Made by a program: the position numbers and the translations under genes. The notes beneath the pieces are model-generated. The model saw only the letters and a program-made list of their open reading frames with translations. It ran no database searches and was not told the origin of the DNA. 64,000 nt of DNA, taken from assembly GCF_026240635.1 (NCBI RefSeq), contig NZ_CP110848.1, forward strand, positions 126,501 to 190,500, written 5' to 3'. Shown in pieces: positions 1-64,000 of this stretch. The stretch is from Trichothermofontia sichuanensis B231 (GTDB lineage Bacteria; Cyanobacteriota; Cyanobacteriia; B231). Within the stretch, counting starts at the first letter, position 1. Each line of letters opens with the position of its first letter.

Positions 1-72
1 ATCGGTTTGGACCACGATCGCGGGTTCTGGTACAGATGGTGTTTCGGGAGACAACGGAGCAGCAGCGTTCAT
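1..72 (-). CDS. Start of an unidentified protein, cut by the window edge
   Basis: An ATG on the minus strand at 72-70 opens a frame that reads without a stop for 24 codons to the left edge, beginning MNAAAPLSPETPSVPEPAIV. The visible part is an Ala/Pro-rich, probably disordered N-terminus and does not identify the family. It is divergent from the cyclase gene, with about 245 bp of shared upstream DNA. It could also be a chance frame; the clean start and typical codon choice support it only moderately. Confidence 0.4.
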   Translation of the reverse strand, partial: MNAAAPLSPETPSVPEPAIVVQTD

Positions 73-317
73 GGCACCAAAGGGATTCCTGATGACTCAA
101 TAACAACTCAAGATCAACTGCCCCCAACCTACCTGATTTTTTGACGTAAAGATCACCGCTTGCTTGATCAAGCCCTTTCGGGGGTTTCACCCACCCAGGG
201 AACGACCCCCTATAATAAACACAGATTCGCAGATTCATAAATACGGTTCTCATCGGGTCAAGGCAGGATCAGGATGAATCGCCCGAACCCGTGCTGTTGC
301 TGGGGGCGCAGGAAAGC

Positions 318-1640
318 ATGGTTGATAGCCTAGGCTCGAAGTCTATTTTAGACACCCTCAAACAACGGCTGGGAATCACTGCCCAATTGGAGCGTCGTTT
401 GCACAGCCAGTCTGATGCGGCGGTTTATCGAGTTTGGCAACGAAAGTTTGTGTGGATACGCACGGGATTGGCCCTCAAGCTGGCGATCGTATCCTACTCC
501 ACATTTTTGATCCTGGGACTGCTCTTGCCTTTCAATTTTGGTCAACTTCTAATCCCCTGGCAGGGCATGGCTGGGGTGACGCTGCTGAGCCTCATCCTCA
601 TGGCGATTGTCCACCGCACGCGGCTGGGACGGCGATTTCCCAGCCTGATTTTTCTGGCGACTTCCTGGTCCATTACCCTGATTGAACAAGTCTGGGCAAC
701 GCTGAATGGGTTTGCCCTTCAGGGTCTCTTTGCCTGGACTCTGGTCTTTTTAGTCCAGGCGACGATCGTTCCCGTGCGCTGGCCCCTCCATGTGATCGCC
801 CAGGGGGGGGTCTTAGCCTACTACTGCCTGGTCAATCTGGGTTTGGGGCTAACCCTGACGGAGGCTAAACCCCTGTTAGATGTGGGCACGGGTCTATATC
901 TGTTCTGGTTTTGCACGATCGCCACGCTGACTGTCTTTCGGTATGAACAACTCCAGCAAGCCCAATTTCGCACCCGCCGCCAACTGGAGGCCGCCTATAG
1001 TCGACTCGAAGTCGAGAAGGCCCAATCCGAGCGCCTCCTGCTGAATATTCTGCCAGCGACTGTAGCCCAAAAGCTGAAGCAGGAAACCACGACGATCGCC
1101 GAAAGTTTTCCGGAAGTTACCGTTTTGTTCGCTGATATTGTTGGTTTTACCCAACTCTCTGTGACCTTACCCCCTACCCAACTGGTCGGTTGGCTCAACC
1201 AGATTTTTTCGGCCTTTGATCAACTGGCAGAAAACCTACAACTCGAAAAAATCAAAACTATTGGTGATGCCTATATGGTGGTGGGGGGATTACCGATTGC
1301 CCGGCCCGATCATGCTGAAGCCGTGGCGGAAATGGCCTTGGGGATGCAACAGGTTGTTAGGGCCTTCAATGCCGAACACAACCAGAGCTTTAGCCTGCGG
1401 ATTGGCATGAATACGGGTCCCGTGGTGGCGGGCGTCATTGGCATCAAAAAGTTTATCTATGACCTCTGGGGTGATACCGTCAATATCGCCAGCCGGATGG
1501 AATCGCAGGGCCTAGCCGACTGCATCCAGGTGACTGAGGCCACCTTCCAGCGCCTGCACGATCGCTACCAGTTTAGAAAACGTGGCACCATCACTGTCAA
1601 AGGGCGCGGGGAGATGACAACCTACCTTTTGATTGGATGA
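318..1640 (+). CDS. Membrane-anchored class III adenylate/guanylate cyclase
   Basis: The protein (440 aa) should make cyclic AMP, or possibly cGMP, at the cytoplasmic membrane. About residues 45-210 form a bundle of hydrophobic helices. A charged helical linker follows, then a class III catalytic domain from about residue 265. The domain shows FADIVGF with a metal-binding Asp, KTIGDAYM with a Lys, and YDLWGDTVNIASRM with the Asp and Asn-Arg transition-state residues. The Lys and Asp positions favour ATP as substrate over GTP. The frame is open back to a GTG at 291, but the ATG at 318 has AGGA a few bases upstream and is preferred. It appears to be monocistronic. No sensory domain other than the membrane part is visible. 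Confidence 0.88.
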   Translation: MVDSLGSKSILDTLKQRLGITAQLERRLHSQSDAAVYRVWQRKFVWIRTGLALKLAIVSYSTFLILGLLLPFNFGQLLIPWQGMAGVTLLSLILMAIVHRTRLGRRFPSLIFLATSWSITLIEQVWATLNGFALQGLFAWTLVFLVQATIVPVRWPLHVIAQGGVLAYYCLVNLGLGLTLTEAKPLLDVGTGLYLFWFCTIATLTVFRYEQLQQAQFRTRRQLEAAYSRLEVEKAQSERLLLNILPATVAQKLKQETTTIAESFPEVTVLFADIVGFTQLSVTLPPTQLVGWLNQIFSAFDQLAENLQLEKIKTIGDAYMVVGGLPIARPDHAEAVAEMALGMQQVVRAFNAEHNQSFSLRIGMNTGPVVAGVIGIKKFIYDLWGDTVNIASRMESQGLADCIQVTEATFQRLHDRYQFRKRGTITVKGRGEMTTYLLIG

Positions 1641-1694
1641 TGAGGGGGCCTGCCGAAGTTTATTTAGAATTCATGGAATACTCGGACCTTTGGA

Positions 1695-1786
1695 CGGAGA
1701 GGGAGGGATTCGAACCCTCGGTACGGCCTTACGATCCGTACAACAGATTAGCAATCTGCCGCTTTCAACCACTCAGCCACCTCTCC
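1695..1786 (-). tRNA. tRNA-Ser(GCU)
   Basis: The minus strand folds as a class II tRNA. The acceptor GGAGAGG pairs with CCTCTCC. The anticodon stem-loop holds TTGCTAA with anticodon GCT. A long variable arm (TACGGATCGTAAGGCCGTA region) is followed by the T loop GGTTCGAATCC. The 92-nt length without an encoded CCA is normal for a bacterial serine tRNA. Confidence 0.95.
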
Positions 1787-1921
1787 AGCTAAGTTGAGAT
1801 CTTATCATAGCAGACTTAACGGCTTGGGGGGTGCTCAAATTGGAATTTCAGCGTGATGGGACTTTGGGAGAGACCTTAGGGTATCCCGCTGCACCGTGGC
1901 TAGGGCGAGGCCGACAGCATG

Positions 1922-2533
1922 TCAAAGCGATGGAAACGCATACTGCCAGCCTGATCGTTGTAAGCGGGCGATCGCGGCCTGTTGCCATTGCTGCAGCAGG
2001 TCACAGAATTCGGGGTGTTGTAGCCCTCCCCGCCAGAGGAGCAAGGCATCTTCCCCCGTGTCAGGGTAGTAGCGGGGGCGACGACCAGCTTCCTGAAACC
2101 CAAATTTGCCATAGAGCGATCGCGCCGTTTGGTTAGAAACCCGCACCTCCAGGGTGGCCCACTCGAGGCCCTGTTGTCGGGCAACTTGTAGCAAGCTCAG
2201 GAGTAAAGCTTGTCCTAGGCCCTGCCCCTGGTAGTCGGGATGGATGCCCAGAATGGTAATGTGGGCCTCGTCTAAAATCCCCCAAAAACAGCCAAACCCT
2301 AGGAGGGGGGGCAAGGGGAGTTTCTCGGTGGCCACGGGTTCCAGGACCCAAAACTGACTACTGGCCCGATCGAGTTCCTGTACATAGCCATCGGCACTCC
2401 AGAAGCCCCCCAAACAAGACCGATCCAGATCAAGAATGGCGGGGAGATTTTCCCGCGTGGGTTGTTTACACACCACGGGTAGTGCAGCAGGTAGACAAGA
2501 ATTTCTCAAGGTGACCAGCCCCCGATTGTACAC
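1922..2533 (-). CDS. rimI: Ribosomal-protein-alanine N-acetyltransferase (RimI-like)
   Basis: This 203-aa protein has a GNAT acetyltransferase fold. RimI members acetylate the N-terminal alanine of ribosomal protein S18 using acetyl-CoA. The acetyl-CoA binding motif is HPDYQGQGLGQALL at about residues 100-113, followed by the family-typical N-x-x-A-x-x-L-Y-x-K-x-G-F segment (NQTARSLYGKFGF). The C-terminus runs about 40 residues past the domain and is poorly conserved. The only available start is a GTG at 2533. It is convergent on the tRNA-Ser side and divergent from lysA. Acetylation of another substrate cannot be excluded. Confidence 0.85.
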   Translation of the reverse strand: MYNRGLVTLRNSCLPAALPVVCKQPTRENLPAILDLDRSCLGGFWSADGYVQELDRASSQFWVLEPVATEKLPLPPLLGFGCFWGILDEAHITILGIHPDYQGQGLGQALLLSLLQVARQQGLEWATLEVRVSNQTARSLYGKFGFQEAGRRPRYYPDTGEDALLLWRGGLQHPEFCDLLQQWQQAAIARLQRSGWQYAFPSL

Positions 2534-2657
2534 TCAGTATTAAGACCAATGACGGCACTTGTCATTTACTCTTATAAAGTGCCCCAACCCTGGGGTCGTC
2601 AACCCCATCAACCCAATTTTCTGCCGTTTATTCACCTACTCCTGAAGCGATCGCGCC

Positions 2658-4115
2658 ATGCTATGTCCTGATCTCCCCCTCACCCCCCCTGCCAGTAGCC
2701 AGTATTTGCCAGATTTGCCAAACCCAGCGGACGATCAATCGACGGCATCGCCCAATCAATTTCTCCTCCCTCTGACCGCCCGAATCAATGCCCAGGACCA
2801 CCTGGAAATTGGCGGCTGTGATGTGGTCACTCTGGTCCAGCAGTGGGAGTCGCCGCTCTATGTTCTCGATGAGTTAACGCTGCGGACGGCCTGTCGCCAG
2901 TATCGGGAAGCCCTACAGCGTCACTATCCAGGCGAGTCCCTAGTCCTATACGCCTCGAAGGCATGGAATTGTCTGGCCGTGTGCGCGATCGTCGCTCAGG
3001 AAGGCCTCGGCATTGATGTGGTTTCCGGCGGTGAACTGTACACCGCCCTCAAAGCAGGTGTTGACCCGCGCACAATTTATCTCCACGGTAATAACAAATC
3101 CACGACTGAATTGCGCTTAGCGGTTGCTTCAGGCTGTGTGGTCGTGGTGGATAATTGGCTGGATCTGCACACATTAGTGGACCTATTAGCCACAGAAAAC
3201 AATGGCTCCCAGAGTTGGCCTACTCCCGTGCGGGTGATGATCCGCTTCACACCAGGGATTGAATGTCATACCCATGAATATATTCGTACTGGTCACTTGG
3301 ATAGTAAATTTGGCTTTGACCCCGATCAACTCCCAGAGGTATTCGCTTTTTTGAGCCAGCAATCTGGCCTGACTTGTATCGGTTTACATGCCCATATTGG
3401 TTCCCAGATTTTTGAATGTCAACCCCATCAGGATCTCGCTCGTGTGATGGTCCAGGCGTTCAGTAAAGCCGCTAGTTATGGCCTGCCCGTACAGGAGATC
3501 AATGTGGGTGGGGGGCTGGGAATTCGCTACACCGAAAGCGATGATCCCCCTAGTATCAGTGCTTGGGTTGAGGCTGTCAGTACGGCCTTGGTGGCTGCCT
3601 GCGAGGCTCAGGATTTACCCTATCCCCGCCTTTTGTGTGAACCGGGCCGATCGCTCATTGGTCCCGCTGGCGTTACGGCCTATACGGTGGGCAGCCAGAA
3701 GCATATTCCAGGAATGCGTACCTATGTCACCATTGATGGGGGGATGTCCGACAACCCCCGTCCGATTACCTATCAATCCCTCTATCGCGTGGTTGCCGCC
3801 GAACAAATGTCGGCTCCTCTCAGCACAACGGTTACTTTGGCTGGGAAACATTGTGAGTCGGGAGATATTTTGATCCAGCAAGCCCAATTGCCACCTGTGC
3901 GATCGGGGGAAGTCGTCGTTGTTCCGGCTACGGGTGCCTACAATTACAGTATGGCTTCCAACTATAACCGGCTACCGCGACCCGCTGCCATCTTAGTTGC
4001 TGACGGCGAAGCCAAGCTGATCATTCGCCGCGAAACCTATGCGGATTTGATGCGGCAGGATTGTTTGCCGGTATGCATGGCACCGCTTGAGACCAATGAG
4101 GTTGCTCAATCATAG
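2658..4115 (+). CDS. lysA: Diaminopimelate decarboxylase
   Basis: It catalyses the last step of lysine biosynthesis, converting meso-diaminopimelate to lysine with PLP. The 485-aa protein is a fold-type III PLP enzyme. The Schiff-base lysine lies in LYASKAWNC at about residue 100, the phosphate-binding glycine stretch is INVGGGLG, and the active-site cysteine is in CESGDIL. The C-terminal signature GAYNYSMASNYNRLPRP is present. A roughly 45-residue N-terminal extension precedes the conserved start. A HIP1 site sits directly in front of the ATG. cdaA and uppS follow on the same strand after a gap of about 160 bp. Confidence 0.95.
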   Translation: MLCPDLPLTPPASSQYLPDLPNPADDQSTASPNQFLLPLTARINAQDHLEIGGCDVVTLVQQWESPLYVLDELTLRTACRQYREALQRHYPGESLVLYASKAWNCLAVCAIVAQEGLGIDVVSGGELYTALKAGVDPRTIYLHGNNKSTTELRLAVASGCVVVVDNWLDLHTLVDLLATENNGSQSWPTPVRVMIRFTPGIECHTHEYIRTGHLDSKFGFDPDQLPEVFAFLSQQSGLTCIGLHAHIGSQIFECQPHQDLARVMVQAFSKAASYGLPVQEINVGGGLGIRYTESDDPPSISAWVEAVSTALVAACEAQDLPYPRLLCEPGRSLIGPAGVTAYTVGSQKHIPGMRTYVTIDGGMSDNPRPITYQSLYRVVAAEQMSAPLSTTVTLAGKHCESGDILIQQAQLPPVRSGEVVVVPATGAYNYSMASNYNRLPRPAAILVADGEAKLIIRRETYADLMRQDCLPVCMAPLETNEVAQS

Positions 4116-4278
4116 GCCGATCACCCATACCCGGTAAAATAGCAAACCGGGGGCATAGGACTGGGATAACGTGGAGTTGTGGGTCGAGAGGCGAGGCGCT
4201 CATCGTGCGAAACTTGGCTGTGCGAAAGCAACGGTGAATGGCCCGTCCTGGTGGTAGGCAAGGTGGATTAGGAGACTG

Positions 4279-5220
4279 ATGGGGGATTCCTGGATGCAAT
4301 GGCTGACAAACCTCAGCTGGGCTAGCCCCATCCGGACTCTCATCGTAGCCCTGCGTCCCCTGATCGATGTTGCTGCGGTTTTTGTCATCATCTATCTGGC
4401 GCTGGTTATCATTGGTGAGCGACGCACCCTCTGGATTGTGCGGGGGTTCATTGTGCTAGTTCTGGCTGCCGTCCTAAGTGATTGGTTGGGGTTGCAGTTG
4501 TTGAGTTTTGTCCTGGAAAAACTGGTGATCGGGTCAGCGGTGGCGATGGCTGTGATCCTCCAAGCCGAGTTCCGGCGGTTGCTAGAGCTATTGGGACGAG
4601 GCCAGATTTGGCAATTGTTTCAACCCAGCCAGAATCCTACCCAGAGTGAGGATACGGTCATTGACGAAATTGTTGATGCAGTCAAGGAGTTGTCGCAAAA
4701 TCGCACGGGTGCCTTGATTATTTTAGAAACGGGAAATCCGATCGACGATCGTGACTTTTCTGTGCCTGGGGTGAAGCTCAATGCTGAAGTTTCTAAGGAA
4801 CTGTTACAAAGTATTTTCCAAACGACTACTCTCTTACACGATGGGGCTGTCCTGATTCGGGGATCGCGGGTCGCAGCCGCAGCGGTGATTCTACCCATTT
4901 CTGAGCAACCCACCTCCCGTCGGTTGGGGACCCGCCATCGGGCCGCCCTAGGGATTACCGAGCGTGTCGAAAATTGCGTCTGCATTGTGGTTTCGGAAGA
5001 AACTGGGTCCATTTCCCTGGCTGAGAAAGGCACAATGAATCGCCCACTGACCAGCAGTAAGCTAAAAGAGTTATTGGAGGAACGATTTTCCCAATCGATC
5101 GAACGGGAACCGGTTGCTCCTAATCTCCGGGATCTGGTTCGTCATTTAAGCTTTAAAGGGTTCAATGTGTTCGCCCGCCTGCTCCGTCTGTCACCGTCTA
5201 CCCTACGGGAGAGAAAATGA
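4279..5220 (+). CDS. cdaA: Membrane diadenylate cyclase CdaA (DacA family)
   Basis: The enzyme makes the second messenger c-di-AMP from two ATP. Three hydrophobic helices occupy about residues 25-95, as in CdaA/DacA. The DAC (DisA_N) domain follows, with LHDGA at about residue 188 and TRHRAALG at about 217, the two motifs that bind ATP and metal. The 313-aa length is slightly longer than typical because of the C-terminal tail. The stop overlaps the uppS start by four bases (ATGA), so translation is probably coupled. No regulator of the CdaR type lies next to it. Confidence 0.93.
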
Positions 5221-5972
5221 CCGTTCAGCCCCTGCCTCTACGGGATCTGCCTGCCGATTTGGATCGCGATCGCTTACCGCAGCACGTTGCCGTTGTGATG
5301 GATGGGAATGGCCGTTGGGCCAAAAACCGGGGTCTACCACGCACGATGGGCCACCGGCAGGGGGTGAGCGCCCTGAAGGAAATCCTGCGCTGTTGTGATG
5401 ACTGGGGGATTGGGGCGTTGACGGCCTATGCGTTTTCTACAGAAAACTGGCGACGGCCCCACAGTGAGGTAGACTTCCTCATGACCCTGTTCGAGCACGT
5501 CCTTTGGCAGGAGTTGCAGGAAATGATGCGGGAGAATGTGCGCATCTGGTTTGCTGGCGATGTGGCCTCTTTGCCCCAATCGTTGCAGCGCGCGATCGCC
5601 CAATCTGTCGAAGCAACCCAACATAATCAGGGTATCCATTTCACTGTTGCCATTAACTATGGTGGCCGCCAGGAAATTGTCCAAGCCTGTCGCACGATCG
5701 CCAACCAGGTGAAAGAGGGTATCCTTGACCCCAATGAAATTGACGAAGCCCTATTCTCGCGATATCTCTATACCACTAATGTGCGTGATCCGGATTTATT
5801 AATTCGGACCAGTGGTGAAATGCGCATTAGTAACTTCCTCCTCTGGCAAACTGCCTATGCTGAAATTTATATTACTGATACCCTCTGGCCCGATTTTGAT
5901 CGAGCTGCTTTTCATCAAGCATTATTGGCTTATCAAAAGCGCGATCGGCGCTTTGGCGGGATTAAATCTTAG
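5217..5972 (+). CDS. uppS: Isoprenyl transferase (undecaprenyl diphosphate synthase type)
   Basis: This cis-prenyltransferase extends farnesyl diphosphate with isopentenyl diphosphate to make the C55 lipid carrier for peptidoglycan and polysaccharides. The catalytic Asp lies in [13 protein letters not shown] near residue 28. The other family blocks follow: [19 protein letters not shown] and [19 protein letters not shown]. The 251-aa length is normal. The ATGA overlap with cdaA couples c-di-AMP production to cell-wall precursor supply at the level of translation. Confidence 0.94.
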
Positions 5973-6063
5973 CGTTTGAGCTTTTCATGGGATCAAGGCT
6001 GTTGCATTGTCCTAACCCCTAAGATGACCCTGGTGATCAGGGGTAGATCTGGACTCTTCAAGG

Positions 6064-6165
6064 TATAGTCATTGCAATTTAGGCTGAAACAGCCCCCTCA
6101 CCCCCAACCCCTCTCCCAGCGCGGGAGAGGGGAGTGAAAAACTGTATCGTTCTTATTGGGATTGA
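6064..6165. repeat. Dispersed G/C-rich repeat, family B copy 1
   Basis: Most of the intergenic gap 5973-6211 is a repeat. It begins TATAGTCATTGCAATTTAGG, continues through CTGAAACAGCCCCCTCACCC and a CCTCTCCC...GGGAGAGG hairpin, and ends near GTATCGTTCTTATTGGGATTG. The left part recurs inverted at about 29500-29580 and 56750-56827. The right part recurs inverted at about 61025-61070. Confidence 0.75.
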
Positions 6166-6211
6166 CCATATTGTCAAAGGATTATGGGCTGAGGGAAGTG
6201 CTATGCCTTTG

Positions 6212-7237
6212 TCAATAACGAATGCGGGGATCGATGTAGGCGTTGAGGATATCAATGGCAAGACTGACGATCGTCACGATCGCGGCGAAGAACACCATCA
6301 ATCCCTGTACAACGGGATAATCTCGTTGGGCAATAGCTTCATAGAGCCGGTTTGCCAATCCTGGCCAGGAAAAGGTAACCTCCGTAAGGACAGCCCCCCC
6401 CAGCAACGAGGCGAAGGTTAATCCCAAAACCGTAACCACAGGAATGAGGGCATTGCGTAAGGCATGGTTCAGGACAATCCGCCGTTCGGGGATGCCTCTG
6501 GCCCGGGCTGCTTCAACATAATCGGCCTTAAGCGTTTGTTGTAGGTTAACGCGCACAATGCGTTCAAAGATGCCACTGATCAAAATGCCCAAGGTTAAGC
6601 TAGGCAGGGCAAGGTAGTAAAGGGTGAGGCCAAACTGTTGCAGATTACCCGCCAATAGGCTATCAACTAAATACAATCCCGTAGGTCCTTGGGGGGGCGA
6701 TACATTCAAAGGGAAACGGGTCCCGATCGGGAACCATCGTAGGTGCACCGCAAAGAGTAATTGCAAAATCATGCCAAACCAGTAGACTGGCACTGCATAA
6801 GTGAAAATCCCAAACAGCCGTCCCCCCGCATCCCAGTGTGAATTGGGCCGTGATGCCGCCAGGATGCCAACCCCAATCCCCACAGTACTGGCTACTAACA
6901 TTCCTCCCAGGGTTAACTCGACTGTTGCCGGAAAGTGAGCGCCAATGATTTGCCAAACGGTTTGCCCCTGACTGGCCAGGGAACTCCCGAGATCCAAGCG
7001 CAGCAGAGCCTGTAGGTAGCTCAGATACTGGGACCAGAGGGGGGCATCGAGGCCGAGTTGCTGCCGTAAGGCATCTTTGGCGCTGGCTGGGGCACGGGGA
7101 CCCAACAGGGCGTCAATCGGATCACCCGGTGTGGCCCGCAGGAGGAGAAAGACCAGGGTCGTAATCGTCCAGAGCATTAAGGGGGCCAGTAGTAACCGGG
7201 TCAGGATGTAGGCGCGCAGAGCAGTCGATCGCGACAT
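6212..7237 (-). CDS. ABC transporter permease, dipeptide/oligopeptide (DppB) type
   Basis: This 341-aa inner-membrane protein belongs to the binding-protein-dependent transport permeases for peptides or nickel. It starts with the DppB/OppB N-terminal block (LLLRATPGDPIDALLG near residues 28-45) and has about six membrane helices. It carries the EAA loop that contacts the ATPase (DYVEAARARGIPERRIVLNHALRNALIP). No second permease, binding protein or ATPase is adjacent. The double ATPase gene at 25487-27427 is a plausible distant partner. The substrate cannot be assigned. Confidence 0.9.
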   Translation of the reverse strand: MSRSTALRAYILTRLLLAPLMLWTITTLVFLLLRATPGDPIDALLGPRAPASAKDALRQQLGLDAPLWSQYLSYLQALLRLDLGSSLASQGQTVWQIIGAHFPATVELTLGGMLVASTVGIGVGILAASRPNSHWDAGGRLFGIFTYAVPVYWFGMILQLLFAVHLRWFPIGTRFPLNVSPPQGPTGLYLVDSLLAGNLQQFGLTLYYLALPSLTLGILISGIFERIVRVNLQQTLKADYVEAARARGIPERRIVLNHALRNALIPVVTVLGLTFASLLGGAVLTEVTFSWPGLANRLYEAIAQRDYPVVQGLMVFFAAIVTIVSLAIDILNAYIDPRIRY

Positions 7238-7435
7238 GGATGGGTAATAACAGCAACAAAATTAGGATATGCCAGCAATGCAAACGTATCCAAAAGCCTA
7301 CTGTACTCGGTAACTGTTGTTCGTGTTTAAGGCAATATGGGCGATTGGGGCCTATGACCAGTGCAGGCTAATGGGACGTTGTGCAGTACCCTATCGTCAT
7401 AACCAATCTAATCACGGTCCCGATGGGTGGATGGC

Positions 7436-8905
7436 ATGTCCGGGTTAAACTTCCTGTCTTTTATTGGTATTTTTGCCCTGTGTGGTATCGCTTGGCTAGG
7501 ATCAGAGCGACGCCGACAGGTTCCCTGGAAGCTCATTGCTTGGGGCATTGTGCTGCAATTTATCCTAGGTCTTCTGGTCTTTTCGGTCCCCGTTACCCGG
7601 ACGATCCTGTTGGGGTTAAGTGATGGGTTCAATACCATCCTGGATGCGACTGAGGCCGGGGCACGGTTTGTCTTTGGCTCTGTGCTGGTCCCTGATCCGG
7701 CCAATCCCCCTGGACCGATCCTGGCCGGACGCTGGATTGCCCGTGCGGTGATGCCGCCCTACATTCCTGTGGCGGGCGATCGCCTCAGCCCTGACATGAT
7801 CAGCATTGGCTATGTCTTTGCGTTTCGGGCACTGCCGACGCTGATCTTTTTTTCTGCCTTGATGGCGTTGCTCTATAGCCTGAATCTAATCCAGCCGATC
7901 GTCAATGCTTTTGCCCGTCTCTTCTGCTGGCTGATGAACCTGAGTGGGGCAGAGGCCCTCTGCGGCGCGGCCAATATCTTTGTGGGCATTGAGTCCATGC
8001 TGGTGGTTCGCCCCTTCCTCCAACGCATGACCCGTAGTGAACTGTGCGCTATCCTGGCTGCTTGCTTTGGCAGCATTGCGTCCACCGTCCTTGCCCTCTA
8101 TGCAGGGTTGTTACGTCCAGTCTTTCCCAGCATCACAGGGCATTTGGTCTCCGCGTCGATCATGTCTATTCCGGCCTGCTTCATCATGGCCAAGATTCTG
8201 GTGCCCGAAACGGAAAAGCCTGAAACCCTGGGAAAGGTCCCCACCCTCAGCACCCCCTATGCCCAGACAGACTCACCTCCTAATAAGGCTCCTGCGTCTC
8301 CATCTACCCCAACTGAGACCCTCGATCCAGTCAGTAGTTTGATTGTGGGAGCGATGGAGGGGGTAAAGCTGGCGGTGGCGATCGCGGCTCTCTTGATTGC
8401 GATTTTAGGATTAGTGGCCCTGCTGGACCTGTTTTTTGCTAACTTGGCAGCCCTAAGTAACAGTCAAAATGGCTTGCTCCAGCAGATTGGTCGGGTCTTT
8501 CAGCGCGTAACCCTACACAACATCCAGGGCTTTTTATTCGTGCCCTTAACCTTTCTCACGGGGGTATCCCTGAATCCGGCGGAACTATGGCAAGCTTCGG
8601 TTTTGATTGGGCAACGGTTGCTCTCGACGGAAATTCCTGCCTATCAACAGTTGGCCCTGCTATCCAGTCAGGGCTTAATTAACCAGCGCACCTTATTGAT
8701 TGTGAGCTATGTTCTCTGTGGCTTTGCCCATATTCCCTCCTACGGGATTTTTGTTGGCGGATTAGTGACCCTGGTGCCCGATCGGCGGCAGGAGATTACC
8801 CACATTGGCTGGAAGGCACTCTGGGCAGCGACATTAGCAACGTTGATGGTTGGGTGTGTGGCAGGTGTCTTTGATATGGGGAATCCGACAGTTCTGGGGC
8901 GCTAG
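7436..8905 (+). CDS. Concentrative nucleoside transporter, NupC/CNT family
   Basis: It is a cation-coupled nucleoside uptake carrier of the inner membrane, about 489 aa with 9-10 hydrophobic segments. CNT features include a Nucleos_tra2_N-type start (FIGIFALCGIAWLGSERR), the G-A-E-A-L-C-G-A-A-N-I-F-V-G core at about residues 175-190, and the later SYVLCGFAHIPSYGI motif. A Pro-rich linker interrupts the middle at about residues 265-295. The frame extends to a GTG at 7427; the ATG at 7436 is equally likely. It is divergent from the peptide permease. Confidence 0.9.
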   Translation: MSGLNFLSFIGIFALCGIAWLGSERRRQVPWKLIAWGIVLQFILGLLVFSVPVTRTILLGLSDGFNTILDATEAGARFVFGSVLVPDPANPPGPILAGRWIARAVMPPYIPVAGDRLSPDMISIGYVFAFRALPTLIFFSALMALLYSLNLIQPIVNAFARLFCWLMNLSGAEALCGAANIFVGIESMLVVRPFLQRMTRSELCAILAACFGSIASTVLALYAGLLRPVFPSITGHLVSASIMSIPACFIMAKILVPETEKPETLGKVPTLSTPYAQTDSPPNKAPASPSTPTETLDPVSSLIVGAMEGVKLAVAIAALLIAILGLVALLDLFFANLAALSNSQNGLLQQIGRVFQRVTLHNIQGFLFVPLTFLTGVSLNPAELWQASVLIGQRLLSTEIPAYQQLALLSSQGLINQRTLLIVSYVLCGFAHIPSYGIFVGGLVTLVPDRRQEITHIGWKALWAATLATLMVGCVAGVFDMGNPTVLGR

Positions 8906-8975
8906 TCATTGTCTGCTTCCGTGCCCGACTTCCGTTTTAAGCATCTCATCTCTTCTGTGCTCTAGGACCTTGCCC

Positions 8976-9815
8976 ATGCGCCGCGACGCCATCTTCTACC
9001 AACTCTTCAAACGCTGCCCCGACCTGTTCTTCACCCTCCTCGACTCACCCCCGACCCCAACCCAGGGCTACCGCTTCGAGTCCGTCGAGGTCAAAGAACC
9101 CACCTTTCGCATTGACGGCGTTTTCCTGCCACCCCCCAACGCCAAACGCCGTATCGTTGGCTTCTGTGAAGTCCAATTCCAAAAAGATGACCTTTTCTAC
9201 CCTCGCTTCTTTAGCGAAATCCACCTGTTTCTCTATCGCAACCCTAATGAATTCGATGCGTGGTACGCCGTCATCATCTTCCCCAGCCGCAGCCTAGAGC
9301 CGAGCCACACCGCCCTCCACCAAGCTCTCCTCGACAGTCCCAACGTCAAACGCATCTACCTAGATGAACTGACCCCAGAGCAAGCTGCTGCCTCCGTCGG
9401 CATTCGCCTGATGCAACTGACGATTTTGCCGGAGTCGCAGATGGCGAGTAAGGCGAGGGAGATCATTGCCAGTGTGCAGCAGACCCCGCCTGACATCCTG
9501 AGCGCAAGCGAGATAATAGATATAGTCACCACCATAGTGGTGTACAAGTTCAGGACACTCAGCCGCGAGGAGGTCGAAGCGATGCTCGGACTGACGGGAA
9601 CCACCCTGGAGGAAACGCGCGTTTACCGTGAGGCGAAGGAAGAAGGTATACAACAAGGACTTCAGCAAGGACTGCAACAAGGACTGCAACAAGGACAGGA
9701 ACAGATATTGGCGGTAACCGTGCCGTTATTGCTTCAGGCCGGGTTCACCGTCGAGCAAATTGCCCAACAAACGGGGATCGATCTGGAGCGAGTGCGACGG
9801 GTGGCGGGACTCTAG
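8976..9815 (+). CDS. DUF2887 / Rpn-type PD-(D/E)XK nuclease-like protein
   Basis: This is a cyanobacterial DUF2887 family protein, related to the Rpn recombination-promoting nucleases and often annotated as a putative transposase. The 279-aa protein starts MRRDAIFYQLFKRCPDLFF. It carries the PD-(D/E)XK-like region FRIDGVFLPP...GFCEVQFQKDD (Asp, then E-x-Q) within residues 40-75. The C-terminus contains four QQGL-type repeats (QQGLQQGLQQGLQQGQEQ) encoded by a near-perfect 12-bp tandem repeat at about 9650-9700. The frame runs upstream to 8850 inside nupC, but the ATG at 8976 matches the family start. DNA cleavage is known for Rpn relatives; function here is inferred. Confidence 0.85.
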   Translation: MRRDAIFYQLFKRCPDLFFTLLDSPPTPTQGYRFESVEVKEPTFRIDGVFLPPPNAKRRIVGFCEVQFQKDDLFYPRFFSEIHLFLYRNPNEFDAWYAVIIFPSRSLEPSHTALHQALLDSPNVKRIYLDELTPEQAAASVGIRLMQLTILPESQMASKAREIIASVQQTPPDILSASEIIDIVTTIVVYKFRTLSREEVEAMLGLTGTTLEETRVYREAKEEGIQQGLQQGLQQGLQQGQEQILAVTVPLLLQAGFTVEQIAQQTGIDLERVRRVAGL

Positions 9816-9955
9816 GGCCAGGTTTAATCTAACCGATTTCATCGCACCCTGTGGGGAGAGAGTCGTTGTGGCCGACACAGGTAACAGGGTGGGCAATGCC
9901 AACTCTAGTGGTATATGATGAAGATTGTGTCTTTTTAAGGAAACAACCTTGACTC

Positions 9956-10258
9956 ATGGCTAAGAAATCCATGATCGAGCGTGAGCGCAAGCGTCAACGC
10001 TTGGTCGAAAAGTACGCCGAAAAACGGGCGGAACTGAAACAACAATTTATGGAAGCCACCAACCAACAGGAGAAGATGGCGATCCACCGTAAACTGCAAC
10101 AATTGCCCCGGAACAGTTCACCGACGCGGGTCCGCAATCGTTGCTGGCTGACAGGACGCCCCCGTGGCTACTATCGCGACTTTGGTCTATCGCGCCATGT
10201 GATTCGGGAAATGGCTCACCAAGGTTTACTGCCTGGGGTGGTGAAATCTAGCTGGTAG
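9956..10258 (+). CDS. rpsN: 30S ribosomal protein S14
   Basis: A 100-aa, zinc-less long-form S14, a component of the small-subunit head. The C-terminal signature [20 protein letters not shown] followed by [15 protein letters not shown] is diagnostic. The N-terminus is strongly basic. It stands alone between a DUF2887 gene and ssrA, outside any ribosomal operon, as in other cyanobacteria. An AAGGAAAC stretch about 10 bases upstream of the ATG may serve as the binding site. A TATGAT at 9914 is a possible -10 box. Confidence 0.96.
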
Positions 10259-10275
10259 GGCGTTTCCGGGTCAGC

Positions 10276-10302
10276 TTGGGGTCATCGGTTGGTAACCCCC
10301 AA
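10276..10302. other. Hairpin downstream of rpsN
   Basis: TTGGGGT (10276-10282) and AACCCCCAA (10294-10302) can pair with one bulged base across an 11-nt loop shortly after the rpsN stop. No U-run follows, so this is not a canonical intrinsic terminator. It may stabilise the 3' end or be fortuitous. Confidence 0.3.
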
Positions 10303-10394
10303 CGGCGATCGCGCATACAATACCAGCGAGAAATAGTCCCTAGTATAGCCGGGTTTCCAAACACACCTAGCCCGGTTTCCACCCCACTCTCTGG

Positions 10395-10423
10395 TTGAAA
10401 AAGCTATACTCTAGCTGTAGAGA
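10395..10423 (+). promoter_or_regulatory. Probable sigma-70 promoter of ssrA
   Basis: TTGAAA (10395-10400) and TAGAGA (10418-10423) are separated by 17 bp. The mature tmRNA 5' end at 10429 lies at the expected initiation distance. A TATACT at 10405 is an alternative -10 but lacks a -35 partner at good spacing. Confidence 0.55.
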
Positions 10424-10428
10424 TACAC

Positions 10429-10810
10429 GGGGCTGTAACGGTTTCGACGTGGTGGCGAACACTGTTCCGTGATTCAGGCCGAGAGTGAGTCTCCTCTCGT
10501 AAATCCAAGGCTCAAAAAAAGTAGATGCGAACAACATCGTTCCTTTTGCTCGTAAGGCAGTTGCTGTTGCCTAATTATCCCTAACAAGGTGCGAGCGTCT
10601 GTAGTCCGACTCCGTTAAGGGCTACGGACCAACCCCAACGGATGCTCTAGGGTGGTGCCTCTGGTCGCCCCTTAGCTAAGACTCACCAGAGTCCCTGACC
10701 GGGTAGGGTTAATACCAGGTCCCCGCACTGAGGGTCAGAAGTGCTAAGCCTGTGAACGATCGGAAGGTTAATACCCATTGCGGACGGCAGTTCGATTCTG
10801 CCCAGCTCCA
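10429..10810 (+). ncRNA. ssrA: tmRNA (one-piece)
   Basis: This RNA rescues stalled ribosomes and adds a degradation tag. The 5' GGGGCTG pairs with the 3' CAGCTCC to form the tRNA-like acceptor, and the T arm reads GGCAGTTCGATTCTGCC. The tag reading frame runs from GCG at 10527 to TAA at 10572-10574 and encodes ANNIVPFARKAVAVA, matching the cyanobacterial tag pattern. CCA is not encoded. Length is 382 nt. The last base directly touches the stop codon of the convergent GH116 gene. Confidence 0.97.
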
Positions 10811-13318
10811 TTAAACTAACTCGCGATAGACCGCCCAAATCGCCATTGGTCGCAGGTAATGGCAGGCGCGGAAGGTCCGATTGGCTGTAATTGCCTCTGG
10901 TGTCCGAAACTGAAGACCACCGGTGTAGATTTGGTGAACGACTGCCTGGGCGATCGCAAGGCCCTCGGTTTTCATCCCCATCTGGGCCAAAAAGGCCGCC
11001 AGACCAAAGTTAATCCCGGTCCAGACTTCGAGGGGATGGGTTGCCTTGGGATTTTCAGGGGAGCCATCGGGGCGCACGCCATTCGCTGCGCCGATGGGTT
11101 CGTCCTGACGTTGGAGGGATTGATTGAATTTGACAAAGCAGGTGTCATAAACCGTTTGCAGGGCCGATCGCGCACAGTCGGCTGGCACAATATCTGGCAG
11201 GCCCAGGAGTCGCGCAAAATATTGCCCGCAGAGTTGATCGGCCATGACCACATCGGAGCCACTGCCACTATCGAGTTGATAAAATTGACCGTTCCAGAGG
11301 GTGGCGTGGTAGAGCGGTTTTGCCTGGGCCAGCCAGGTTTGAAACTGGGCGATCGGTTCGCCGACATTGAGGCTGGGGTCGGTGGTTTGGAGGATTTGCC
11401 CGATCGCGATCGCGGCCTCTAATGCGGCTAACCACAAGCCCCCACAGTAGGCACTGATGCCCTGTAAACGCCAATCATCAAAGGTTTGATCGGGAGCACC
11501 CGAATTTTCGGGAATGCCATCGTTATCTGCATCAAACTGTTTAAGATAAGTCAACGCCGCCACGATCGCGGGCCAACAGTCTGCTAAAAATTCCCCATCG
11601 GTACGGTCGGTAAACTGGTAGGCGCGGTAGACCTGCAAGACAAAATCACTGGCGAGGTCTTTCCATAGGTTGCAATCTTGATAGCAGGTGTAGTTAGTTT
11701 GCTCCCAGGGATGTTCGTTGGGGGCACCCAGGTCGTGGGGGGTGGCGTTGGCGACTTTGCGAACGGCTTTGAGACTGGGGGCACCGATCGTGAGGTAGTA
11801 GCCAATCAGGCGTAGCCGCGGATCAGCCTGGGGGATGGCACGGGCAAAGGCGCGCAGCACCGCTTTCTCCAGATCTGGCCACAGCATTACCAGGGCAAAC
11901 CCACCGTAGAGCCGCACATCCAAACTTTCATACCAACGGTAGTCCAGACATTCCAGCACCGCAAACTGGCCGATCGGGTCCCGTTCCGTCGCCGCACTCC
12001 AAAGCGTCCCCCCACTCGTCAGGTCATAGAGCTCATTAAACAGGGCCATTTTTAACCAGTCGGGCAGGTGGGATTGAGTCAGAATAGACTGCTGCCAGTT
12101 ACTGATCTGGGTTTGCCATTGGTGGTAATGTTGCAGGGCGGTTTGGGCGATCGCAGCAGATTGGTTGCCCGTTTTCCCAAAAAAGTCTGTGTAACGGCGA
12201 TAGTAATTCACCCCCTGGGCAAATTCTGTTACGGGAAAATCCCAACTCACCACAAACGGGATCTGGCGGGTCTCTCCTGGTTGTAAAGTCAGGCGCACTG
12301 CGATCGCACCAGCGATTTGTTCATCCCCAGTCGCAGGAGTGACATCATGATGATTTAAGAGTGAGCCATCCTGGGCAAATGTTTGCCAAATGTCTGCGCC
12401 ATCGCCGATTGGATTCCAGCGGGTGTGATAGAAGCCTTCATCATTAGCGGTAAGAGTCGTTGCGATCGCCCATTGGCCCTCCCCCTCTTGAGGACAGCGA
12501 TCCGCAGCGGCGGGTGGGGCGATGTCCGATCGCGGTAAACCCGCCCCTAGGGGTTGGGGGTTGTGTTGGGTGTCTGGATGTTTTGGGGATTCCTCAAATC
12601 GGGCCATCACCAGACCTAGGCCATCCCCCGTCGCCAACAACTTGGTATAATTTCCCGCACTTTCCCCCCAACGGGATTGATAGTCATAAACCGGACTGCC
12701 ATCATCCCGAATGACCACCTCTGGGGAAGGATTGGCATTGGTGAACCAGCCCACCGTATGGTGCCAAGTCAGCATCAAACTCAGGGTAATAGGCTGCTCC
12801 GTCGGATTGGTCAGTGTCCACAGGAACACAGCAACGGGGTAGCTACTTTCCTGGTAGTTATCAGGCCAGATGGGTGAAAATTGCTCACAGGTCAGCGCTG
12901 TCTGAAAGATCCCTTCGTAAACAAACCAGCTGCGCGGATACAGCGCATAGTAGGTCCCGGTGGCGGTTGTCTGGTCTGAAGGGGGATACCATTGCCAGCT
13001 AGCAAGGCTCCCATCGATCGGCGCAGCCGTACCCAGGGCATAGGCTTGGGTCTGGTCACCCACTTGTTCAAACACACTGAATTGGCAAGCCGGTAGGGTC
13101 TGAAAAATATGTTCCCCACCGTCGATGTGCCAGAGGTTAAATTCCCCCCTTGGCGATCGCCCGATACACCCTGCCCCAAACCCCCCTAGGGGCATCCCAT
13201 GCCAGGGGCCATCATCCAAATTGCTAGCGTAGCGGACGGTATAGGGATGGTCCCAGCCCAGACCCAGGGGACGGCTCCAGGCACAGTTGGGAATTGAGGG
13301 GGTAGCGAACGCAGACAT
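10811..13318 (-). CDS. GH116 family glucosidase (GBA2-like, non-lysosomal glucosylceramidase)
   Basis: An 835-aa glycoside hydrolase of family GH116, whose members cleave beta-glucosides, glucosylceramides or xylosides. The N-terminal beta-sandwich begins near residue 35 with GMPLGGFGAGCIGRSPRGEFNLW, typical of the family. The (alpha/alpha)6 catalytic domain starts at about residue 430. The family acidic residues appear as Glu in RWYESLDVRLYGGFAL (putative nucleophile, near residue 460) and Asp in PDQTFDDWRLQG (putative acid, near residue 610). There is no signal peptide, so a cytoplasmic role in glycolipid or glucoside turnover is likely. The TAA stop abuts the tmRNA 3' end with no gap. Confidence 0.88.
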   Translation of the reverse strand: MSAFATPSIPNCAWSRPLGLGWDHPYTVRYASNLDDGPWHGMPLGGFGAGCIGRSPRGEFNLWHIDGGEHIFQTLPACQFSVFEQVGDQTQAYALGTAAPIDGSLASWQWYPPSDQTTATGTYYALYPRSWFVYEGIFQTALTCEQFSPIWPDNYQESSYPVAVFLWTLTNPTEQPITLSLMLTWHHTVGWFTNANPSPEVVIRDDGSPVYDYQSRWGESAGNYTKLLATGDGLGLVMARFEESPKHPDTQHNPQPLGAGLPRSDIAPPAAADRCPQEGEGQWAIATTLTANDEGFYHTRWNPIGDGADIWQTFAQDGSLLNHHDVTPATGDEQIAGAIAVRLTLQPGETRQIPFVVSWDFPVTEFAQGVNYYRRYTDFFGKTGNQSAAIAQTALQHYHQWQTQISNWQQSILTQSHLPDWLKMALFNELYDLTSGGTLWSAATERDPIGQFAVLECLDYRWYESLDVRLYGGFALVMLWPDLEKAVLRAFARAIPQADPRLRLIGYYLTIGAPSLKAVRKVANATPHDLGAPNEHPWEQTNYTCYQDCNLWKDLASDFVLQVYRAYQFTDRTDGEFLADCWPAIVAALTYLKQFDADNDGIPENSGAPDQTFDDWRLQGISAYCGGLWLAALEAAIAIGQILQTTDPSLNVGEPIAQFQTWLAQAKPLYHATLWNGQFYQLDSGSGSDVVMADQLCGQYFARLLGLPDIVPADCARSALQTVYDTCFVKFNQSLQRQDEPIGAANGVRPDGSPENPKATHPLEVWTGINFGLAAFLAQMGMKTEGLAIAQAVVHQIYTGGLQFRTPEAITANRTFRACHYLRPMAIWAVYRELV

Positions 13319-13412
13319 AGAGGATCAAGTGCGACTCCCGCTATTATCGGTTACCGGGGACAACAACTAAAGCCCACCTTTGCCCATCTAAGGCTTGGCA
13401 CAATCAATGATT

Positions 13413-13524
13413 GGTTCTTCTGGGATTTTGGGGTAAGCAGTATCAGCAGCTACAAATAAACGATCGCAAATGCTGAGTTTATGGTGGGGGCGCGTAGCGC
13501 CCCCACCATAAACTCAGAAGAGCC
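13413..13524. mobile_element. ISL3-type MITE, copy 1
   Basis: A 112-bp element with imperfect terminal inverted repeats (GGTTCTTCTGGGATTTTGG left; GGCTCTTCTGAGTTTATGG when the right end is read inwards). An exact 8-bp direct duplication, CAATGATT, flanks it at 13405-13412 and 13525-13532. The right half is a nearly perfect palindrome centred on GCGCGTAGCGC. The GGYTCTT ends and 8-bp duplication match the ISL3 family. It has no coding capacity. A second copy lies at 53595-53704. Confidence 0.85.
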
Positions 13525-13531
13525 CAATGAT

Positions 13532-13645
13532 TTAATCACCGGCTTGTAAGATTTGTTTAGTTGTTAATGCCGTAGTTTGACCTAATTCAGCGTCGTAGGC
13601 GAAGAATTCGGCCAGGGTCATCGGGTGGGTAAGAGTAGTGATCAT
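13532..13645 (-). CDS. Short ORF, possible fragment
   Basis: A 37-aa frame starts MITTLTHPMTLAEFFAYDAE and stops exactly at the target duplication of the adjacent MITE. The MTLAEFxAYD start is reminiscent of Uma2/DUF820 endonuclease N-termini or small antitoxin-like proteins, but the match is too short to call. The TAA uses a base of the 8-bp duplication, and the stop would exist with or without the insertion. Confidence 0.3.
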   Translation of the reverse strand: MITTLTHPMTLAEFFAYDAELGQTTALTTKQILQAGD

Positions 13646-13747
13646 GGGGTTAGGTCTCGGTGTGGGGTGATAGTTCTATTATGCTCATTGGGGGTGAGAC
13701 TGCGTCGCTCGCAAACGCTACCTGATAACGGCTGTTTTTTGAGTTAA

Positions 13748-13912
13748 AAAGGGCTGATTGGTAACGCGATCGCCTTCCCGCATTTGCACTGCGCAATCGA
13801 CTGGAGCCGTCCCCATGAATTTCTGGATACGGAATTGCAACAGGTGGTGCGCGATGCCTCTGTGGGCCGCCGCTTTGCTGACAAGTTGGTGTTTGAGAAT
13901 TTGCGGCGGTGA
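13748..13912 (+). pseudogene. Rpn-family nuclease fragment
   Basis: The frame GLIGNAIAFPHLHCAIDWSR...HEFLDTELQQVVRDAS ends at a TGA at 13910. It resembles the N-terminal part of cyanobacterial Rpn/DUF4351-type proteins (DWSR-x-x-EFLD-x-ELQQ-x-VRDA). There is no start codon in frame and the nuclease core is missing, so this is a decayed remnant joined to a NACHT remnant. Confidence 0.55.
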
Positions 13913-14454
13913 TTGGGCTGGGCATTTCCTATGGGGCAAAGTTGCTGCAACTGATCCATCGCGGCAATGAACAGCGCTTAGAAAAGTGGGGTGAGGCGGT
14001 GAATCAGGAGATCGATCGCGCCGGGGAAACGGCGATCGCGGCCATCACTTCAGTAGATGAACGCTACCTGGCATGTCAGGTAGAGGATTGTGCGTTTGCC
14101 AGGACGGAGGGGCTGGGGAAAATAAGTGGCATTTTTACGCCGATGCTGGATCAGGTGTTTGTGCCGCTGGCGTTGGATCGGAGTGCGTGTTTACCGGGAT
14201 AACAGGCACATGGATTGGTGGCCAGTGCAAATTTAGCGGAGGATGAGGAACCCGCAGCGATCGCGGCATCACTCACACTCGATATTTGGCAGTTGTTGGC
14301 GCAGGTGAAGCGGGGAGCCGTTTATCGTCAGATTGCGGTGTTGGCTTGGGGTGGCTATGGTAAAACGACGTTGTTGCGCCATGTGGCCTATCCATTGGGG
14401 AAGAATCAGCAGCCGCGCGATGTCCCCCGCCTCATGTTAACCCTAATTGACTGA
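13909..14454 (+). pseudogene. NACHT-type NTPase remnant, interrupted and truncated
   Basis: Two frames read as consecutive pieces of a cyanobacterial NACHT protein. The first, IGLGISYGAKLLQLIHRGNE to FVPLALDRSACLPG, stops at a TAA at 14200-14202. The second, after GTG/ATG at about 14215, contains the P-loop WGGYGKTTLLRHVAY at about residue 47 and continues KNQQPRDVP before diverging and stopping. The rest of the NTPase is absent and repeat DNA follows. NACHT proteins of this type act in antiphage defence, but this copy cannot be functional. Confidence 0.65.
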
Positions 14455-14911
14455 CAAAACTCGAACTGCCCTCACCCCAATCCCTTGAACCAGGATTGTG
14501 GGTTGAAGTCCCTTCGCCTCTGGTGGGAGAAGGGACTTAGGGAATGAGGGGAAAAGATTGGTCAGTCAACCAACACCTTAACCTTAACGTAGGGCTGATT
14601 TTGATCGATTGCTGTTATTTAGCAATGATTTAGATAGAGCCTCGACTAGTAAATCCCATGTGATCGCAACAGAGGGATAGTAACTTAGCAGTAGCAGGTA
14701 CTCCCGATCCTGCTCAGATTGTTCCCCTACCTTGCTTTCAACATACGCAGGCTTGCCTGAAATGACAGACTAATTTTCCCCGGCTTGCCCAGATAAATTT
14801 ACTTGACGTTGATTACCAAATTGGCATTAGCACCGATAATAATGATAGGGGGAGGGCAATCGTCCTCAACGCGCAAGGATTGCTTGAGTACCGTGAGCAA
14901 GGCATAGCAAT
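14455..14911. repeat. Gene-free gap with family C repeat
   Basis: About 14468-14573 is a G/C-rich repeat (CCCTCACCCC..., then AGTCCCTTCGCC...GGAGAAGGGACTTAGGG and GGGGAAAAGATTGGTCAG). It recurs twice at about 49300-49430. The remaining roughly 330 bp up to the next gene show no gene or RNA that I can recognise. Confidence 0.6.
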
Positions 14912-15274
14912 ATGAAACTCCAGGAACAGCTAAACCGGCAACGCGTAAAGCATATACTCAGTAGTTACCGCCTTGCTGGTGACGAAGAGAACCACGCTAA
15001 TAGCTTCGTGGATGCTCTATTGGCGGTTTATCCCAGTTCCTTGATTGAATTGGCATTAGTGGAAACCTTGGTGGAAAATTGGTTGTGCTTGGCCACACTG
15101 CGGGGCACTCCCTTCTTGGCAAAAACTTACGATCGTCTGCGCTATTGGGAACAACATCCGATTGCAACTACGATTACCCCTGCTCAATTCCAGCAAATTA
15201 CCGGCTTGGATGCAACCTCTGTCTTTGGTGACTGGCCGACACAGCCGACACAGCAGCCCCTTTCTAGTTCATGA
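14912..15274 (+). CDS. Conserved-looking hypothetical protein, 120 aa
   Basis: The protein MKLQEQLNRQRVKHILSSYR... is mostly alpha-helical by composition, acidic-basic mixed, without membrane segments or recognisable catalytic motif. The first roughly 100 residues have a natural codon pattern and the last 20 are Pro/Thr/Gln/Ser-rich. It is convergent with cas1, so it is not part of the Cas operon. A role in defence is only suggested by position. Function unknown. Confidence 0.6.
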   Translation: MKLQEQLNRQRVKHILSSYRLAGDEENHANSFVDALLAVYPSSLIELALVETLVENWLCLATLRGTPFLAKTYDRLRYWEQHPIATTITPAQFQQITGLDATSVFGDWPTQPTQQPLSSS

Positions 15275-15356
15275 TCGGGGTTAGCGTTGAGTGTCTGAGC
15301 CGTTTACGGCTCTAGCCATCGCCCTACCGGCTTGGGGGAAGTTGGGAGTGAGGGGA

Positions 15357-16334
15357 CTACCGCAACACCAACGGCTTATACGGCACTCCCTCTTGCAAAT
15401 GTCGCGCCATTAACCGTGCCTGTAACTCGATTGCCCGTCGATAGGTACAGCGATACTCAAACACGGGATGCTTAAACTCGTCATTCAACTTGCGCTCAAA
15501 CGCCTGCAAAAAGACCTTCCGTCCCGACTCCGACAACAAAAACGCCCCCAAACTCTCCGTAAAATCCGATCGTTGAATCTCCCGATTATTAATTACCGCT
15601 AGCACCACGTTATCCACTATCAACGGACGAAACTCCTCCATCAAGTCCAGCACCATCGCTGGTTGCCCCCGGTGCACCTCATGTAAAAAACCCACATACG
15701 GATCAAGCCCTGCCACATTCACTGCTGCCGTCACCTGCACCCGCAATAGCCCATAGCCAAAACTCAATAGCGCATTCACTGGATCTGTTGGAGGCCGCCG
15801 ATTCCGCCCCGCAAACCCCCACTCGTTGGCCAGCATTTCCTGCCAGCACCCAAAATACTCCCGCGCTGCCATCCCCTCCATTCCCCGCACTTGGTCCAAC
15901 GACTCCTGCCGCCCCACCCGCTTCTTCCACTCCTTCAACCCATTTCCCCGCTGTCCATGTCTATATAACACGGCATACTGATTCTGAATCTTCCCTGCCG
16001 CTATCGCCTTCACCAATGCCAACCGTCCCTCGGCATCGAGATACCGCCCATACTGCGCCAACCGCAACAACCCATTGCGCGAATCATGTGGCAATGCCGC
16101 CCCCAAATACCGCCCAAAACTCGATAAAAAATGCACTGACATCCCCAACTCCAGCGCATACATCAACGCATCCCCTGAGACCTGCGGATTCCCCATCAAC
16201 ACCATCTGCTGCACCGTCTGCGCTGGAACCGATCGCTTCTCCCACGACCCATCCTCCCGTTGCAACGTCACCGTAAACGCCTCATACGCCTTACCCACCA
16301 TCGCATTCGGCTGCAATACATAAAGCACTGTCAT
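15357..16334 (-). CDS. cas1: CRISPR-associated endonuclease Cas1
   Basis: Cas1 is the integrase that inserts new spacers, normally with Cas2. The 325-aa protein has an N-terminal beta domain and a C-terminal alpha domain. Catalytic-type residues are visible: Glu in RGMEGMAAREYF at about residue 150, His in GFLHEVHRGQPAM at about 218, and acidic residues in LDLMEEFRP just after. AGGAGG lies about nine bases before the ATG at 16334, which is preferred over the TTG at 16340. It is the last gene of the cas8-7-5-6-4-1 operon. No cas2 frame follows, which is unusual. Confidence 0.93.
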   Translation of the reverse strand: MTVLYVLQPNAMVGKAYEAFTVTLQREDGSWEKRSVPAQTVQQMVLMGNPQVSGDALMYALELGMSVHFLSSFGRYLGAALPHDSRNGLLRLAQYGRYLDAEGRLALVKAIAAGKIQNQYAVLYRHGQRGNGLKEWKKRVGRQESLDQVRGMEGMAAREYFGCWQEMLANEWGFAGRNRRPPTDPVNALLSFGYGLLRVQVTAAVNVAGLDPYVGFLHEVHRGQPAMVLDLMEEFRPLIVDNVVLAVINNREIQRSDFTESLGAFLLSESGRKVFLQAFERKLNDEFKHPVFEYRCTYRRAIELQARLMARHLQEGVPYKPLVLR

Positions 16335-16340
16335 TCCCAA

Positions 16341-16566
16341 AACCTCCTAAAACTCAATAACCACAAAACAATATCCCCCCCCTCCGTAGGAGAAGAACTT
16401 TAGCGAGTTCCCCTTCACCCCTAGTGGGAGAAGGGGGTAGGGGATGAGGGGGAAGACCCGTTAAATCCTTTTTTCGGATTCGTAACCCATATACCTAGTG
16501 GGCGAAGGGGTTAGGGGATGATGGGAAGACTGACCAAGCGAGAAAACCCCCAACTCCCCTTACCCA
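16341..16566. repeat. Repeat-filled gap between cas4 and cas1
   Basis: This 226-bp gap contains two degenerate copies of the CCCCTTCxCCC...GGGAGAAGGGG hairpin repeat found elsewhere in the window (near 16376-16460 and 16495-16530). No cas2 remnant is visible in any frame. Confidence 0.55.
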
Positions 16567-17160
16567 TCAGAGAGCAGGCTCAGAGCTGAGAGTTGCTAAC
16601 ATCTCCACCTCAAAGGGCAAACAAATCCCCACCAAACTACACGCTTGACATTTCCGCTTATTCGCGATCGGACCTGGCATCGGTAACCCCATTGCTACCC
16701 CCGCTGCAGCGATCGCCCCCTCCGTCGCCGCCCGCAACTCCGGCGTAAACCACACCACCTGTCGCCGCCGATTCCCGTGATAAAAAATCTCGCCAAACTC
16801 AATCACCCGTCCTGTGCGCTCCTCCAAACACATCCCCGCCGCACACAACTGAAAATGATCATTCAAATGCCGTGCCATCCGCCCCTTCTTATACTCCAGT
16901 GGCACCAACAACCCCTCCCGCTCCTCCACCCCATCAATAATCCCCTTCACCCCCAACCGCTCACTCCACACCCACTGCTGTCGATGCAACACCACCTCCC
17001 CCTCTAGCACCACCCCCATCTCATCAATATTGCGATGCAAATGCGTCCCCAACACCGTATGCTCATTCTCCGCCCACTCCCCCAACACATACTCCAGATA
17101 AAACCGCCGCGGACAATACTCCCAAGCATTCAAATACGCCAACGGCAAAAATTCATCCAT
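16567..17160 (-). CDS. cas4: CRISPR-associated exonuclease Cas4
   Basis: Cas4 trims prespacers and helps select the PAM. The 197-aa RecB-type nuclease shows a first cysteine in YCPRRFYLEY (about residue 17). The nuclease Asp is in KGIIDGVEE, followed by LVPLEYKKGR, which supplies the Glu and Lys of the D...ExK motif. The C-terminal cluster cysteines are in KRKCQACSLVGIC. Length is normal. It follows cas6 by about 65 bp and precedes cas1 after a repeat-filled gap. Confidence 0.93.
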   Translation of the reverse strand: MDEFLPLAYLNAWEYCPRRFYLEYVLGEWAENEHTVLGTHLHRNIDEMGVVLEGEVVLHRQQWVWSERLGVKGIIDGVEEREGLLVPLEYKKGRMARHLNDHFQLCAAGMCLEERTGRVIEFGEIFYHGNRRRQVVWFTPELRAATEGAIAAAGVAMGLPMPGPIANKRKCQACSLVGICLPFEVEMLATLSSEPAL

Positions 17161-17225
17161 AACGCCAAACCTCCAATCAATACTCCCCCTCGCCCATCTT
17201 GGGAGAGGGGGTCGGGGGGTGAGGG

Positions 17226-18236
17226 CTACATCAACCGCGCCTGTCCCATCCCCATCGCCGTCTTGCGGCCAACCCCCGCAAAAAACGCAAAATGCGCCAA
17301 AATTGTCGCCAAGCGTGCCTGCTCTTCATCCGGAAAGCAATAGCGCACCCACCCCGACGCCCCAATCTCCGACCCACCCTCCATCCGCAACGCCCGCGTC
17401 TTCAACTCAAACGCGGCTGTCAACCCCTCCCACACCACCGGCCCGATCGCCAACTCCGCCGGCGCAACCCCATTCCAGCGCCGCCGCAAATTCTCAAACA
17501 CCAACTCCGGCAACAAAAACGGCTGCACATACCCATCCAACTTAAAACTCGTCGGCGTAAACAACCGCAACTGCAACTCCCGCTGCACCGGCACCGCCAT
17601 CAACTCCTCAAACCGACGCGCCTCCACCAGCTGCACAAACCGCCCCAACCGGCAGTTAACCCCCGCCAGCGTTATCATCCCCCCCAAATCCCCACTCATG
17701 CCCCACAACAACGGCGCTAACAGATCCGATCGCAACAACCCCACCCGCAACCACTGCTCCCCCGACTTCGCCCGAATCAACGTCACCGTCAACGGCATCG
17801 ACTCCTGCCCATGCAACCCCACCGCCAAATCCGGATCAGCCGCCGCCAGCCACCGAAAACACTGCCCATGCAACGCCCGCCCCACCGTCGGCGGCAACGA
17901 CGCCTCACTCTCAACGGGCACCTGGATCACCCGCAACGGGCACCGATCCACCTCCACCCCCGCCACCGTATACAACCGCCCTAACCAACTCACTGCCGTC
18001 TCCAGACCCACTTGCGCCTGTACCTGCTGCAACAGCGCCCCATACCCCGTCGCCCTGGGCAACACCGGCATCACCCGCACCCCGCCGCCATCCTGTAACG
18101 ACACCCACACCGGTTCCGGCTCCACCCCCGACAACCACTGCTGCAACGGCACTGACGGCACCGACGCATCCGTAAATCGCAACACCACATTGACTCCTGC
18201 CAACCCTGAGGCAACCTTACCTTCAACCCTTTCCAT
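17226..18236 (-). CDS. cas6: CRISPR pre-crRNA endoribonuclease Cas6
   Basis: Cas6 cuts the CRISPR precursor RNA within the repeat. The 336-aa protein has the Cas6 C-terminal RAMP domain: PTSFKLDGYVQPFLLPELVF at about residue 230, and the glycine-rich loop FFAGVGRKTAMGMGQARL at the very C-terminus. The N-terminal half is Val-rich and divergent. It lies between cas5 (65 bp upstream) and cas4. With no array nearby, its natural substrate is unknown from this window. Confidence 0.88.
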   Translation of the reverse strand: MERVEGKVASGLAGVNVVLRFTDASVPSVPLQQWLSGVEPEPVWVSLQDGGGVRVMPVLPRATGYGALLQQVQAQVGLETAVSWLGRLYTVAGVEVDRCPLRVIQVPVESEASLPPTVGRALHGQCFRWLAAADPDLAVGLHGQESMPLTVTLIRAKSGEQWLRVGLLRSDLLAPLLWGMSGDLGGMITLAGVNCRLGRFVQLVEARRFEELMAVPVQRELQLRLFTPTSFKLDGYVQPFLLPELVFENLRRRWNGVAPAELAIGPVVWEGLTAAFELKTRALRMEGGSEIGASGWVRYCFPDEEQARLATILAHFAFFAGVGRKTAMGMGQARLM

Positions 18237-18301
18237 ATACCTACCTTCATCCCTGCGTGCCTTAGTGCCTTAGTGTCGAAAAAAAGCCCAACCTTAAGCA
18301 A

Positions 18302-19003
18302 TCAATACCGTTCATACACGTCATACTTAGCCCCCGTCGATCGCAACCGCAACGGCAGCAACCCTGTCCCAATCACCCGATCGCGCCCCACCTGCGCCTT
18401 CTCCCCCGAAAACGGATTAATCCGCCCAAACGTCGCGCTCGGCCCCAAATCATCCCACGGCTGCACCATAAACCCCGCCTCCCCACCCATCACAAAACTG
18501 GGTTCCGCCGTGTAACGTATTGCCTCTGGCAAAAACTGAAAAAAACACCCCCGCTTCCCAAAATAATTAATCTCAGCAAACAACCCCGCCAACACCTCCG
18601 CCCGATCGCTCGGCCCCACACAAATCTGCAAATTCCCCTCCAAAAACACCCACTCCCGAAACACAAACCCCGATTGCATCGGTAACGTCTTCCGGCCCTT
18701 ATCCTGCTTATCCAACACCTGATCGTAATAACGCAACGTATAGCCATTGCGATTCACCACCAACCGCTCCGGCGGCAACACATAAACCGTCAACCCCCGA
18801 ATCCACTCAAACTGCGGCCTCAACCAAGCCTCCCAGCGATCGCGCCGCCCATACCCCTCCCGTTCCAACAGCACTCGCAACAGCGCCATCTTAATCGCAT
18901 AGGGCGTCGGCACCAGATTCGATCGCCCCGCCATACTCGTCGCATCCGATCGCTTGAGCGAAAACAAACTCACCGGCTGATAACCCACCGTCAACCAAAC
19001 CAT
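18302..19003 (-). CDS. cas5: Type I Cas5 (Cascade subunit)
   Basis: Cas5 caps the 5' handle of crRNA in Cascade. The 233-aa protein is a RAMP protein by context and overall pattern: early MAGRSNLVPTPYAIKMALLR, which is typical of type I-A/I-B Cas5, and a C-terminal G-x-G-L-L-P-L-R-L-R strand. The longer frame starts at 19036 inside cas7. The ATG at 19003 follows the cas7 stop and has AGGGGCG six bases upstream, so it is the likely start. Without a profile search, assignment rests on operon position and these features. Confidence 0.8.
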   Translation of the reverse strand: MVWLTVGYQPVSLFSLKRSDATSMAGRSNLVPTPYAIKMALLRVLLEREGYGRRDRWEAWLRPQFEWIRGLTVYVLPPERLVVNRNGYTLRYYDQVLDKQDKGRKTLPMQSGFVFREWVFLEGNLQICVGPSDRAEVLAGLFAEINYFGKRGCFFQFLPEAIRYTAEPSFVMGGEAGFMVQPWDDLGPSATFGRINPFSGEKAQVGRDRVIGTGLLPLRLRSTGAKYDVYERY

Positions 19004-19016
19004 TGTCGCCCCTGCC

Positions 19017-19967
19017 TTAACCCGCGGTGACATCACGCCCCTCCCACACCTGCGCCACTTCTAACAATTCCTCAATACACGCCCCAAATTGAGCAAAACT
19101 TTCAAACGGATACAGATGAATCGTCCCTTCCCCATTCATCCGATTCAACGTTTCCGCCAAATCTGTCACCTGTCGTTGATAACTCTCCACCTGCAACGGA
19201 CTCACCATCGGAGCCGGACAGCGTTTTGTACTCACCGCCATCACCCCCTCAAAATGATCCGGGTGCGGCAAATGCGTATTCCGCTTCGCCCCATTCGGCT
19301 GCAAATAGGTATACAAAACACTTCGCAGCAACGCATCCAACCGCTGCTTCCGTTCCTCAGTTGAAATCGCGTAATCAAAACTGTGGGGATTATAGCCAAT
19401 CCGAAACGCCTCAATATTCAGCACCGTCGCATACAACCCCGAACTTACCTGCACATTATAAGGCGTCGGATTTTCCACCCCATACTTCGCATGAAAATAG
19501 CTCTGCGTCTTAACAAAACTGGGCACTCCCACCACTGCCCCAAACTCAATCACCGACTCCCGCTTCAGCGTCTTCCCCCCCTTCTCCGTCACCATAAACC
19601 CTTCCAAATCACTCAGCGCACACCGCTGCAACACCTTAGCCGTTTTTTCCGGCAACGCATCCTGAGCCGCAAACAGCGGCAAATTCTGATCAATGTCATA
19701 CCCAACCCGATCCGGATCAAACCGCTTACCCCCCTCCGACAACGCCAACCCCATCTCCACACAAACCCGTTGCAAATGTTCCGCCTGAATATGCTTCAAC
19801 ATATCCCCCGAAACCCCATTCACCAACTTCGGTTCCGCATCCCCCTTCGCCACAATGTAGTACCGCCGCGTCAACGACTGATTCCCCTCATTCCCCTCAT
19901 TATTCAGCGCATGAAGTTGCCAAGACAACAACCCACTCAACGAAATCGAAAACACCCGAAAACCCAT
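19017..19967 (-). CDS. cas7: Type I-B-like Cas7 (Cst2/DevR family)
   Basis: Cas7 forms the Cascade backbone along the crRNA. The 316-aa protein shows the DevR/Cst2 signature LHALNNEGNEGNQSLTRR at about residues 19-36, followed by NGVSGDMLKHIQAEHLQR, both diagnostic for the family. The chosen ATG at 19967 has AGGAGA about nine bases upstream; the frame itself opens at a TTG at 19985. cas8 ends 53 bp upstream and cas5 begins immediately after. The family is shared by type I-B, I-A-like and I-MYXAN systems. Confidence 0.92.
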   Translation of the reverse strand: MGFRVFSISLSGLLSWQLHALNNEGNEGNQSLTRRYYIVAKGDAEPKLVNGVSGDMLKHIQAEHLQRVCVEMGLALSEGGKRFDPDRVGYDIDQNLPLFAAQDALPEKTAKVLQRCALSDLEGFMVTEKGGKTLKRESVIEFGAVVGVPSFVKTQSYFHAKYGVENPTPYNVQVSSGLYATVLNIEAFRIGYNPHSFDYAISTEERKQRLDALLRSVLYTYLQPNGAKRNTHLPHPDHFEGVMAVSTKRCPAPMVSPLQVESYQRQVTDLAETLNRMNGEGTIHLYPFESFAQFGACIEELLEVAQVWEGRDVTAG

Positions 19968-20038
19968 CTTCATTCTCCTAATCAACTCAGTGAACCTTCG
20001 TGTCCTTCGTGCCTTAGTGGTTTCCTACCAACTATCCT

Positions 20039-21853
20039 CTACTCATCCCCATCCGCCTCCTCAACCGCGATCGCATCCTCCGCATCCCCCTCCCTAGCCT
20101 TCGTCCACCGCGCATACCCATAAGCAATCAACAAATTCGCCACCAACCCATGATCATGCTCACTAACCAACCGCACCAACCCATCCAGATCCGCCTTCGT
20201 CGGCCACACCCGCCGCAACGTCCTCCCCTCCCTCTGCAACTGCTCCGCAATCCGCAAATTCTCCGCCTCATACCGCGCCAAAAAATCCGCGATCGCACTC
20301 AAAAACTCCGTCTTCGATCCCGACTGCGTACTCAACCGCTGCGCCAAACCATACTGCCGCAACCAATCCAACTCAATCACTTGCCCCTCCGCAATTCGTA
20401 CCTTCCCCGCATACACCGTAGACTGATTAATCGCCTTCGCCACCCGGAGAAAACTAGGGTCCTGCACAATCTTCAAAAAATCATCATCAGCCTTACTCAT
20501 CAGATTTAAACCCTCCACAGAAAACAACCTTGGTGGCCGCGCCTTTGGGTCAGCCAACTGCCGCACCACATAATCCGCATAACTTACCTGAAACCCGAAA
20601 AACGCCCGCAAACTCCCACTGGCAATAAAATCCCGATAACTTGCCAACAACTCCCCCTCCCCCGCCTCCACCGACAGCGATCGCACCACCGCCAAATGCT
20701 CATTCACCAGCTCCTGATAAGCCACCACCTCCGCATAATCCACCGGTGCAATCCACCCCGGCAACCCCAAACTAAACACCTCCTTCACCCCATACACCTG
20801 CCCCTTCGAGTTAAAATGCGTCCCACTAAACCCCGTCACAAAATCATTCAACGGCTTCCCTCGCCGCCGCCGTCCCCTAAACCCAGCCACCTCCCCACGA
20901 TTCGCCTTGGCTGGATGGTGATCGAGCAACTCCTGGCAAAACCGCAAAATCAACTCTGCATCAAACCGGGCCACCCCATACCCTGCCCCCGGGAGATTCA
21001 CCTGCCGGAGCTTAGCCCACACCTGCTGATAGGTTTGCCAAGCAATATCCTTAGGAATCAGCGCCACCACCCGCCAGTCATACCCGCGCTCCGCCACCTT
21101 CACCCGTTCTGCCAACCCCAGTTGAAACAACCCCGCTGCAATCAACCACAAACTGAGCCAATCTATCTTCTGCGGCTCCACCTTATTCGTATCCGCCTTC
21201 GCCCGATTCACCCCCTGCACTGTTGTCGGCAGATAAACCTTTACCGCACTCGCCGGGGGTGGCACCGCACAGCCCGCCGACTGCAACCGATCCACTACCT
21301 GCGCGATCGCCGCCTCATGACTTAGTGGTGGCTCCTGACTAAAAGCCCGGATTAACTCCGCCACCAACAGCCCATAGTGTTCCCGTAGCTCCCAAGCCCC
21401 CAACCACAGGTTATTATGGTTGCTATCGTGGCGCATCGCAGTCAAAATCACCCCATTTTGCGTCCGGGCATCCGGCGGCTCCGGCATCTCCTCCGGGCGA
21501 TCAGTGGCCAACCGTTGCTGATTGCGATACTCCCGATAAACCTTCCGCCGCTCCGTTTGTGCGACCACATCAAACGCTGACACCAAGTCCAACGGCAACT
21601 TAGCCACATTCGTCTTTCCCCCCTGCACCGGTGGAAACGGATTGGGATTCCCCGGCGGCAAATGAGCGATCGCCGCCACATCGATCGCCCGGTTAAACAC
21701 CAAACCAAACCCACTCCCCCGATCCACTAGCTGGCTATCTACCTGCTGCTGACTCCGACGCAACGCCTCCTCCACTACCAGCGCTACCCCCAACGCCCCA
21801 AACACATCCGCATAGGTATTAAACCGCTTCGGAATCACCAACCCGTGCACCAT
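20039..21853 (-). CDS. cas8: Type I Cas8 (Cascade large subunit)
   Basis: A 604-aa protein that begins the operon and occupies the position of Cas8, the PAM-sensing large subunit. It starts MVHGLVIPKRFNTYADVFGALGVA, a cyanobacterial Cas8a/b-type opening. No HD or helicase motif is present, so it is neither Cas3 nor Cas10d. A basic patch (FRGRRRRGKPLND, about residue 325) could contact nucleic acid. The ATG at 21853 or the GTG at 21859 may start it. The call depends mostly on the neighbouring cas7-cas5-cas6 genes. The subtype is best described as I-B-like. Confidence 0.8.
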   Translation of the reverse strand: MVHGLVIPKRFNTYADVFGALGVALVVEEALRRSQQQVDSQLVDRGSGFGLVFNRAIDVAAIAHLPPGNPNPFPPVQGGKTNVAKLPLDLVSAFDVVAQTERRKVYREYRNQQRLATDRPEEMPEPPDARTQNGVILTAMRHDSNHNNLWLGAWELREHYGLLVAELIRAFSQEPPLSHEAAIAQVVDRLQSAGCAVPPPASAVKVYLPTTVQGVNRAKADTNKVEPQKIDWLSLWLIAAGLFQLGLAERVKVAERGYDWRVVALIPKDIAWQTYQQVWAKLRQVNLPGAGYGVARFDAELILRFCQELLDHHPAKANRGEVAGFRGRRRRGKPLNDFVTGFSGTHFNSKGQVYGVKEVFSLGLPGWIAPVDYAEVVAYQELVNEHLAVVRSLSVEAGEGELLASYRDFIASGSLRAFFGFQVSYADYVVRQLADPKARPPRLFSVEGLNLMSKADDDFLKIVQDPSFLRVAKAINQSTVYAGKVRIAEGQVIELDWLRQYGLAQRLSTQSGSKTEFLSAIADFLARYEAENLRIAEQLQREGRTLRRVWPTKADLDGLVRLVSEHDHGLVANLLIAYGYARWTKAREGDAEDAIAVEEADGDE

Positions 21854-22152
21854 ACCCACATTCCCCGATACGACTTCCCCTATCCGTAGCCAATTAGTAC
21901 ATAAAAACTAAAAAGATAAGGCCAAACCTCTCCCCCGAACCAGATCGTCAGTCAGGTTCACCCGCATCATTTTCCCCATTATGCACAATGCTGGAAGTAG
22001 CCTCTTCCGATTCAAGGCTCTGGGTACAGGTCAACCAACTCTGGCCGGACAACCGCATCCCCTGGGACGAACAGGCACGGTCTCCAGCACCCTGTCTTGA
22101 TGAATGTCGGGTCAATGATGATGGGAGGAGTTGTCACAACCGGGGTAAGCTG

Positions 22153-23031
22153 ATGAGCCAAGGACCCACAGCAGTGACGGCAGTGGTGAAGTCCCTCAAC
22201 CAGGCCGAGCAATTATTTGGCCTCAGCCGCACCACTGATTGGCGGTTCTTTCCTGAATGGCAGTCTCCCAACGTTGGACTGACCCCTGGTGAAGAGGCTG
22301 CCCTCGATCGCATTAAAACCAGTTACAGCCTTTACCTAATTGACTCAGTACACAGTTAAGGTCTGGAGCTTGATCCGACCCGCAGCCCTCATCCCCCAAC
22401 CCCTTCGCCCCACTTGGGCGAAGGGGGGCCGGATTTTCAAGTCCCTCTCCCGCTCTGGGAGAGGGATTTAGGGTAAGGGCCGTACCAGCAGGCTGCACCC
22501 AGCCTACTTCTGTAAAACTGTACTTTATGATTGAGATAAAGGCTGTATCTCTACAACAGTGCTGATGGCCCACTCACAGAAAGCACCATCAACTTACTGT
22601 TAATTTCACCTCTCTTGTATTTAAGTGGCTTTTGTGATCCTCCCTTTAAGCTTCGCGGGGAAGAATCTATTGAAATTGAAGTGGGAGAAGATGACAATGT
22701 TCTCAAGGGACGCCTAGATGCCCTCGTTTTACAAGATCGATTGTGGCTAGTTTTAGCAGAATCTAAGGAAACTAAGCTTTCCTTCTCTATCGCCATCCCC
22801 CAAGCCCTGGCATATATGATGGCCAGTCCTAACCGCAATGATCCTTGCTTCAGCCTAGTGACTAATGGCGACGGTTTTCTCTTTATTAAGCTGGTTAAAC
22901 AACCTCGCCCTCTTTACGACCTTTCAGATGATTTTTCGCTCTTTAAGCGCTCCCATAATGACTTATATACTATACTTAAAATCCTAAAAAATTTGCAACA
23001 AAAATTTACAGCGATCGCTACAGGAGAATAA
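22153..23031 (+). pseudogene. Type I restriction/PD-(D/E)XK-like gene split by a MITE
   Basis: Two halves of one gene flank the MITE at 22326-22545. The N-terminal half (ATG 22153, GGGGTAAG upstream) ends LDRIKTSY, where the MITE then supplies a stop at 22357-22359. The C-terminal half reads YNSADGPLTESTINLLLISP through LKGRLDALVLQDRLWLVLAE. Deleting the element plus one TA joins the halves in the same frame into a 218-aa protein (TSY-LYNSADGPL). The family resembles cyanobacterial proteins annotated as restriction endonuclease subunit R (HsdR_N-like), with D...ESK nuclease-type residues. Excision would restore it; as it stands it is broken. Confidence 0.85.
22326..22545 (+). mobile_element. 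MITE family A, complete copy 1 (IS630/Tc1-like)
   Basis: A 220-bp element starting CAGCCTTTACCTAATT and ending with the near-complement GAGATAAAGGCTG, flanked by TA at 22324-22325 and 22546-22547. Inside are two G/C-rich hairpins (CCCCTTCGCC/GGCGAAGGGG and CCTCTCCC/GGGAGAGG). It has no coding capacity. TA duplication is characteristic of IS630/Tc1-mariner transposases. The internal sequence recurs at 23.3, 42.6, 49.1 and 61.1 kb. Confidence 0.88.
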
Positions 23032-23195
23032 AGGATCTTGCTAGAACCAAACTCTTGGATTATGTCTCTTGGCGATCAAGCCTGCCTATGATGTATTTCC
23101 TGGGCAGAACTAGAATAGGTTTTGAATAGGTTTTAGAAGAAATAGGCCAAAAATGATCTGCCTATATTCCCTATAGTAACTATGGTAATAGCTAG

Positions 23196-23549
23196 CTAGA
23201 AATTACGACCTCTCTGCCGGGACATACAGACGACAAAGCTACTATTGGTGATTTTGTTAAAATCTTGCCAGAGGAATTAAGGCAAGAATTTGAAGTTACA
23301 GTATTTACCTCAATCATAAAGTACAGTTTTATCGGAGTAATCTGGATGAGGCCCGCTGGTGAGGGTTGCCTTCTCCCCACCTAGGAGAAGGGGTTGGGGG
23401 ATGAGGGCTGCTGGTCGGATCAAGCTCCAGACCTTAACTGTGTACTGAGTCAATTAGGTAAAGGCTGTAAGCAAGTTTCTCAAAAGGATATTGAGCACGG
23501 GTATACTCATTGTTGTTGCTGTACCTCAGTAGGCCAGGAAATGTTATAA
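23196..23549 (+). pseudogene. Unidentified ORF remnant interrupted by a second MITE
   Basis: The frame LEITTSLPGHTDDKATIGDF...ELRQEFEV reaches the MITE at 23299. After the element, KQVSQKDIEHGYTHCC continues to a TAA at 23547-23549. Removing the MITE and one TA joins them in frame (61 codons open). No start codon is present downstream of the TAG at 23193, so only the 3' part of a gene survives. I do not recognise the family. The TATAAT at 23545 inside the stop region might serve as a -10 box for phzF. Confidence 0.45.
23299..23467 (-). mobile_element. MITE family A, complete copy 2, inverted
   Basis: A 169-bp copy in the opposite orientation to copy 1, with ends CAGTATTTACCTCAATCATAAAG and GGTAAAGGCTG (outer bases shown). 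TA flanks it at 23297-23298 and 23468-23469. It lacks about 50 bp of the interior relative to the 220-bp copies. Copies 1 and 2 lie in opposite orientation about 750 bp apart. Confidence 0.85.
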
Positions 23550-23584
23550 TGCCGCTCATCTCTTGATAGCCGGGAGCCTGCATA

Positions 23585-24382
23585 ATGCTCCAGTCCCTGA
23601 TACAAGTCGATGCCTTTACGAATACACCCTTTGCGGGGAATCCGGCGGCAGTTTGTGTATTAACGGAACCTAGGCCTGATCGCTGGATGCAGCAGGTGGC
23701 CCAGGAAATGAACCTGTCGGAAACGGCCTTTGTATTACCCCAGGGGAATGACTTTAGCCTGCGCTGGTTTACCCCGACAACGGAAGTGCCCCTTTGTGGT
23801 CACGCCACGCTGGCGACGGCCCACGTCCTCTGGAGTGAAGGTCACCTTGATCCCGATACCCCAGCCCAATTTCATACCCAAAGTGGGTTGCTAACCGCTA
23901 CTCGCCAGGGTGATTGGATTGAGTTGAACTTTCCGGCTGTCGTCTCCACGCCAGTCGCTACGCCGCCTGAATTGGTTAAAGCCTTGGGCTGTACCCCGAT
24001 CGCGGTTTATCAAAATTCCCTGGGCTATCTTGTCGAGGTGGGTGATGCGGCGAGCCTGCGCCAGTTACAACCGGATTTTGGTTTAATGGCGACTTTACCC
24101 ATCGTGAATGCGATCGTCACCAGTCGTGCGGAAGCGGGGTCTGAATTTGATTTCATTTCGCGCTTCTTTGCCCCTGGTCTAGGGATTAACGAAGATCCGG
24201 TCACGGGGGCGGCCCATTGTTGTTTGGCTCCCTACTGGCGCGATCGGCTCCACAAGGATCTGTTCTTGGCCTACCAGGCATCGCCACGGGGCGGGGTGGT
24301 TAAGGTGCAGTATGATGGCGGCGATCGGGTCTACCTTAGCGGTCAAGCGGTAACAGTGATGCGGGCAGAGCTAACCGTCTAA
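23585..24382 (+). CDS. PhzF family isomerase/epimerase-like protein
   Basis: A 265-aa PhzF-fold protein. PhzF itself isomerises a phenazine precursor, but most bacterial homologues have unknown substrates and there is no phenazine cluster here. The family start QVDAFTNTPFAGNPAAV is followed by the catalytic-type Glu in NLSETAFVLP at about residue 43, then PLCGHATLATAHVL and DPVTGAAHCCLAPYW. Length is normal. It stands alone on the plus strand after the MITE-rich region. Confidence 0.9.
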   Translation: MLQSLIQVDAFTNTPFAGNPAAVCVLTEPRPDRWMQQVAQEMNLSETAFVLPQGNDFSLRWFTPTTEVPLCGHATLATAHVLWSEGHLDPDTPAQFHTQSGLLTATRQGDWIELNFPAVVSTPVATPPELVKALGCTPIAVYQNSLGYLVEVGDAASLRQLQPDFGLMATLPIVNAIVTSRAEAGSEFDFISRFFAPGLGINEDPVTGAAHCCLAPYWRDRLHKDLFLAYQASPRGGVVKVQYDGGDRVYLSGQAVTVMRAELTV

Positions 24383-24550
24383 GTACCTGGATCTGCTGAC
24401 TGAGGGGTGACCAAGCGCTTGCTGAGCACATCTAGTAGCTCCCCCGCATCCGGCTCCAAGGCTCAGCATCCTGACCCATCTGAACCGCTACACGCCGCAA
24501 TAGGGCATCGAGGGGCATCGTTGCTGCCAGTGGGACCCAGAGAGGTGAGG

Positions 24551-25375
24551 TCACAGCAACGGCTGGAAGGTATCCACGAGGGCCGCAACGGCATTGGGAA
24601 CTTGGGCAATCCCGGCTTGGGCACCGGCAATCAGGAGGAGCAGGACATCGTTACCCGTCTGGCGGGCCAGGATTACGCCCTGAACGGGTTGGGTTTGGCC
24701 CGCGATCGTCAACGTACCGGACCAATTCACTTGCACTCCGCCTGTAGGTAGGTCTACCGGGATGGCTGTGCTCGTAAACCCCTCACCTCGTGCAAAAGCA
24801 GCTTGAGCCACTTGGGCTAAGGCAAAGTTATCTAGCGGCTGGTTATCAAAGGCGGCCCGTTGGAGGGGTTGCATCACAACGGTATAGGCCAATGTCCCAT
24901 CGGGCGCTTCAATCAAAACCGAGCCAGCCAACGGACTCACCCGATACCCCTGCACAATACCGATCCGAAACCGGGCATTGGCATCAATATAGGTATTCGT
25001 AACCCGCAGAGGGGTTAGGTTGGGTACCTCAGCGGCTGGTGTGGGTAAGGGCAAGGGGGGCAGGTTGGTTGCCGGTTGAGCCTCACGGTTGCCAGGAGGG
25101 CTGGCGGTGGGTTCAGGGACAGGTGAGACGATCGCCTCTGGATTAATGGGTTCGGTTGGCTCAGCCAGGGGCGGCGAGGTAACCGGCGTATCGGGAGCAG
25201 GGGCTACCTCCGGCGGGGGTGGCGGCGACAACGCCGGGGTCTCCTGGGCTACACCAGGGGGGATGCTGACTGGCAAGGCCGTCGTGGGAGAGAGGCTGGG
25301 CAGACGTGCGCTCGCGATTAACACCAATGTACTCACCCCGATCCAAGCCAACCGACGCAACCACCGTTTTTTCAT
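24551..25375 (-). CDS. Secreted Pro-rich protein with a conserved C-terminal domain
   Basis: A 274-aa protein with a basic start and one hydrophobic helix (RRLAWIGVSTLVLIASARLP, residues 6-25) acting as signal or anchor. Residues 40-120 are a Pro/Ala/Thr-rich linker. The C-terminal 150 residues (YIDANARFRIGIVQGYRVSP onward) look like a folded beta-rich domain ending VAALVDTFQPLL, a pattern seen in uncharacterised cyanobacterial exported proteins. It probably lies in the periplasm. No catalytic motif is visible. Function unknown. Confidence 0.7.
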   Translation of the reverse strand: MKKRWLRRLAWIGVSTLVLIASARLPSLSPTTALPVSIPPGVAQETPALSPPPPPEVAPAPDTPVTSPPLAEPTEPINPEAIVSPVPEPTASPPGNREAQPATNLPPLPLPTPAAEVPNLTPLRVTNTYIDANARFRIGIVQGYRVSPLAGSVLIEAPDGTLAYTVVMQPLQRAAFDNQPLDNFALAQVAQAAFARGEGFTSTAIPVDLPTGGVQVNWSGTLTIAGQTQPVQGVILARQTGNDVLLLLIAGAQAGIAQVPNAVAALVDTFQPLL

Positions 25376-25486
25376 CCCTGCGACCTCCCCTGTGGATATG
25401 CCCTCAAGACGCCATAGCCCGGCCTCTGGGGCCGTGGCTTAAATTATGGGGGATAGCGGTTGCGGCTGTCGAATCCGGTAGACGGA

Positions 25487-27427
25487 TCAGGTGGACTGGG
25501 AGAGACGGGCACGAATGCGATCGAGACTGCCCGTGGGGATGGCGGCAATGAGGGCGCGGGTATAGGGCTGCTGGGGCTGGCGGTAAATTTGTTCCGCCGG
25601 ACCACTTTCTTCAATTCGACCTCGGTTCATTACCAGAATGCGATCGCTCATAAACTTGACCACACTTAGGTCATGGGAAATGAACAAATAGGTTAGATTA
25701 TGCTTTTGTTGCAGTGCCTTAAGCAGGTTGAGGACCTGGGCCTGAACCGACACATCCAGCGCCGAGACAGATTCATCGCAAATGATCAAACGGGGCTGGA
25801 GGGCGAGGGCACGGGCGATACAGATGCGCTGACGTTGGCCACCGGAAAATTCGTGGGGATAGCGCTTGAGAAAGCTGAGAGCCGTTTGGCCAGCTTGGGG
25901 CAGGAGGCCGACATCTGCGAGCAACCGGATTGCTTCTTCCTGACGTTGACGACGGTTCAGGGTTGAGTGCAATCGTAGGGGTTCCATGAGGATGTCGCCG
26001 ATCGTCATCCGGGGATTGAGGGAGCTAAAGGGATTTTGGAAGACAATCCGCAGGTCCCGGCGCAGGCGCTGTAGCCTTGGGCCACTCAGGTAGGCCACAT
26101 TCTCGCCCGCAAACCAGATTTCGCCGTGGCTGGGGCGGTTGAGGCGCAGTAAGGTCCGGGCAAGGGTAGTTTTACCACAGCCCGATTCCCCCACCAGCCC
26201 CACCGTTTCGCCGGGGTAAATTTCAAACGAGACGCCATTTACCGCGACGATATAGCGACGGGTTCGCCCCCAAATACCCTGTACCGGAAAGGTCACATGC
26301 AGATCGCGCACAGACAGCAGTGGCTCCTGTTGGTGTAGGGTAGCCAGACGCTGGTTGAGTTCAGCCTCCGTTTCTAAGGGCGGGAGCGGTTGGGGATGGG
26401 GGGCTACCTGCGGTAGGGTTTGGGCAGATGCGGTGTGAACCGTGCCCTGGATATGGCCATTGTCGGGAGGAACATCGGCCATGAAGTCAGCCACCGTGAG
26501 CAGGCGGCGGGGGCGACGATCGAGGGGGGGACGACAGGCCAGTAACCCTTGCGTATAGGGGTGTTGGGGATTGCTGAAAATCTCTAGGACGGGGCTGCAC
26601 TCCACTAAGCGCCCCTGATAAAGGACAGCAACGGTATCGGCAATTTCAGCCATTACCCCCAAATCATGGCTGATGAAGATCAGGCTCATCTGGTGCCGAT
26701 CGCGCAATTCCCGCAACAGATCCAAAATCGTCGCCTGGACAGTCACGTCCAGAGCCGTCGTGGGTTCATCGGCAATCAGCAACGCGGGCTGTCGCGCGAT
26801 CGCCATTGCCAGCATCACTCGCTGAATCTGACCACCGGAGAGTTGGTGGGGGTAGCGATCGAGGAAAGCCTGGTAGTAGCGCTGAATTTCTCGCTGAAGT
26901 TGGGGTTGATCCCAGCGTGGCTGGCCCGCTTTTTGGGCTTCTGCCTGGAACTGGTGGCTGAGGGTGGTTTCGTCAGGCAGTAATTTGACTTCCTGGAGGC
27001 GGGCGATCGCCTGGGCACGGGCAGCCGCAGGACTAATCCCAGGATCAAGCCGGATCGCTTCGATTAACTGTTGACCGATGGTATAGACCGGATTGAGGGA
27101 ACTCAGGGGTTCCTGGAAAATCATCGCCAGTTGGGACCCGCGGTAGCCCTGCATCTGGGTCGGCGACAGTTGGCGCAGGTCGATAGCGCCGGTTTGTTGC
27201 TGGGGCGGGCGAAACCAGATTTCCCCCTGAGTAATCTGGCCCGTGGCGGGTAGTAAACCCATAATTGCTAGGGCAGTGACGGATTTACCAGAGCCGGATT
27301 CCCCGACAATCCCTAGGGTTTGCCCCGGATGGACCGTTAGAGACAGGCGATCGACCGCAGGCCGAGACTCGCTACCCGTGGAAAATTTCACCGTTAATTG
27401 ACTGAGTTCGAGAACAGGATGGCGCAT
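25487..27427 (-). CDS. Double ATP-binding protein of a peptide ABC transporter (DppD-DppF fusion)
   Basis: The 646-aa protein carries two complete ABC ATPase domains that energise uptake of di- or oligopeptides. Domain 1 has Walker A GESGSGKS (about residue 38), signature LSGGQIQR and LLIADEPTTALD. Domain 2, from about residue 375, has GESGCGKT, FSGGQRQR and LIICDESVSALD. Each ends in the family oligopeptide C-terminal extension. Fusion of the two subunits is common in cyanobacteria. The ATG at 27427 is preferred to the TTG at 27463. The permease at 6212-7237 is a possible partner. Confidence 0.93.
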   Translation of the reverse strand: MRHPVLELSQLTVKFSTGSESRPAVDRLSLTVHPGQTLGIVGESGSGKSVTALAIMGLLPATGQITQGEIWFRPPQQQTGAIDLRQLSPTQMQGYRGSQLAMIFQEPLSSLNPVYTIGQQLIEAIRLDPGISPAAARAQAIARLQEVKLLPDETTLSHQFQAEAQKAGQPRWDQPQLQREIQRYYQAFLDRYPHQLSGGQIQRVMLAMAIARQPALLIADEPTTALDVTVQATILDLLRELRDRHQMSLIFISHDLGVMAEIADTVAVLYQGRLVECSPVLEIFSNPQHPYTQGLLACRPPLDRRPRRLLTVADFMADVPPDNGHIQGTVHTASAQTLPQVAPHPQPLPPLETEAELNQRLATLHQQEPLLSVRDLHVTFPVQGIWGRTRRYIVAVNGVSFEIYPGETVGLVGESGCGKTTLARTLLRLNRPSHGEIWFAGENVAYLSGPRLQRLRRDLRIVFQNPFSSLNPRMTIGDILMEPLRLHSTLNRRQRQEEAIRLLADVGLLPQAGQTALSFLKRYPHEFSGGQRQRICIARALALQPRLIICDESVSALDVSVQAQVLNLLKALQQKHNLTYLFISHDLSVVKFMSDRILVMNRGRIEESGPAEQIYRQPQQPYTRALIAAIPTGSLDRIRARLSQST

Positions 27428-27473
27428 TACAGCAAGGGCAGCCCGCAGGCAGTCTACAGGCAATTTATCGACG

Positions 27474-28235
27474 TTATTGCTGGGATTGTAGCGTGTCGAG
27501 GGGGGCTTGCTGTTTTAGGATAGGCGGTTTGCGGGTGGCAAAGCCACGGGCGATCGCGTCGCAGCGCTCGTTCCCCGCATCCCCGGCGTGACCCCGGACA
27601 TACTCCCAGCGTACTTGGGGGGAGTTAAGGGTATCCAGCCGCTCCCAGAGATCCTGGTTAAGGACGGGTTTATTCTGGCTGGTTTTCCAGCCCCGGCGTT
27701 TCCAACCCTTGATCCATTGGGTGATGCCGTTTTTGACGTATTCGCTATCTGTATATAACACCACGCGATTCGCCGATGGAGACGCTGCGCGATCGCGTTG
27801 ACCAGATTGGGCCAGGTATTCCAGGGCTGCGATCGCGGCTTGCAGTTCCATACGGTTATTAGTGGTAGCGGGTTCAAAGCCCCCCATTTCGTGAACACTG
27901 CCGTCCGTAAAGTAGACCACCACGCCCCAGCCACCCGGACCAGGGTTGCCCACACAGGCCCCATCAGTGTACAGACAGGCGATTTGGCGCGGGCTGGACT
28001 GGTCAGGAGTGGACTGCTCAGCAACGGTTGCACGGGGGTAAGGCTCCGGTTGACCGCTGGAGACAGGGTGTGAGCGGTCAGCGATCGGCTGTTCTGGTAA
28101 TGCTGACATCCGGCGAAGGGCTGCTACTTCAGCTAGCAGTTGCAAGATAGCCTGTCCCACTTCTGGACTGGGGCCAGGAGGAGACGGGTGATCAATTTGG
28201 GCCTGTGCCCAGGCTTGCAGTTGTTCGGGGGTCAT
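27474..28235 (-). CDS. rnhA: Ribonuclease HI with N-terminal extension
   Basis: RNase HI removes RNA from RNA-DNA hybrids. The catalytic core occupies about residues 85-235 of 253 and shows all four acidic residues: Asp in [15 protein letters not shown], Glu in NNRMELQAA, Asp in [11 protein letters not shown] and Asp in [12 protein letters not shown]. The basic handle [11 protein letters not shown] is present. The first roughly 85 residues are a non-catalytic extension with a short helix ([12 protein letters not shown]) and an unstructured Pro/Ser part. It is about 45 bp upstream of the ABC ATPase gene on the same strand. Confidence 0.95.
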
Positions 28236-28433
28236 GGGGACTGTGCTTGGTGGGCGATCGTCCTTCAGGATCTTGGCATAGAATCCCGGTTGTCAGGGAA
28301 CAGATAAAACCAGCGTGGGGTTGAAATCAGGCTTTTAAGGCTGTTTTTCACGATTTTCACGAATTTTTAAAAAATACGAAGAATTCTGTCTGATTTGCCA
28401 GCAACCGGTAGGATAGGCACAGTTCAGCAATTT

Positions 28434-28461
28434 TTGACATTCCATTTGGTTTAAAAATAAT
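28434..28461 (+). promoter_or_regulatory. Possible promoter of the 28.6-kb membrane protein gene
   Basis: TTGACA (28434-28439) and AATAAT (28456-28461) are spaced by 16 bp. A transcript starting near 28468 would begin beside the MITE fragment at 28471 and carry it in the leader of the membrane-protein gene. Confidence 0.4.
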
Positions 28462-28470
28462 CACTGCTAA

Positions 28471-28507
28471 CAGCCTTCGCCTAATTTACTCAGTACACAG
28501 CTAAGGT
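28471..28507 (+). mobile_element. MITE family A, left-end fragment
   Basis: CAGCCTTCGCCTAATTTACT continues CAGTACACAGCTAAGG, which matches only the first roughly 37 bp of the complete copies. The rest of the element is missing. It sits in the probable 5' leader of the following gene. The other part of the gap 28236-28559 shows no gene. Confidence 0.7.
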
Positions 28508-28559
28508 GATGACTATTTTATCCATTTTGATTTAGAGCAAAATTAGAAGGAGAAATCCC

Positions 28560-29252
28560 ATGCAAGATGAGACTTCTAGCGGTTCTGGGCGTAGAAGCAT
28601 TCAGATGCTTCTGAATGAGGGCTATGCTTTCAATATGGGTGACTATATTAGTCGCGGCTGGCGGATGCTTAAAAGCAATCTGGGACTCATGGTGGCTTAT
28701 ACCGTTCTCCTCACTGTGATTAGTGGCATTGTGGGTACTATCGACACTAGCCTCGCTGGCGATGATGAGGGCGTCCGCTCGACAGGCATTAGTTTTTTAT
28801 TCAATCTATTGGTTGCTCCTCCCTTATGGGCTGGGTTGTATTTGAGTGCCTTTAAGAGCTTAAATAATCGACAATTAGAGTTTAGTGATTTTTTCAAGGG
28901 CTTCCAATTCTTTGCGCCGCTCGTCCTAGCTAACTTGATCATTGGGATTTTCATAGTTATTGGCACTATCTTTTGCGTGATTCCTGGAATTTATTTGGGA
29001 GTTGCTTATCTGCTAACAATTCCCTTAATTCTGGATCGTAATATGGGATTTTGGGAGGCAATGGAAACCAGTCGTAAGGTTGTAACTAAAAATTGGTTTT
29101 CCTGGTTCGTTTTCGGCCTTTTAATGTTTGCCATCAATCTTGGTGGTTTGATTGCTTGCATTGTGGGTCTCTTTTTCACAATCCCGCTTACCTATTGTAT
29201 GTGGATAGCTGCCTATGAAGATGTGGTTGGTATACAACGGACTAACATCTAG
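28560..29252 (+). CDS. Multi-pass membrane protein of unknown function
   Basis: A 230-aa protein with a hydrophilic N-terminus (about 40 residues), then about six hydrophobic helices (near residues 40-60, 75-100, 118-140, 140-160, 175-200 and 200-220). The pattern NRQLEFSDFFKGFQFFAPLVLA and GFWEAMETSRKVVTKNW resembles bacterial YciC/UPF0259- or DUF975-type membrane proteins. A strong Shine-Dalgarno (AGAAGGAGA) precedes the ATG. Base composition is less G/C-rich than its neighbours, suggesting a different history. Confidence 0.7.
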   Translation: MQDETSSGSGRRSIQMLLNEGYAFNMGDYISRGWRMLKSNLGLMVAYTVLLTVISGIVGTIDTSLAGDDEGVRSTGISFLFNLLVAPPLWAGLYLSAFKSLNNRQLEFSDFFKGFQFFAPLVLANLIIGIFIVIGTIFCVIPGIYLGVAYLLTIPLILDRNMGFWEAMETSRKVVTKNWFSWFVFGLLMFAINLGGLIACIVGLFFTIPLTYCMWIAAYEDVVGIQRTNI

Positions 29253-29602
29253 AACTTAAATGATAGTGGCTAATTTTTCGATCTGCGATCGCATTGCTCT
29301 TAACTAACTAGCTGACAATGGTTAACTAGTGACAGGAGCAGCGATCGCGTTCTCTTCCCTGATGACTCTAAGCAAGAACCCGCTATTGCCGTTGTCAAAA
29401 TCATCTGGAAACTAAGCACAAACTCAATTCTGTGATCCTGGGAATAGCAACCATAACTGAGCCTTGGTTTTAAAGATATAGTTATTTCAGATTAGAAAGA
29501 GATGTCTAAGCCCCTCTCCCAGAGCGGCAGAGGGGTTGGGGGTGAGGGGGCTGTTTCAGCCTAAATTGCAATGACTATAAATTAAGTAAAGGCTATATCT
29601 GA
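29253..29602. repeat. Gap with family B repeat copy 2
   Basis: About 29500-29580 is the inverted counterpart of the repeat at 6064, with CCTCTCCCAGAGCGGCAGAGG, GGGGGCTGTTTCAGCC and TAAATTGCAATGACTATA. It is followed by AAGTAAAGGCTATA, which resembles a degraded end of MITE family A. The 250 bp before it hold no recognisable gene. Confidence 0.6.
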
Positions 29603-30208
29603 CTAACGCATTGACCCCATCGTATTGCGCCAGGCGAGTTCCTTACAGAGAATTTCCAGTGCCCGCTGTTCTGTACCTTGAAATAGTTGTCGATCGGCGA
29701 GATCGTCTAATACTTGTTGCGTTAAATGGGTGGCAAAGCTACCGCCATAGCGCAGTAACAAGCTGTAATAACAAAATTGGGGTTGTTGGTTTTGATTGAG
29801 GTGAAACTGATGGATCTCGGTTGCGGTCATCCGGACAACGGGTGTATTCACTGGCACTACCAGCCGGGGAATGCCATGCTGCCCATAGGGAGGATGGGCC
29901 TGGGTGATCAGGGTTCCAATCAGCACCACGCCTAATAAGGTGCGGGTTTCTTGAATTAAATCGGGGGTAAATAAGGGATCGGGTTCACTCGATAAGCGTG
30001 GCCCCAGATTGAGGAACATGGGATTAAACAGTTGGGAATTATAGACAATACCAACAGCCCAATGGCGACCATCTAGGTCTTCAAACTTAACGAATGAGCC
30101 AAAGCCATAATCCTCTGGTTTGGGGGGATCGGCAACGTCAAAGCTATCATCCACTTCAACCAAATAATCACAATGGGAGTTTGATTTAACAACCTTACCT
30201 AGTCGCAT
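29603..30208 (-). CDS. HAS-barrel domain protein
   Basis: The 201-aa protein opens with MRLGKVVKSNSHCDYLVEVDD, the small beta-barrel (HAS barrel) usually found fused to HerA-type ATPases and DNA-export or repair ATPases. Here there is no P-loop, so it is a stand-alone barrel with a helical C-terminal part (ALEILCKELAWRNTMGSMR). Similar stand-alone proteins occur in cyanobacteria without known role. Start chosen at the third methionine, which matches the barrel start. It follows the GUN4 kinase gene by about 45 bp on the same strand and may be cotranscribed. Confidence 0.6.
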   Translation of the reverse strand: MRLGKVVKSNSHCDYLVEVDDSFDVADPPKPEDYGFGSFVKFEDLDGRHWAVGIVYNSQLFNPMFLNLGPRLSSEPDPLFTPDLIQETRTLLGVVLIGTLITQAHPPYGQHGIPRLVVPVNTPVVRMTATEIHQFHLNQNQQPQFCYYSLLLRYGGSFATHLTQQVLDDLADRQLFQGTEQRALEILCKELAWRNTMGSMR

Positions 30209-30252
30209 TGGCCCCATCCCCAATCCTGTCCTGAACCCGCTTGAGGGTATTC

Positions 30253-31998
30253 TTACCCAATACAGGTTGCGATACGTTCGAGTAAAATCCTAGCACCGCG
30301 TGAGGTGCCCGTATAGAGACTACAGAAGAAGGGCAAACAACCTGCCGGCACTCGCACCACTAATTCGTCAGCAGGGATCGATTGGACTGTGGCAATCACC
30401 TCATCCCGTGATAGCCAGTGATATTCATGAATATCACCTCGCAGGGCTTCGCCAATCCGTTTCTCAACCCGCTGGAGCCAGCCGATCGCAACCCCAAAGT
30501 CGCACCAATATTCGGTTATCGTCGGCGATCGCTGCTGAGATTGAGATTGCTTTGGGTTACTGATGTGTTGCCAAATTTGCTGCTGAACGCTGAAGCCAAA
30601 ATGTCCTTGACTATACTTGACCCAGAGTCGATCAATGGTTTGTAAATCAATGCATGGAAAGGTCGCCAAGTGATCAAAACTCAGCCAACCGACTGCTTCC
30701 TGATGCATTGCCTGCAGCATCAACCGGGAGGTTTCGTGATCAGCGGCAGGCCAATCCCCAGCAGCCAGGCAGGCTTGTAAAGAGCGATAGTCCACCCCCA
30801 CGGCAGAGGCCAGATCATCTAGATTGTCATCGATCGCCAGAGGCAGGGAGGGGGAAGGCGTACCGGATCGGTTTGGCAGACTGGGCGATCGGGATTCTGC
30901 CTTGGTAGGCGTGGGCGGGGATGCGGGAGGGGGGGGCGGGGGGGGGGGGGGGGGGGCAAACCATTGGGAAAGCGGTCGGAGGGCTGGTTGCGGCGTGCTC
31001 GGCTGAGCCTTGGGTGGTGATGGCGTTGGGTGATCAGGTCCCCGTTTAGGGGACAGGGGTTCCGGTAAGGAGGGAGGTGTCAAAGGCTGGGGGGAGGTCG
31101 TCGCCGGGGCGGGGGGGGTGAGCAGGTGCAAATGACGCATCACCTCACCAGCAGACGAGTAGCGCAGGCGCAGGGGACGGGCCACCAGCTTATCCAGAAT
31201 GCGTCCTAAAGCCGGGTCGATCGGGTGTTGCAAGTAATCTCGCCACACCCAGCGATCGTCAGCGAAGGAAAATAGATCAAAGGGTTCAATCAAGGTGAGC
31301 AGGTGTAGACAGGTCACGCCTAAACTATACAAATCGCTGGCAAATGTGGCTTTGCCCCCGACCTGTTCAGGAGCAGCATAGGCGGCACTCCCAATGACAG
31401 TCCCCGTTTGGGCTAAGGCCAGCGGTGTGGCATGTTTTGCAGCCCCAAAATCAACTAGGACATAGCTATCTGTAGACGATCGCCAGATAATATTTTCCGG
31501 CTTGATATCTCGATGAATCACCTGATGATCGTGGATAAACTGTAAAACCGGCAGGAGGGCGTTGAGTAAGTTTAGGATACGAGATTGATCGAAGGGTTGA
31601 CCCGTGGCAACGAGGCTAGCCAGGGTTTCACCTTCAATAAATTCCTGAACCAGATAGTGTTGATCTGCAATCACAAAATAGGCCAGTAAGTCAGGAATTT
31701 GGGGGTGATGTCCCAGGGATTCTAATTGTTCAGCTTCTTGCCGGAAGAAGGTAATGGCTTTTTGAGAACTTTCTGGATTCGGGCTACGGGGGAAAAACTG
31801 CTTAATCACACACAGCGGTTGCGAGGGTTTATCCGTATCCACTGCCAACATCGTCCGTCCAAAGCCCCCCTGACCGAGGGGCCGGACTGCCCGATACCGC
31901 GATCGCAGCAGGAGGGGACGCCCGCAGGACTGACAGAAGTTGGCATCGTCAGGATTCTCAGGGTGTTGACAACTGAGGTTCAGGCAGTAGCTCATCAT
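30253..31998 (-). CDS. Ser/Thr protein kinase with zinc-ribbon start and GUN4 domain
   Basis: The 581-aa protein has an N-terminal four-cysteine ribbon (C...C near residues 4-9, then CQSCG), a Hanks-type kinase domain from about residue 33 (LGQGGFGRTMLAVD) with HRDIKPENI at about 163 and VDFGAAK, a Pro-rich linker, and a C-terminal GUN4 domain from about residue 400 (DYRSLQACLAAGDWPAADHET). GUN4 domains bind porphyrins, so the kinase may sense tetrapyrroles or light status; this is inference. The linker includes a run of 19 G on the plus strand. The ATG pair at 31998/31995 is preferred over the upstream start at 32073. Confidence 0.9.
   Translation of the reverse strand: MMSYCLNLSCQHPENPDDANFCQSCGRPLLLRSRYRAVRPLGQGGFGRTMLAVDTDKPSQPLCVIKQFFPRSPNPESSQKAITFFRQEAEQLESLGHHPQIPDLLAYFVIADQHYLVQEFIEGETLASLVATGQPFDQSRILNLLNALLPVLQFIHDHQVIHRDIKPENIIWRSSTDSYVLVDFGAAKHATPLALAQTGTVIGSAAYAAPEQVGGKATFASDLYSLGVTCLHLLTLIEPFDLFSFADDRWVWRDYLQHPIDPALGRILDKLVARPLRLRYSSAGEVMRHLHLLTPPAPATTSPQPLTPPSLPEPLSPKRGPDHPTPSPPKAQPSTPQPALRPLSQWFAPPPPPPPPPPASPPTPTKAESRSPSLPNRSGTPSPSLPLAIDDNLDDLASAVGVDYRSLQACLAAGDWPAADHETSRLMLQAMHQEAVGWLSFDHLATFPCIDLQTIDRLWVKYSQGHFGFSVQQQIWQHISNPKQSQSQQRSPTITEYWCDFGVAIGWLQRVEKRIGEALRGDIHEYHWLSRDEVIATVQSIPADELVVRVPAGCLPFFCSLYTGTSRGARILLERIATCIG
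30938..30956. repeat. 19-G homopolymer inside the kinase gene
   Basis: An uninterrupted run of 19 G (C on the coding strand) encodes part of a polyproline linker. Runs of this length are prone to slippage, and any change not divisible by three would remove the GUN4 domain. Confidence 0.9.
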
Positions 31999-32111
31999 GC
32001 AGCCGGGGCGGAGTCCAGCCATTACGGAAATTAACCGGCTACTTTGAGTATAAAGAGATTCGCCCGCCTTCACTCCCTTGCTAACGGCTGAGGCTGAGGG
32101 GTGAGCCGATC

Positions 32112-33926
32112 TTATTGGGATCGATCGATCTTCAGCACGGCCATAAAGGCGGATTGGGGCACTTCCACTGACCCCAGGGCCTTCATCCGTTTTTTCCCCT
32201 TAGCTTGCTTTTGCAGGAGTTTCTTCTTCCGGGAAATGTCACCGCCGTAACACTTGGCTAACACGTCTTTACGCAGGGCAGGGATGTGTTCACTGGCAAT
32301 CACTCGACTCCCGATCGCCGCTTGGATTGGAATCTTAAACTGGTGACGGGGAATCTCTTCCTTAAGCTTTTCTACCAGTGCTTTGCCCACATAGTAGGCT
32401 TTGTCACGATGGACGATCGTGGCCAGGGGATCAACCCGATCATTGTTAATGAGAATATCCAGCTTGACCAGATCATCTTCGCGATAACCAATGAAATGGT
32501 ATTCCATACTGGCGTAGCCGCGCGATCGCGACTTCATTTGATCGAAATAGTCCGTCACCACTTCTGCCAGGGGAATCTCATAGATCAGGGTCGTGCGCGA
32601 TGGCGTGAGGTATTTCATGTCTTTGAAAATGCCCCGCCGGCTTTGGGCTAATTCCATCAACGCTCCCACGTAGGTTTCTGGTGTGATCATGTCAACCTGA
32701 ACGTAGGGTTCTTCGATCTTCTGGCGATATTGGGGATCAGGTAATTTACTCGGATTGTCGATATAAATCACTTCCCCATCCAACAGCGTAACCCGATAGA
32801 TTACCGAGGGAGCCGTGGTGACCAGATCCAGGTTATATTCCCGTTCCAAGCGTTCCTGGACGATTTCCATGTGCAGCAACCCCAGAAAACCACACCGGAA
32901 CCCAAACCCCATTGCGCTAGATGTTTCGGGTTCATAGTGCAGGGCAGCATCATTAAGTTTTAACTTTTCCAGGGCTTCCCGCAAATCTTCAAATTGATCC
33001 GCATCGCTGGGGAAGAGGCCGCAAAAAACCATTGGTTTGGCTTCGGTATAACCGGGGAGGGGTTCCGCTGCCGGGTTATTGGCGAGGGTAATGGTGTCTC
33101 CCACCCGGGCATCTTCCACGGTTTTAATGGCAGCGGCTAGGTAGCCCACTTCGCCCGCATGGAGGGTATCCACGGGGACTTGCATGGGGGCTAAAACGCC
33201 TAACTCGTCGATCTCATACTCTTTCCCAGAGGCCATCAGGCGCACACGATCGCCCGTTTTCAGGGTGCCATCCATGACCCGAAAATAAACGATAACGCCA
33301 CGATAGCTGTCGTAATAACTATCAAAAATCAATGCCCGGAGGGGTTCGTCCACCGTATCGCGTGGGGGGGGGATGAGGTGGACAATGGCCTCTAGGATTT
33401 CGGGTACCCCAATGCCTTCCTTAGCCGAGGCTAAAATCGCGTGGGAGCAGTCGAGACCGATGATGTCTTCAATCTCTTGTTTGACACGATCGGGTTCAGC
33501 ACCGGGCAGATCAATTTTATTAAGAACGGGGATGATTTCGAGATCGTGTTCTAGGGCAAGGTAGACATTGGCAAGGGTTTGGGCTTCGACCCCCTGGGAG
33601 GCATCGACGACAAGTAAAGCGCCTTCGCAAGCGGCCAGCGATCGCGAGACCTCGTAGGAAAAATCGACGTGGCCGGGGGTATCGATCAAGTTCAACACGT
33701 AGTTCTGACCGTCTTGGGCCTGGTAGTCCATGCGGGCGGCTTGCAGTTTGATCGTGATCCCCCGCTCCCGTTCGAGTTCCATGTTGTCGAGGAACTGGGC
33801 TTTCATTTCGCGATCGGCGACGGTACCGGTAGCCTGCAAGAGCCGGTCTGCCAGGGTGGATTTACCGTGATCGATGTGGGCAATGATCGAAAAGTTGCGG
33901 ATTTGGGCAACAGGGACTTGGGTCAT
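32112..33926 (-). CDS. lepA: Elongation factor 4 (LepA)
   Basis: LepA/EF4 is a ribosome-binding GTPase that acts on stalled or mis-translocated ribosomes. The 604-aa length is normal. G-domain motifs are AHIDHGKST (about residue 16), DTPGHVDF and NKIDLPGA. The family-specific C-terminal domain includes [29 protein letters not shown] and [21 protein letters not shown]. It is divergent from the GH38 gene, with the CRISPR-like repeat in between. Confidence 0.97.
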
Positions 33927-34008
33927 AGGGTTTTAGGTAAATCCCCAGGGGATCATGGATTAGACTGCTGATGCTTAACATATTTTAATGCCTTTTCCCC
34001 TTTTCCCA

Positions 34009-34116
34009 ACCCCCCACGAACGGGGATCGAAGAGAGGAGTTGGATCGGCACTCTGCTTTACAAAAGCAGAGTAAAGCTGCCACCCCCCACGAACGGGGAT
34101 CGAAGAGAGGAGTTGG
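34009..34116. CRISPR. Two-repeat CRISPR-like unit with a palindromic spacer
   Basis: An identical 35-bp sequence occurs at 34009-34043 and 34082-34116 (begins ACCCCCCACGAACGGGGATC, ends GAGAGGAGTTGG), separated by 38 bp. Repeat and spacer lengths are those of a CRISPR array, and the repeat holds a CCCC-ACGAAC-GGGG hairpin followed by ATCGAAG, like the 3' part of cyanobacterial repeats. The spacer is itself a hairpin: CTCTGCTTT (34051-34059) pairs with AAAGCAGAG (34063-34071). With one spacer and no cas genes beside it, it could be an orphan mini-array or another duplicated element between divergent genes. Confidence 0.45.
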
Positions 34117-34203
34117 GGACGGGGGGCAGTTTGGGGTAAAACGGTGCCATCGTGTCCTTCACCCTAAATCTCCCTAAATCTCTAGCTCACTATTCAGCTC
34201 AGC

Positions 34204-37200
34204 ATGTCGTCAATGTCTCCTATGCCTGCCAATACGATCGTCCCTCCCGCAATTCCCCAAACGATCGCCCAGTTAGCCCAATGTAGCCGTTGTTCTTGTC
34301 AGACGCAGTGGCATGTTCAGATCACGCCGTCGGGGAGTGTTGTCCCACTGGCAGGACCGGGTAGACCGGATGGGTGGGAAAGCTGGCCGATCGCGACGCT
34401 GAATGGGAAGGGGCATCTGGCATGGCCCAAGGGGCAGCAGGAAGCCTGGTTTGTACAGGCAATCCTGATTCCTAGTCAGTTGCAGGGATACCCGATCGCG
34501 GGCCTCAGCTTACGGCTGGCGCTCCACTGGTGGGCGGAAGTGGCGGAGGTCTGGGTGAATGGGGAATTGCGGCAGGTTGGGGATTTATTTGACTGCAAAA
34601 CCCGTGTGTTATTGAGTGAGGCGATCGTGCCGGGGATGATGTTTCGGGTGGCTGTCCGGCTGGTAAGTCCGGGGCATGATCCGGGGGCATTGGTGGCGTC
34701 AGAGTTAGTTGTGGAAAATCCTGATTCAGAGGCTCCGGAACCGGGGTTTGTGGCGGATGAATTAGCCGTGATTACCCAATATCTCCAGACGTTTATCCCA
34801 GAACAATTGCCCACTTTGGCGACGTATTTAATGCCGATCGCAGAAAAACTATCAGCAATGGCAACTCAGATGAGCGGCGATCGGGCTGAGTTTGATCGTT
34901 GCCTTGCCGATCTGCGCCAACAGTTGCAAACCTGGGAGATTCAACCAGGGCAAACGTTACCGTATTGGTTGAAACAACGCCAGATTGGGCTTTTAGGTCA
35001 TGCCCATTTAGATCTAGCATGGTTATGGCCGATCGCGGAAACTTGGGAAGCGGCTGAACGGACCTTCACTTCTGTGCTCAATTTACAAGCTGACTTTCCT
35101 GAATTGATTTTTGGTCACTCCAGTCCAGCGTTGTATGCCTGGATAGAAACCCATCAACCTGAACTATTTGAGCAAATTCAAGCCCAGGTTAAGGCAGGTC
35201 GTTGGGAGATCATCGCCGGACTGTGGGTGGAGCCAGATTTGAACCTAATTCAGGGTGAATCTTTGGTGCGGCAAGTCCTCTATGGACAACGCTATGTCCA
35301 GGAAAAATTTGGGTTGTTGAATCGCATTGCCTGGTTACCGGATAGCTTTGGCTTCTGTTGGCAATTACCCCAGATTCTCCGGCAAGCGGGGATTGATTAT
35401 TTTGTGACCCAAAAGTTGCGCTGGAACGACACGACCCAACCCAGTGAGGATCTGTTCTGGTGGCAGTCCCCCGATGGGAGTCAGGTGTTGAGTTTGATGT
35501 CGGCCCCGATCGGTGAGGATATTTCTCCAGTCAAAATGGCCACCTATGCCTGTGAGTGGGAACAAAAAACAGGAGCGTTAAATGCCCTCTGGTTACCGGG
35601 TGTCGGTGATCATGGCGGCGGACCCACTCGCGATATGTTGGCAGTGGCGCGTCGTTGGCAGCGATCGCCCTTTTTCCCACAATTAAAATTTCAAACTGCC
35701 CTGGAATTTCTGGATCAATTCAAAAATAAAGATTCAAAATTCAAAATTCAAAATTCGGAACTGTATCTAGAATTCCATCGAGGATGTTATACAACCCATG
35801 CGGATCAGAAGGCATGGAATCGTCGCTGCGAAACGCGACTCTATGAGGCGGAATTGTTTGCATCGCTTGCCCAGATGATTGCTGTAGGAGCAGGCGAAGA
35901 CCGGACCAATGACATCGCGACGACTAAAGCGCAATTAACCACGGCTTGGCAACAGGTTTTATTTAACCAGTTCCATGATATTTTGCCCGGTACGGCGATT
36001 CCAGAGGTCTATGCCGACGCCGATCGCGCTTGGCAGGCAGCAGAACAAACGGCCCAGAGGATTCTTGATCAGGCGTTGACCGATATCAGCGATCGTATCG
36101 CTCTGCCTGAACCGCCGGTGACGGGCGCAATTCCCTTAGTGGTGTTTAACAGTTTGAACTGGGCGCGATCGCAGGTGGTTAGCGTGACCGTTCCGAATGC
36201 TGATGCCCAATGGCAAATTTACGATTTGGCCGGTCAACCGCTCCCCACCCAGCCGATTACACCCGAAGCTCACACCGATCCGCCACAAATTGCTTTCCTC
36301 ACGCCCCCAATTCCTGGCGTCGGCTATCACCTTTTCTGGCTAGCCCAACACCCCTCACCGCCTAACTCTAAATCTAAAAATCTAAAATCTAAAATTCCCA
36401 AATCTCAAATCCCACTGGTGCAGCGCACAGGGGCCTACACCCTGGAAAATGCCTATTTACAGGTCAGTATTGATCCGGCAACAGGCGATCTCAGTCGGGT
36501 GTGGGATAAACTGACGCAGCGGGAAATCCTGAAAGCACCCGGAAATCAATTACAAGCCTTTAGGGATGCTGGCCAGTATTGGGATGCCTGGAACATTGAT
36601 CCAAACTATGCTCAACATCCTTTGCCGCCGCCTGAACTTCAGGTCTTGCAGTGGCTAGAAACAGGTCCTGTACTTGCCCGATTGCGGGTTATCCGTCGCT
36701 TGGGACAATCCACTTTTTGGCAGGATTATCTTCTTGAGGCCGATCGTCCAGTGTTAATCATTAAAACCAGGGTGAGCTGGCAGGAACGCCATACCCTGGT
36801 AAAGGTGGCTTTTCCCCTCAGTGTGGAAGCCGATTTTGCGACCTATGAAATAGCCTGTGGCGCGATCGCACGTCCCCTGCATTCCACCCAACCGGCTGAC
36901 CAGGCCAAATGGGAAGTGCCCGCCCTCCGTTGGGCTGATTTAACTCACACGCCGAGTGCGCCAGACACCCCGGCTGATCCGCCGGCAATTTATGGGGTCA
37001 GTTTGCTCAATGATGGCAAATATGGCTACGATGCCCAACCGGATCAACTACGCCTCACCCTGCTGCGGGGGGCCACTTGGCCCGATCCAGAGGCCGATCG
37101 CGGCGACCATTACTTTACCTATGCGCTCTATCCCCACACAGGCACCTGGCAGACGGCTCACACCGTCCGGCGGGGTTACGAGTTGAATGTGCCACTTCGC

Positions 37201-37596
37201 CCCCATTTCCTATCTCCGAAGACAGAGCGTTCCCCCTCGGCAACCTTGCCCGCGATCGGGACACTTCTGACCCTACCAGCCGAGAATCTAGTGCTTATGG
37301 CCTTAAAACCAGCCGAGGACTCGACGCAACAATGGGTGCTGCGCGGTTATGAATGCCACGGTCAACCCACCGAGATGCGTCTTAGCTCTGATTTAATGCT
37401 TGTTTTGGGAGCATCCGTTGATTTATTAGAACGATCAATCACAACTGAACCTAACGCGATCGCAGCAAGTGTGATCGCAGCAAGTGCGGTCGTTTCTCCA
37501 AGCCATCTACCGGAAAACGTCCAGCGTGTCTCATCGGTTATCCCCGCTTGGAAAATCATCAGTTATCTTGTCAGCCCAGCCCACAATCATGCTTGA
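34204..37596 (+). CDS. GH38 family alpha-mannosidase
   Basis: A 1130-aa glycoside hydrolase of family GH38, which trims alpha-linked mannose. A beta-sandwich-like N-terminal domain precedes the catalytic domain. The latter shows the zinc motif GHAHLDLAWLWP at about residues 265-276 and the nucleophile Asp in AWLPDSFGFCWQLPQ at about 378. GVGDHGGGPTRD is present, and FNQFHDILPGTAIPEVYADA is typical of GH38. There is no signal peptide. Two AT-rich in-frame insertions (35722-35759 and 36361-36410) encode Lys/Ser/Asn-rich loops and are made of the same short repeat found between genes. Confidence 0.92.
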   Translation: MSSMSPMPANTIVPPAIPQTIAQLAQCSRCSCQTQWHVQITPSGSVVPLAGPGRPDGWESWPIATLNGKGHLAWPKGQQEAWFVQAILIPSQLQGYPIAGLSLRLALHWWAEVAEVWVNGELRQVGDLFDCKTRVLLSEAIVPGMMFRVAVRLVSPGHDPGALVASELVVENPDSEAPEPGFVADELAVITQYLQTFIPEQLPTLATYLMPIAEKLSAMATQMSGDRAEFDRCLADLRQQLQTWEIQPGQTLPYWLKQRQIGLLGHAHLDLAWLWPIAETWEAAERTFTSVLNLQADFPELIFGHSSPALYAWIETHQPELFEQIQAQVKAGRWEIIAGLWVEPDLNLIQGESLVRQVLYGQRYVQEKFGLLNRIAWLPDSFGFCWQLPQILRQAGIDYFVTQKLRWNDTTQPSEDLFWWQSPDGSQVLSLMSAPIGEDISPVKMATYACEWEQKTGALNALWLPGVGDHGGGPTRDMLAVARRWQRSPFFPQLKFQTALEFLDQFKNKDSKFKIQNSELYLEFHRGCYTTHADQKAWNRRCETRLYEAELFASLAQMIAVGAGEDRTNDIATTKAQLTTAWQQVLFNQFHDILPGTAIPEVYADADRAWQAAEQTAQRILDQALTDISDRIALPEPPVTGAIPLVVFNSLNWARSQVVSVTVPNADAQWQIYDLAGQPLPTQPITPEAHTDPPQIAFLTPPIPGVGYHLFWLAQHPSPPNSKSKNLKSKIPKSQIPLVQRTGAYTLENAYLQVSIDPATGDLSRVWDKLTQREILKAPGNQLQAFRDAGQYWDAWNIDPNYAQHPLPPPELQVLQWLETGPVLARLRVIRRLGQSTFWQDYLLEADRPVLIIKTRVSWQERHTLVKVAFPLSVEADFATYEIACGAIARPLHSTQPADQAKWEVPALRWADLTHTPSAPDTPADPPAIYGVSLLNDGKYGYDAQPDQLRLTLLRGATWPDPEADRGDHYFTYALYPHTGTWQTAHTVRRGYELNVPLRPHFLSPKTERSPSATLPAIGTLLTLPAENLVLMALKPAEDSTQQWVLRGYECHGQPTEMRLSSDLMLVLGASVDLLERSITTEPNAIAASVIAASAVVSPSHLPENVQRVSSVIPAWKIISYLVSPAHNHA
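35722..35759. repeat. AT-rich short tandem repeat inside the mannosidase gene, copy 1
   Basis: Tandem TTCAAAA units (AAAGATTCAAAATTCAAAAT and on) insert about 12 codons (NKDSKFKIQNSEL) into the GH38 frame without breaking it. The surrounding gene is G/C-rich. The same unit type appears at 36361-36410 and, reversed, at 63840-63885. Confidence 0.75.
36361..36410. repeat. AT-rich short tandem repeat inside the mannosidase gene, copy 2
   Basis: Tandem TCTAAAA units encode NSKSKNLKSKIPKSQIP in frame, between two domains of the mannosidase. It is probably a tolerated linker insertion. Confidence 0.75.
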
Positions 37597-37673
37597 ATAC
37601 CCTGCCCTACAGTTGGTCAGCTTGTTCGCTATCCTAGGGGCTACAGACCTTCACTAGTTGAAGACGTTTTCCT

Positions 37674-38213
37674 ATGGTTTCCTCCCCACTCCTGGTTAGT
37701 TTGTTGCTCAGCGTTACCCTGGCGGGCTGTGCCACCACTGCCTCCGATACGCCGATCGTCCGCTCTCCGGTCACCCATCCCTCACCCCCAACCCCAACCG
37801 TTTCCCCCACGCCAGAACCCTCCACCTTCCTCGGACAAATGCTACCAATTACGGCCCAAGCCACGATCGCGGGTGAAGTCATTCAACTAGAAGTAGCCAA
37901 GACCGCCTATGAGCAAGCAATGGGTTTAATGTACCGGGTTGATTTACCTGCCAATCGCGGTATGTTATTCCCCTTTGATCCCCCGCGTCGAGTCAGTTTC
38001 TGGATGAAGAATGTGCAGATCCCCCTGGATATGGTGTTTATCAACAATGGCAAAGTCGTGGCGATCGCTGCTAATGTTTCCCCCTGTACCGTTCTAGAGT
38101 GTCCCCTCTATGGCCCCCCCCAGCCTGTCGATCACGTGTTGGAATTGCGAGGTGGCAGGGCTAAAGAACTCAATTTGAAAGTGGGAGATACGATCGCTGT
38201 CAAGTTTTTGTAG
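37674..38213 (+). CDS. DUF192 lipoprotein
   Basis: A 179-aa exported protein. The N-terminus has a lipoprotein signal with lipobox LAGC (cleavage before Cys at about residue 19), then a Thr/Pro-rich linker, then a DUF192 domain from about residue 70 (VAKTAYEQAMGLMYRVDLPA, MLFPFDPPRRVSFWMKNV, IPLDMVFI). DUF192 proteins are small secreted proteins of unknown function. It probably sits on the periplasmic side of a membrane. Confidence 0.88.
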   Translation: MVSSPLLVSLLLSVTLAGCATTASDTPIVRSPVTHPSPPTPTVSPTPEPSTFLGQMLPITAQATIAGEVIQLEVAKTAYEQAMGLMYRVDLPANRGMLFPFDPPRRVSFWMKNVQIPLDMVFINNGKVVAIAANVSPCTVLECPLYGPPQPVDHVLELRGGRAKELNLKVGDTIAVKFL

Positions 38214-38285
38214 CAGATGTTGTGTCGCCAATGCTCGGACAAATTGGGTGACAACTGTTCAGTGAAAACCAGGTATCTGAGCAGT

Positions 38286-39728
38286 TTATAAATCATAGCC
38301 AAATGCCTGTAACGGTTCGGCTAGCACCGCATGGCAGAGGTCTTGCAGGTCGGCGGGCAGGTCCATACGCCAGCGTCCAATGGAAGTTTGCACACTCTCG
38401 CTAGTGCGGTGCGCCTGCCAATCCGGGGAATCCCCTAACGCCTGGGTTTGCATCTGGGCGATCATATCGGCATCGGACAGGAGATCGAGATAGGTCAGTA
38501 ATCGCGTTAAGGTGGGGACCGGGGACTGGATTAAGTCTTCATAGCGCACCACCTCGATTTGCTGGGGGCGTTGTTGCCAGCGGCGGAGCAGTTTCGTTGC
38601 AAACGTAAGGACGCGATCGCGAATAAACTCGGCATCAGTGGTGACCTTCTGGCGGCCAAAACTAGCGTAGCCCCGCTTGGCATTAAAGGCCAGCATCGAA
38701 CACACCATATCGCGGAAATCCCGCACCAGAATTACCTCCCGCGCCTGGGGATAAAGCTGCCAAGCCAGTTCAACGTTGGGGCTAATGACCCATTTCTCCG
38801 CAAAATAGCACCGCCGTTCCGTGTCCCCCATCGCCTGGTGCTGTGCCTGGGCCAATTGCGCGTAAAATCCATCAATACTTTGCTGACAGAAGGTGGCCAA
38901 TTGCACCACGTAATTCTGGCCTAACCACTGGGCTGGACCCGGTGGCAACATACCTGCGCGGCCAAAGGGATTGGCTCCAATCCAATGCAAATTTTGCTCA
39001 AAGCCCTCGTGGGGGGTGGAGGCTGTAAGATCAGCGGGTTGGGTGAGCACCCTCAACATCTGGAGCCAGTATTGGGCGATGCGGGTTTCGTAGGGATGTG
39101 CCCGATGGGTGATGATCTGGGGATGCTGGCTGAGCAGATGCATAAACCAGGTTGATCCCGTGCGGCCCAGGGAGGTCAGAATAAGCGGCTGAAAGTGAGG
39201 GGAATAGGCTGTCTGGAGGGGCGGATGGCGCAGGCGCAGGGTTGCCAGGGTAAGTTCGATCTGATCGCTCTGAGGGTCGAGAGTGTGAGCGTCCGGGTTG
39301 TCCCACGCCACTCGAATTTCCAGGTCAACGGGGGAGGGTAAGCCCAGCAGGCTAAAGGTCAGTTCGAAGCGACACCGATCGGCACCAGTTACTTCAGGCA
39401 TTTGCGCATACTGGCTGGCAATATCTGGGCTAGGTAAATTCACGGCAGTTTGCCGGAGGACTTGCTGCTGGTAGCGCACAGCGATCGTGGTCACGGGCTG
39501 GCCCTGACTGAGAATCCAGCCCCGCAGGTGACACTGGTAAGGCTGATCGGGGTTTACTGCCGGTACAAGCTCCTGGCCAAGGAGACGCTGGGTTGGTGAC
39601 GATGGGGTACGATTCTCCTGCGCAGACACTGCACGAACGTTCCCAGGCGGATGGACAGTGGGATGGGCCGTTAGATGGGCAGTTAAGGTCAGGCTATCAA
39701 TAACCGGTGTCGTGGGGGTTGCTATCAT
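38286..39728 (-). CDS. Sulfotransferase family protein
   Basis: A 480-aa protein with a P-loop-like PAPS-binding loop LTSLGRTGSTWFMHLLSQHP at about residues 178-198. It transfers sulfate from PAPS to an acceptor, probably a glycan given the adjacent glycosyltransferase region. A second PAPS element appears later (EVILVRDFRDMVCSMLAFNAK, about residue 340). The N-terminal roughly 170 residues form a separate beta-rich part (YQCHLRGWILSQGQPV...) that may bind carbohydrate or be a scaffold. Divergent from the GT-B gene at 40216. Confidence 0.82.
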   Translation of the reverse strand: MIATPTTPVIDSLTLTAHLTAHPTVHPPGNVRAVSAQENRTPSSPTQRLLGQELVPAVNPDQPYQCHLRGWILSQGQPVTTIAVRYQQQVLRQTAVNLPSPDIASQYAQMPEVTGADRCRFELTFSLLGLPSPVDLEIRVAWDNPDAHTLDPQSDQIELTLATLRLRHPPLQTAYSPHFQPLILTSLGRTGSTWFMHLLSQHPQIITHRAHPYETRIAQYWLQMLRVLTQPADLTASTPHEGFEQNLHWIGANPFGRAGMLPPGPAQWLGQNYVVQLATFCQQSIDGFYAQLAQAQHQAMGDTERRCYFAEKWVISPNVELAWQLYPQAREVILVRDFRDMVCSMLAFNAKRGYASFGRQKVTTDAEFIRDRVLTFATKLLRRWQQRPQQIEVVRYEDLIQSPVPTLTRLLTYLDLLSDADMIAQMQTQALGDSPDWQAHRTSESVQTSIGRWRMDLPADLQDLCHAVLAEPLQAFGYDL

Positions 39729-40215
39729 AAAGTCACTTTCTCAATCCCAGGGATCTTAGCGCAGTCGCGACCCTGAAATACCCATTAGGAGGTACACCTA
39801 GGGGGGAGCATGTTAGGTTATAGAGTTGGATGGATGGTCTGCTGATCAGATCAGATGAATGACCGCAGCAATTACCGCAGCGGCTGTTTAAAAAGCCCAC
39901 ATATTGGGTGCTTTAGTTTTGACGGCTTTCATCGCCACTGTCCACTTATAAGACTGTCCACTTATAAGATCTTGCAGAACAGTCAGAGCAGTGTTGTTTG
40001 GAGGGGAGCATCTCAGTTGGGCAACATGCGGCCCTCATCCCCCAACCCTTTCTCCCAAAAAGGGCGAAGGGGAGCCGGATTGGCAAGTCCCTCTTCCGTC
40101 CTGGGAGAGAGATTTAGGGTGAGGGTGATACAAGTGAGATGCACCCGTTTGGAGTAGCAGTTTTAACCCCAATTCTCTTGCTATTTCGCTAATACCTTTT
40201 TTACCAATACCCTCC
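39729..40215. repeat. Gene-free gap with a 16-bp tandem duplication and a MITE-A interior
   Basis: ACTGTCCACTTATAAG occurs twice in tandem (39937-39952, 39953-39968). About 40025-40150 matches the interior of MITE family A (CCCTCATCCCCCAACCC..., AGTCCCTCTTCC...GGGAGAGAG) but lacks both ends. No gene is visible. Confidence 0.65.
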
Positions 40216-41868
40216 GTGAGCATAACTGAGACGACCCTTTGTAAGTTAATTCCACCAGATGCAGGAATTGTGATCGAAATTAATGATTCGCATTGTGATC
40301 CTGCTAGCGATGATGATTATCCTGCCAGTCTAAAGGTTGAGTATCAGTCGCTGAATCCCCACGGCCAGTACTTAACCTTTGCCAGTCGTTCAGCCTTAGA
40401 TAATACGGCAGAGATACCTTTGAATAGTGTGGATTGTCTGGTGCTTAACCAGAGCTTGGGAGAAGTGTTCCCCATACTGCCCACTCTAACTCAATTTTTA
40501 CGGGATGATGGCCTCATCATTGCCTGTGTCTCAAATGTCCATCATTGGCGTGTATTGGTGAATCTGTTTCAGGGGAATTGGCCTTTAGCACTCACCCATC
40601 CGAGTCAGTCCTATCCTTCACAGTTTTTCTCATGGAGCAGCTTACGATCGCTGATCCAACAAGCTGGATTACAGCTACTGGACATTCAGGTTATCGAGCA
40701 ACCAGCAAAAGACTTAGATCGATTTATACAAGACTTATCACCGTTATTACAGGCCCTCTCGATCAACCCCCAAGACTTTCAGCAGCGATCGCGGGTTAGT
40801 CATTTTCTCCTACGGGCAACTAAGCAACCGCTGACTACTCCTAAATTATTCATCCAAACCTATGTTGCTGTGTCAGGCGCTTGTGGTCCCGTCCGCGTCT
40901 ATGATCCTGATCAATTTAGTGCGACGATTCCCCATACCCGCATCCACCAGGTCGAAAAAGAGCGCGGGGATACCATTCGACTTAATGTTGCCCGCCCGGA
41001 TGAGGCTAAGGTCTTCATTTGGCAACGGACTTTATCCCGCTATCCGGATGATCTAGCAAGTCAGAAAGCCTTACTCGATCGCGGCTATTTAATTGTATCT
41101 GAGTGGGATGATGATCCACGTTTCTGGCAACAGGAACAAGACCATGACTTTTTCCGAATTCGCAGTTCCCATTGTGTGCAGGTAGCCACAGAATCGCTTG
41201 CCACCTTCATTACCCAACTCAATCCCCATGTTAAAGTCTTTGCTAATCAACTCACCCGCCTACCGGCGCGTCGCAACGATCTCAACACTGAACAACCAAT
41301 TATTTTTTTAGGCGGGGTTCGCTATCCGGAGGATTGGCAGCCGATCGTGCCTGCCCTCAATCGTGTTCTAGCTAGATTCCCTCACGTTGCCATTAAGGTT
41401 ATCCACGCCCAGGATTTTTTTAACGCCCTGGAAACTCCAAATAAGACCTTTTATCCCCTCTGTCCACCCGCGAAATACCACGATATCCTCCACACCTGCC
41501 ACATCGGAATCTTACCCCTCGCTGATACGGAATTTAACCGCATGAAATCGGATCTCAAGTTCCTGGAACACGCGGGACATCAGGCTGTGGCCCTGGCCAG
41601 CCCAACGGTTTATGGCCATTCCCTGATCGATGGGCAAACCGGTTACCTCTACCATTCACCGGTTGAATTTGAAGAAAAATTAGCCCACCTGATTGAACAT
41701 CCTGATCAGCGACAAACGATCGCGGACAATGCATACCAATGGGTGCGGGATCACCGGCTCCTCAGTCAGCATTATCGGGAACGGCGCAACTGGTATTTAC
41801 AGATGCTTGCCGATCGCGATCGGCTAACAGCGGATCTCAAACATCGGGTACCTGAACTGTTCCAGTAG
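40216..41868 (+). CDS. Two-part protein: degenerate methyltransferase-like N-terminus and GT-B glycosyltransferase
   Basis: A 550-aa protein with GTG start. Residues 1-200 look like a methyltransferase fold that has lost its SAM-binding glycine motif (EINDSHC..., then CLVLNQSLGEVFPILPTLTQ and LRDDGLIIACVSNVHHW). Residues 210-540 form a glycosyltransferase of the GT-B/GT4 type (IFLGGVRYPEDWQPIVPALN, ILHTCHIGILPLADTEFN, SDLKFLEHAGHQAVALASPT, LIDGQTGYLYHSPVEFEEKL). It likely acts on surface glycans in the cytoplasm, next to a sulfotransferase and other glycosyltransferases. The donor is unknown. Confidence 0.75.
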   Translation: MSITETTLCKLIPPDAGIVIEINDSHCDPASDDDYPASLKVEYQSLNPHGQYLTFASRSALDNTAEIPLNSVDCLVLNQSLGEVFPILPTLTQFLRDDGLIIACVSNVHHWRVLVNLFQGNWPLALTHPSQSYPSQFFSWSSLRSLIQQAGLQLLDIQVIEQPAKDLDRFIQDLSPLLQALSINPQDFQQRSRVSHFLLRATKQPLTTPKLFIQTYVAVSGACGPVRVYDPDQFSATIPHTRIHQVEKERGDTIRLNVARPDEAKVFIWQRTLSRYPDDLASQKALLDRGYLIVSEWDDDPRFWQQEQDHDFFRIRSSHCVQVATESLATFITQLNPHVKVFANQLTRLPARRNDLNTEQPIIFLGGVRYPEDWQPIVPALNRVLARFPHVAIKVIHAQDFFNALETPNKTFYPLCPPAKYHDILHTCHIGILPLADTEFNRMKSDLKFLEHAGHQAVALASPTVYGHSLIDGQTGYLYHSPVEFEEKLAHLIEHPDQRQTIADNAYQWVRDHRLLSQHYRERRNWYLQMLADRDRLTADLKHRVPELFQ

Positions 41869-41885
41869 CCTGGAGGTGCCGAACA

Positions 41886-42515
41886 TCAATCCGTAAGTAA
41901 AACTTGGCCTTGATAGCCAGTAACAATGCGGGTGCCATCCTTCAAAATATGAATTTCAACCTGATCGCTGGCCCAACTCTGACAATTTTCTAAAGCAGGA
42001 TTGAAAATATGGACCCGTTGATTGCTCGACGAGACTAACGAATCAGGCGAGTGAATCGCTTTCTCCTGAAGATAGGGGCCATCTACCAAAATATCAAGTT
42101 CATCGAGCAATTCCTGCGCACCGGGTGGTGCTTGGCGCGATCGTAATTGCGCCAGCGTAAACCCCGTAAAGGACATCACGTTCAAGCCCTGTGCCTTCAC
42201 CAAGCGGGCGAGGGCGGCTAAAGCTGGTGCTTGCCAAAAAGGTTCCCCGCCTGAAAAAGTCACCCCTTGATTGCGGGGATTGCTGAGAATTTTGGCCGCC
42301 AGTTCTTCAACGGGGATTAACTGGTTGACCTTAAACTCCCAGGACGCCGGATTAAAGCATCCCGGACACTCCCGCAGACACCCCTGCACCCAGACAACCG
42401 CCCGACACCCCGGCCCGTTTACCTCCGACTCATCCACATAGCCCATGATGTTGAGGTAGCCCGGTGGGATTTGGGATTGAAAATCAAGTGCAGGGTTAGT
42501 CATTGATGACGACAT
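41886..42515 (-). CDS. NrdG-like radical SAM activating enzyme
   Basis: A 209-aa radical SAM protein of the NrdG/4Fe-4S single-cluster type. The cluster motif is CLRECPGC (C-x3-C-x2-C) at about residue 46, followed by TFSGGEPFWQAPALAALARL, the SAM-binding GGE. These enzymes activate class III anaerobic ribonucleotide reductase by forming a glycyl radical. No nrdD gene is adjacent. Cyanobacteria often carry such a protein without a clear partner, so the target here is uncertain. Confidence 0.83.
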   Translation of the reverse strand: MSSSMTNPALDFQSQIPPGYLNIMGYVDESEVNGPGCRAVVWVQGCLRECPGCFNPASWEFKVNQLIPVEELAAKILSNPRNQGVTFSGGEPFWQAPALAALARLVKAQGLNVMSFTGFTLAQLRSRQAPPGAQELLDELDILVDGPYLQEKAIHSPDSLVSSSNQRVHIFNPALENCQSWASDQVEIHILKDGTRIVTGYQGQVLLTD

Positions 42516-42576
42516 CGGAAACCTTCCTCCAAAACGGCTAATCCGGGCGATCGCTGGCTAAACTAAACCAACGATA

Positions 42577-42796
42577 CAGTCTTTACCTAATTTACTCAGT
42601 ACACCGTTAAGGCTTGGATCTCGATCCGAGCGGCAGCCCTCATCCCCCACCCCCTTCTCCCTACTTGGCAGAAAGAGAGCCGGATGTTCAAGTCCCTCTC
42701 CCAGAGCGGGAGAGGGATTGAGGGTAAGGGCCGCACCGGCGGGGTGCACCCATCCTACCCCAGTAAAACTGTACTTTATGATTAAGGTAAAGGCTG
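42577..42796 (+). mobile_element. MITE family A, complete copy 3
   Basis: A 220-bp copy, the same length as copy 1, with ends CAGTCTTTACC and GGTAAAGGCTG, flanked by TA at 42575-42576 and 42797-42798. It lies in the 371-bp gap 42516-42886, between the NrdG-like gene start and a truncated glycosyltransferase. It carries the same two internal hairpins. Confidence 0.88.
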
Positions 42797-42886
42797 TAAA
42801 TAACAGGTTAACTAACAGATTAATTGCCTTAAAGGCTATATCCAGCACTATACCAAGCCTATGGGCTGTCGATGGCTATGGCATGG

Positions 42887-43573
42887 CTACCGTTGGGGGC
42901 CTACTCCCCGCTTGTCGATAGTCGTTGATCGGGAAAAATCAAAGCCTGCAACTGCTTCCCCACCGCTGCCAGGGAAAAGTGACTTTCTACCCGCTGCCGT
43001 CACCAGAATCTCGGTGGGTGGGTTAACTAAGGTTTGTAGCGATCGCAAACATCGCGCTAGGGACGTTGGGCGATCGCGGGTACAAATAATCACCGATAAA
43101 CTCATGGCCGCCTGGGCAGCTACCCGTGTTTGCCAATCCTGCCATAACTGCTGTAGCGGCTGACGCACAGCCATCAAGGTGGCAAAATCTACCGTTTGCT
43201 CCTGATACCAATCCCCAAAGGCTCCTGGTAACGGCGCACGAAAGCCGGCTGGCAACAGGTAACTCCCCACCGTCGGGGTAATCACTGGCAGAATGTGGCG
43301 GTAGAGATCACGAGCCGACAAGGGCAACTGCCAGGCGGGCAACTCCAGATGGCCGAGGGGGATCTCGTGCCACCACACCACCAGATAGAGTCCTTGCTGG
43401 GCAGGGATAGCCTCTAGATCCGGTAATGGCTCCGCCAGATTTAAAGACTGGATGATCCAGGTTTGGGGAGGTGAAGGCGGGGCTACGGGGGGTGGGGGGT
43501 GAGCGGGGAGAGCAGCGAGGGCAGCGGCATGGGGAGGGTGAGCCGGTGGTGCAGGGGAGTTGGGGGTTAGCAT
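42887..43573 (-). pseudogene. Truncated GT2 glycosyltransferase joined out of frame to another gene's end
   Basis: The frame (228 aa from the ATG at 43573, which overlaps the upstream gene's stop) has a Pro-rich start and a non-catalytic N-terminal part. The GT2 domain then begins SLSVIICTRDRPTSLARCLR and breaks off after EILV, before the DxD motif. Just beyond, a different frame reads VESHFSLAAVGKQLQALIFP and stops at a TAG near 42918. It looks like the C-terminus of a GT-B enzyme. A deletion between two glycosyltransferase genes is the simplest explanation. Probably inactive. Confidence 0.7.
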
Positions 43574-44622
43574 GGCGGTTTCGCACTCCCTAATAACTGC
43601 TGGCGTTTCTGGGGATTCAGGGTAAACAAGCGCCAAATCCCTACCCAGTACCCCCACCAAAAGCAGAGACTAATGGTGGCTTCACGGGTTGATTCCTGCG
43701 CGATCGCGGCTTTTAACCAGCGTTTACCATAGTAGGCCGTCTGTCGCCAAGCCTCCCGGAGCGAGGCCCATACCCAGGCAGGATAGGATCGCCCCCACTG
43801 CAAGGAACTGACGAACAACTGACTCCCCCCCAAGCCGTAATTAATCTTGAGAAGATAGTCATCGTGGGTGCGTTGGCGCGGGATCTGGTGCAATAACTGA
43901 CAGTGGGGGGTATACCACAGTTCATAGTGGGCCGCCAAGCGTAGGGCAATTTCCATATCGCCCCCCGATACCAACTGTTTACCGACGCGATCGGCAAGCA
44001 ACTGTCGTTCCGTCCAACCCACGGCCACTAGGGCCGCCCGGTTGATGACCATTCCCGCCCCCACTAACCAGGACACCGGCTTCGCTTCCGGTCCTAGCTC
44101 CTGTTCGGCAAAGGCATAGGTGAAGTTCAACACATAGGCCGGTGGGGGCGTTTCCCAGGCCAACGTCACTCTACCCCCAAAGGCACCACAGGTCGGATGC
44201 TGGGCGGCAAATTCAAGGGCATGGGCGACCCAATCAGGCTGTAAAAAACAATCATCATCGACAAAGGCAATCCAGGGGGCAGTGGTGTGTTGCACGCCAC
44301 ACAAGCGGGCGGGAGTTAATCCCTGGCGTGTTTCAGTCACCATCCGCAGCTGGGGAATGTTGCCCGTTTGCTGGGCCTGGGTAACCACTGCAACCGTGTG
44401 ATCGGTACAGTTATTGTTGACCACCAGCACACCCCACGCTTGCGCCTCGGAGACCCGTTGGGCCGCGATCGCAGCCAGTGCCCCTGCCAACATCGCCGCA
44501 TTGTTATAGGTGCAAATCACCAGTTCCAGCACCGGTGACGTCGGCCTCCCCTCTGGCCCCTCAGATAAAGGACCGGCCCCAGGGGTTAGCTCTAGCGGGA
44601 GGGTATCCGGCGGCGTCCTCAT
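43567..44622 (-). CDS. GT2 family glycosyltransferase
   Basis: A 351-aa glycosyltransferase of family 2. The nucleotide-sugar domain shows LVICTYNNAAMLAGALAAIA at about residue 33, the acceptor-side DDDCFLQPDW motif (DxD equivalent) at about 125, and GGDMEIALRLAAHYE later. One hydrophobic segment near the C-terminus (ISLCFWWGYWVGIWRLF) may anchor it to the membrane. Start ATG overlaps the upstream stop by four bases (ATGA) and its own stop overlaps the next start, so this is a tightly coupled operon. Likely role: building a surface polysaccharide. Confidence 0.88.
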   Translation of the reverse strand: MRTPPDTLPLELTPGAGPLSEGPEGRPTSPVLELVICTYNNAAMLAGALAAIAAQRVSEAQAWGVLVVNNNCTDHTVAVVTQAQQTGNIPQLRMVTETRQGLTPARLCGVQHTTAPWIAFVDDDCFLQPDWVAHALEFAAQHPTCGAFGGRVTLAWETPPPAYVLNFTYAFAEQELGPEAKPVSWLVGAGMVINRAALVAVGWTERQLLADRVGKQLVSGGDMEIALRLAAHYELWYTPHCQLLHQIPRQRTHDDYLLKINYGLGGSQLFVSSLQWGRSYPAWVWASLREAWRQTAYYGKRWLKAAIAQESTREATISLCFWWGYWVGIWRLFTLNPQKRQQLLGSAKPPC

Positions 44623-45851
44623 GAAAATTGCCTCCGAATGGCTGCCACCCGTTGCTGCGATCGGTCATATTCACCCCATAGCCCCACGATACCGCCCCAC
44701 ATCTCCGCCAAAATCATCGACGGGGACAGGACATGATGACCACTGAGGCTCTGCCCCAATTGCCAGCATTGATCCCCCACCCACCAGCGAATCAAGCGGA
44801 CCAGCTTTCCCCGCATGGCCGGATCAGTGCGCATGGATTTGACCACAAAGGCCATGAAGCCCAATCCCCAGGTCCAGTACTGGTGGCGTAGCTGACTCAA
44901 CTCGTGGCGATGCTGGTGGTAAACGGCATACTGCGGTTCATACACCAGGGGATAGCCCGCCCGGATCACCCGATAGAAGCTATCCAGATCCCCACCGCCG
45001 GCTAAGGGTTTGCCGGTATCGAGCGCCTCATCAAAGCCGCCTAAATCCAGCAGGACTTGGCGACGGAAGGCCATATTGCAGCCCGCCCCAAAGATGCCCG
45101 CCCCGCAGGGATAGAGGGGATTACCGGGTAATACCTGCCCATAGCGAATTTTCTCGAAACCGCGCCCGAAGCCCCCCCGTTGTTCAAATAAAATCTGGGC
45201 TGAGGTTGCCAATTCATAGGGAAGAACCAGCCCGGTAAAGGCACCCGCATCCGGATTTTCGGCCCAGGCTTCCCGCAGGCCATGCAACCATTGGCGATCG
45301 ACGGTCACATCATCATCCAGAAAAGCCAACAGTTCCCCCGTCGCCGTATGCAGGGCACAGTTACGGGCAAAATTCAGCCCTGCCTTCGGTTCACGAACGT
45401 AGCGCACACGTGGATAGGCAGCCACAACCGTCTGCGTACGATCGTTACTGGGGGCATTATCCACGATCAGGATTTCAAATTGGGGCTGCTCCTCCGCCCC
45501 CTGGAGCGGCAAGAGCGATCGCAGGAGGCGTTCCACATTGTCAGGCCGATCTTTCGTACACACGGCAACGCTCAGACTGGGAAAATGGCTCAGATCAGGG
45601 GGGGGGACCAGTTCGGCTCGGAGTGCTTCCTGCAACAGTTTCGGGGCCAGTGTGGCCGCCAGCCAAGCCGCCAGGTCGTCGGGCGTGAGGGTGCAGGGTG
45701 TGGCCAGGGGTTTGAGTAGGTAGCCCACAAGGCGATCGCAGCGACGCACAATCAGGGCGATGCCGCTATGCTCGGCAGTGAGGGTAACAGAGGGTAGGGG
45801 GTCGGTCACTTCCAACTGAACGATCGCGTAGGACATGATGGCGGTTTGCAT
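44619..45851 (-). CDS. GT2 family glycosyltransferase
   Basis: A 410-aa enzyme. The first roughly 115 residues are a non-catalytic part also seen in the truncated neighbour. The GT2 domain starts LSVAVCTKDRPDNVERLLRS, with LAFLDDDVTVDRQWL as the DxD region at about residue 180, and GGDLDSFYRVIRAGYPLVYE. It is translationally coupled to the next GT2 gene. Similarity of its N-terminal half to the broken gene at 42887 suggests that the broken one was a tandem paralogue. Confidence 0.88.
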   Translation of the reverse strand: MQTAIMSYAIVQLEVTDPLPSVTLTAEHSGIALIVRRCDRLVGYLLKPLATPCTLTPDDLAAWLAATLAPKLLQEALRAELVPPPDLSHFPSLSVAVCTKDRPDNVERLLRSLLPLQGAEEQPQFEILIVDNAPSNDRTQTVVAAYPRVRYVREPKAGLNFARNCALHTATGELLAFLDDDVTVDRQWLHGLREAWAENPDAGAFTGLVLPYELATSAQILFEQRGGFGRGFEKIRYGQVLPGNPLYPCGAGIFGAGCNMAFRRQVLLDLGGFDEALDTGKPLAGGGDLDSFYRVIRAGYPLVYEPQYAVYHQHRHELSQLRHQYWTWGLGFMAFVVKSMRTDPAMRGKLVRLIRWWVGDQCWQLGQSLSGHHVLSPSMILAEMWGGIVGLWGEYDRSQQRVAAIRRQFS

Positions 45852-45876
45852 GGTACATGGTGAATGTCAGAATCAT

Positions 45877-47784
45877 TCAGGCACTAGGGGTCACAATTTC
45901 TGACCCCCAGTTCCCCTCTGCTAATACCTGAGTTGGGTTAACGGTAGATTGTTGAGTCGATGGTTGAGCCGACTGATGGGGGGAATTCTGTAAACGGTAC
46001 ATTTGGCTAAACAATCCCTCCTGGTGCAATAAACTGTCTAAGGTGCCTTGCTCCACGATGCGTCCATTTTCCAAAACCACAATTTGATCAGCGTGCTCGA
46101 TCGTGGATAGGCGGTGGGCAATCACAATCACAGTGCGATCGCGGCTGAATAAATCGAGGGCCTCCTGAATTAAATGTTCAGCAATACTATCGAGGGCATT
46201 GGTGGCTTCATCGAGAATCAAAATATCCGGATTTCGGATAATGGCCCGTGCCAAGGCTAACCGTTGTCGTTGTCCCCCCGATAGGCGCATCCCGCGATCG
46301 CCCACGGGGGTATCGTACCCCTGGGGAAGTTGCCGGATAAACGCATCGGCATGGGCTTGCTGGGCGGCTACCTGGACCGCTTCGCGCGTCGCATCGAGTC
46401 GTCCGTAGGCAATGTTTTCGGCGATCGTCGCGTTAAAAATGTGCACATCCTGGCTGACGATCGCAGTGTGGGTTCGCCAGTCCGCTAAATTCAGGGCCGA
46501 GAGCGATTGACCATCAACCCGGATTTCCCCCATCGTTGGATCATGAAAGCGACAAATTAAATTGATCAGAGTAGACTTACCTGCCCCTGAGGGTCCCACT
46601 AGGGCTGTTGTTTTGCCCACAGGAATCACCAGGGAAACCTCGGATAAGGCGGGGTGCGTTTGGCCCGTATAGTAGAAACCGACCCCCTCCAGGCTGATCT
46701 GCTGGCGTAAGCCCCGAAAGGGCAAGGCCCCCGATTGAATGAAGGGTTTATCCTGGGTCGCCAGAAAGCGGAAAACATCGTCAATAGAACCCGCCAGAGA
46801 TTGCAAAGCCGTGCGATAGCTATCGATCAACTGCATCTGGGGCTGCAAGCGATACAGAATAAATAAAAAAGTCAGTAAGACGGGTAAAAACGCCCGATTA
46901 TGCTGGACAGCTACCACTAAAATTGCCAGCACCAGCAGCGACGAGAGCACCTCATAAAGGGGGGATACCGTCGCCGACAGCATATCTAATCGCAGCATCG
47001 TCTGGCGTAAGCGCCGGGAACTGTGATCGAACTGCTGTTGTTCGTAGTCTTCCCGCCCAAAGGCCCGAATCGTGCGCATTCCCACCAATCCCTCGTACAT
47101 GCGTAACCCCAGGTTGGCATTGGCCGTCACCACCCGTTGTCCTAGCTGATAGATGTGACGGGTCACCCATTGAATGATCAGGGAGATCACCGCCATCACC
47201 ACCCCAATCACCAGGGTCAGGGGGAGGGAAATCAACAGCAACAGGGCCGCATAGACAACAGTGGTACACAGGGTGGTAATCAAGTTGATCAAATGGGCGA
47301 CCGCCTGTCCAGTGCGCCAGGTCTCGCCACCCAGGGTATTCATTAATTGGCCGGAATCCTGGGTTTCCAGGTAGCCATAGCCGACTCGCATCAGTTGTTG
47401 AAACACCTGCGATCGCAAGCGGTGGCTAATCTGGGCTTGTAACCAGGCTGATAGCACCCGGTTGCCATAGCTCAACCCATTCTTAGCCAGAATACACAGC
47501 AAAATCAGAGCCGGTAAGATCCAGAGGCGTTCGTGTAGCGTCTCTCCGTGAGAATCGCGAACGGCCATCCCCTCGACGAGACGAAACAGGAATTGGAGAA
47601 GGAGACTCTGCTGGGGGGGCTGGGGCGTCTCCTGCATCAGGCTTTGCAGGACGGGGATAAACAGACTAATCCCCAACCCTTCAAACAATGAGGCCAGCAT
47701 CCCCAAGGCCACGATCGTAGGTATCGCCCACGGATACAACCGCAGCAGGGGAAACAATCGCCGCCACACGCCCCACTCTTTCAT
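45877..47784 (-). CDS. MsbA/lipid-A-exporter-like ABC transporter
   Basis: A 635-aa half-transporter with six membrane helices in residues 20-320 and an ATPase domain from about 360. It shows Walker A GPSGAGKST (about 397), signature RLSGGQRQR and Walker B DILILDEATNALD. Half-transporters of this kind export lipid-linked glycans or lipids and work as dimers. Its start overlaps the end of the upstream GT2 gene by four bases, placing it in the polysaccharide operon, so it may move a lipid-linked glycan across the inner membrane (inference). Confidence 0.9.
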   Translation of the reverse strand: MKEWGVWRRLFPLLRLYPWAIPTIVALGMLASLFEGLGISLFIPVLQSLMQETPQPPQQSLLLQFLFRLVEGMAVRDSHGETLHERLWILPALILLCILAKNGLSYGNRVLSAWLQAQISHRLRSQVFQQLMRVGYGYLETQDSGQLMNTLGGETWRTGQAVAHLINLITTLCTTVVYAALLLLISLPLTLVIGVVMAVISLIIQWVTRHIYQLGQRVVTANANLGLRMYEGLVGMRTIRAFGREDYEQQQFDHSSRRLRQTMLRLDMLSATVSPLYEVLSSLLVLAILVVAVQHNRAFLPVLLTFLFILYRLQPQMQLIDSYRTALQSLAGSIDDVFRFLATQDKPFIQSGALPFRGLRQQISLEGVGFYYTGQTHPALSEVSLVIPVGKTTALVGPSGAGKSTLINLICRFHDPTMGEIRVDGQSLSALNLADWRTHTAIVSQDVHIFNATIAENIAYGRLDATREAVQVAAQQAHADAFIRQLPQGYDTPVGDRGMRLSGGQRQRLALARAIIRNPDILILDEATNALDSIAEHLIQEALDLFSRDRTVIVIAHRLSTIEHADQIVVLENGRIVEQGTLDSLLHQEGLFSQMYRLQNSPHQSAQPSTQQSTVNPTQVLAEGNWGSEIVTPSA

Positions 47785-48968
47785 GGGAGAGCCTCTTCTG
47801 CCGTGGGTTCAGGGGTTGGCTGACGATCGATGACCTCGCCGGTGATCACGGTGGCTACACGCTGATAGACATGACCGATCGCCAGGGCCACTTGAATAGC
47901 CCGTTGTCGTTGTTCAAGATCGGCGATCGTCAACCTCGATATGGGTTCAGCGCTTGCTAGCGTTTTCTGCAGCATCCCGGTTTCAGGCAAGCCCAAGCCC
48001 AATTTTGGGCCGAAACCTGCCAACCAGCCTTGCAGGAGGCGACACAACCCATATCGCATCAGACTGGCAATCAGGAGAACCATGCCGACATAGAACACTG
48101 CAAACAGGACATTGGTTTGTAGGGCACGGCCTAGCCAACCCAAGCCCGCCTTAAACTGATTAAACCGAATCCCCTGCTGCGCAAAGTACATATACAAGTT
48201 CGTTTGGGCGAGTTGGTACAGCCGCTGGGGAATTTCGGGATGGCGCGTCTGGACAGCTTGCATCACCAGGGCATGGGAGCGGGCCATTTGTCGATAGTCC
48301 CCTGACATTGTCCCTCTCAGCTTGCGATAGCCTACCAGGAAGGCGGGGACAACGCGAAACTCAAAGTGCTCGGCAATCCGGAGATAAAGATCCCAATCCT
48401 CACAACCCTGAGCCTGCTGTGCCCGGAAACTGGGATCAAAGCCCCCCACCTGTTCCAAACAACTACGGCGGATCAGGGCAGCACTGGCATTACCCAAAAA
48501 GTTATGCAGGATCAGGGTTGGGTACACCTTCCCCTCCAGATCCGATGCTCGAAATCCGCCTAAAAGATGATCCGCTTCATCAATATCGACGGACCATGAG
48601 TAGACTAATCCGACCCGTTCGCCCGCTGCCAGAAAGCACTGCACTTGACGTTCCAAGTTTTCAGGGTACCAGATGTCATCGGCATCGATCGGGGCAATAA
48701 ACACCCCCTTAGCCTCGCGAATGCCCAAGTTTCGGGCTGCCGCAACGCCCCCATTCGCCTGTTTCAGGTAGTGAATTCGAGGATCACGTTGAGCATAGGC
48801 TTGAGCGATCGCTGCCGTTTGATCCGTTGATCCGTCATCAATGACCAACACCTCAAAGTGAGGATAGGTTTGGGCCAAAATCGAGTCTAGAGTTTTCGCC
48901 AGAAACCGTTCCGCATTATAGGCTGGCACAATTACGGATATTAGAGGAGATTCTGGCGACTGTACCAT
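47781..48968 (-). CDS. GT2 family glycosyltransferase, paralogue 1
   Basis: A 395-aa family 2 glycosyltransferase starting SVIVPAYNAERFLAKTLDSI, with DADDIWYPENLERQ as the DxD region (about residue 95) and QGCEDWDLYLRIAEHFEFRV. A hydrophobic stretch at about residues 290-320 suggests membrane association. The N-terminal 220 residues are very close to the gene at 49455-50603, so the pair arose by duplication. It is coupled by a four-base overlap to the ABC exporter. Confidence 0.92.
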   Translation of the reverse strand: MVQSPESPLISVIVPAYNAERFLAKTLDSILAQTYPHFEVLVIDDGSTDQTAAIAQAYAQRDPRIHYLKQANGGVAAARNLGIREAKGVFIAPIDADDIWYPENLERQVQCFLAAGERVGLVYSWSVDIDEADHLLGGFRASDLEGKVYPTLILHNFLGNASAALIRRSCLEQVGGFDPSFRAQQAQGCEDWDLYLRIAEHFEFRVVPAFLVGYRKLRGTMSGDYRQMARSHALVMQAVQTRHPEIPQRLYQLAQTNLYMYFAQQGIRFNQFKAGLGWLGRALQTNVLFAVFYVGMVLLIASLMRYGLCRLLQGWLAGFGPKLGLGLPETGMLQKTLASAEPISRLTIADLEQRQRAIQVALAIGHVYQRVATVITGEVIDRQPTPEPTAEEALP

Positions 48969-49454
48969 AACCTTAAGTGTTTTTTGAATCTTAAATGTTT
49001 TTTATTACTCTTTTGCTTGCGCTTCACTTGACAATTCTATGGGGTGCATCCCACCCTTTAACCAGGGTCTCTCAAAGGTGTGGATCTCGATCCGACCAGC
49101 AGCCCTCATCCCCCAACCCCTTCTCCCAAGTAGGGAGAAGGGGAGCCGGATTTTCAAGTCCCTCTCCCGTTCTGGGAGAGGGATTTAGGGTGAGGGCCGC
49201 ACCAGCAGGCTGCACCCAGCCTAATCCCTATAAAACTGTACTTTATGATTGAGGTAAAAGCTGTATCTCCGTTCTCTTTTCTCTCTCCTTTCTCCTCACG
49301 AAAGGAGAAAAGATTCGTCAAGTAACCAGAGTCTCTCAGCGGCTCAAGTCCCTTCGCCCCTTGTGGGAGAAGGGACTTAGGGATGAGGGGAAAAGATTGG
49401 TCAGGTAACCAGGGTCTCTCAGTTAATATCATGCTCTTACTCAGGCTGCACTAC
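48969..49454. repeat. Gap with MITE-A fragment and two family C repeats
   Basis: About 49076-49263 is a family A MITE with an intact right end (GAGGTAAAAGCTG followed by TA at 49264-49265) but no left end. About 49300-49430 carries two adjacent copies of the family C repeat (TCAAGTCCCTTCGCCCC, GGGGAAAAGATTGGTCAG, AACCAGGGTCTCTCAG). There is no gene in this stretch, which separates the two duplicate GT2 genes. Confidence 0.7.
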
Positions 49455-50603
49455 CTAAGGCTGGCGTAGGGTACTCGGTTGATAAAAACCGGCAAACCAA
49501 GGGAGCAGGGCATGAAAAACATGACCCACCCAAACCAGCAGTTTAACCCTTAATCGGCGTTGTACTCTGCCTGTACTTTCAGGCATCGGTGTGCAGGCTA
49601 CTGGCCGTTCTGGCTTAGCAAGGAAAGCCCTTGGTAAGGTCTGATCATCTAAATGCTGCTCACCCTCTGAAGGTCGATGCTGACGATACCGGTAGGTTTT
49701 CCACAGTAAACGATACAGACTGGGACGCAGAAATGGCGTTAGGGGATCAACCGCTAATGCCTCCCTGAGCCAGTGTTGGCTTTGGGCAATATTCCCCACT
49801 CGATCGCTCTCGAATGCCAAATACATAAAAAAATTACCCTTAGATAGTCGTAACAAGCGTTCTGGCAAATCCGGATGACGTTGGTGAACCCACGCAAGCA
49901 CCTGACAATAGGAGTTCGCCATCGAAGTGTAATTACAGGACATACTGCTCGATAACTTGCGGTAACCAATTAGGAACTCTGGCACAACCTGAAATTGATA
50001 GTGTTCCGCCAGCCGCAAGTATAAGTCCAGATCCTCACAGCCTTGGGCACCCTGGGCACGCAGTTCCGTACTATAAAGGCCCACCTGCTCTAGGCAGCAG
50101 CGACGAATCACAGATGCACTGGCATTACCCAAAAAATCATGACAAACCAAGGTCAGAAAGACATTGCCCTGGATGGCAAAGGCCCGACATCCCCCCAACG
50201 GCAAACCATTCTCGTCAATATAGTTTGACCAGGCATAAACCACCCCAACCTTGGGATCACTGCGTAAAAAACAGGCAATTTGCTTTTCCAGGTTTTGAGG
50301 GTACCAGATATCATCGGCATCGATCGGCGCAATGAACGCCCCCTTGGCTTCCCGAATCCCGAAATTTCGAGCTGCTGCGACCCCCCCATTGGGTTGTTGT
50401 AGTAAACGAATCCGAGCATCGCGATCGCAGTATGCTTGCGCGATCGCTCCAGTTTGATCCGTTGACCCATCGTCAACCACCAACACTTCAAAATGAGGAT
50501 AGGTTTGGGCCAAAATCGAATCCAGCGTTGTTGCCAGAAAACGCTCAGCATTATAGGCAGGCACAATGACAGAAACGAGCGGTAAGATCTGAGCGTGTGC
50601 CAT
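49455..50603 (-). CDS. GT2 family glycosyltransferase, paralogue 2
   Basis: A 382-aa duplicate of the neighbouring GT2 gene. It shows VSVIVPAYNAERFLATTLDS, DADDIWYPQNLEKQIACFL at about residue 95 and QGCEDLDLYLRLAEHYQFQV. The C-terminal third differs from paralogue 1 and has no clear membrane helix. Start at the ATG at 50603 (GTG at 50606 is also possible). It ends inside the repeat-rich gap that separates it from paralogue 1. Confidence 0.92.
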   Translation of the reverse strand: MAHAQILPLVSVIVPAYNAERFLATTLDSILAQTYPHFEVLVVDDGSTDQTGAIAQAYCDRDARIRLLQQPNGGVAAARNFGIREAKGAFIAPIDADDIWYPQNLEKQIACFLRSDPKVGVVYAWSNYIDENGLPLGGCRAFAIQGNVFLTLVCHDFLGNASASVIRRCCLEQVGLYSTELRAQGAQGCEDLDLYLRLAEHYQFQVVPEFLIGYRKLSSSMSCNYTSMANSYCQVLAWVHQRHPDLPERLLRLSKGNFFMYLAFESDRVGNIAQSQHWLREALAVDPLTPFLRPSLYRLLWKTYRYRQHRPSEGEQHLDDQTLPRAFLAKPERPVACTPMPESTGRVQRRLRVKLLVWVGHVFHALLPWFAGFYQPSTLRQP

Positions 50604-50607
50604 CACA

Positions 50608-51702
50608 TTACGGGGTTGTGTAAATTTTGGGGAAATAGGCCCTGTAGGTGGGAGGCAGGATGGAGCTAAGATACACTCTCAGACGATGGGCGGTTTCGCT
50701 CTTCCAAGCACTTTGCCAATGCCATATATGGCCGAGAATAAATGCCAGTCCACTGTAGAAATAATATAGCCAATGCATCCCTATACTTTGCAGCGCAAAG
50801 AAACTGCCCCGCTTTTGATAGAAAAAGACATAAATCTCCCAGTTCAGTCCTAATAGAACCCCGATCCCAAGCAGGGCTAATCCCAGGAGGTGGGGGTTGA
50901 AGATACTGGTCATCCCTACAGCGATCAGGGTAAAGACCGTCACGACGCTGAGGCGGCTCGGTAGACTCAAGTTCAAGTCATTCGCTAACCCTGACCCATT
51001 CGCCAACAACAACCGCGTCCACGGCACGCCCCGGTCTAAGATATCGGTCTTGATCAAGCTTTTAAGGGTCCAAGCCTTATGATGTTTAACTTGCACATGC
51101 TTTGCTAGCAGAATCTGGCCACCGCGCTGGGCCAGTCGGTAACCTAAATCGATATCTTCAATGCAGGGTCGCGGATAACGTGCCGTATCAAAGCCGCCCA
51201 AGGCAAAAAACGTCGATCGCCGCACCGCTCCACACCCGGCCCAGAAGCTGGTTGAGTGCTCCGCACTACTTTGGTGGACATAGTGGTGCATCAGGTTCTT
51301 GAACTGTGCCACAAAATTGTGGGCCTTGGGCGCATCATCGTAGGAACCAAACACCGCCTCCACCTCTGGCCGCTGTCGTAGGACCTTGGCCAAATTACCC
51401 AAGGTGTCGGGATGTACTTCACAGTCCGCATCAATGAAGCAGACATATTTCCCCTGGGCAACCTTAGCTCCCTGGTTACGGGCAGCCCCTGGCCCCACCC
51501 GTCCCCCAGTGTGCAAGAGGGTTGCGCCAAACACAGTGGCCACTTCTGCCGACCGATCCTGGGAACCATCATTAACCACAATCAATTCCCAATCCTTGAA
51601 AGCTGACCTTGTGAGCGCCTGTAGACAGTCTACAAATGCCTCCCCCCCGTTATAGACCGGCACAATAACAGATAGGAAAGGTCTTGCCCCTGCTACTACC
51701 AT
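50608..51702 (-). CDS. GT2 family glycosyltransferase with C-terminal membrane segments
   Basis: A 364-aa family 2 enzyme. It shows LSVIVPVYNGGEAFVDCLQA, YVCFIDADCEVHPDTL as the DxD region at about residue 92, and GGFDTARYPRPCIEDIDLGY. Two or three hydrophobic helices follow at about residues 250-330. The frame opens at a TTG at 51753, but the ATG at 51702 has GAGGAGG eight bases upstream and is clearly the start. It lies about 40 bp downstream of the oxidoreductase gene. Confidence 0.92.
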   Translation of the reverse strand: MVVAGARPFLSVIVPVYNGGEAFVDCLQALTRSAFKDWELIVVNDGSQDRSAEVATVFGATLLHTGGRVGPGAARNQGAKVAQGKYVCFIDADCEVHPDTLGNLAKVLRQRPEVEAVFGSYDDAPKAHNFVAQFKNLMHHYVHQSSAEHSTSFWAGCGAVRRSTFFALGGFDTARYPRPCIEDIDLGYRLAQRGGQILLAKHVQVKHHKAWTLKSLIKTDILDRGVPWTRLLLANGSGLANDLNLSLPSRLSVVTVFTLIAVGMTSIFNPHLLGLALLGIGVLLGLNWEIYVFFYQKRGSFFALQSIGMHWLYYFYSGLAFILGHIWHWQSAWKSETAHRLRVYLSSILPPTYRAYFPKIYTTP

Positions 51703-51743
51703 CACTACACTTCCTCCTCTAACCTGGCTGAGATCCCGTTCCC

Positions 51744-53157
51744 TTACAGCCAACGCCCCGTTGCGCTGGCCAACGATCGCACCGCCCTTGGATCTGCTGG
51801 GAACAGTTCGGCCATCAAGCGGAAAACATCCTCAATCACGCCATCACTGTTCATATAATGGAACGATCCCGTCCGGCCTAGGAGATGCAGGTTCGGCCAT
51901 TGGCCCAAGTAGTCCTTGACCTGTTGCAGTTTCTCTTGATAGCCGATGGTGTAGACCGGATAGGCGTAGGGCACCCGCAACACCCAATGCTTCAAAACAT
52001 CAGGTTTGCTCACCCAACCAATCTCATGCATCTGACTGACCACAGTATCGGCAATCGCCTCATCCGACATCTGCCAAGTCGGTTCACCGCGACTGGCAAA
52101 GATCTCAACGGCCAGGGAGGTGTAGCGATCGTCCGGGATCATCGCCGGGGACCAGTTTTTGGGTTCATGGGTTCGACCAAACATCAGGTCACGATCGGGG
52201 AAGTAAGTCCAGCTATCCTGGCTTACCTGCGGCTTGTCGATCGCCAGGAACAGACAAATTAAATCTCGATACTCCAGGTCATACTGGGCTAATACATCAC
52301 GGCTACCCAACTCAGTCGGAATCGCTTCTAGCAGGTAGTTGAGTGGAATCGTCGAAATCACCTGATCCGCTGTCATCGTTTGGCGATGCTCATTCCTCTG
52401 ACGCAGAGTGACCTCAAACCCACCGGACTCCAAGGGAACCAGCGCCAATACCGTCGTCGAGGTGTAAATGGTGCCCCCCAGCCGCGTAATCTCCTGCCGC
52501 AGGGTTTCTGGGATCAGGCCAAAACCCTCACGGGGATAAATAGAACTGGGAGATCGCCGTTGCCGGTGCCTTCTGTGGGGGGAAAATCGCATGGCGCACC
52601 GCTCGCCACATACTCGGAATCCCAATCCGTTGCGATGCCCAAGCCGCTGAGAGCCGATCGCCGGGAATTCCCCAGACTTTCTCCGTATAGGGTTGAAAAA
52701 AGACTTCGTAGAGTGCCCGACCGTAGCGCTTGATCACCCAATCCTCAAAGGAGACATCCCGGCGTTGGCGCTCCGTTAGCTTGGCCATCAGATAGCTACT
52801 GACCATCTGGATGGCTTTCAGCGGCGAGAAGATCGTTAATGCCCCAGGGAATTGAATGGGATAATCAACAAACTGCTGATTGAGGTAAATATGGCTAAAG
52901 CGAGGCACCGTTAACAAATCCGCCCCCAGCAGATCCTTGAGCCACTGGACTACCGAGGGGTTGTTACTGTGGAAGCGATGGCCCCCAATATCAAACCGAA
53001 AGCCGTCCCGCTCAAAGGTACGGGCTAACCCACCGACCGTCGCGCCCTTTTCAACCACGGTCACGTGACAACCTTGCTTGAGCAGCTCACGGGCAATCGT
53101 CAGACCCGCAATCCCCCCTCCAAAAACAACATGGCCACCCCCTACCTGGGTTTCCAT
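51744..53157 (-). pseudogene. FAD-dependent amine-oxidase-type oxidoreductase with one frameshift
   Basis: Two overlapping frames make one protein. The N-terminal frame has the FAD-binding VVFGGGIAGLTIARELL and KGATVGGLARTFERDGFRFD (about residues 10-60), reaching ATAISQFY. The other frame resumes YPREGFGLIPETLRQEI and continues to the end (LHLLGRTGSFHYMNSDGVIE). The break is at about 52535-52545, where the coding strand reads TTCTATTTATCCC. Total length is 3n+1, so one extra base explains it. The family covers protoporphyrinogen-oxidase-like and UDP-galactopyranose-mutase-like enzymes, often found in polysaccharide clusters. A sequencing error cannot be excluded. Confidence 0.85.
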
Positions 53158-53224
53158 ACCTGCCAACGGCTCTACAGCAATCATAGATTTTCTAAAATGG
53201 GTGAGGTTTTAAGGATCGAAATTA

Positions 53225-53268
53225 ATGCCAGACAAGTTAATGCCAGACAAGTTAATGCCAGACAAGGG
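53225..53268. repeat. 15-bp tandem repeat, three units
   Basis: ATGCCAGACAAGTTA occurs twice exactly, and a third unit differs in its last bases (ATGCCAGACAAGGGA). It lies just upstream of the oxidoreductase gene in a gap without genes (53158-53951), apart from the MITE and the promoter listed separately. Confidence 0.8.
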
Positions 53269-53594
53269 ATGACTCTGCAAGACTCCCTAAGACTCAAAAA
53301 GCGTCAAAAACGGGTTGACTTGGGAATTTGTTCAAAGGACATCAAAGGAAAAAGCGATTAAACGGTTTAGCCTTCCAGAAACTCCAGTGCGCGCCGCCAT
53401 CACCCCACCGCTGGGGTGCGATTTAGCAGGAAATGGATAGACTTAACTTGATAGGCATTCTGTCAGGTTTTTAGGGCCAAGGGAATAGCTTCATTGAAAC
53501 TTCACCTCAGTACTTTCCCGGATGAAGCATACCCCAGCGGAGGGTAGCTGCCATCAACTACTAGGACAAGTCCAGTGTGTCTGATAGTGATGCC

Positions 53595-53704
53595 GGCTCT
53601 TCTGAGTTTATGGTAAGGGCGCGTAGCGCCCTTACCATAAACTCAACCTTTAAGATCGTTTATTTGTAGTTGCTGATACTGTACACCCAAATCTCAGCAG
53701 AGGC
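53595..53704. mobile_element. ISL3-type MITE, copy 2, inverted
   Basis: A 110-bp element flanked by an exact 8-bp duplication GTGATGCC (53587-53594 and 53705-53712). Ends are GGCTCTTCTGAGTTTATGG and, reading in from the other side, GCCTCTGCTGAGATTTGGG. It holds the palindrome TGAGTTTATGGTAAGGGCGC / its complement around GCGCGTAGCGC, and an arm that reads CAGCAACTACAAATAAACGATC on the minus strand (last two bases less conserved). It matches copy 1 at 13413-13524 in the opposite orientation. Confidence 0.85.
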
Positions 53705-53881
53705 GTGATGCCCTATTGTGGTGAAAATGTCGTGAAAATATGGTGAAACCCCCTGCTTGCCTGGATTAGGCATCAGGAGGCAGGGGGTTGACCTTGAAGC
53801 TTATTGATACAGGCGTTACAGTTGGGGCAGCCAGCCAACCCTGACCCGATCGCGAGGAATCTTGATAGGATTGGGGTGTGG

Positions 53882-53910
53882 TTGACATAGCGGCTGCATC
53901 CTAAAATACT
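53882..53910 (+). promoter_or_regulatory. Probable sigma-70 promoter of the lpt genes
   Basis: TTGACA (53882-53887) and AATACT (53905-53910) are spaced 17 bp apart, 42 bp before the ATG of the LptA-like gene. A transcript could continue into lptB and the permease gene. Confidence 0.5.
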
Positions 53911-53951
53911 GGGCGGCAGTCTATCTCCTTCAGTTAGGTGACCTTACTGCC

Positions 53952-54545
53952 ATGAATCGGCTTTGGCGCGCTTTGAGGATTTCGACGATTTCCCTGGTTC
54001 CAGCCCTTGCCTTGGGAGCCATAACCGTTTCCCCCCTGCTTCAGCAGGCATGGGCACAGGCCGCCGGCCCAGCACCGGGACGGGCCTTAACCCTACGATC
54101 AGATGTGCAGGAGGCTAACGCGAAGACTGGGGTTGTCACTGCACGGGGGAATGTCCAGATCAACTATCCGGCTCGACAGATCCAGGCCACTTCGGCGCAA
54201 GCTCAGTACTTCAGCAAGGAGCGGCGCATTGTTCTGAGTGGGGATGTTTTTGTCCTGCAGGAGGGCAATAGTCTGCGGGGCGAAACCGTCACCTATCTGA
54301 TTGATGAGGGCCGCTTTATTGCCCATCCCCAGCCCCGCAGTCAAGTAGAATCCATTTATATTGTGTCTGATCCCAATGCCCCGACGCAGCCGCCTGCGCC
54401 GATCGCAACCCCACTCCCGACTCCTAATTTTGCGACCCCACCCGCCGTAACTCCTTCCCCTAGCCCTGCTGTTTTGCCATCGCCAGCGGTCACGGTACCT
54501 ACAACGCCCGTGCCGTCCTTCCCCGGTCATGAGGCCGGACCCTAG
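53952..54545 (+). CDS. LptA-like periplasmic LPS transport protein
   Basis: A 197-aa exported protein. The signal peptide spans roughly residues 1-37 (hydrophobic core SLVPALALGAITV, end QQAWAQA). An OstA/LptA beta-jellyroll follows (ALTLRSDVQEANAKTGVVTA, NVQINYPARQIQATSAQAQY, RIVLSGDVFVLQEGN, RGETVTYLIDEGRF). LptA subunits bridge the periplasm between the inner- and outer-membrane parts of the LPS transporter. A Pro/Thr-rich tail of about 50 residues is appended. It precedes lptB by about 120 bp on the same strand. Confidence 0.88.
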   Translation: MNRLWRALRISTISLVPALALGAITVSPLLQQAWAQAAGPAPGRALTLRSDVQEANAKTGVVTARGNVQINYPARQIQATSAQAQYFSKERRIVLSGDVFVLQEGNSLRGETVTYLIDEGRFIAHPQPRSQVESIYIVSDPNAPTQPPAPIATPLPTPNFATPPAVTPSPSPAVLPSPAVTVPTTPVPSFPGHEAGP

Positions 54546-54662
54546 GGGTGTTCGGACTGATCGTTATCTGTGAACTGCTTTATCTGTTAACCGCTTTGCT
54601 AATCTTTTTGTTAACCTTACCTTCAGGGCCAAGGGGGCGATCGCGGCGAGGGAGTCAGCACG

Positions 54663-55391
54663 TTGAAAATAGTTCTGGAGAATATCCATAAGTTTTACGG
54701 GCAGCGAGCGGTAGTCAACCGGGTTAGCCTATCGATTTCCCAGGGGGAAGTGGTTGGGCTATTGGGGCCAAATGGGGCCGGCAAGACGACCACGTTTTAT
54801 ATGATGACGGGGCTGATTAGACCAGACCAGGGCAAGGTCTGGCTCGATGGGGTGGATATTTCTTCCCTGCCGATGCACCGACGGGCACGCCTGGGAATTC
54901 GTTATTTGGCCCAGGAAGCCAGCATTTTTCGTCATTTAAGCGTGCGCGATAACATACGCTTGGTGTTGCAGGAAAGCCAGGTTCCCCGTCAGAAGCAACA
55001 AGCGTTACTGAACCATTGGTTACAGGAGTTTCGCCTGGAGCGGGTGGCCGATACGGCAGGCATTGAAGTGTCAGGGGGAGAGCGCCGTCGGACGGAGTTG
55101 GCCCGTGCTCTAGCTGTGGGGGTTGATGGCCCTAAGTTTTTACTGTTGGATGAACCGTTTGCAGGAATTGACCCGATCGCTGTTTCGGAAATTCAAGGCA
55201 CGATCGCCCGTCTGCGGGAGAAAAAAATCGGCATCCTAATTACGGATCACAATGTTCGGGAGACGCTGGCTATCACCGATCGCGCCTACATCATGCGGGA
55301 TGGCCAGATCCTGGCATCGGGTAATGCGGAGGAGCTTTACAATAACCCCCTAGTGCGGCAATACTACCTGGGTGAGAGTTTCCAAGCTTAG
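54663..55391 (+). CDS. lptB: LPS export ABC transporter ATP-binding protein
   Basis: LptB hydrolyses ATP to drive lipopolysaccharide extraction with LptF/G. The 242-aa protein shows Walker A GPNGAGKTT at about residue 37, the LptB-type signature VSGGERRRTELARAL and Walker B KFLLLDEPFAGIDP. LTEY-type residues are replaced by RYLAQEASIFR, a common LptB feature. The start is a TTG (54663) with GAGGGAG upstream. It lies between the LptA-like gene and a YjgP/Q permease, which supports the assignment. Confidence 0.93.
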   Translation: MKIVLENIHKFYGQRAVVNRVSLSISQGEVVGLLGPNGAGKTTTFYMMTGLIRPDQGKVWLDGVDISSLPMHRRARLGIRYLAQEASIFRHLSVRDNIRLVLQESQVPRQKQQALLNHWLQEFRLERVADTAGIEVSGGERRRTELARALAVGVDGPKFLLLDEPFAGIDPIAVSEIQGTIARLREKKIGILITDHNVRETLAITDRAYIMRDGQILASGNAEELYNNPLVRQYYLGESFQA

Positions 55392-55515
55392 ATGACGCCC
55401 AAGTTTAGGTAACGCTCAGGCAACCAGGTAACCAGGCACCAAGAACCAAGGGTAGATTCAGTAGATTAAGATCTGGGCGTGTGGTTGTATTTATCCCGCT
55501 TCGGGTTTATTGATA

Positions 55516-56691
55516 ATGGCTGCTTCCCCTTCCTTCAAGGCCTCGTGGTGGCGTTGGTTGAGCGATCGTATTCCCGTCCTCGACTACTACATTATCCAGG
55601 AACTGCTGCCGCCCTTTCTGTTTGGAGTGGGGGCGTTCACGTCGATTGGGATTGCGATCGGTGCCCTGTTTGAACTGGTCCGGCAGGTAACCGAGGCTGG
55701 GTTGCCGATCAGTACGGCCATGCAGGTCTTTTTTCTGAAGCTACCCGACTTTCTAGTGTTGTCGTTCCCGATGGCGGTGTTGCTCTCAACCCTAATGACC
55801 TACGGGCGGTTGTCGAGTGACAGCGAATTGATTGCTTTGCGCAGTTGTGGCATCAGTATCTATCGGATTGTTCTGCCCGCGATCCTCATGAGTCTGGTGG
55901 TTACGGGACTGACCTTTGTCTTTAATGAACTCATTGTGCCGGCAGCCAACTATCGCGCTACCCTAACTCTGCAACAGGCTTTAAATCAGGAGCGTCCACC
56001 CTTTCAAGAGAAAAACATCTTTTACCAGGAATTTGGCGAAGTCAAGCAACCAGAAGGGAGCACTGAGCGGGAATTAGTCCGCATTTTCTATGCTCGTCGC
56101 TTTGATGGCACCAAGATGAAGGGGTTAACCATTCTCGATTTTTCTGAACGGGGCCTTAATCAGATCGTAACGGCGGAACGGGCCACCTGGAATGTGCAGG
56201 AGAATACCTGGGATTTCAATAACGGGACCATCTATCTCGTTTCGGCAGATGGCTCCTATCGGAATATCATTAAATTTGAGAACCAACAACTAAAATTACC
56301 GCGTACCCCCCTCGACCTAGCGGAGCGGGGACGGGACTATGGCGAAATGAGTATTGCCCAGGCCCAGGAACGGTTGGCTATTTTGCGCCAGGGGAATGAT
56401 GAAAATAAGATTCGCAAGTTGGAGGTGCGTATCCAGCAAAAATATGCCTTCCCCTTTGTGTGCGTTGTCTTTGGCCTCGTCGGTTCTGCCCTAGGTACCC
56501 GACCGCAGCGGGCCAGTAAGTCTACTAGTTTTGGGATGAGTGTCCTGCTGATCTTTGGCTATTACCTGCTGGCGTTTATCTCCGGTTCCCTGGGACAGTT
56601 AAATATCCTTTCACCGTTTCTAGCCGCTTGGTTACCGATCGGCGTCACGCTAGGAATCGGTCTATTACTCCTGGTCCGAGCCGCCCGTTAA
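55516..56691 (+). CDS. LptF/LptG family permease (YjgP/YjgQ)
   Basis: A 391-aa inner-membrane permease with about six helices and a large periplasmic beta-jellyroll between them (residues roughly 130-280). Family features include LDYYIIQELLPPFLFGVGAF near the start, ALRSCGISIYRIVLPA, and the C-terminal KYAFPFVCVVFGLVGSALG. Only one permease is present, so it may act as a homodimer, as in cyanobacteria that lack separate LptF and LptG. The ATG at 55516 is preferred over the TTG at 55510. Confidence 0.92.
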   Translation: MAASPSFKASWWRWLSDRIPVLDYYIIQELLPPFLFGVGAFTSIGIAIGALFELVRQVTEAGLPISTAMQVFFLKLPDFLVLSFPMAVLLSTLMTYGRLSSDSELIALRSCGISIYRIVLPAILMSLVVTGLTFVFNELIVPAANYRATLTLQQALNQERPPFQEKNIFYQEFGEVKQPEGSTERELVRIFYARRFDGTKMKGLTILDFSERGLNQIVTAERATWNVQENTWDFNNGTIYLVSADGSYRNIIKFENQQLKLPRTPLDLAERGRDYGEMSIAQAQERLAILRQGNDENKIRKLEVRIQQKYAFPFVCVVFGLVGSALGTRPQRASKSTSFGMSVLLIFGYYLLAFISGSLGQLNILSPFLAAWLPIGVTLGIGLLLLVRAAR

Positions 56692-56694
56692 GCA

Positions 56695-56827
56695 ACAAGC
56701 AACACTCCCCAACCCCTGCTCCCAACAGGGGCGAGGGGGAGTCGGATTGGCAAGTCTCCCGCTCCCGCTCTGGGAGAGGGGCTGGGGGTGACGGGGCTGT
56801 TTCAGCCTCAATTGCAATGGCAGTCAT
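56695..56827. repeat. Dispersed repeat, family B copy 3
   Basis: The gap between the permease and the caspase gene is filled by CCCCTGCTCCCAACAGGGG, then CCGCTCTGGGAGAGGGGC and GGGGCTGTTTCAGCC with CTCAATTGCAATGGCAGTCA. This matches the repeats at 6064 and 29500, inverted relative to the first. Confidence 0.7.
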
Positions 56828-56846
56828 AAAATCACTCATCCAACCC

Positions 56847-58520
56847 TTACTTTTGCCATTGCGCGATCGCAGCTTGGGCTTCCTGGTACACCTTGGCCTG
56901 AGCGGGGGGAACGAGCCGCGCTGCCGCAATGGCCTGTTGACGATTCCCCCAAGCGGCCCGTTCCTGGGCGATCGTCATAATTTCCCGGCTCCAGGTTTCC
57001 ATTGCCCCTTGCGCTTCTTCATAGAGGGGTTCACCCGGTTGGATCTTGCTCGCAAGCGCGATCGCCTTGCTGTAGGACGAAGCTTGATAGGGGGCTTGTT
57101 CAATCAACCCCTCTGCTGCCGCGAGCACGATCTGATTGGTATGGCGTAATGTCTCAACCTCCGTTGGTGTCACAGTGGGCAGAGGGGTTAGGGTGGGGGG
57201 AGCTGGCTTAGGCGAGGCCGCAGGGGACGTTGGGCTGGCTATGGGGGTCGGGACGGCGGGCGTATTCAGATGCTCCCAATTACGCCAGAGAATCCCCAGG
57301 ATCAGCAGGAAAACAGCCATCCCACCCCATAGGAGGGTTCGTCCCCAAAAGGCGCGATCGGACAATCCAGTAGCATCGGGGGTATCGCTAGTGTTCATGG
57401 GGGGAGGCGGGGACATCGGCGGCGGGGGAGGGGGGGAAACAGGAGGGGGCGCCAGTGGGCGGGAAACGGTGAGGGGATCAAGTTTCAAGGGGGAGAACCA
57501 TTGGGTATTTCCACCTGAGAGCGGTCGCTCAAGCAGGGGAGGATCCAGTGCCTGAGCCGGTGGTGGCGTCGTAGGGCGATCGGGCACTGATGCCCCTAGC
57601 GACGCAGCTAACGGGGGAGGGGTGACGGTTGTTTGGCCCGGCGGCGCGATTGGGGCATCCTGAGCCACCGGTGATCGGCCAGTACGCTCAAACAACGGCG
57701 GCGGTACCTCCCAATCCGGGAACTCGGCAGTGGATGGGGGGGGTAGGGGTGGCTGGCCGACTCGCTCCAAAATAACCTGGGCAAAGCGATGCTCCGCAGA
57801 GGTCTCTCCAGGGAGGGGCGGAACAATGATCGATGGGTTCTGAATCGGCTGGCGGTGAGTACGGCAGAGGTCAGGCAGACGATCGCGGAGGTACTGATCC
57901 AGCGTTTGCAGATCCAGGGGAGGGGGCTGGCGCAGGCCCTCTAGCAAGGCTTCTGTAAAGAAACCGTGCCCCAGGGTTGCAACCTCATGGGAAACCTGAC
58001 CGGGACAACAGGAGAGCAAAGTGACCAAGCCCAACTCTGCGGCCAAGGCTGCTGTTTGGGCACCGAGATTCGTCATCTGGGGGATGACTTCCTGACTCCG
58101 GCTGATATCCAGTAACAGCAAGATCTGGCGTGTGGGAAGCGCGGCCAAGGCCTCCAACACCGATCGCACCGGCAGGGCGGTCTCTGCCAATCGGGTTGGG
58201 TCCCCCTCGATCGGCATCAGATAGTCGGTCTGGTCCTGGCAGAGACCATAGCCGCTGAAAAAGAACCAAACTCGATCGTCTGGCTGTACTCGAGTGGCCA
58301 ACTGTTGCAGACAGTTCCCAATCGCAGCGGGTTGAGCGAGGCCCTCGTGCTCGGTAAGTGTCGGGGCCACGTCGGTCAATAGCCAACAATGGCTAGCGGG
58401 TAGGTGCACTTCATTGACAAGAAAGTTACGCAGGGCCAAGGCATCTTGGCGGGCATAGCGCAAGGGAGGGAGATGTTGGTACTGGTTAATGCCGATCGTG
58501 ATCACCCAGTGATTAGCCAT
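56847..58520 (-). CDS. Orthocaspase homologue with Tyr-Ser in place of His-Cys
   Basis: A 557-aa protein with an N-terminal caspase p20-like (Peptidase C14) domain starting WVITIGINQYQHLPPLRYAR. The usual HxSGHG histidine is replaced: FFFSGYG at about residues 88-91. The usual D-A-C-x-S cysteine is Ser in LLDISRS (about residue 139). YS-type orthocaspases lacking the His-Cys dyad are known in cyanobacteria and are thought to be inactive as proteases. A Pro-rich linker, one membrane helix (about residues 395-415) and a C-terminal helical domain follow. The chosen start is the ATG at 58520. Confidence 0.88.
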   Translation of the reverse strand: MANHWVITIGINQYQHLPPLRYARQDALALRNFLVNEVHLPASHCWLLTDVAPTLTEHEGLAQPAAIGNCLQQLATRVQPDDRVWFFFSGYGLCQDQTDYLMPIEGDPTRLAETALPVRSVLEALAALPTRQILLLLDISRSQEVIPQMTNLGAQTAALAAELGLVTLLSCCPGQVSHEVATLGHGFFTEALLEGLRQPPPLDLQTLDQYLRDRLPDLCRTHRQPIQNPSIIVPPLPGETSAEHRFAQVILERVGQPPLPPPSTAEFPDWEVPPPLFERTGRSPVAQDAPIAPPGQTTVTPPPLAASLGASVPDRPTTPPPAQALDPPLLERPLSGGNTQWFSPLKLDPLTVSRPLAPPPVSPPPPPPMSPPPPMNTSDTPDATGLSDRAFWGRTLLWGGMAVFLLILGILWRNWEHLNTPAVPTPIASPTSPAASPKPAPPTLTPLPTVTPTEVETLRHTNQIVLAAAEGLIEQAPYQASSYSKAIALASKIQPGEPLYEEAQGAMETWSREIMTIAQERAAWGNRQQAIAAARLVPPAQAKVYQEAQAAIAQWQK

Positions 58521-58900
58521 AATCGTTAGCCATAAGGTCGTTAGCTGCACTCAGGGAAAAGAGGCGGCAGTTTAGAGGGGGGTAGCCATGCATTCAAGGC
58601 AGATAAAAGGCAGATAAGGTTAATACAGGTTGGATACAAGATAGTACAACCTGCCAAAGTTGGCGAACTTGGCCCACATGAAAGGCCAATTAAAGCATGA
58701 AACGCAAATTAAACATGACGTTCGGTTAAAAGTGCTTTAAAACTGAGACAGCGTGATTGGCAACCGCTTAGCTGAGGCAGAGGTCAGCCATTGACCGGGC
58801 TGCTATCGGCGGCTGGCTGTTTTACCCCGATCGTCTGCTTTGATCGAAGAGGGGTGTCTGCATCTATGGCGGCGGTAATGTGCATGGTGAGGAGAGTTGT
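58521..58900. other. Gene-free gap between divergent genes
   Basis: Nothing recognisable is encoded here. A near-duplicate GGCAGATAA pair lies at about 58598-58618. The region is A/T-richer than its surroundings and presumably carries the promoters of both flanking genes. Confidence 0.5.
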
Positions 58901-59761
58901 ATGCCAGTGGAGATTCGGTTTAGCTGGGGAAGGCCTATCCTGGAGCGTATTCAGCAGCGTACTCAGTGGCTCAGACAACCCTTTGGGGGGCTGGTTGATC
59001 CCCCGTCCTCCAGCCAGGGGGCTAACTCGACTCGATCCCGTCTGCGATCGCTCCCGTGGCAAGGATTAGTGCTTTTAGGGCTAGCCAGTGGCAGTGGTTT
59101 CTGGCTGCCCATCCTGATGCCATCCCCGGCCCAAGCCTATACAGCCCGGATGGCAATTACCCTCGATCGCCAGCCGGATGAAAGCTACGATACCCTCCTG
59201 CGACGGGCTGAGGCAGCGGCCAGAGCAGCGGCCCAACGGGGGTTCGATCGCGACGTTCTGGTGAGTGAGCTATCAATCATCGTCATGGCCCAGAATCGCG
59301 GCTTAACAGCCCCCATTTTGGCCCTTCAGGTCAGCCGGACGCAATGGCGCAATCGTCCCGATGCAGGCTTTTGGATCACCTATTTTCGCACCGCCCGCGA
59401 GCTACTCGGTTTTAGCCGCCGCCCCACTACCCCAGCCCCCTCAGGAACAACAGGGACAACCCCGACACCCGCCGCCCCACCCACCAGTACCGTTCCCACC
59501 CCGCCCGGTACCCCAGCCCCGACGACACCCCCTGCCACTACTCCCGTTAGCCCCCCCGTTCCAACTCCCGTGACAACCCCGGTTACACCCCCTGCGACAA
59601 CGCCCCCCTCAACTCCTGCCATTCCCCCGGCTCCTGCGGCGCGTCCAACTCCACCTGAAACCGAAGCTGGCCCAACGCCATCTAATCAGCCTCGCCCCCG
59701 TCCGCTCGTCATACCCGCAGGTTCAGGGGTTCCCCGTATTCCCACCTTACCCTCGCCGTGA
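58901..59761 (+). CDS. Secreted protein of unknown family, paralogue 1 (Pro/Thr-rich tail)
   Basis: A 286-aa protein. A long basic leader precedes a signal peptide (QGLVLLGLASGSGFWLPILM) that ends AQAYTAR at about residue 80. The mature domain of about 100 residues (YDTLLRRAEAAARAAAQRGF, LVSELSIIVMAQNRGLTAPI, SRTQWRNRPD, WITYFRTARELLGF) is shared with the next gene. After it comes a tail made almost wholly of Pro, Thr and Ala, likely extracellular or periplasmic and unstructured. The AGGAGA before the ATG at 58901 supports this start over 58880. Function unknown. Confidence 0.75.
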   Translation: MPVEIRFSWGRPILERIQQRTQWLRQPFGGLVDPPSSSQGANSTRSRLRSLPWQGLVLLGLASGSGFWLPILMPSPAQAYTARMAITLDRQPDESYDTLLRRAEAAARAAAQRGFDRDVLVSELSIIVMAQNRGLTAPILALQVSRTQWRNRPDAGFWITYFRTARELLGFSRRPTTPAPSGTTGTTPTPAAPPTSTVPTPPGTPAPTTPPATTPVSPPVPTPVTTPVTPPATTPPSTPAIPPAPAARPTPPETEAGPTPSNQPRPRPLVIPAGSGVPRIPTLPSP

Positions 59762-59854
59762 GACGCTTCCCAGGCAAGGGAGATGGCTCCTTGCTGAAGG
59801 TTGCTGTGCGTTGCTCTGCTTACCGTTTGCGATTCACCCTGCCCTAACCCACCT

Positions 59855-61012
59855 ATGCTCCGCCCCCTGCCCCGTATCCTCCTGTCTCCCCTAGCCATTG
59901 CCGCCAGGATGGCACCCTTGTGCCACAGACGTATGCTGGCCGCGATCACGGGGTGTCCACGCCTGCTGGTCTCTGGTCAGTTATTCCATCAGCTATATCA
60001 ACGGGCGGGCCGCTGGTTGGTCGCTGACCTCAGCGCCCTTAGAATTGGTGCGAGTCGAAACAAGCTGAGGGGGGTCAGCAGAGGTGTTAGCAGCCAAGCG
60101 AGTCTCAGGGTGGGACTTCAGAGATTAGGCTTAGCCGCAGGGGTATGGGCGATCGCCGCATTGACAGCGACGCCGATCGCCCAAGCCTATACAGCTCGTC
60201 AGGAGATTTTTATTGCTCGTCAGTCTGCCGAAGAAACCTATGATACTTTTCTGCGTCGGGCTGAGCAGGCAGCCCGTGCCGCTGCCCAGCGTTATTTCGA
60301 TCGCGATCTCCTGATCACCGAAGTCGCCATTACTGTGGTGGGAGAGAATCAGGGCAGCACAATTCCAATTTTAGCCCTGCACGTTAGCCGTTACCAGTGG
60401 CGCAACCGTCCCGATCCCAACCGCTGGATCACCTACTTTGCCACCGCCAAAACCCTCCTGGGCTTCACTGAACCGACAGCGGCCCCGCCTGCCCCCACGG
60501 TTGCCTCCCCCGCGCCAACTCCCCCAGTCGCAGCCAGTCCCCCCGCCACGGATCGCTGTCGCCCCCCTAGCAATCCCAATGATCCCAACCAAGCCCTTTT
60601 GGCCGATGCCTGCGCCCTAGCCGAACAATTAGTCGGGGCCGATCGCTTTGCCAACCTGGTAGCCGGCTCCTCCTCAACTGCCACCACCGGGTTAGCAGCC
60701 AGTTGCCAGACCAACCTAGGCAACCTCCCCGCCTTTCGCACGACTGGCTCCAGTTCGCCAGCCGTGACCGAAACCTATGAGGTGCTGCGGGGGGTCTACC
60801 TGGTTAGCCCGAATCTCACGGCTTGGGTAGAGGCGAATGAGAACACACCAGCCCCCAGCGGATTTGCCTGTGTTTATCGCCATAATCCAGACCCCCAACA
60901 GGGGATGAGTATTCTAGTTGCCCGTCCCATTCCCACGGGGTGGCAACCGACCTACAGCCTGCAACTGCGCCAACGTGATGAGGATAGAGGAATAAGAAGT
61001 GAGGGAAACTAA
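59855..61012 (+). CDS. Secreted protein of unknown family, paralogue 2
   Basis: A 385-aa paralogue of the preceding gene. It has an extended leader, a hydrophobic stretch (LGLAAGVWAIAALTATPIAQA) and the same AQAYTAR cleavage region. The shared domain follows (YDTFLRRAEQAARAAAQRYF, LHVSRYQWRNRPDPNRWITY, ATAKTLLGF). Its C-terminal part differs: a cysteine-containing domain (CRPPSNPNDPNQALLADACA...SCQTNLGNLPAF...FACVYRHNPDPQ). The frame extends upstream to a GTG at 59801. The ATG at 59855 is chosen. The two genes arose by tandem duplication. Confidence 0.75.
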   Translation: MLRPLPRILLSPLAIAARMAPLCHRRMLAAITGCPRLLVSGQLFHQLYQRAGRWLVADLSALRIGASRNKLRGVSRGVSSQASLRVGLQRLGLAAGVWAIAALTATPIAQAYTARQEIFIARQSAEETYDTFLRRAEQAARAAAQRYFDRDLLITEVAITVVGENQGSTIPILALHVSRYQWRNRPDPNRWITYFATAKTLLGFTEPTAAPPAPTVASPAPTPPVAASPPATDRCRPPSNPNDPNQALLADACALAEQLVGADRFANLVAGSSSTATTGLAASCQTNLGNLPAFRTTGSSSPAVTETYEVLRGVYLVSPNLTAWVEANENTPAPSGFACVYRHNPDPQQGMSILVARPIPTGWQPTYSLQLRQRDEDRGIRSEGN

Positions 61013-61663
61013 ACGACTCTGGTTAATCCAGATAAGAACGATACCGTTTTTCACTCGCCTCTCCCGCTCTGGGAGAGGGATTTAGGGTGAGGGCGGCACC
61101 CGCGGGGTGCACCCATCCTACCCCGGTAAACTGTACTTTATGATTGAGGTAAAGGCTGTATCAGTCAACCAGACAGCAACATCAGGAACAACCATTGGCA
61201 GAGGTGACTGGTTTTCTCGCCCTCGCAACCCCAAAATCCGTAAAACGCTCCGGTCTATGTCGCCATTGACCAGCAAATATAATAGGGGATAGCTATTGTA
61301 CTGGCGAGACAGCCTACGAATGCGACGCTGTGTCCAAGGATCTGCTGTCGATTCAACAACCGTTTAAGGGGAACTCTCTCGTCATTTCTGATCGTCATAC
61401 CAGTTAGGTTCGCAACCCTCCCCCAACCGGTGACTTCCCTGCCAGTTGCATAACTGTCCCCATTGCTACTCTGGAACCTGTGTGCATCCGCTTGAATTAA
61501 TTCAGTACGAGATTCAGTACAAGCTTGATTCCGTATGAGCTGGAGCGGGAGCACCCGGCGGAACTACACCGATTATAGACCGCTAACTGGGTATTCCCGG
61601 TAATACCGCACAGGCTTTGCCAAGAGCCACGTATCCTTATACACTAATCCTGAACTTAGACGG
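61013..61663. repeat. Long gap with partial MITE family A
   Basis: About 61055-61158 is the right part of a family A MITE (interior CCTCTCCCGCTCTGGGAGAGG, end GAGGTAAAGGCTG then TA at 61159-61160). Its left side merges with the end of a family B repeat (ATAAGAACGATACC). The rest, 61165-61663, shows no gene, RNA or repeat I recognise. Confidence 0.65.
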
Positions 61664-62431
61664 ATGATGACTTTCCAAGGCTTATTGGTTGACAAACCTA
61701 GATTTCCTCGTTTGGCGACTTCGACGGACTTCCCAGCCAGTATGCTCAAAACGGCAGCAATTTCTGCCCGTGGCGTGGAAATGACTTTTCAATCTGGACG
61801 CCAGTCTTACCGGGTGCTGGGGGGAATTGATTTAGAAATTCAACCAGGCCAAATTCAGCTTTTGATGGGACCTTCTGGTTCGGGCAAAACCACCTTGTTA
61901 TCTATCCTGGCTGGTATCCTGACACCTACAGCCGGCAGTGTCAAGCTGTTGGGAACAGAAATTACTCAGCTTTCGGCCAAGGAACTAGCCCAATTCCGGC
62001 TCAAGCATATTGGCTTTGTGTTTCAGGGGTTTAATCTCTTCCCAGCCCTGACGACGTTGGAAAATGTCGAACTGGCCTTAAATTTACATGGGATTAAGGG
62101 ACGACCCGCCCGCCTAGAAGCCCAACTTCTGCTCGAACAAGTGGGATTAGCCGATAAGCTCTCGCTGAAGCCACGGGATCTTTCTGGGGGGCAAAAGCAG
62201 CGGGTGGCGATCGCCCGCGCCTTGGCAGGACACCCAAAGTTAATTATGGCGGATGAACCGACGGCTTCTCTTGACTCCCACAGTGGCCATGCGGTGATTA
62301 AGCTGCTCCAGCAATTGGCGAAGGAACGGCAGGCAACTGTGCTGATTGTGACCCATGATCCCCGGATTATGGATGTGGCCGATCGGATTGCCTATCTGGA
62401 GGATGGCCTGATTCAGCCTGGAGTTGGCTAA
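61664..62431 (+). CDS. DevA/MacB-type ABC transporter ATP-binding protein
   Basis: A 255-aa ATPase of the DevA/LolD/MacB group, which pairs with a membrane fusion protein (DevB) and permease (DevC) to export glycolipids or other products. It shows Walker A GPSGSGKTT, signature LSGGQKQR, LIMADEPTASLD and the switch histidine in IVTHDPR. The first roughly 26 residues are not conserved, so the start may be the ATG at 61742. No devB or devC is adjacent, so it is an orphan here. Its last 65 bases overlap the end of the convergent epimerase gene. Confidence 0.88.
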   Translation: MMTFQGLLVDKPRFPRLATSTDFPASMLKTAAISARGVEMTFQSGRQSYRVLGGIDLEIQPGQIQLLMGPSGSGKTTLLSILAGILTPTAGSVKLLGTEITQLSAKELAQFRLKHIGFVFQGFNLFPALTTLENVELALNLHGIKGRPARLEAQLLLEQVGLADKLSLKPRDLSGGQKQRVAIARALAGHPKLIMADEPTASLDSHSGHAVIKLLQQLAKERQATVLIVTHDPRIMDVADRIAYLEDGLIQPGVG

Positions 62432-63398
62432 TAATATCTCGTAGGGTGGCCTCAACGCTGCGGGGCTGCCAACCCAGTTCGCGTCTGGCTTTGCTGCTAT
62501 CGACCCGCACGCAGCGATCGTAGAGATAATGCACCCGTTCCCGACTCAGGGGTGGGTTCCAATTGAATAACCGGCCAATCACCTCTAACAGATTGCCGGC
62601 AAGGCGCACCACGGGTTCGGGAATGTCCCTAGGGGGCGCAATTCCGGTCGCATCGCTCAGGATCGCAAACATTTCCCGCAGGGAGCAATCGCCACTCGAC
62701 AGAATATAATGGGCACCGGGTTGGCCCCGTTCCCCTGCCAACAGCATTCCCCTTACCAGATCATCCACATGAACAATGCCGGTCAGACGATCGCCCCCCG
62801 GCCAGAATTTGAGACGCCCCGACAGGAACAGCCGCAATACGGGGCCAAAGTGGGGGTCATCCGCACCAAAGATACCTGATGGCAGGACGCTGACCACGGG
62901 TAACCCGGCTTGGGCCGCCTGATCAACGAGTTGCTGCGCCTCGTATTTGGTACGATCGTAGGCCGAGGAAAAGCCTACCTGCTGGCGCTGGAAGTCTTCA
63001 TTCACAACGCGACCCTGGGTATCCCCATAGATACCGATCGTGCTGCAATAGAGCAATTTCGGTGGTGTTGGGCGGCGACGGGCTACCGCTTCGAGGGCGG
63101 CTAACACGGCGCGGGTTCCCTCGACATTGGTCTGCGTCATCAGGGCGGCATCAACTAACCCCAGTTCAACGCAGGCGGCGGTATGGAAAACGGCATCTAC
63201 CTCAGCCATAGCGGTTTCCAGGGCGGCGCGATCGGTAATGTCACCATAGGCCAAGGAAACCGGAACATCACGCAAACGAGCAAGATTACTGGTGGGCCGT
63301 ACCCACCCCACCACGGTTGCCCCTTCGCGAACAAGGGCCTTCACCAGATGGGAACCTGTAAACCCATTGGCACCGGTGACCAGCGCAGTTTGAATCAT
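62367..63398 (-). CDS. NAD-dependent epimerase/dehydratase (HpnA/dihydroflavonol-reductase-like)
   Basis: A 343-aa extended short-chain dehydrogenase. It has an N-terminal Rossmann motif VTGANGFTGSHLVKALVREG. The catalytic Tyr-Lys pair is in SSAYDRTKYEAQQ at about residue 150, with a supporting Ser in LLYCSTIGIYG. Such enzymes reduce or epimerise sugar nucleotides, flavonoid-like or terpenoid precursors. Substrate unknown. The C-terminus (ESGHPPDRQSDRPHP) runs into the devA-type gene on the other strand. Confidence 0.88.
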   Translation of the reverse strand: MIQTALVTGANGFTGSHLVKALVREGATVVGWVRPTSNLARLRDVPVSLAYGDITDRAALETAMAEVDAVFHTAACVELGLVDAALMTQTNVEGTRAVLAALEAVARRRPTPPKLLYCSTIGIYGDTQGRVVNEDFQRQQVGFSSAYDRTKYEAQQLVDQAAQAGLPVVSVLPSGIFGADDPHFGPVLRLFLSGRLKFWPGGDRLTGIVHVDDLVRGMLLAGERGQPGAHYILSSGDCSLREMFAILSDATGIAPPRDIPEPVVRLAGNLLEVIGRLFNWNPPLSRERVHYLYDRCVRVDSSKARRELGWQPRSVEATLRDIISQLQAESGHPPDRQSDRPHP

Positions 63399-63407
63399 TG
63401 CAGGGGG

Positions 63408-63728
63408 TTATGCGTGGGCCTTTTCAAAGGCAGCACGGTTTTCGTACACCGTAAAGATACGATCGACATTAGTAATCTGAAACAGCATTTTCGTCTGGTC
63501 GTTGAGGGAGCAGAGATAGAGTTGTTTACCAGCTTCTCGAATGTGTTTATACGATCGCACCAATTCACCTAACCCCGATGAGTCGGTAAAGGTCACCCCT
63601 GAAAAGTCAATCAAAATGATCTCAATATCACTGTTGAGGCTGTCATTGATGTCTTGTCGCACCGTACCCGCACGGGCACGATCGAAGATGCCGACAGGTT
63701 CAATGACTTTTACTTTGCCTGTTTCCAT
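63408..63728 (-). CDS. STAS-domain anti-sigma factor antagonist
   Basis: A 106-aa STAS protein of the SpoIIAA/RsbV type. The phosphorylatable-type Ser lies in VTFTDSSGLGELVRSYKHIR at about residue 55, following IILIDFSG. Such proteins take part in partner-switching regulation with a kinase/anti-sigma factor. None is adjacent. The stop is only about 10 bp from the start of the epimerase gene on the same strand, so the two may be cotranscribed. A short AT-rich repeat (TTTTAGATTTTAGAG) lies upstream at 63840-63885. Confidence 0.9.
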   Translation of the reverse strand: METGKVKVIEPVGIFDRARAGTVRQDINDSLNSDIEIILIDFSGVTFTDSSGLGELVRSYKHIREAGKQLYLCSLNDQTKMLFQITNVDRIFTVYENRAAFEKAHA

Positions 63729-63888
63729 GCCGATCTATTACTCCTTAGGGCATCTAGGTGGTCCTGATGCGATCGCTCGGATGCACAATGCAAACTGGGA
63801 TCAATCATAGCGGTGAGGGAGAATTTGGGAAGGTGTGGGATTTTAGATTTTAGAGTTCAGATTTTAGATTTTATTATTTTTTCATTTT

Positions 63889-64000
63889 TTAGAGGGGAGC
63901 GGTGATCTGGCGAACAACGGTCCAGGCGGAGTAGCTAACGCCAGCGGTGCCTTCGCCAGGATGGGTGGAATCCCCCACGAGCCAGAGGCCAGAGATGGGG
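63889..64000 (-). CDS. C-terminus of a probable carotenoid oxidoreductase (CrtD-like), cut by the window edge
   Basis: The minus strand encodes GLWLVGDSTHPGEGTAGVSY and SAWTVVRQITAPL before a TAA at 63891-63889. The G-D-x-x-H-P-G-x-G block is the C-terminal FAD-binding signature of CrtI/CrtD/CrtH-type carotenoid desaturases and isomerases. The wording is closest to CrtD-like sequences I know from cyanobacteria. The rest lies outside the window. Confidence 0.6.
   Translation of the reverse strand, partial: PISGLWLVGDSTHPGEGTAGVSYSAWTVVRQITAPL

What the first reader, a model, noticed from the sequence alone, without database searches (positions are those of the whole stretch)
22153..23031. MITE insertion splits a restriction-like gene, and exact excision restores the frame
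The 220-bp element at 22326-22545 is flanked by TA. Removing it plus one TA joins LDRIKTSY to LYNSADGPL in the same frame and recovers a 218-aa protein of an HsdR_N-like family. The two halves show no other damage, so the insertion is probably recent and the gene might be switchable by excision.
Basis: partly seen in the sequence, partly recalled or inferred. Interest (0 to 1): 0.75.

Follow-up and report, generated by a model that had tools for sequence, protein, structure and literature searches.

The report
Gene split by a mobile element
In a hot-spring cyanobacterium, one of about 175 copies of a small mobile DNA element has landed inside a spare nuclease-like gene and broken it; this is ordinary gene damage, and the mobile element's normal way of leaving would not be expected to repair it.

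Summary
A 220-bp element (22326-22545) flanked by TA splits an HsdR_N-like gene. Taking out the element and one TA gives an open 218-aa frame. Relatives match it without a gap across the junction, and the three nearest have a single TA there, in the same tyrosine codon. The genome is Trichothermofontia sichuanensis B231. The element is an IS630/Tc1-mariner-type MITE with 353 terminal-repeat matches in this genome, about 175 copies. Among 58 well-bounded copies, this is the only one inside the body of a conserved gene. The insertion looks fairly young. The gene has four intact paralogues here, so its loss is probably tolerated. The 'switchable by exact excision' idea is not supported. Frame restoration is a tautology for any TA-duplicating insertion into an intact gene. 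Excision by ISY100, the best-studied relative, leaves 4 extra bases; here that would stop the frame at codon 65. Every IS630-type transposase found in the genome is broken. MITE-split genes are already known in cyanobacteria. More curious is the MITE's core, a pan-cyanobacterial triplex-motif repeat inside IS630-type ends.

The parts
22153..22323 (+). 5' part of the split HsdR_N-like gene (57 codons, holds the invariant FF.EW motif of the family)
   Evidence: open, aligns with homologues; no Pfam hit on its own
22324..22325 (.). TA target-site copy 1
   Evidence: a single TA at this codon in L046, L047, L048
22326..22545 (+). 220-bp MITE with IS630/Tc1-mariner-type terminal inverted repeats; the core holds two intrastrand triplex-type hairpin motifs on opposite strands
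   Evidence: family; folds, z = -6.7; triplex motifs; terminal-repeat comparison
22546..22547 (.). TA target-site copy 2 (also the TA of the Tyr codon that continues the gene)
22546..23031 (+). 3' part of the split gene (161 codons plus stop); holds all candidate catalytic residues (E, G-x-[IL]-D, E-x-K, Q)
   Evidence: HSDR_N E = 5e-4 for ORF 22615-23031; invariant columns
23299..23467 (-). second, shorter MITE of the same family (169 bp, TA-flanked, inverted relative to the first), 267 bp after the gene's stop codon

Best explanation
An ordinary transposon insertion mutation. A non-autonomous IS630/Tc1-mariner-type MITE, one of about 175 in the chromosome of Trichothermofontia sichuanensis B231, was mobilised in trans by an IS630-family transposase. 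It inserted at the TA of a tyrosine codon (codon 58) in a 218-aa HsdR_N-like (PD-(D/E)XK-type) gene, duplicating the TA. Translation from the normal start now stops 11 codons into the element, giving a 68-aa product without any catalytic residue. Shown: the insertion, the TA duplication, uninterrupted homologous sites, the family of copies, and the intact flanking halves. Inferred: mobilisation by an IS630-type transposase (from TA targeting and terminal-repeat similarity), loss of function, tolerance of the loss because paralogues exist, and irreversibility in practice.
For: Joined frame of 218 aa. Gap-free alignment with homologues across the junction; the two closest have identical residues there. 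Single TA in the homologous codon of three relatives. The gene family is conserved (dN about 0.2 with dS saturated against L046; invariant E66, D112, K128, Q140, with E126 nearly invariant). TIR family of 353 ends, TA on both sides of well-bounded copies. The outer 28 bp of the MITE end match the end of an IS630-type transposase gene in another cyanobacterium at 24/28 and the own-genome IS630 end at 20/28. Four intact paralogues plus two degraded ones in the same genome. Precedent: 15 of 147 MITEs in Anabaena sp. 90 disrupt ORFs (PMC3542288).
Against: No conspecific strain or same-genus genome was available, so the empty site is shown in homologous but non-syntenic genes, not at this very locus. 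The 3' ORF (TTG at 22615) keeps all catalytic residues and could in principle still make a shortened protein.
Confidence: 0.93

Rival explanations
1. Reversible switch: the MITE is excised precisely in some cells and restores the nuclease-like gene.
For: Both halves are undamaged. Exact removal gives a conserved protein. The element is strongly self-complementary, a property that can favour RecA-independent deletion between direct repeats (general knowledge).
Against: The only direct repeat at the ends is the 2-bp TA. Cut-and-paste excision by the related ISY100 leaves TATATA, that is 4 extra bp (PMC2170065); the equivalent scar here shifts the frame to a stop at codon 65. All IS630-type transposase copies found in this genome carry stops, frameshifts or truncations. 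Frame restoration on exact removal is automatic for any such insertion. No scar or empty site was found, but no conspecific strain was available.
Confidence: 0.03
2. The split gene is still partly functional: the 3' ORF (22615-23031, TTG start, 138 aa, or a start nearer the MITE end) makes an N-terminally truncated nuclease-like protein, perhaps transcribed from within or through the MITE.
For: The 3' ORF keeps the E, D, E-x-K and Q residues and scores slightly better on HSDR_N than the joined protein.
Against: It lacks the conserved N-terminal FF.EW segment and two predicted helices. The start is a TTG without an obvious ribosome-binding site (sequence). The MITE's long hairpins would hinder transcription (inference).
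Confidence: 0.1
3. The two halves are separate genes or chance ORFs, and the MITE happened to land between them.
For: None found.
Against: One continuous gene in every homologue examined, with identical residues across the junction in the closest two.
Confidence: 0.01

Closest known systems
MITE-disrupted ORFs in Anabaena sp. 90 (PMC3542288)
   Same: Cyanobacterial genome with well over 100 MITEs, a minority of which sit inside ORFs and create pseudogenes; strongly folded elements.
   Different: Different MITE families. There, no link of the MITE ends to an IS was found; here the ends resemble IS630-type ends.
IS630/Tc1-mariner family, ISY100 of Synechocystis (PMC2170065)
   Same: Insertion at TA with TA duplication; short terminal inverted repeats; cyanobacterial host.
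   Different: Here the element is 220 bp with no transposase gene, and the terminal repeats differ in sequence from those of ISY100 (not compared base by base here).
Intrastrand triplex motif repeats (PMC4666352)
   Same: The MITE core contains two C/T-hairpin plus G/A-third-strand motifs (CCCTCTCCC..GGGAGAGGG..GGGTAAGGG and CCCCTTCGCCC..GGGCGAAGGGG..GGGGATGAGGG), the same layout as the motifs that paper reports as abundant in cyanobacteria.
   Different: Here a pair of them is carried between IS630-type terminal repeats and dispersed at TA sites.
Type I restriction enzyme R protein N-terminal domain (Pfam HSDR_N, PF04313)
   Same: Same nuclease-type motif region; 37 of 38 family members match at E <= 0.01 (best 5.8e-9).
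   Different: Stand-alone ~210-aa protein with no helicase part and no hsdM/hsdS among the neighbours examined; most single members score below Pfam's curated cut-off.

Membership tests
MITE (non-autonomous DNA transposon) | short, non-coding, terminal inverted repeats | tested here: met
   220 bp; ends match in 20 of the first 28 bases; fold z = -6.7
MITE (non-autonomous DNA transposon) | multiple dispersed copies with target-site duplication | tested here: met
   353 terminal-repeat matches in the genome; TA on both sides of well-bounded copies
IS630/Tc1-mariner-derived MITE | TA target-site duplication | tested here: met
IS630/Tc1-mariner-derived MITE | terminal repeats shared with an IS630-type transposase-bearing element | tested here: inconclusive
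   20/28 with the own-genome IS630 end and 24/28 with an IS630 end in another cyanobacterium (G035, L120); no element with identical ends and an intact transposase was found
IS630/Tc1-mariner-derived MITE | mobilised by an IS630 transposase | not testable with these tools
   needs a transposition assay
HsdR_N-like PD-(D/E)XK nuclease | conserved D and E-x-K active-site residues with a preceding helix-borne E and a following Q | tested here: met
   E66, D112, E126-x-K128 and Q140 invariant or nearly so in 38 homologues; all present in the joined protein
HsdR_N-like PD-(D/E)XK nuclease | profile match to HSDR_N above Pfam's cut-off | tested here: inconclusive
   joined protein 19.3 bits against a cut-off of 25.1; 37 of 38 homologues match at E <= 0.01
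HsdR_N-like PD-(D/E)XK nuclease | alpha-beta-beta-beta-alpha-beta core fold | tested here: inconclusive
   AlphaFold2 model of the intact homologue L046 (pLDDT 87.8) has the expected order of helices and strands, but Foldseek gave no PDB match at E <= 0.001
Type I restriction system | hsdM and hsdS partners and a helicase domain | tested here: not met
   stand-alone ~210-aa protein; the neighbours checked here are cas genes, and in relatives trpA, a leucyl-tRNA synthetase and opcA; not all neighbours were scanned

The most novel reading that the evidence does not exclude
The MITE is lost precisely at a measurable rate in the population (for example by RecA-independent slippage helped by its strong hairpin), so the nuclease-like gene is a true on/off switch beside a CRISPR-cas locus.
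Probability: 0.03. Interest if true: 0.6.

Novelty: new member of a known kind. Interest (0 to 1): 0.18.

Why it matters
It is a clean example of a MITE insertion with uninterrupted homologous sites in relatives, which fixes the boundaries and TA duplication of the main MITE family of this chromosome. It also shows why 'removal restores the frame' is not evidence for switching. The by-product of wider use is the finding that a pan-cyanobacterial triplex-motif repeat has been put between IS630-type ends and has spread to about 175 places in one genome.

Tried and rejected
Full-length autonomous partner: the longest unit bounded by MITE ends (1219 bp, L153) holds an ABC-2-type permease-like ORF between two ends of the same type, not a transposase. 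G035 and G063: G035 has IS630-type ends similar to the MITE ends beside a transposase C-terminus; the G063 matches are other short elements. Rfam: no match over the MITE. PDB sequence search with the gene family: only a weak MmeI match (E = 0.077). PDB fold search: no significant match; the top hits were mitoribosomal proteins and are not interpreted. Synteny between the split gene and relatives L046, L047, L048, L049, L053: no shared neighbours. Link of the gene family to CRISPR: PADLOC has a 'CAS-associated PD_DExK' model that matches 36 of 38 members, but relatives and a paralogue sit beside trpA, a leucyl-tRNA synthetase or opcA, so adjacency to cas genes in this window is probably chance.

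Full report
What is there. The window lies at 126501-190500 of a 4,436,989-bp single-contig genome. That is exactly the published size of Trichothermofontia sichuanensis PKUAC-SCTB231, a hot-spring cyanobacterium (PMC10172474). At 22326-22545 lies a 220-bp element flanked by TA. It interrupts a frame that begins at ATG 22153 and ends at TAA 23029-23031. With the element in place the frame stops at codon 69, having read 11 codons of the element, and contains five stops within the element. With the element and one TA taken out it is open for 218 codons.

The gene is real and the junction is exact. Intact homologues occur across cyanobacteria: 36 of 59 sampled genomes have at least one match. The two nearest, from hot-spring metagenome genomes (L046, L047; 71-73% identity), read LDRIKTSYLYNSADGPL without gap or insertion across the junction, and all full-length homologues compared are uninterrupted there. 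At the DNA level L046, L047 and L048 have a single TA inside the same tyrosine codon. These are homologous genes that share no neighbours with the window locus, not the same locus in a sister strain; no other genome of the genus or family was offered by the tools.

What the gene is. Thirty-eight homologues align with invariant or nearly invariant FF.EW near the N-terminus, then E66, G-x-I-D112, E126-x-K128 and Q140 in L046 numbering, the pattern of a PD-(D/E)XK nuclease. Pfam HSDR_N matches 37 of 38 members at E <= 0.01, best 5.8e-9, but the joined protein alone scores 19.3 bits against a cut-off of 25.1. The AlphaFold2 model of L046 is confident (pLDDT 87.8) and has the helix-strand order expected of that fold, but Foldseek found no significant solved structure. 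'HsdR_N-like' is therefore right as a family label. 'Restriction' is not shown: it is a stand-alone protein. B231 carries four other intact copies and two degraded ones. Long-term purifying selection is evident (dN about 0.2, dS saturated against L046). All candidate catalytic residues lie in the 3' half.

What the element is. Terminal-repeat pattern matches number 174 and 179 on the two strands, against 0 for the reversed-pattern control, so about 175 copies. The commonest length is 220 bp, and the well-bounded copies have TA on both sides. TA targeting is the hallmark of the IS630/Tc1-mariner superfamily. The outer 28 bases agree with the end of an IS630-type element of the same genome at 20 of 28 positions and with the end beside an IS630 transposase C-terminus in another cyanobacterium (G035, L120) at 24 of 28. 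The parent is thus very probably an IS630-type element, but no copy with identical ends and a working transposase was found. All DDE_3-type transposase copies found in B231 carry stops, frameshifts or truncations. The four best-preserved ones share the same TGA after 163 codons.

The core of the element. The middle ~95 bp matches sequences in 169 of 291 sampled genomes of the class, mostly without the terminal repeats; the terminal repeats match in only 4 of the 291. The core consists of two hairpins on opposite strands, each followed by a G/A tract that mirrors its purine strand. That is the layout of the intrastrand triplex motifs reported to be abundant in cyanobacteria (PMC4666352). The MITE therefore looks like IS630-type ends around a repeat that is widespread in its own right. 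This is inference from distribution, not a demonstrated origin.

How old. In 657 bp the two gene halves carry no second stop or frameshift. This copy has 2 positions unique to it among 30 aligned copies, where the range is 0 to 11. Its nearest sister is 94.5% identical. The insertion is therefore not old compared with the family, but the family shows no sign of a burst going on now (no pair above 94.5% in the 30).

How unusual. Of 58 well-bounded copies parsed from the window and about 90 stretches, this is the only one in the body of a conserved gene. One other (L183) lies at the 5' edge of a transporter-like ORF, before its probable start. In Anabaena sp. 90, 15 of 147 MITEs disrupt ORFs (PMC3542288). 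A MITE in a member of a multi-copy gene family is what tolerance of insertions would predict.

Is it switchable? The argument 'exact excision restores the frame' is true of every insertion with a target duplication in an intact gene, whatever its length. The relevant question is whether exact excision happens. For ISY100, the cyanobacterial IS630 element studied in vitro, transposase cuts at the 3' ends and two bases inside the 5' ends, and religated donors carry TATATA, that is 4 extra base pairs (PMC2170065). The same chemistry here would leave TACATA or TATGTA, shift the frame and stop at codon 65. The direct repeat available for slippage is 2 bp. With no intact transposase found as well, the split gene is best read as a pseudogene in being, not a switch.

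Verdict. Observation confirmed; insertion and rough youth supported; switching not supported. Ordinary, well-documented kind of event, with a somewhat interesting chimeric MITE family as by-product.

Noticed in passing
22384-22482 and family copies: The MITE core is a pair of triplex-type hairpin motifs found in 169 of 291 cyanobacterial genomes, while the MITE ends occur in only 4: IS630-type ends seem to have captured and spread a pan-cyanobacterial repeat.
   Followed up: partly
15357-21859, minus strand: CRISPR-cas locus of I-A-like make-up (Cas8a-like, Cas7, Cas5a, Cas6d, Cas4, Cas1) next to the split gene and divergent from it; no repeat array found within 5000-26000.
   Followed up: partly
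L086, L088, L089, L090 (own genome): Four IS630-type elements 97-99% alike all carry the same in-frame TGA after 163 codons, so a defective element seems to have multiplied, presumably helped in trans.
   Followed up: no
L153:1119-2341: An ABC-2-type permease-like ORF lies between two MITE ends of the same type, 1219 bp apart and TA-flanked; it could be two MITE pieces around a gene or a unit able to move.
   Followed up: no
23299-23467: A second, inverted MITE copy just after the gene; the 3' half of the gene lies between two inverted copies, so recombination between them could invert it.
   Followed up: no
G063 loci L110, L113, L116: Another cyanobacterium carries ~117-bp elements with ends that start with the same 14 bases TACAGCCTTTACCT, a separate small MITE family.
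   Followed up: no

Follow-up and report, generated by a model that had tools for sequence, protein, structure and literature searches.

A direct-repeat unit between divergent lepA and GH38 genes of a cyanobacterium as a possible scar of off-target Cas1-Cas2 spacer integration

The window analysed here, by which we mean the whole 64-kb stretch of DNA, spans positions 126501-190500 of a one-contig, 4.44-Mb genome whose source, judged from the relatives of its proteins, is a cyanobacterium. It also carries a tmRNA gene at 10429-10810 (ARAGORN), with the tag peptide ANNIVPFARKAVAVA. Between two divergent genes, one on the minus strand (32112-33926) and one on the plus strand (34204-37596), named lepA and GH38 in an earlier note on this DNA, lies a direct repeat of 35 bp (copy 1, 34009-34043; copy 2, 34082-34116; no strand is assigned to either) around an insert, or spacer, of 38 bp (34044-34081, likewise without strand). 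The copies are 100% identical and their start-to-start distance is 73 bp, so that the layout of 35 bp, 38-bp spacer and the same 35 bp given in that note is correct to the base; its placement of the unit between diverging neighbours also holds. This pair is the only exact repeat of at least 16 bp at a spacing of 20-150 bp within the 64-kb window. Repeat scores reached at most 15 in 20 second-order Markov surrogates, vs 35 for the real pair, and these scores, with the pair being the sole such repeat in the window, rule out a chance origin. The unit at 34009-34116 is a real, non-random feature. The identity of the two copies suggests a recent event, and copy 1 is read below as a duplicated target site.

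The insert contains a perfect hairpin (34050-34072, no strand assigned), with a 10-bp stem in which 34050-34059 pairs with 34063-34072 around a 3-nt loop. The 38-bp spacer folds at -16.0 kcal/mol (z -4.8), and 0 of 200 shuffles were as stable; the folding that had been noted for it is therefore that of a real hairpin. It had also been suggested that GCTTTAC could alternatively pair with GTAAAGC to give an RNA with two folds. The 7-bp stem in question (34055-34077, no strand; 34055-34061 with 34071-34077) can form, but it folds at -7.1 kcal/mol, whereas the hairpin stem on its own reaches -12.6 kcal/mol. The alternative is 5.5 kcal/mol weaker and a two-state switch is therefore not indicated. 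The whole 108-nt unit folds little better than its shuffles (z -1.65), and the duplicated 35-bp site has no more structure than is found in shuffles. On the lepA side, a promoter-like site on the minus strand (33982-34009) touches the edge of copy 1; it is a consensus match only, with 1 found vs 0.3 expected. Copy 2 is separated from the GH38 start by 87 bp. LepA was found in 0 of 99 loci within the fetched flanks of GH38 relatives, and the lepA/GH38 junction therefore looks lineage-specific. The duplicated DNA remains intact on either flank, and the tolerance of the insertion may perhaps be owed to that.

With up to three mismatches allowed, a 30-mer of the repeat occurs at two sites in the whole genome, both in 34009-34116. 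Longer arrays built on the 35-bp repeat, for which a search of the genome had been suggested, are thus absent from it, and BLAST against the same genome returned no second place for the region better than E 0.048. An exact 23-mer of the repeat was absent from viral contigs and from the contigs of 84,980 species, while blastn with the region matched nothing in plasmids, and its phage matches were limited to 19 nt at E 4. Alignments in 58 other genomes all fell within the first 132 of the 441 query bases, which are the lepA end, and the repeat starts at base 150. Absence from all arrays, together with dispersal between genes of related genomes, had been named as the finding that would count against a CRISPR-like reading: the three arrays found do indeed lack the repeat, but it is not a dispersed element in its own or related genomes. 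A dispersed intergenic repeat family was rejected as a candidate, there being no copies of the 35-mer elsewhere in the own or related genomes searched. No source (protospacer) of the 38-bp insert was found in the own genome or in the viral contigs, plasmids and phages searched, and no insert-free site was found among genomes that include no close, same-order relative. A search for a known RNA family or tRNA relic gave nothing above threshold, with no Rfam family at threshold, and no intrinsic terminator was found in the region.

Three true CRISPR arrays were found in the genome, with repeats of 36, 37 and 36 nt (R1, R2 and R3) and 120 spacers, 118 of which are 34-42 nt long, and the genome holds three cas1 and three cas2 genes. 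The R1 array (9 repeats of 36 nt) adjoins a cas1-cas2 pair, the R2 array (88 repeats of 37 nt, at 3.66 Mb) adjoins a lone cas2, and the R3 array (27 repeats of 36 nt) adjoins a cas2 and a long open reading frame with a Cas1 match that looks like a Cas4-Cas1 fusion. The R1 module is not very selective in its uptake, because three of the eight spacers of its array (L022 14384-15033) match the chromosome elsewhere at 95-100% and the array also has unusual spacers of 46 and 53 nt.

Within the window, a cas8a-cas7-cas5-cas6-cas4-cas1 operon of mixed I-A/I-D affinity occupies 15357-21859 on the minus strand, which confirms the Cas6 previously placed at 17.2 kb; its cas1 is one candidate integrase. 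No cas2, array or recognised cas3 was seen beside this operon. Its Cas8 occurs in 7 of the 388 class genomes searched, the own genome counted. In three of the six others the fetched stretch contains an array with repeats that end GGGACTGAAAC, like R2, and for the remaining three the view is limited by contig ends or broken genes. In G211, the single genome in which gene order was read, the genes from cas8 to cas1 are followed by cas2 and next by the array; the lone R2-side cas2 matches the cas2 of this intact operon with 78/98 identity. As the relatives adjoin R2-like arrays and the two cas2 genes are this similar, the partner array of the operon is, by sequence comparison, most likely R2, which on a circular contig would be no less than 0.9 Mb distant, and not the 35-mer. 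The CRISPR locus seems to be split, with cas8a-cas1 at 15357-21859 and the lone cas2 and 88-repeat array at L023 7619-14844 (3.66 Mb). The 35-mer shows no likeness to the three true repeats or to the R2-like repeats of the relatives; its best ungapped match to the latter is 15/37, no better than to unrelated repeats.

Solitary pairs of similar size occur elsewhere in the genome. When 0.54 Mb was scanned for exact direct repeats, a second pair (33/38) turned up some 114 bp upstream of the cas2 beside R2, as did a third pair, with a hairpin insert, that spans the start of the R1 cas1. A mismatch-tolerant scan (period 40-160) returned 32 solitary pairs in 1.34 Mb and 14 in a further 0.40 Mb, for a total sample of 1.74 Mb or 39% of the genome, most of which belong to dispersed families or are coding repeats. 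Coding pairs, pairs with at least two copies elsewhere, tandem repeats (L118, L177), a longer duplication (L025) and the pair at window 49303, whose insert is a family element, were dropped; L103 was kept despite one counted match elsewhere and L022 despite an open frame that covers it. Eight pairs were kept under these filters, which were set while looking and are partly post hoc (window 34009, L022, L023, L103, L120, L178, L179 and L183). By strict scoring all eight have duplications of 30-36 bp, and on lenient extension the range is 30-43 bp with 5/8 at 35-37; with window 49303 and L025 restored, nine of ten strict lengths are 30-37. Insert lengths span 18 to 57 bp, and 5/8 are of 34-42 bp under strict or lenient scoring. 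The last 400 kb sampled contributed three of the kept pairs (strict 30/34, 33/21 and 36/57), with a spacer-sized insert in only one of the three. Mismatches between copies number 0 to 6 across pairs, and both duplications and inserts are unrelated in sequence from site to site. Candidate scars thus amount to about 1 per 0.2 Mb of the sample, and two of the eight adjoin cas genes (the cas2 beside R2 and the R1 cas1 start), a share that is not unbiased as the cas neighbourhoods were fetched on purpose.

No known source was found for the kept inserts; phage sources for the L120 and L022 inserts were sought and none was convincing, and no source common to inserts and true spacers was found apart from a single 10-nt match. 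The idea, taken from L022 and L089, that hairpin-bearing inserts form a class was also set aside: inserts at -16 kcal/mol or lower occur in 2/8 kept pairs (window, -16.0; L022, -17.4) vs 5/120 true spacers, an excess that is not significant (p 0.06), and the L089 repeats are members of a dispersed family. A 34-bp insert flanked by a perfect 30-bp duplication lies at L183 9605-9698, at an apparent overlapping stop/start (TAATG) of two reading frames, the frames being read by eye. The genome also contains an abundant dispersed hairpin family, AAGTCCCTTCGCCC...GGGAGAAGGGACTT (window 14506-14543, 16411-16435 and 49340-49385, and many sampled loci), and a second dispersed family that contains TGAGTTTATGGTGGGGGCGCGTAGCGCC.

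Of the 1.57 Mb of other cyanobacterial DNA scanned for comparison, 800 kb came from four genomes, two lacking and two having cas1, 639 kb from the surroundings of GH38 genes on 80 further cyanobacterial contigs, and 126 kb from other loci. Unique non-coding pairs were few; six were used (duplication lengths 17, 22, 28, 39, 53 and 62). A 38/75 pair present in two further copies was excluded, as were members of repeat families and tandem pairs in clusters. Duplication lengths differed between own and control pairs (Mann-Whitney, p 0.006 strict and 0.004 lenient, with control lengths lenient in both). The 30-36 bp cluster was absent from the controls, including both cas1-bearing genomes, where the numbers expected per control are small, and the controls cannot tie the cluster to cas1. 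The 39/39 control pair (L237) is a two-repeat mini-array of ordinary CRISPR look; it lies at L237 6398-6514, downstream of the GH38 gene of an uncultured cyanobacterium.

We tentatively propose, as a possibility that we judge to fall just short of probable, that a single off-target spacer integration, carried out by one of the cell's own Cas1-Cas2 complexes, left 34009-34116 as its scar. A stretch of about 35 bp of ordinary intergenic DNA would have undergone strand transfer at each of its two ends, and gap filling would then have left it duplicated, one copy on each side of the 38-bp prespacer, in the manner of a true array. The product would be a 'neo-CRISPR' seed lacking a leader or cognate repeat, probably with no crRNA processing and no growth, and the hairpin would be an accident of the captured DNA. 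The CRISPR-like geometry to which the earlier note drew attention is probably the key: the 35-bp duplication approximates the host repeat lengths (36, 37, 36), the 38-bp insert is within the 34-42 range of 118/120 true spacers, and the cell has putative adaptation genes (three cas1 and three cas2). Among the enzymes known to us, Cas1-Cas2 is one that could insert about 38 bp with a stagger of 30-36 bp. The difference in duplication length from the control pairs, the two pairs at cas genes and the loose uptake by the R1 module also speak for it. From the observed anatomy, uniqueness, size match, cas1 and cas2 genes and similar pairs we infer Cas1-Cas2 as the maker of these scars.

Several results speak against the proposal. 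No protospacer and no insert-free site came to light in the searches above, insert lengths are spread over 18 to 57 bp, only one of the last three kept pairs has a spacer-sized insert, and the filters were partly post hoc. A target that resembles the repeat or the leader-repeat junction is a preference of such integration and not strictly a defining feature. The duplicated site matches the true repeats at 17/36 at best (P 0.14), no closer than random intergenic sites, and the target sites of 0/7 kept pairs tested fell below P 0.05. According to a passage in PMC6895254, Cas1 prefers guanine at both ends; guanine is absent from the integration ends here, where the 5' bases of the two strands of the 35-mer are A and C. 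The same source describes in-vitro integration at off-target sites, as well as a ruler for the length of the repeat. A section of PMC9456107 has type I-A Cas1 binding stem-loops and a factor proposed to block integration outside arrays, and a statement in PMC11788318, citing Nivala 2018, is that overexpressed Cas1-Cas2 can integrate outside arrays. The work of Nivala, Shipman and Church (2018) on non-canonical integration and neo-CRISPR is cited in passages of PMC9456107, PMC11788318 and PMC11687729.

The main rival to Cas1-Cas2 integration is a duplication linked to repair or replication, in which a staggered break or template switch would copy about 35 bp of flank around a short, sometimes self-complementary filler with no Cas protein involved. 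We consider this somewhat unlikely, even though it would accommodate the strong hairpins in several inserts (-16.0 kcal/mol in the window, -17.4 in L022; p 0.06), the variation of insert lengths from 18 to 57 bp and the lack of a target motif or guanine ends. Against it, strict duplication lengths cluster at 30-36 bp in 8/8 kept pairs, a cluster absent from the other cyanobacterial control DNA, though numbers are small, and we know of no repair process of such a kind that holds its stagger to 30-36 bp. Another possibility is that the unit serves the lepA/GH38 divergent promoters as a regulatory element or small RNA under selection, with the hairpin acting as RNA or operator and the repeats as binding sites. 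Its position between divergent genes, its identical copies and the z of -4.8 for the hairpin would suit such a role; however, the unit is absent from all relatives searched and the gene junction was unseen in 99 other loci, there is no terminator or Rfam family at threshold, the alternative fold is weak and the 108-nt unit has a z of only -1.65, which makes this explanation improbable.

Two further explanations keep the unit within CRISPR proper. It could be the relic of a lost or decayed true array with another repeat type, and the mini-array at L237 demonstrates that two-repeat arrays of ordinary CRISPR look exist. CRISPR repeats are commonly common to related genomes, but the 35-mer is in no other genome or virus searched and the other pairs in the same genome each differ in sequence, and we regard a relic as quite improbable. 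The earlier note had instead raised the idea of an orphan array that serves the Cas6 at 17.2 kb. The unit is on the same replicon, about 12 kb from this Cas6, and its repeat and spacer lengths fit, but the relatives of the operon adjoin R2-like arrays, the R2-side cas2 is that which is 78/98 identical to the G211 gene, and the 35-mer, at 15/37 in its best ungapped match, is unlike the GGGACTGAAAC-ending repeats of those relatives. Use of the unit as an array by Cas6 is therefore unsupported, and we consider it very improbable indeed.

To return to Cas1-Cas2 integration, the other pairs raise the wider hypothesis that the chromosome is a natural fossil record of repeated off-target integrations of different ages, including at cas1 and cas2; this we hold to be somewhat unlikely, but if it were true, the scars would be seeds for possible new CRISPR arrays. 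If the proposal is true, off-target spacer insertion would be a recurrent natural mutation and not just a laboratory effect of overexpressed Cas1-Cas2. Such insertions would reshape promoters and gene starts and could be the birth of new arrays, and they would leave a genome-wide signature to test for, namely unrelated direct repeats of the local CRISPR-repeat length around a spacer-sized insert. Of the explanations considered, stray spacer integration, an event of a kind already described, is the most likely for the unit, and its apparent recurrence in one genome adds interest.

Insertions of transposons or MITE-like elements with target-site duplication also place an insert, sometimes a hairpin, between direct repeats, but the inserts in B231 have no common sequence or ends, and 30-36 bp exceeds the target-site duplications of most transposons. 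The true arrays R1, R2 and R3 have the repeat and spacer lengths of the unit, whereas its repeat is unrelated to theirs, is present in only two copies and has no adjoining cas gene or leader. In the experiments of Nivala, Shipman and Church in 2018, off-target sites reportedly resembled the native array, and putative natural cases are said to have been reported as well. The B231 sites differ from those neo-CRISPR loci in being without likeness to the native array, in having an integrase that is only a candidate and in that several unrelated sites occur in one wild genome, but they have the same construction, in which two copies of a repeat-length piece of ordinary chromosome enclose a spacer-sized insert.
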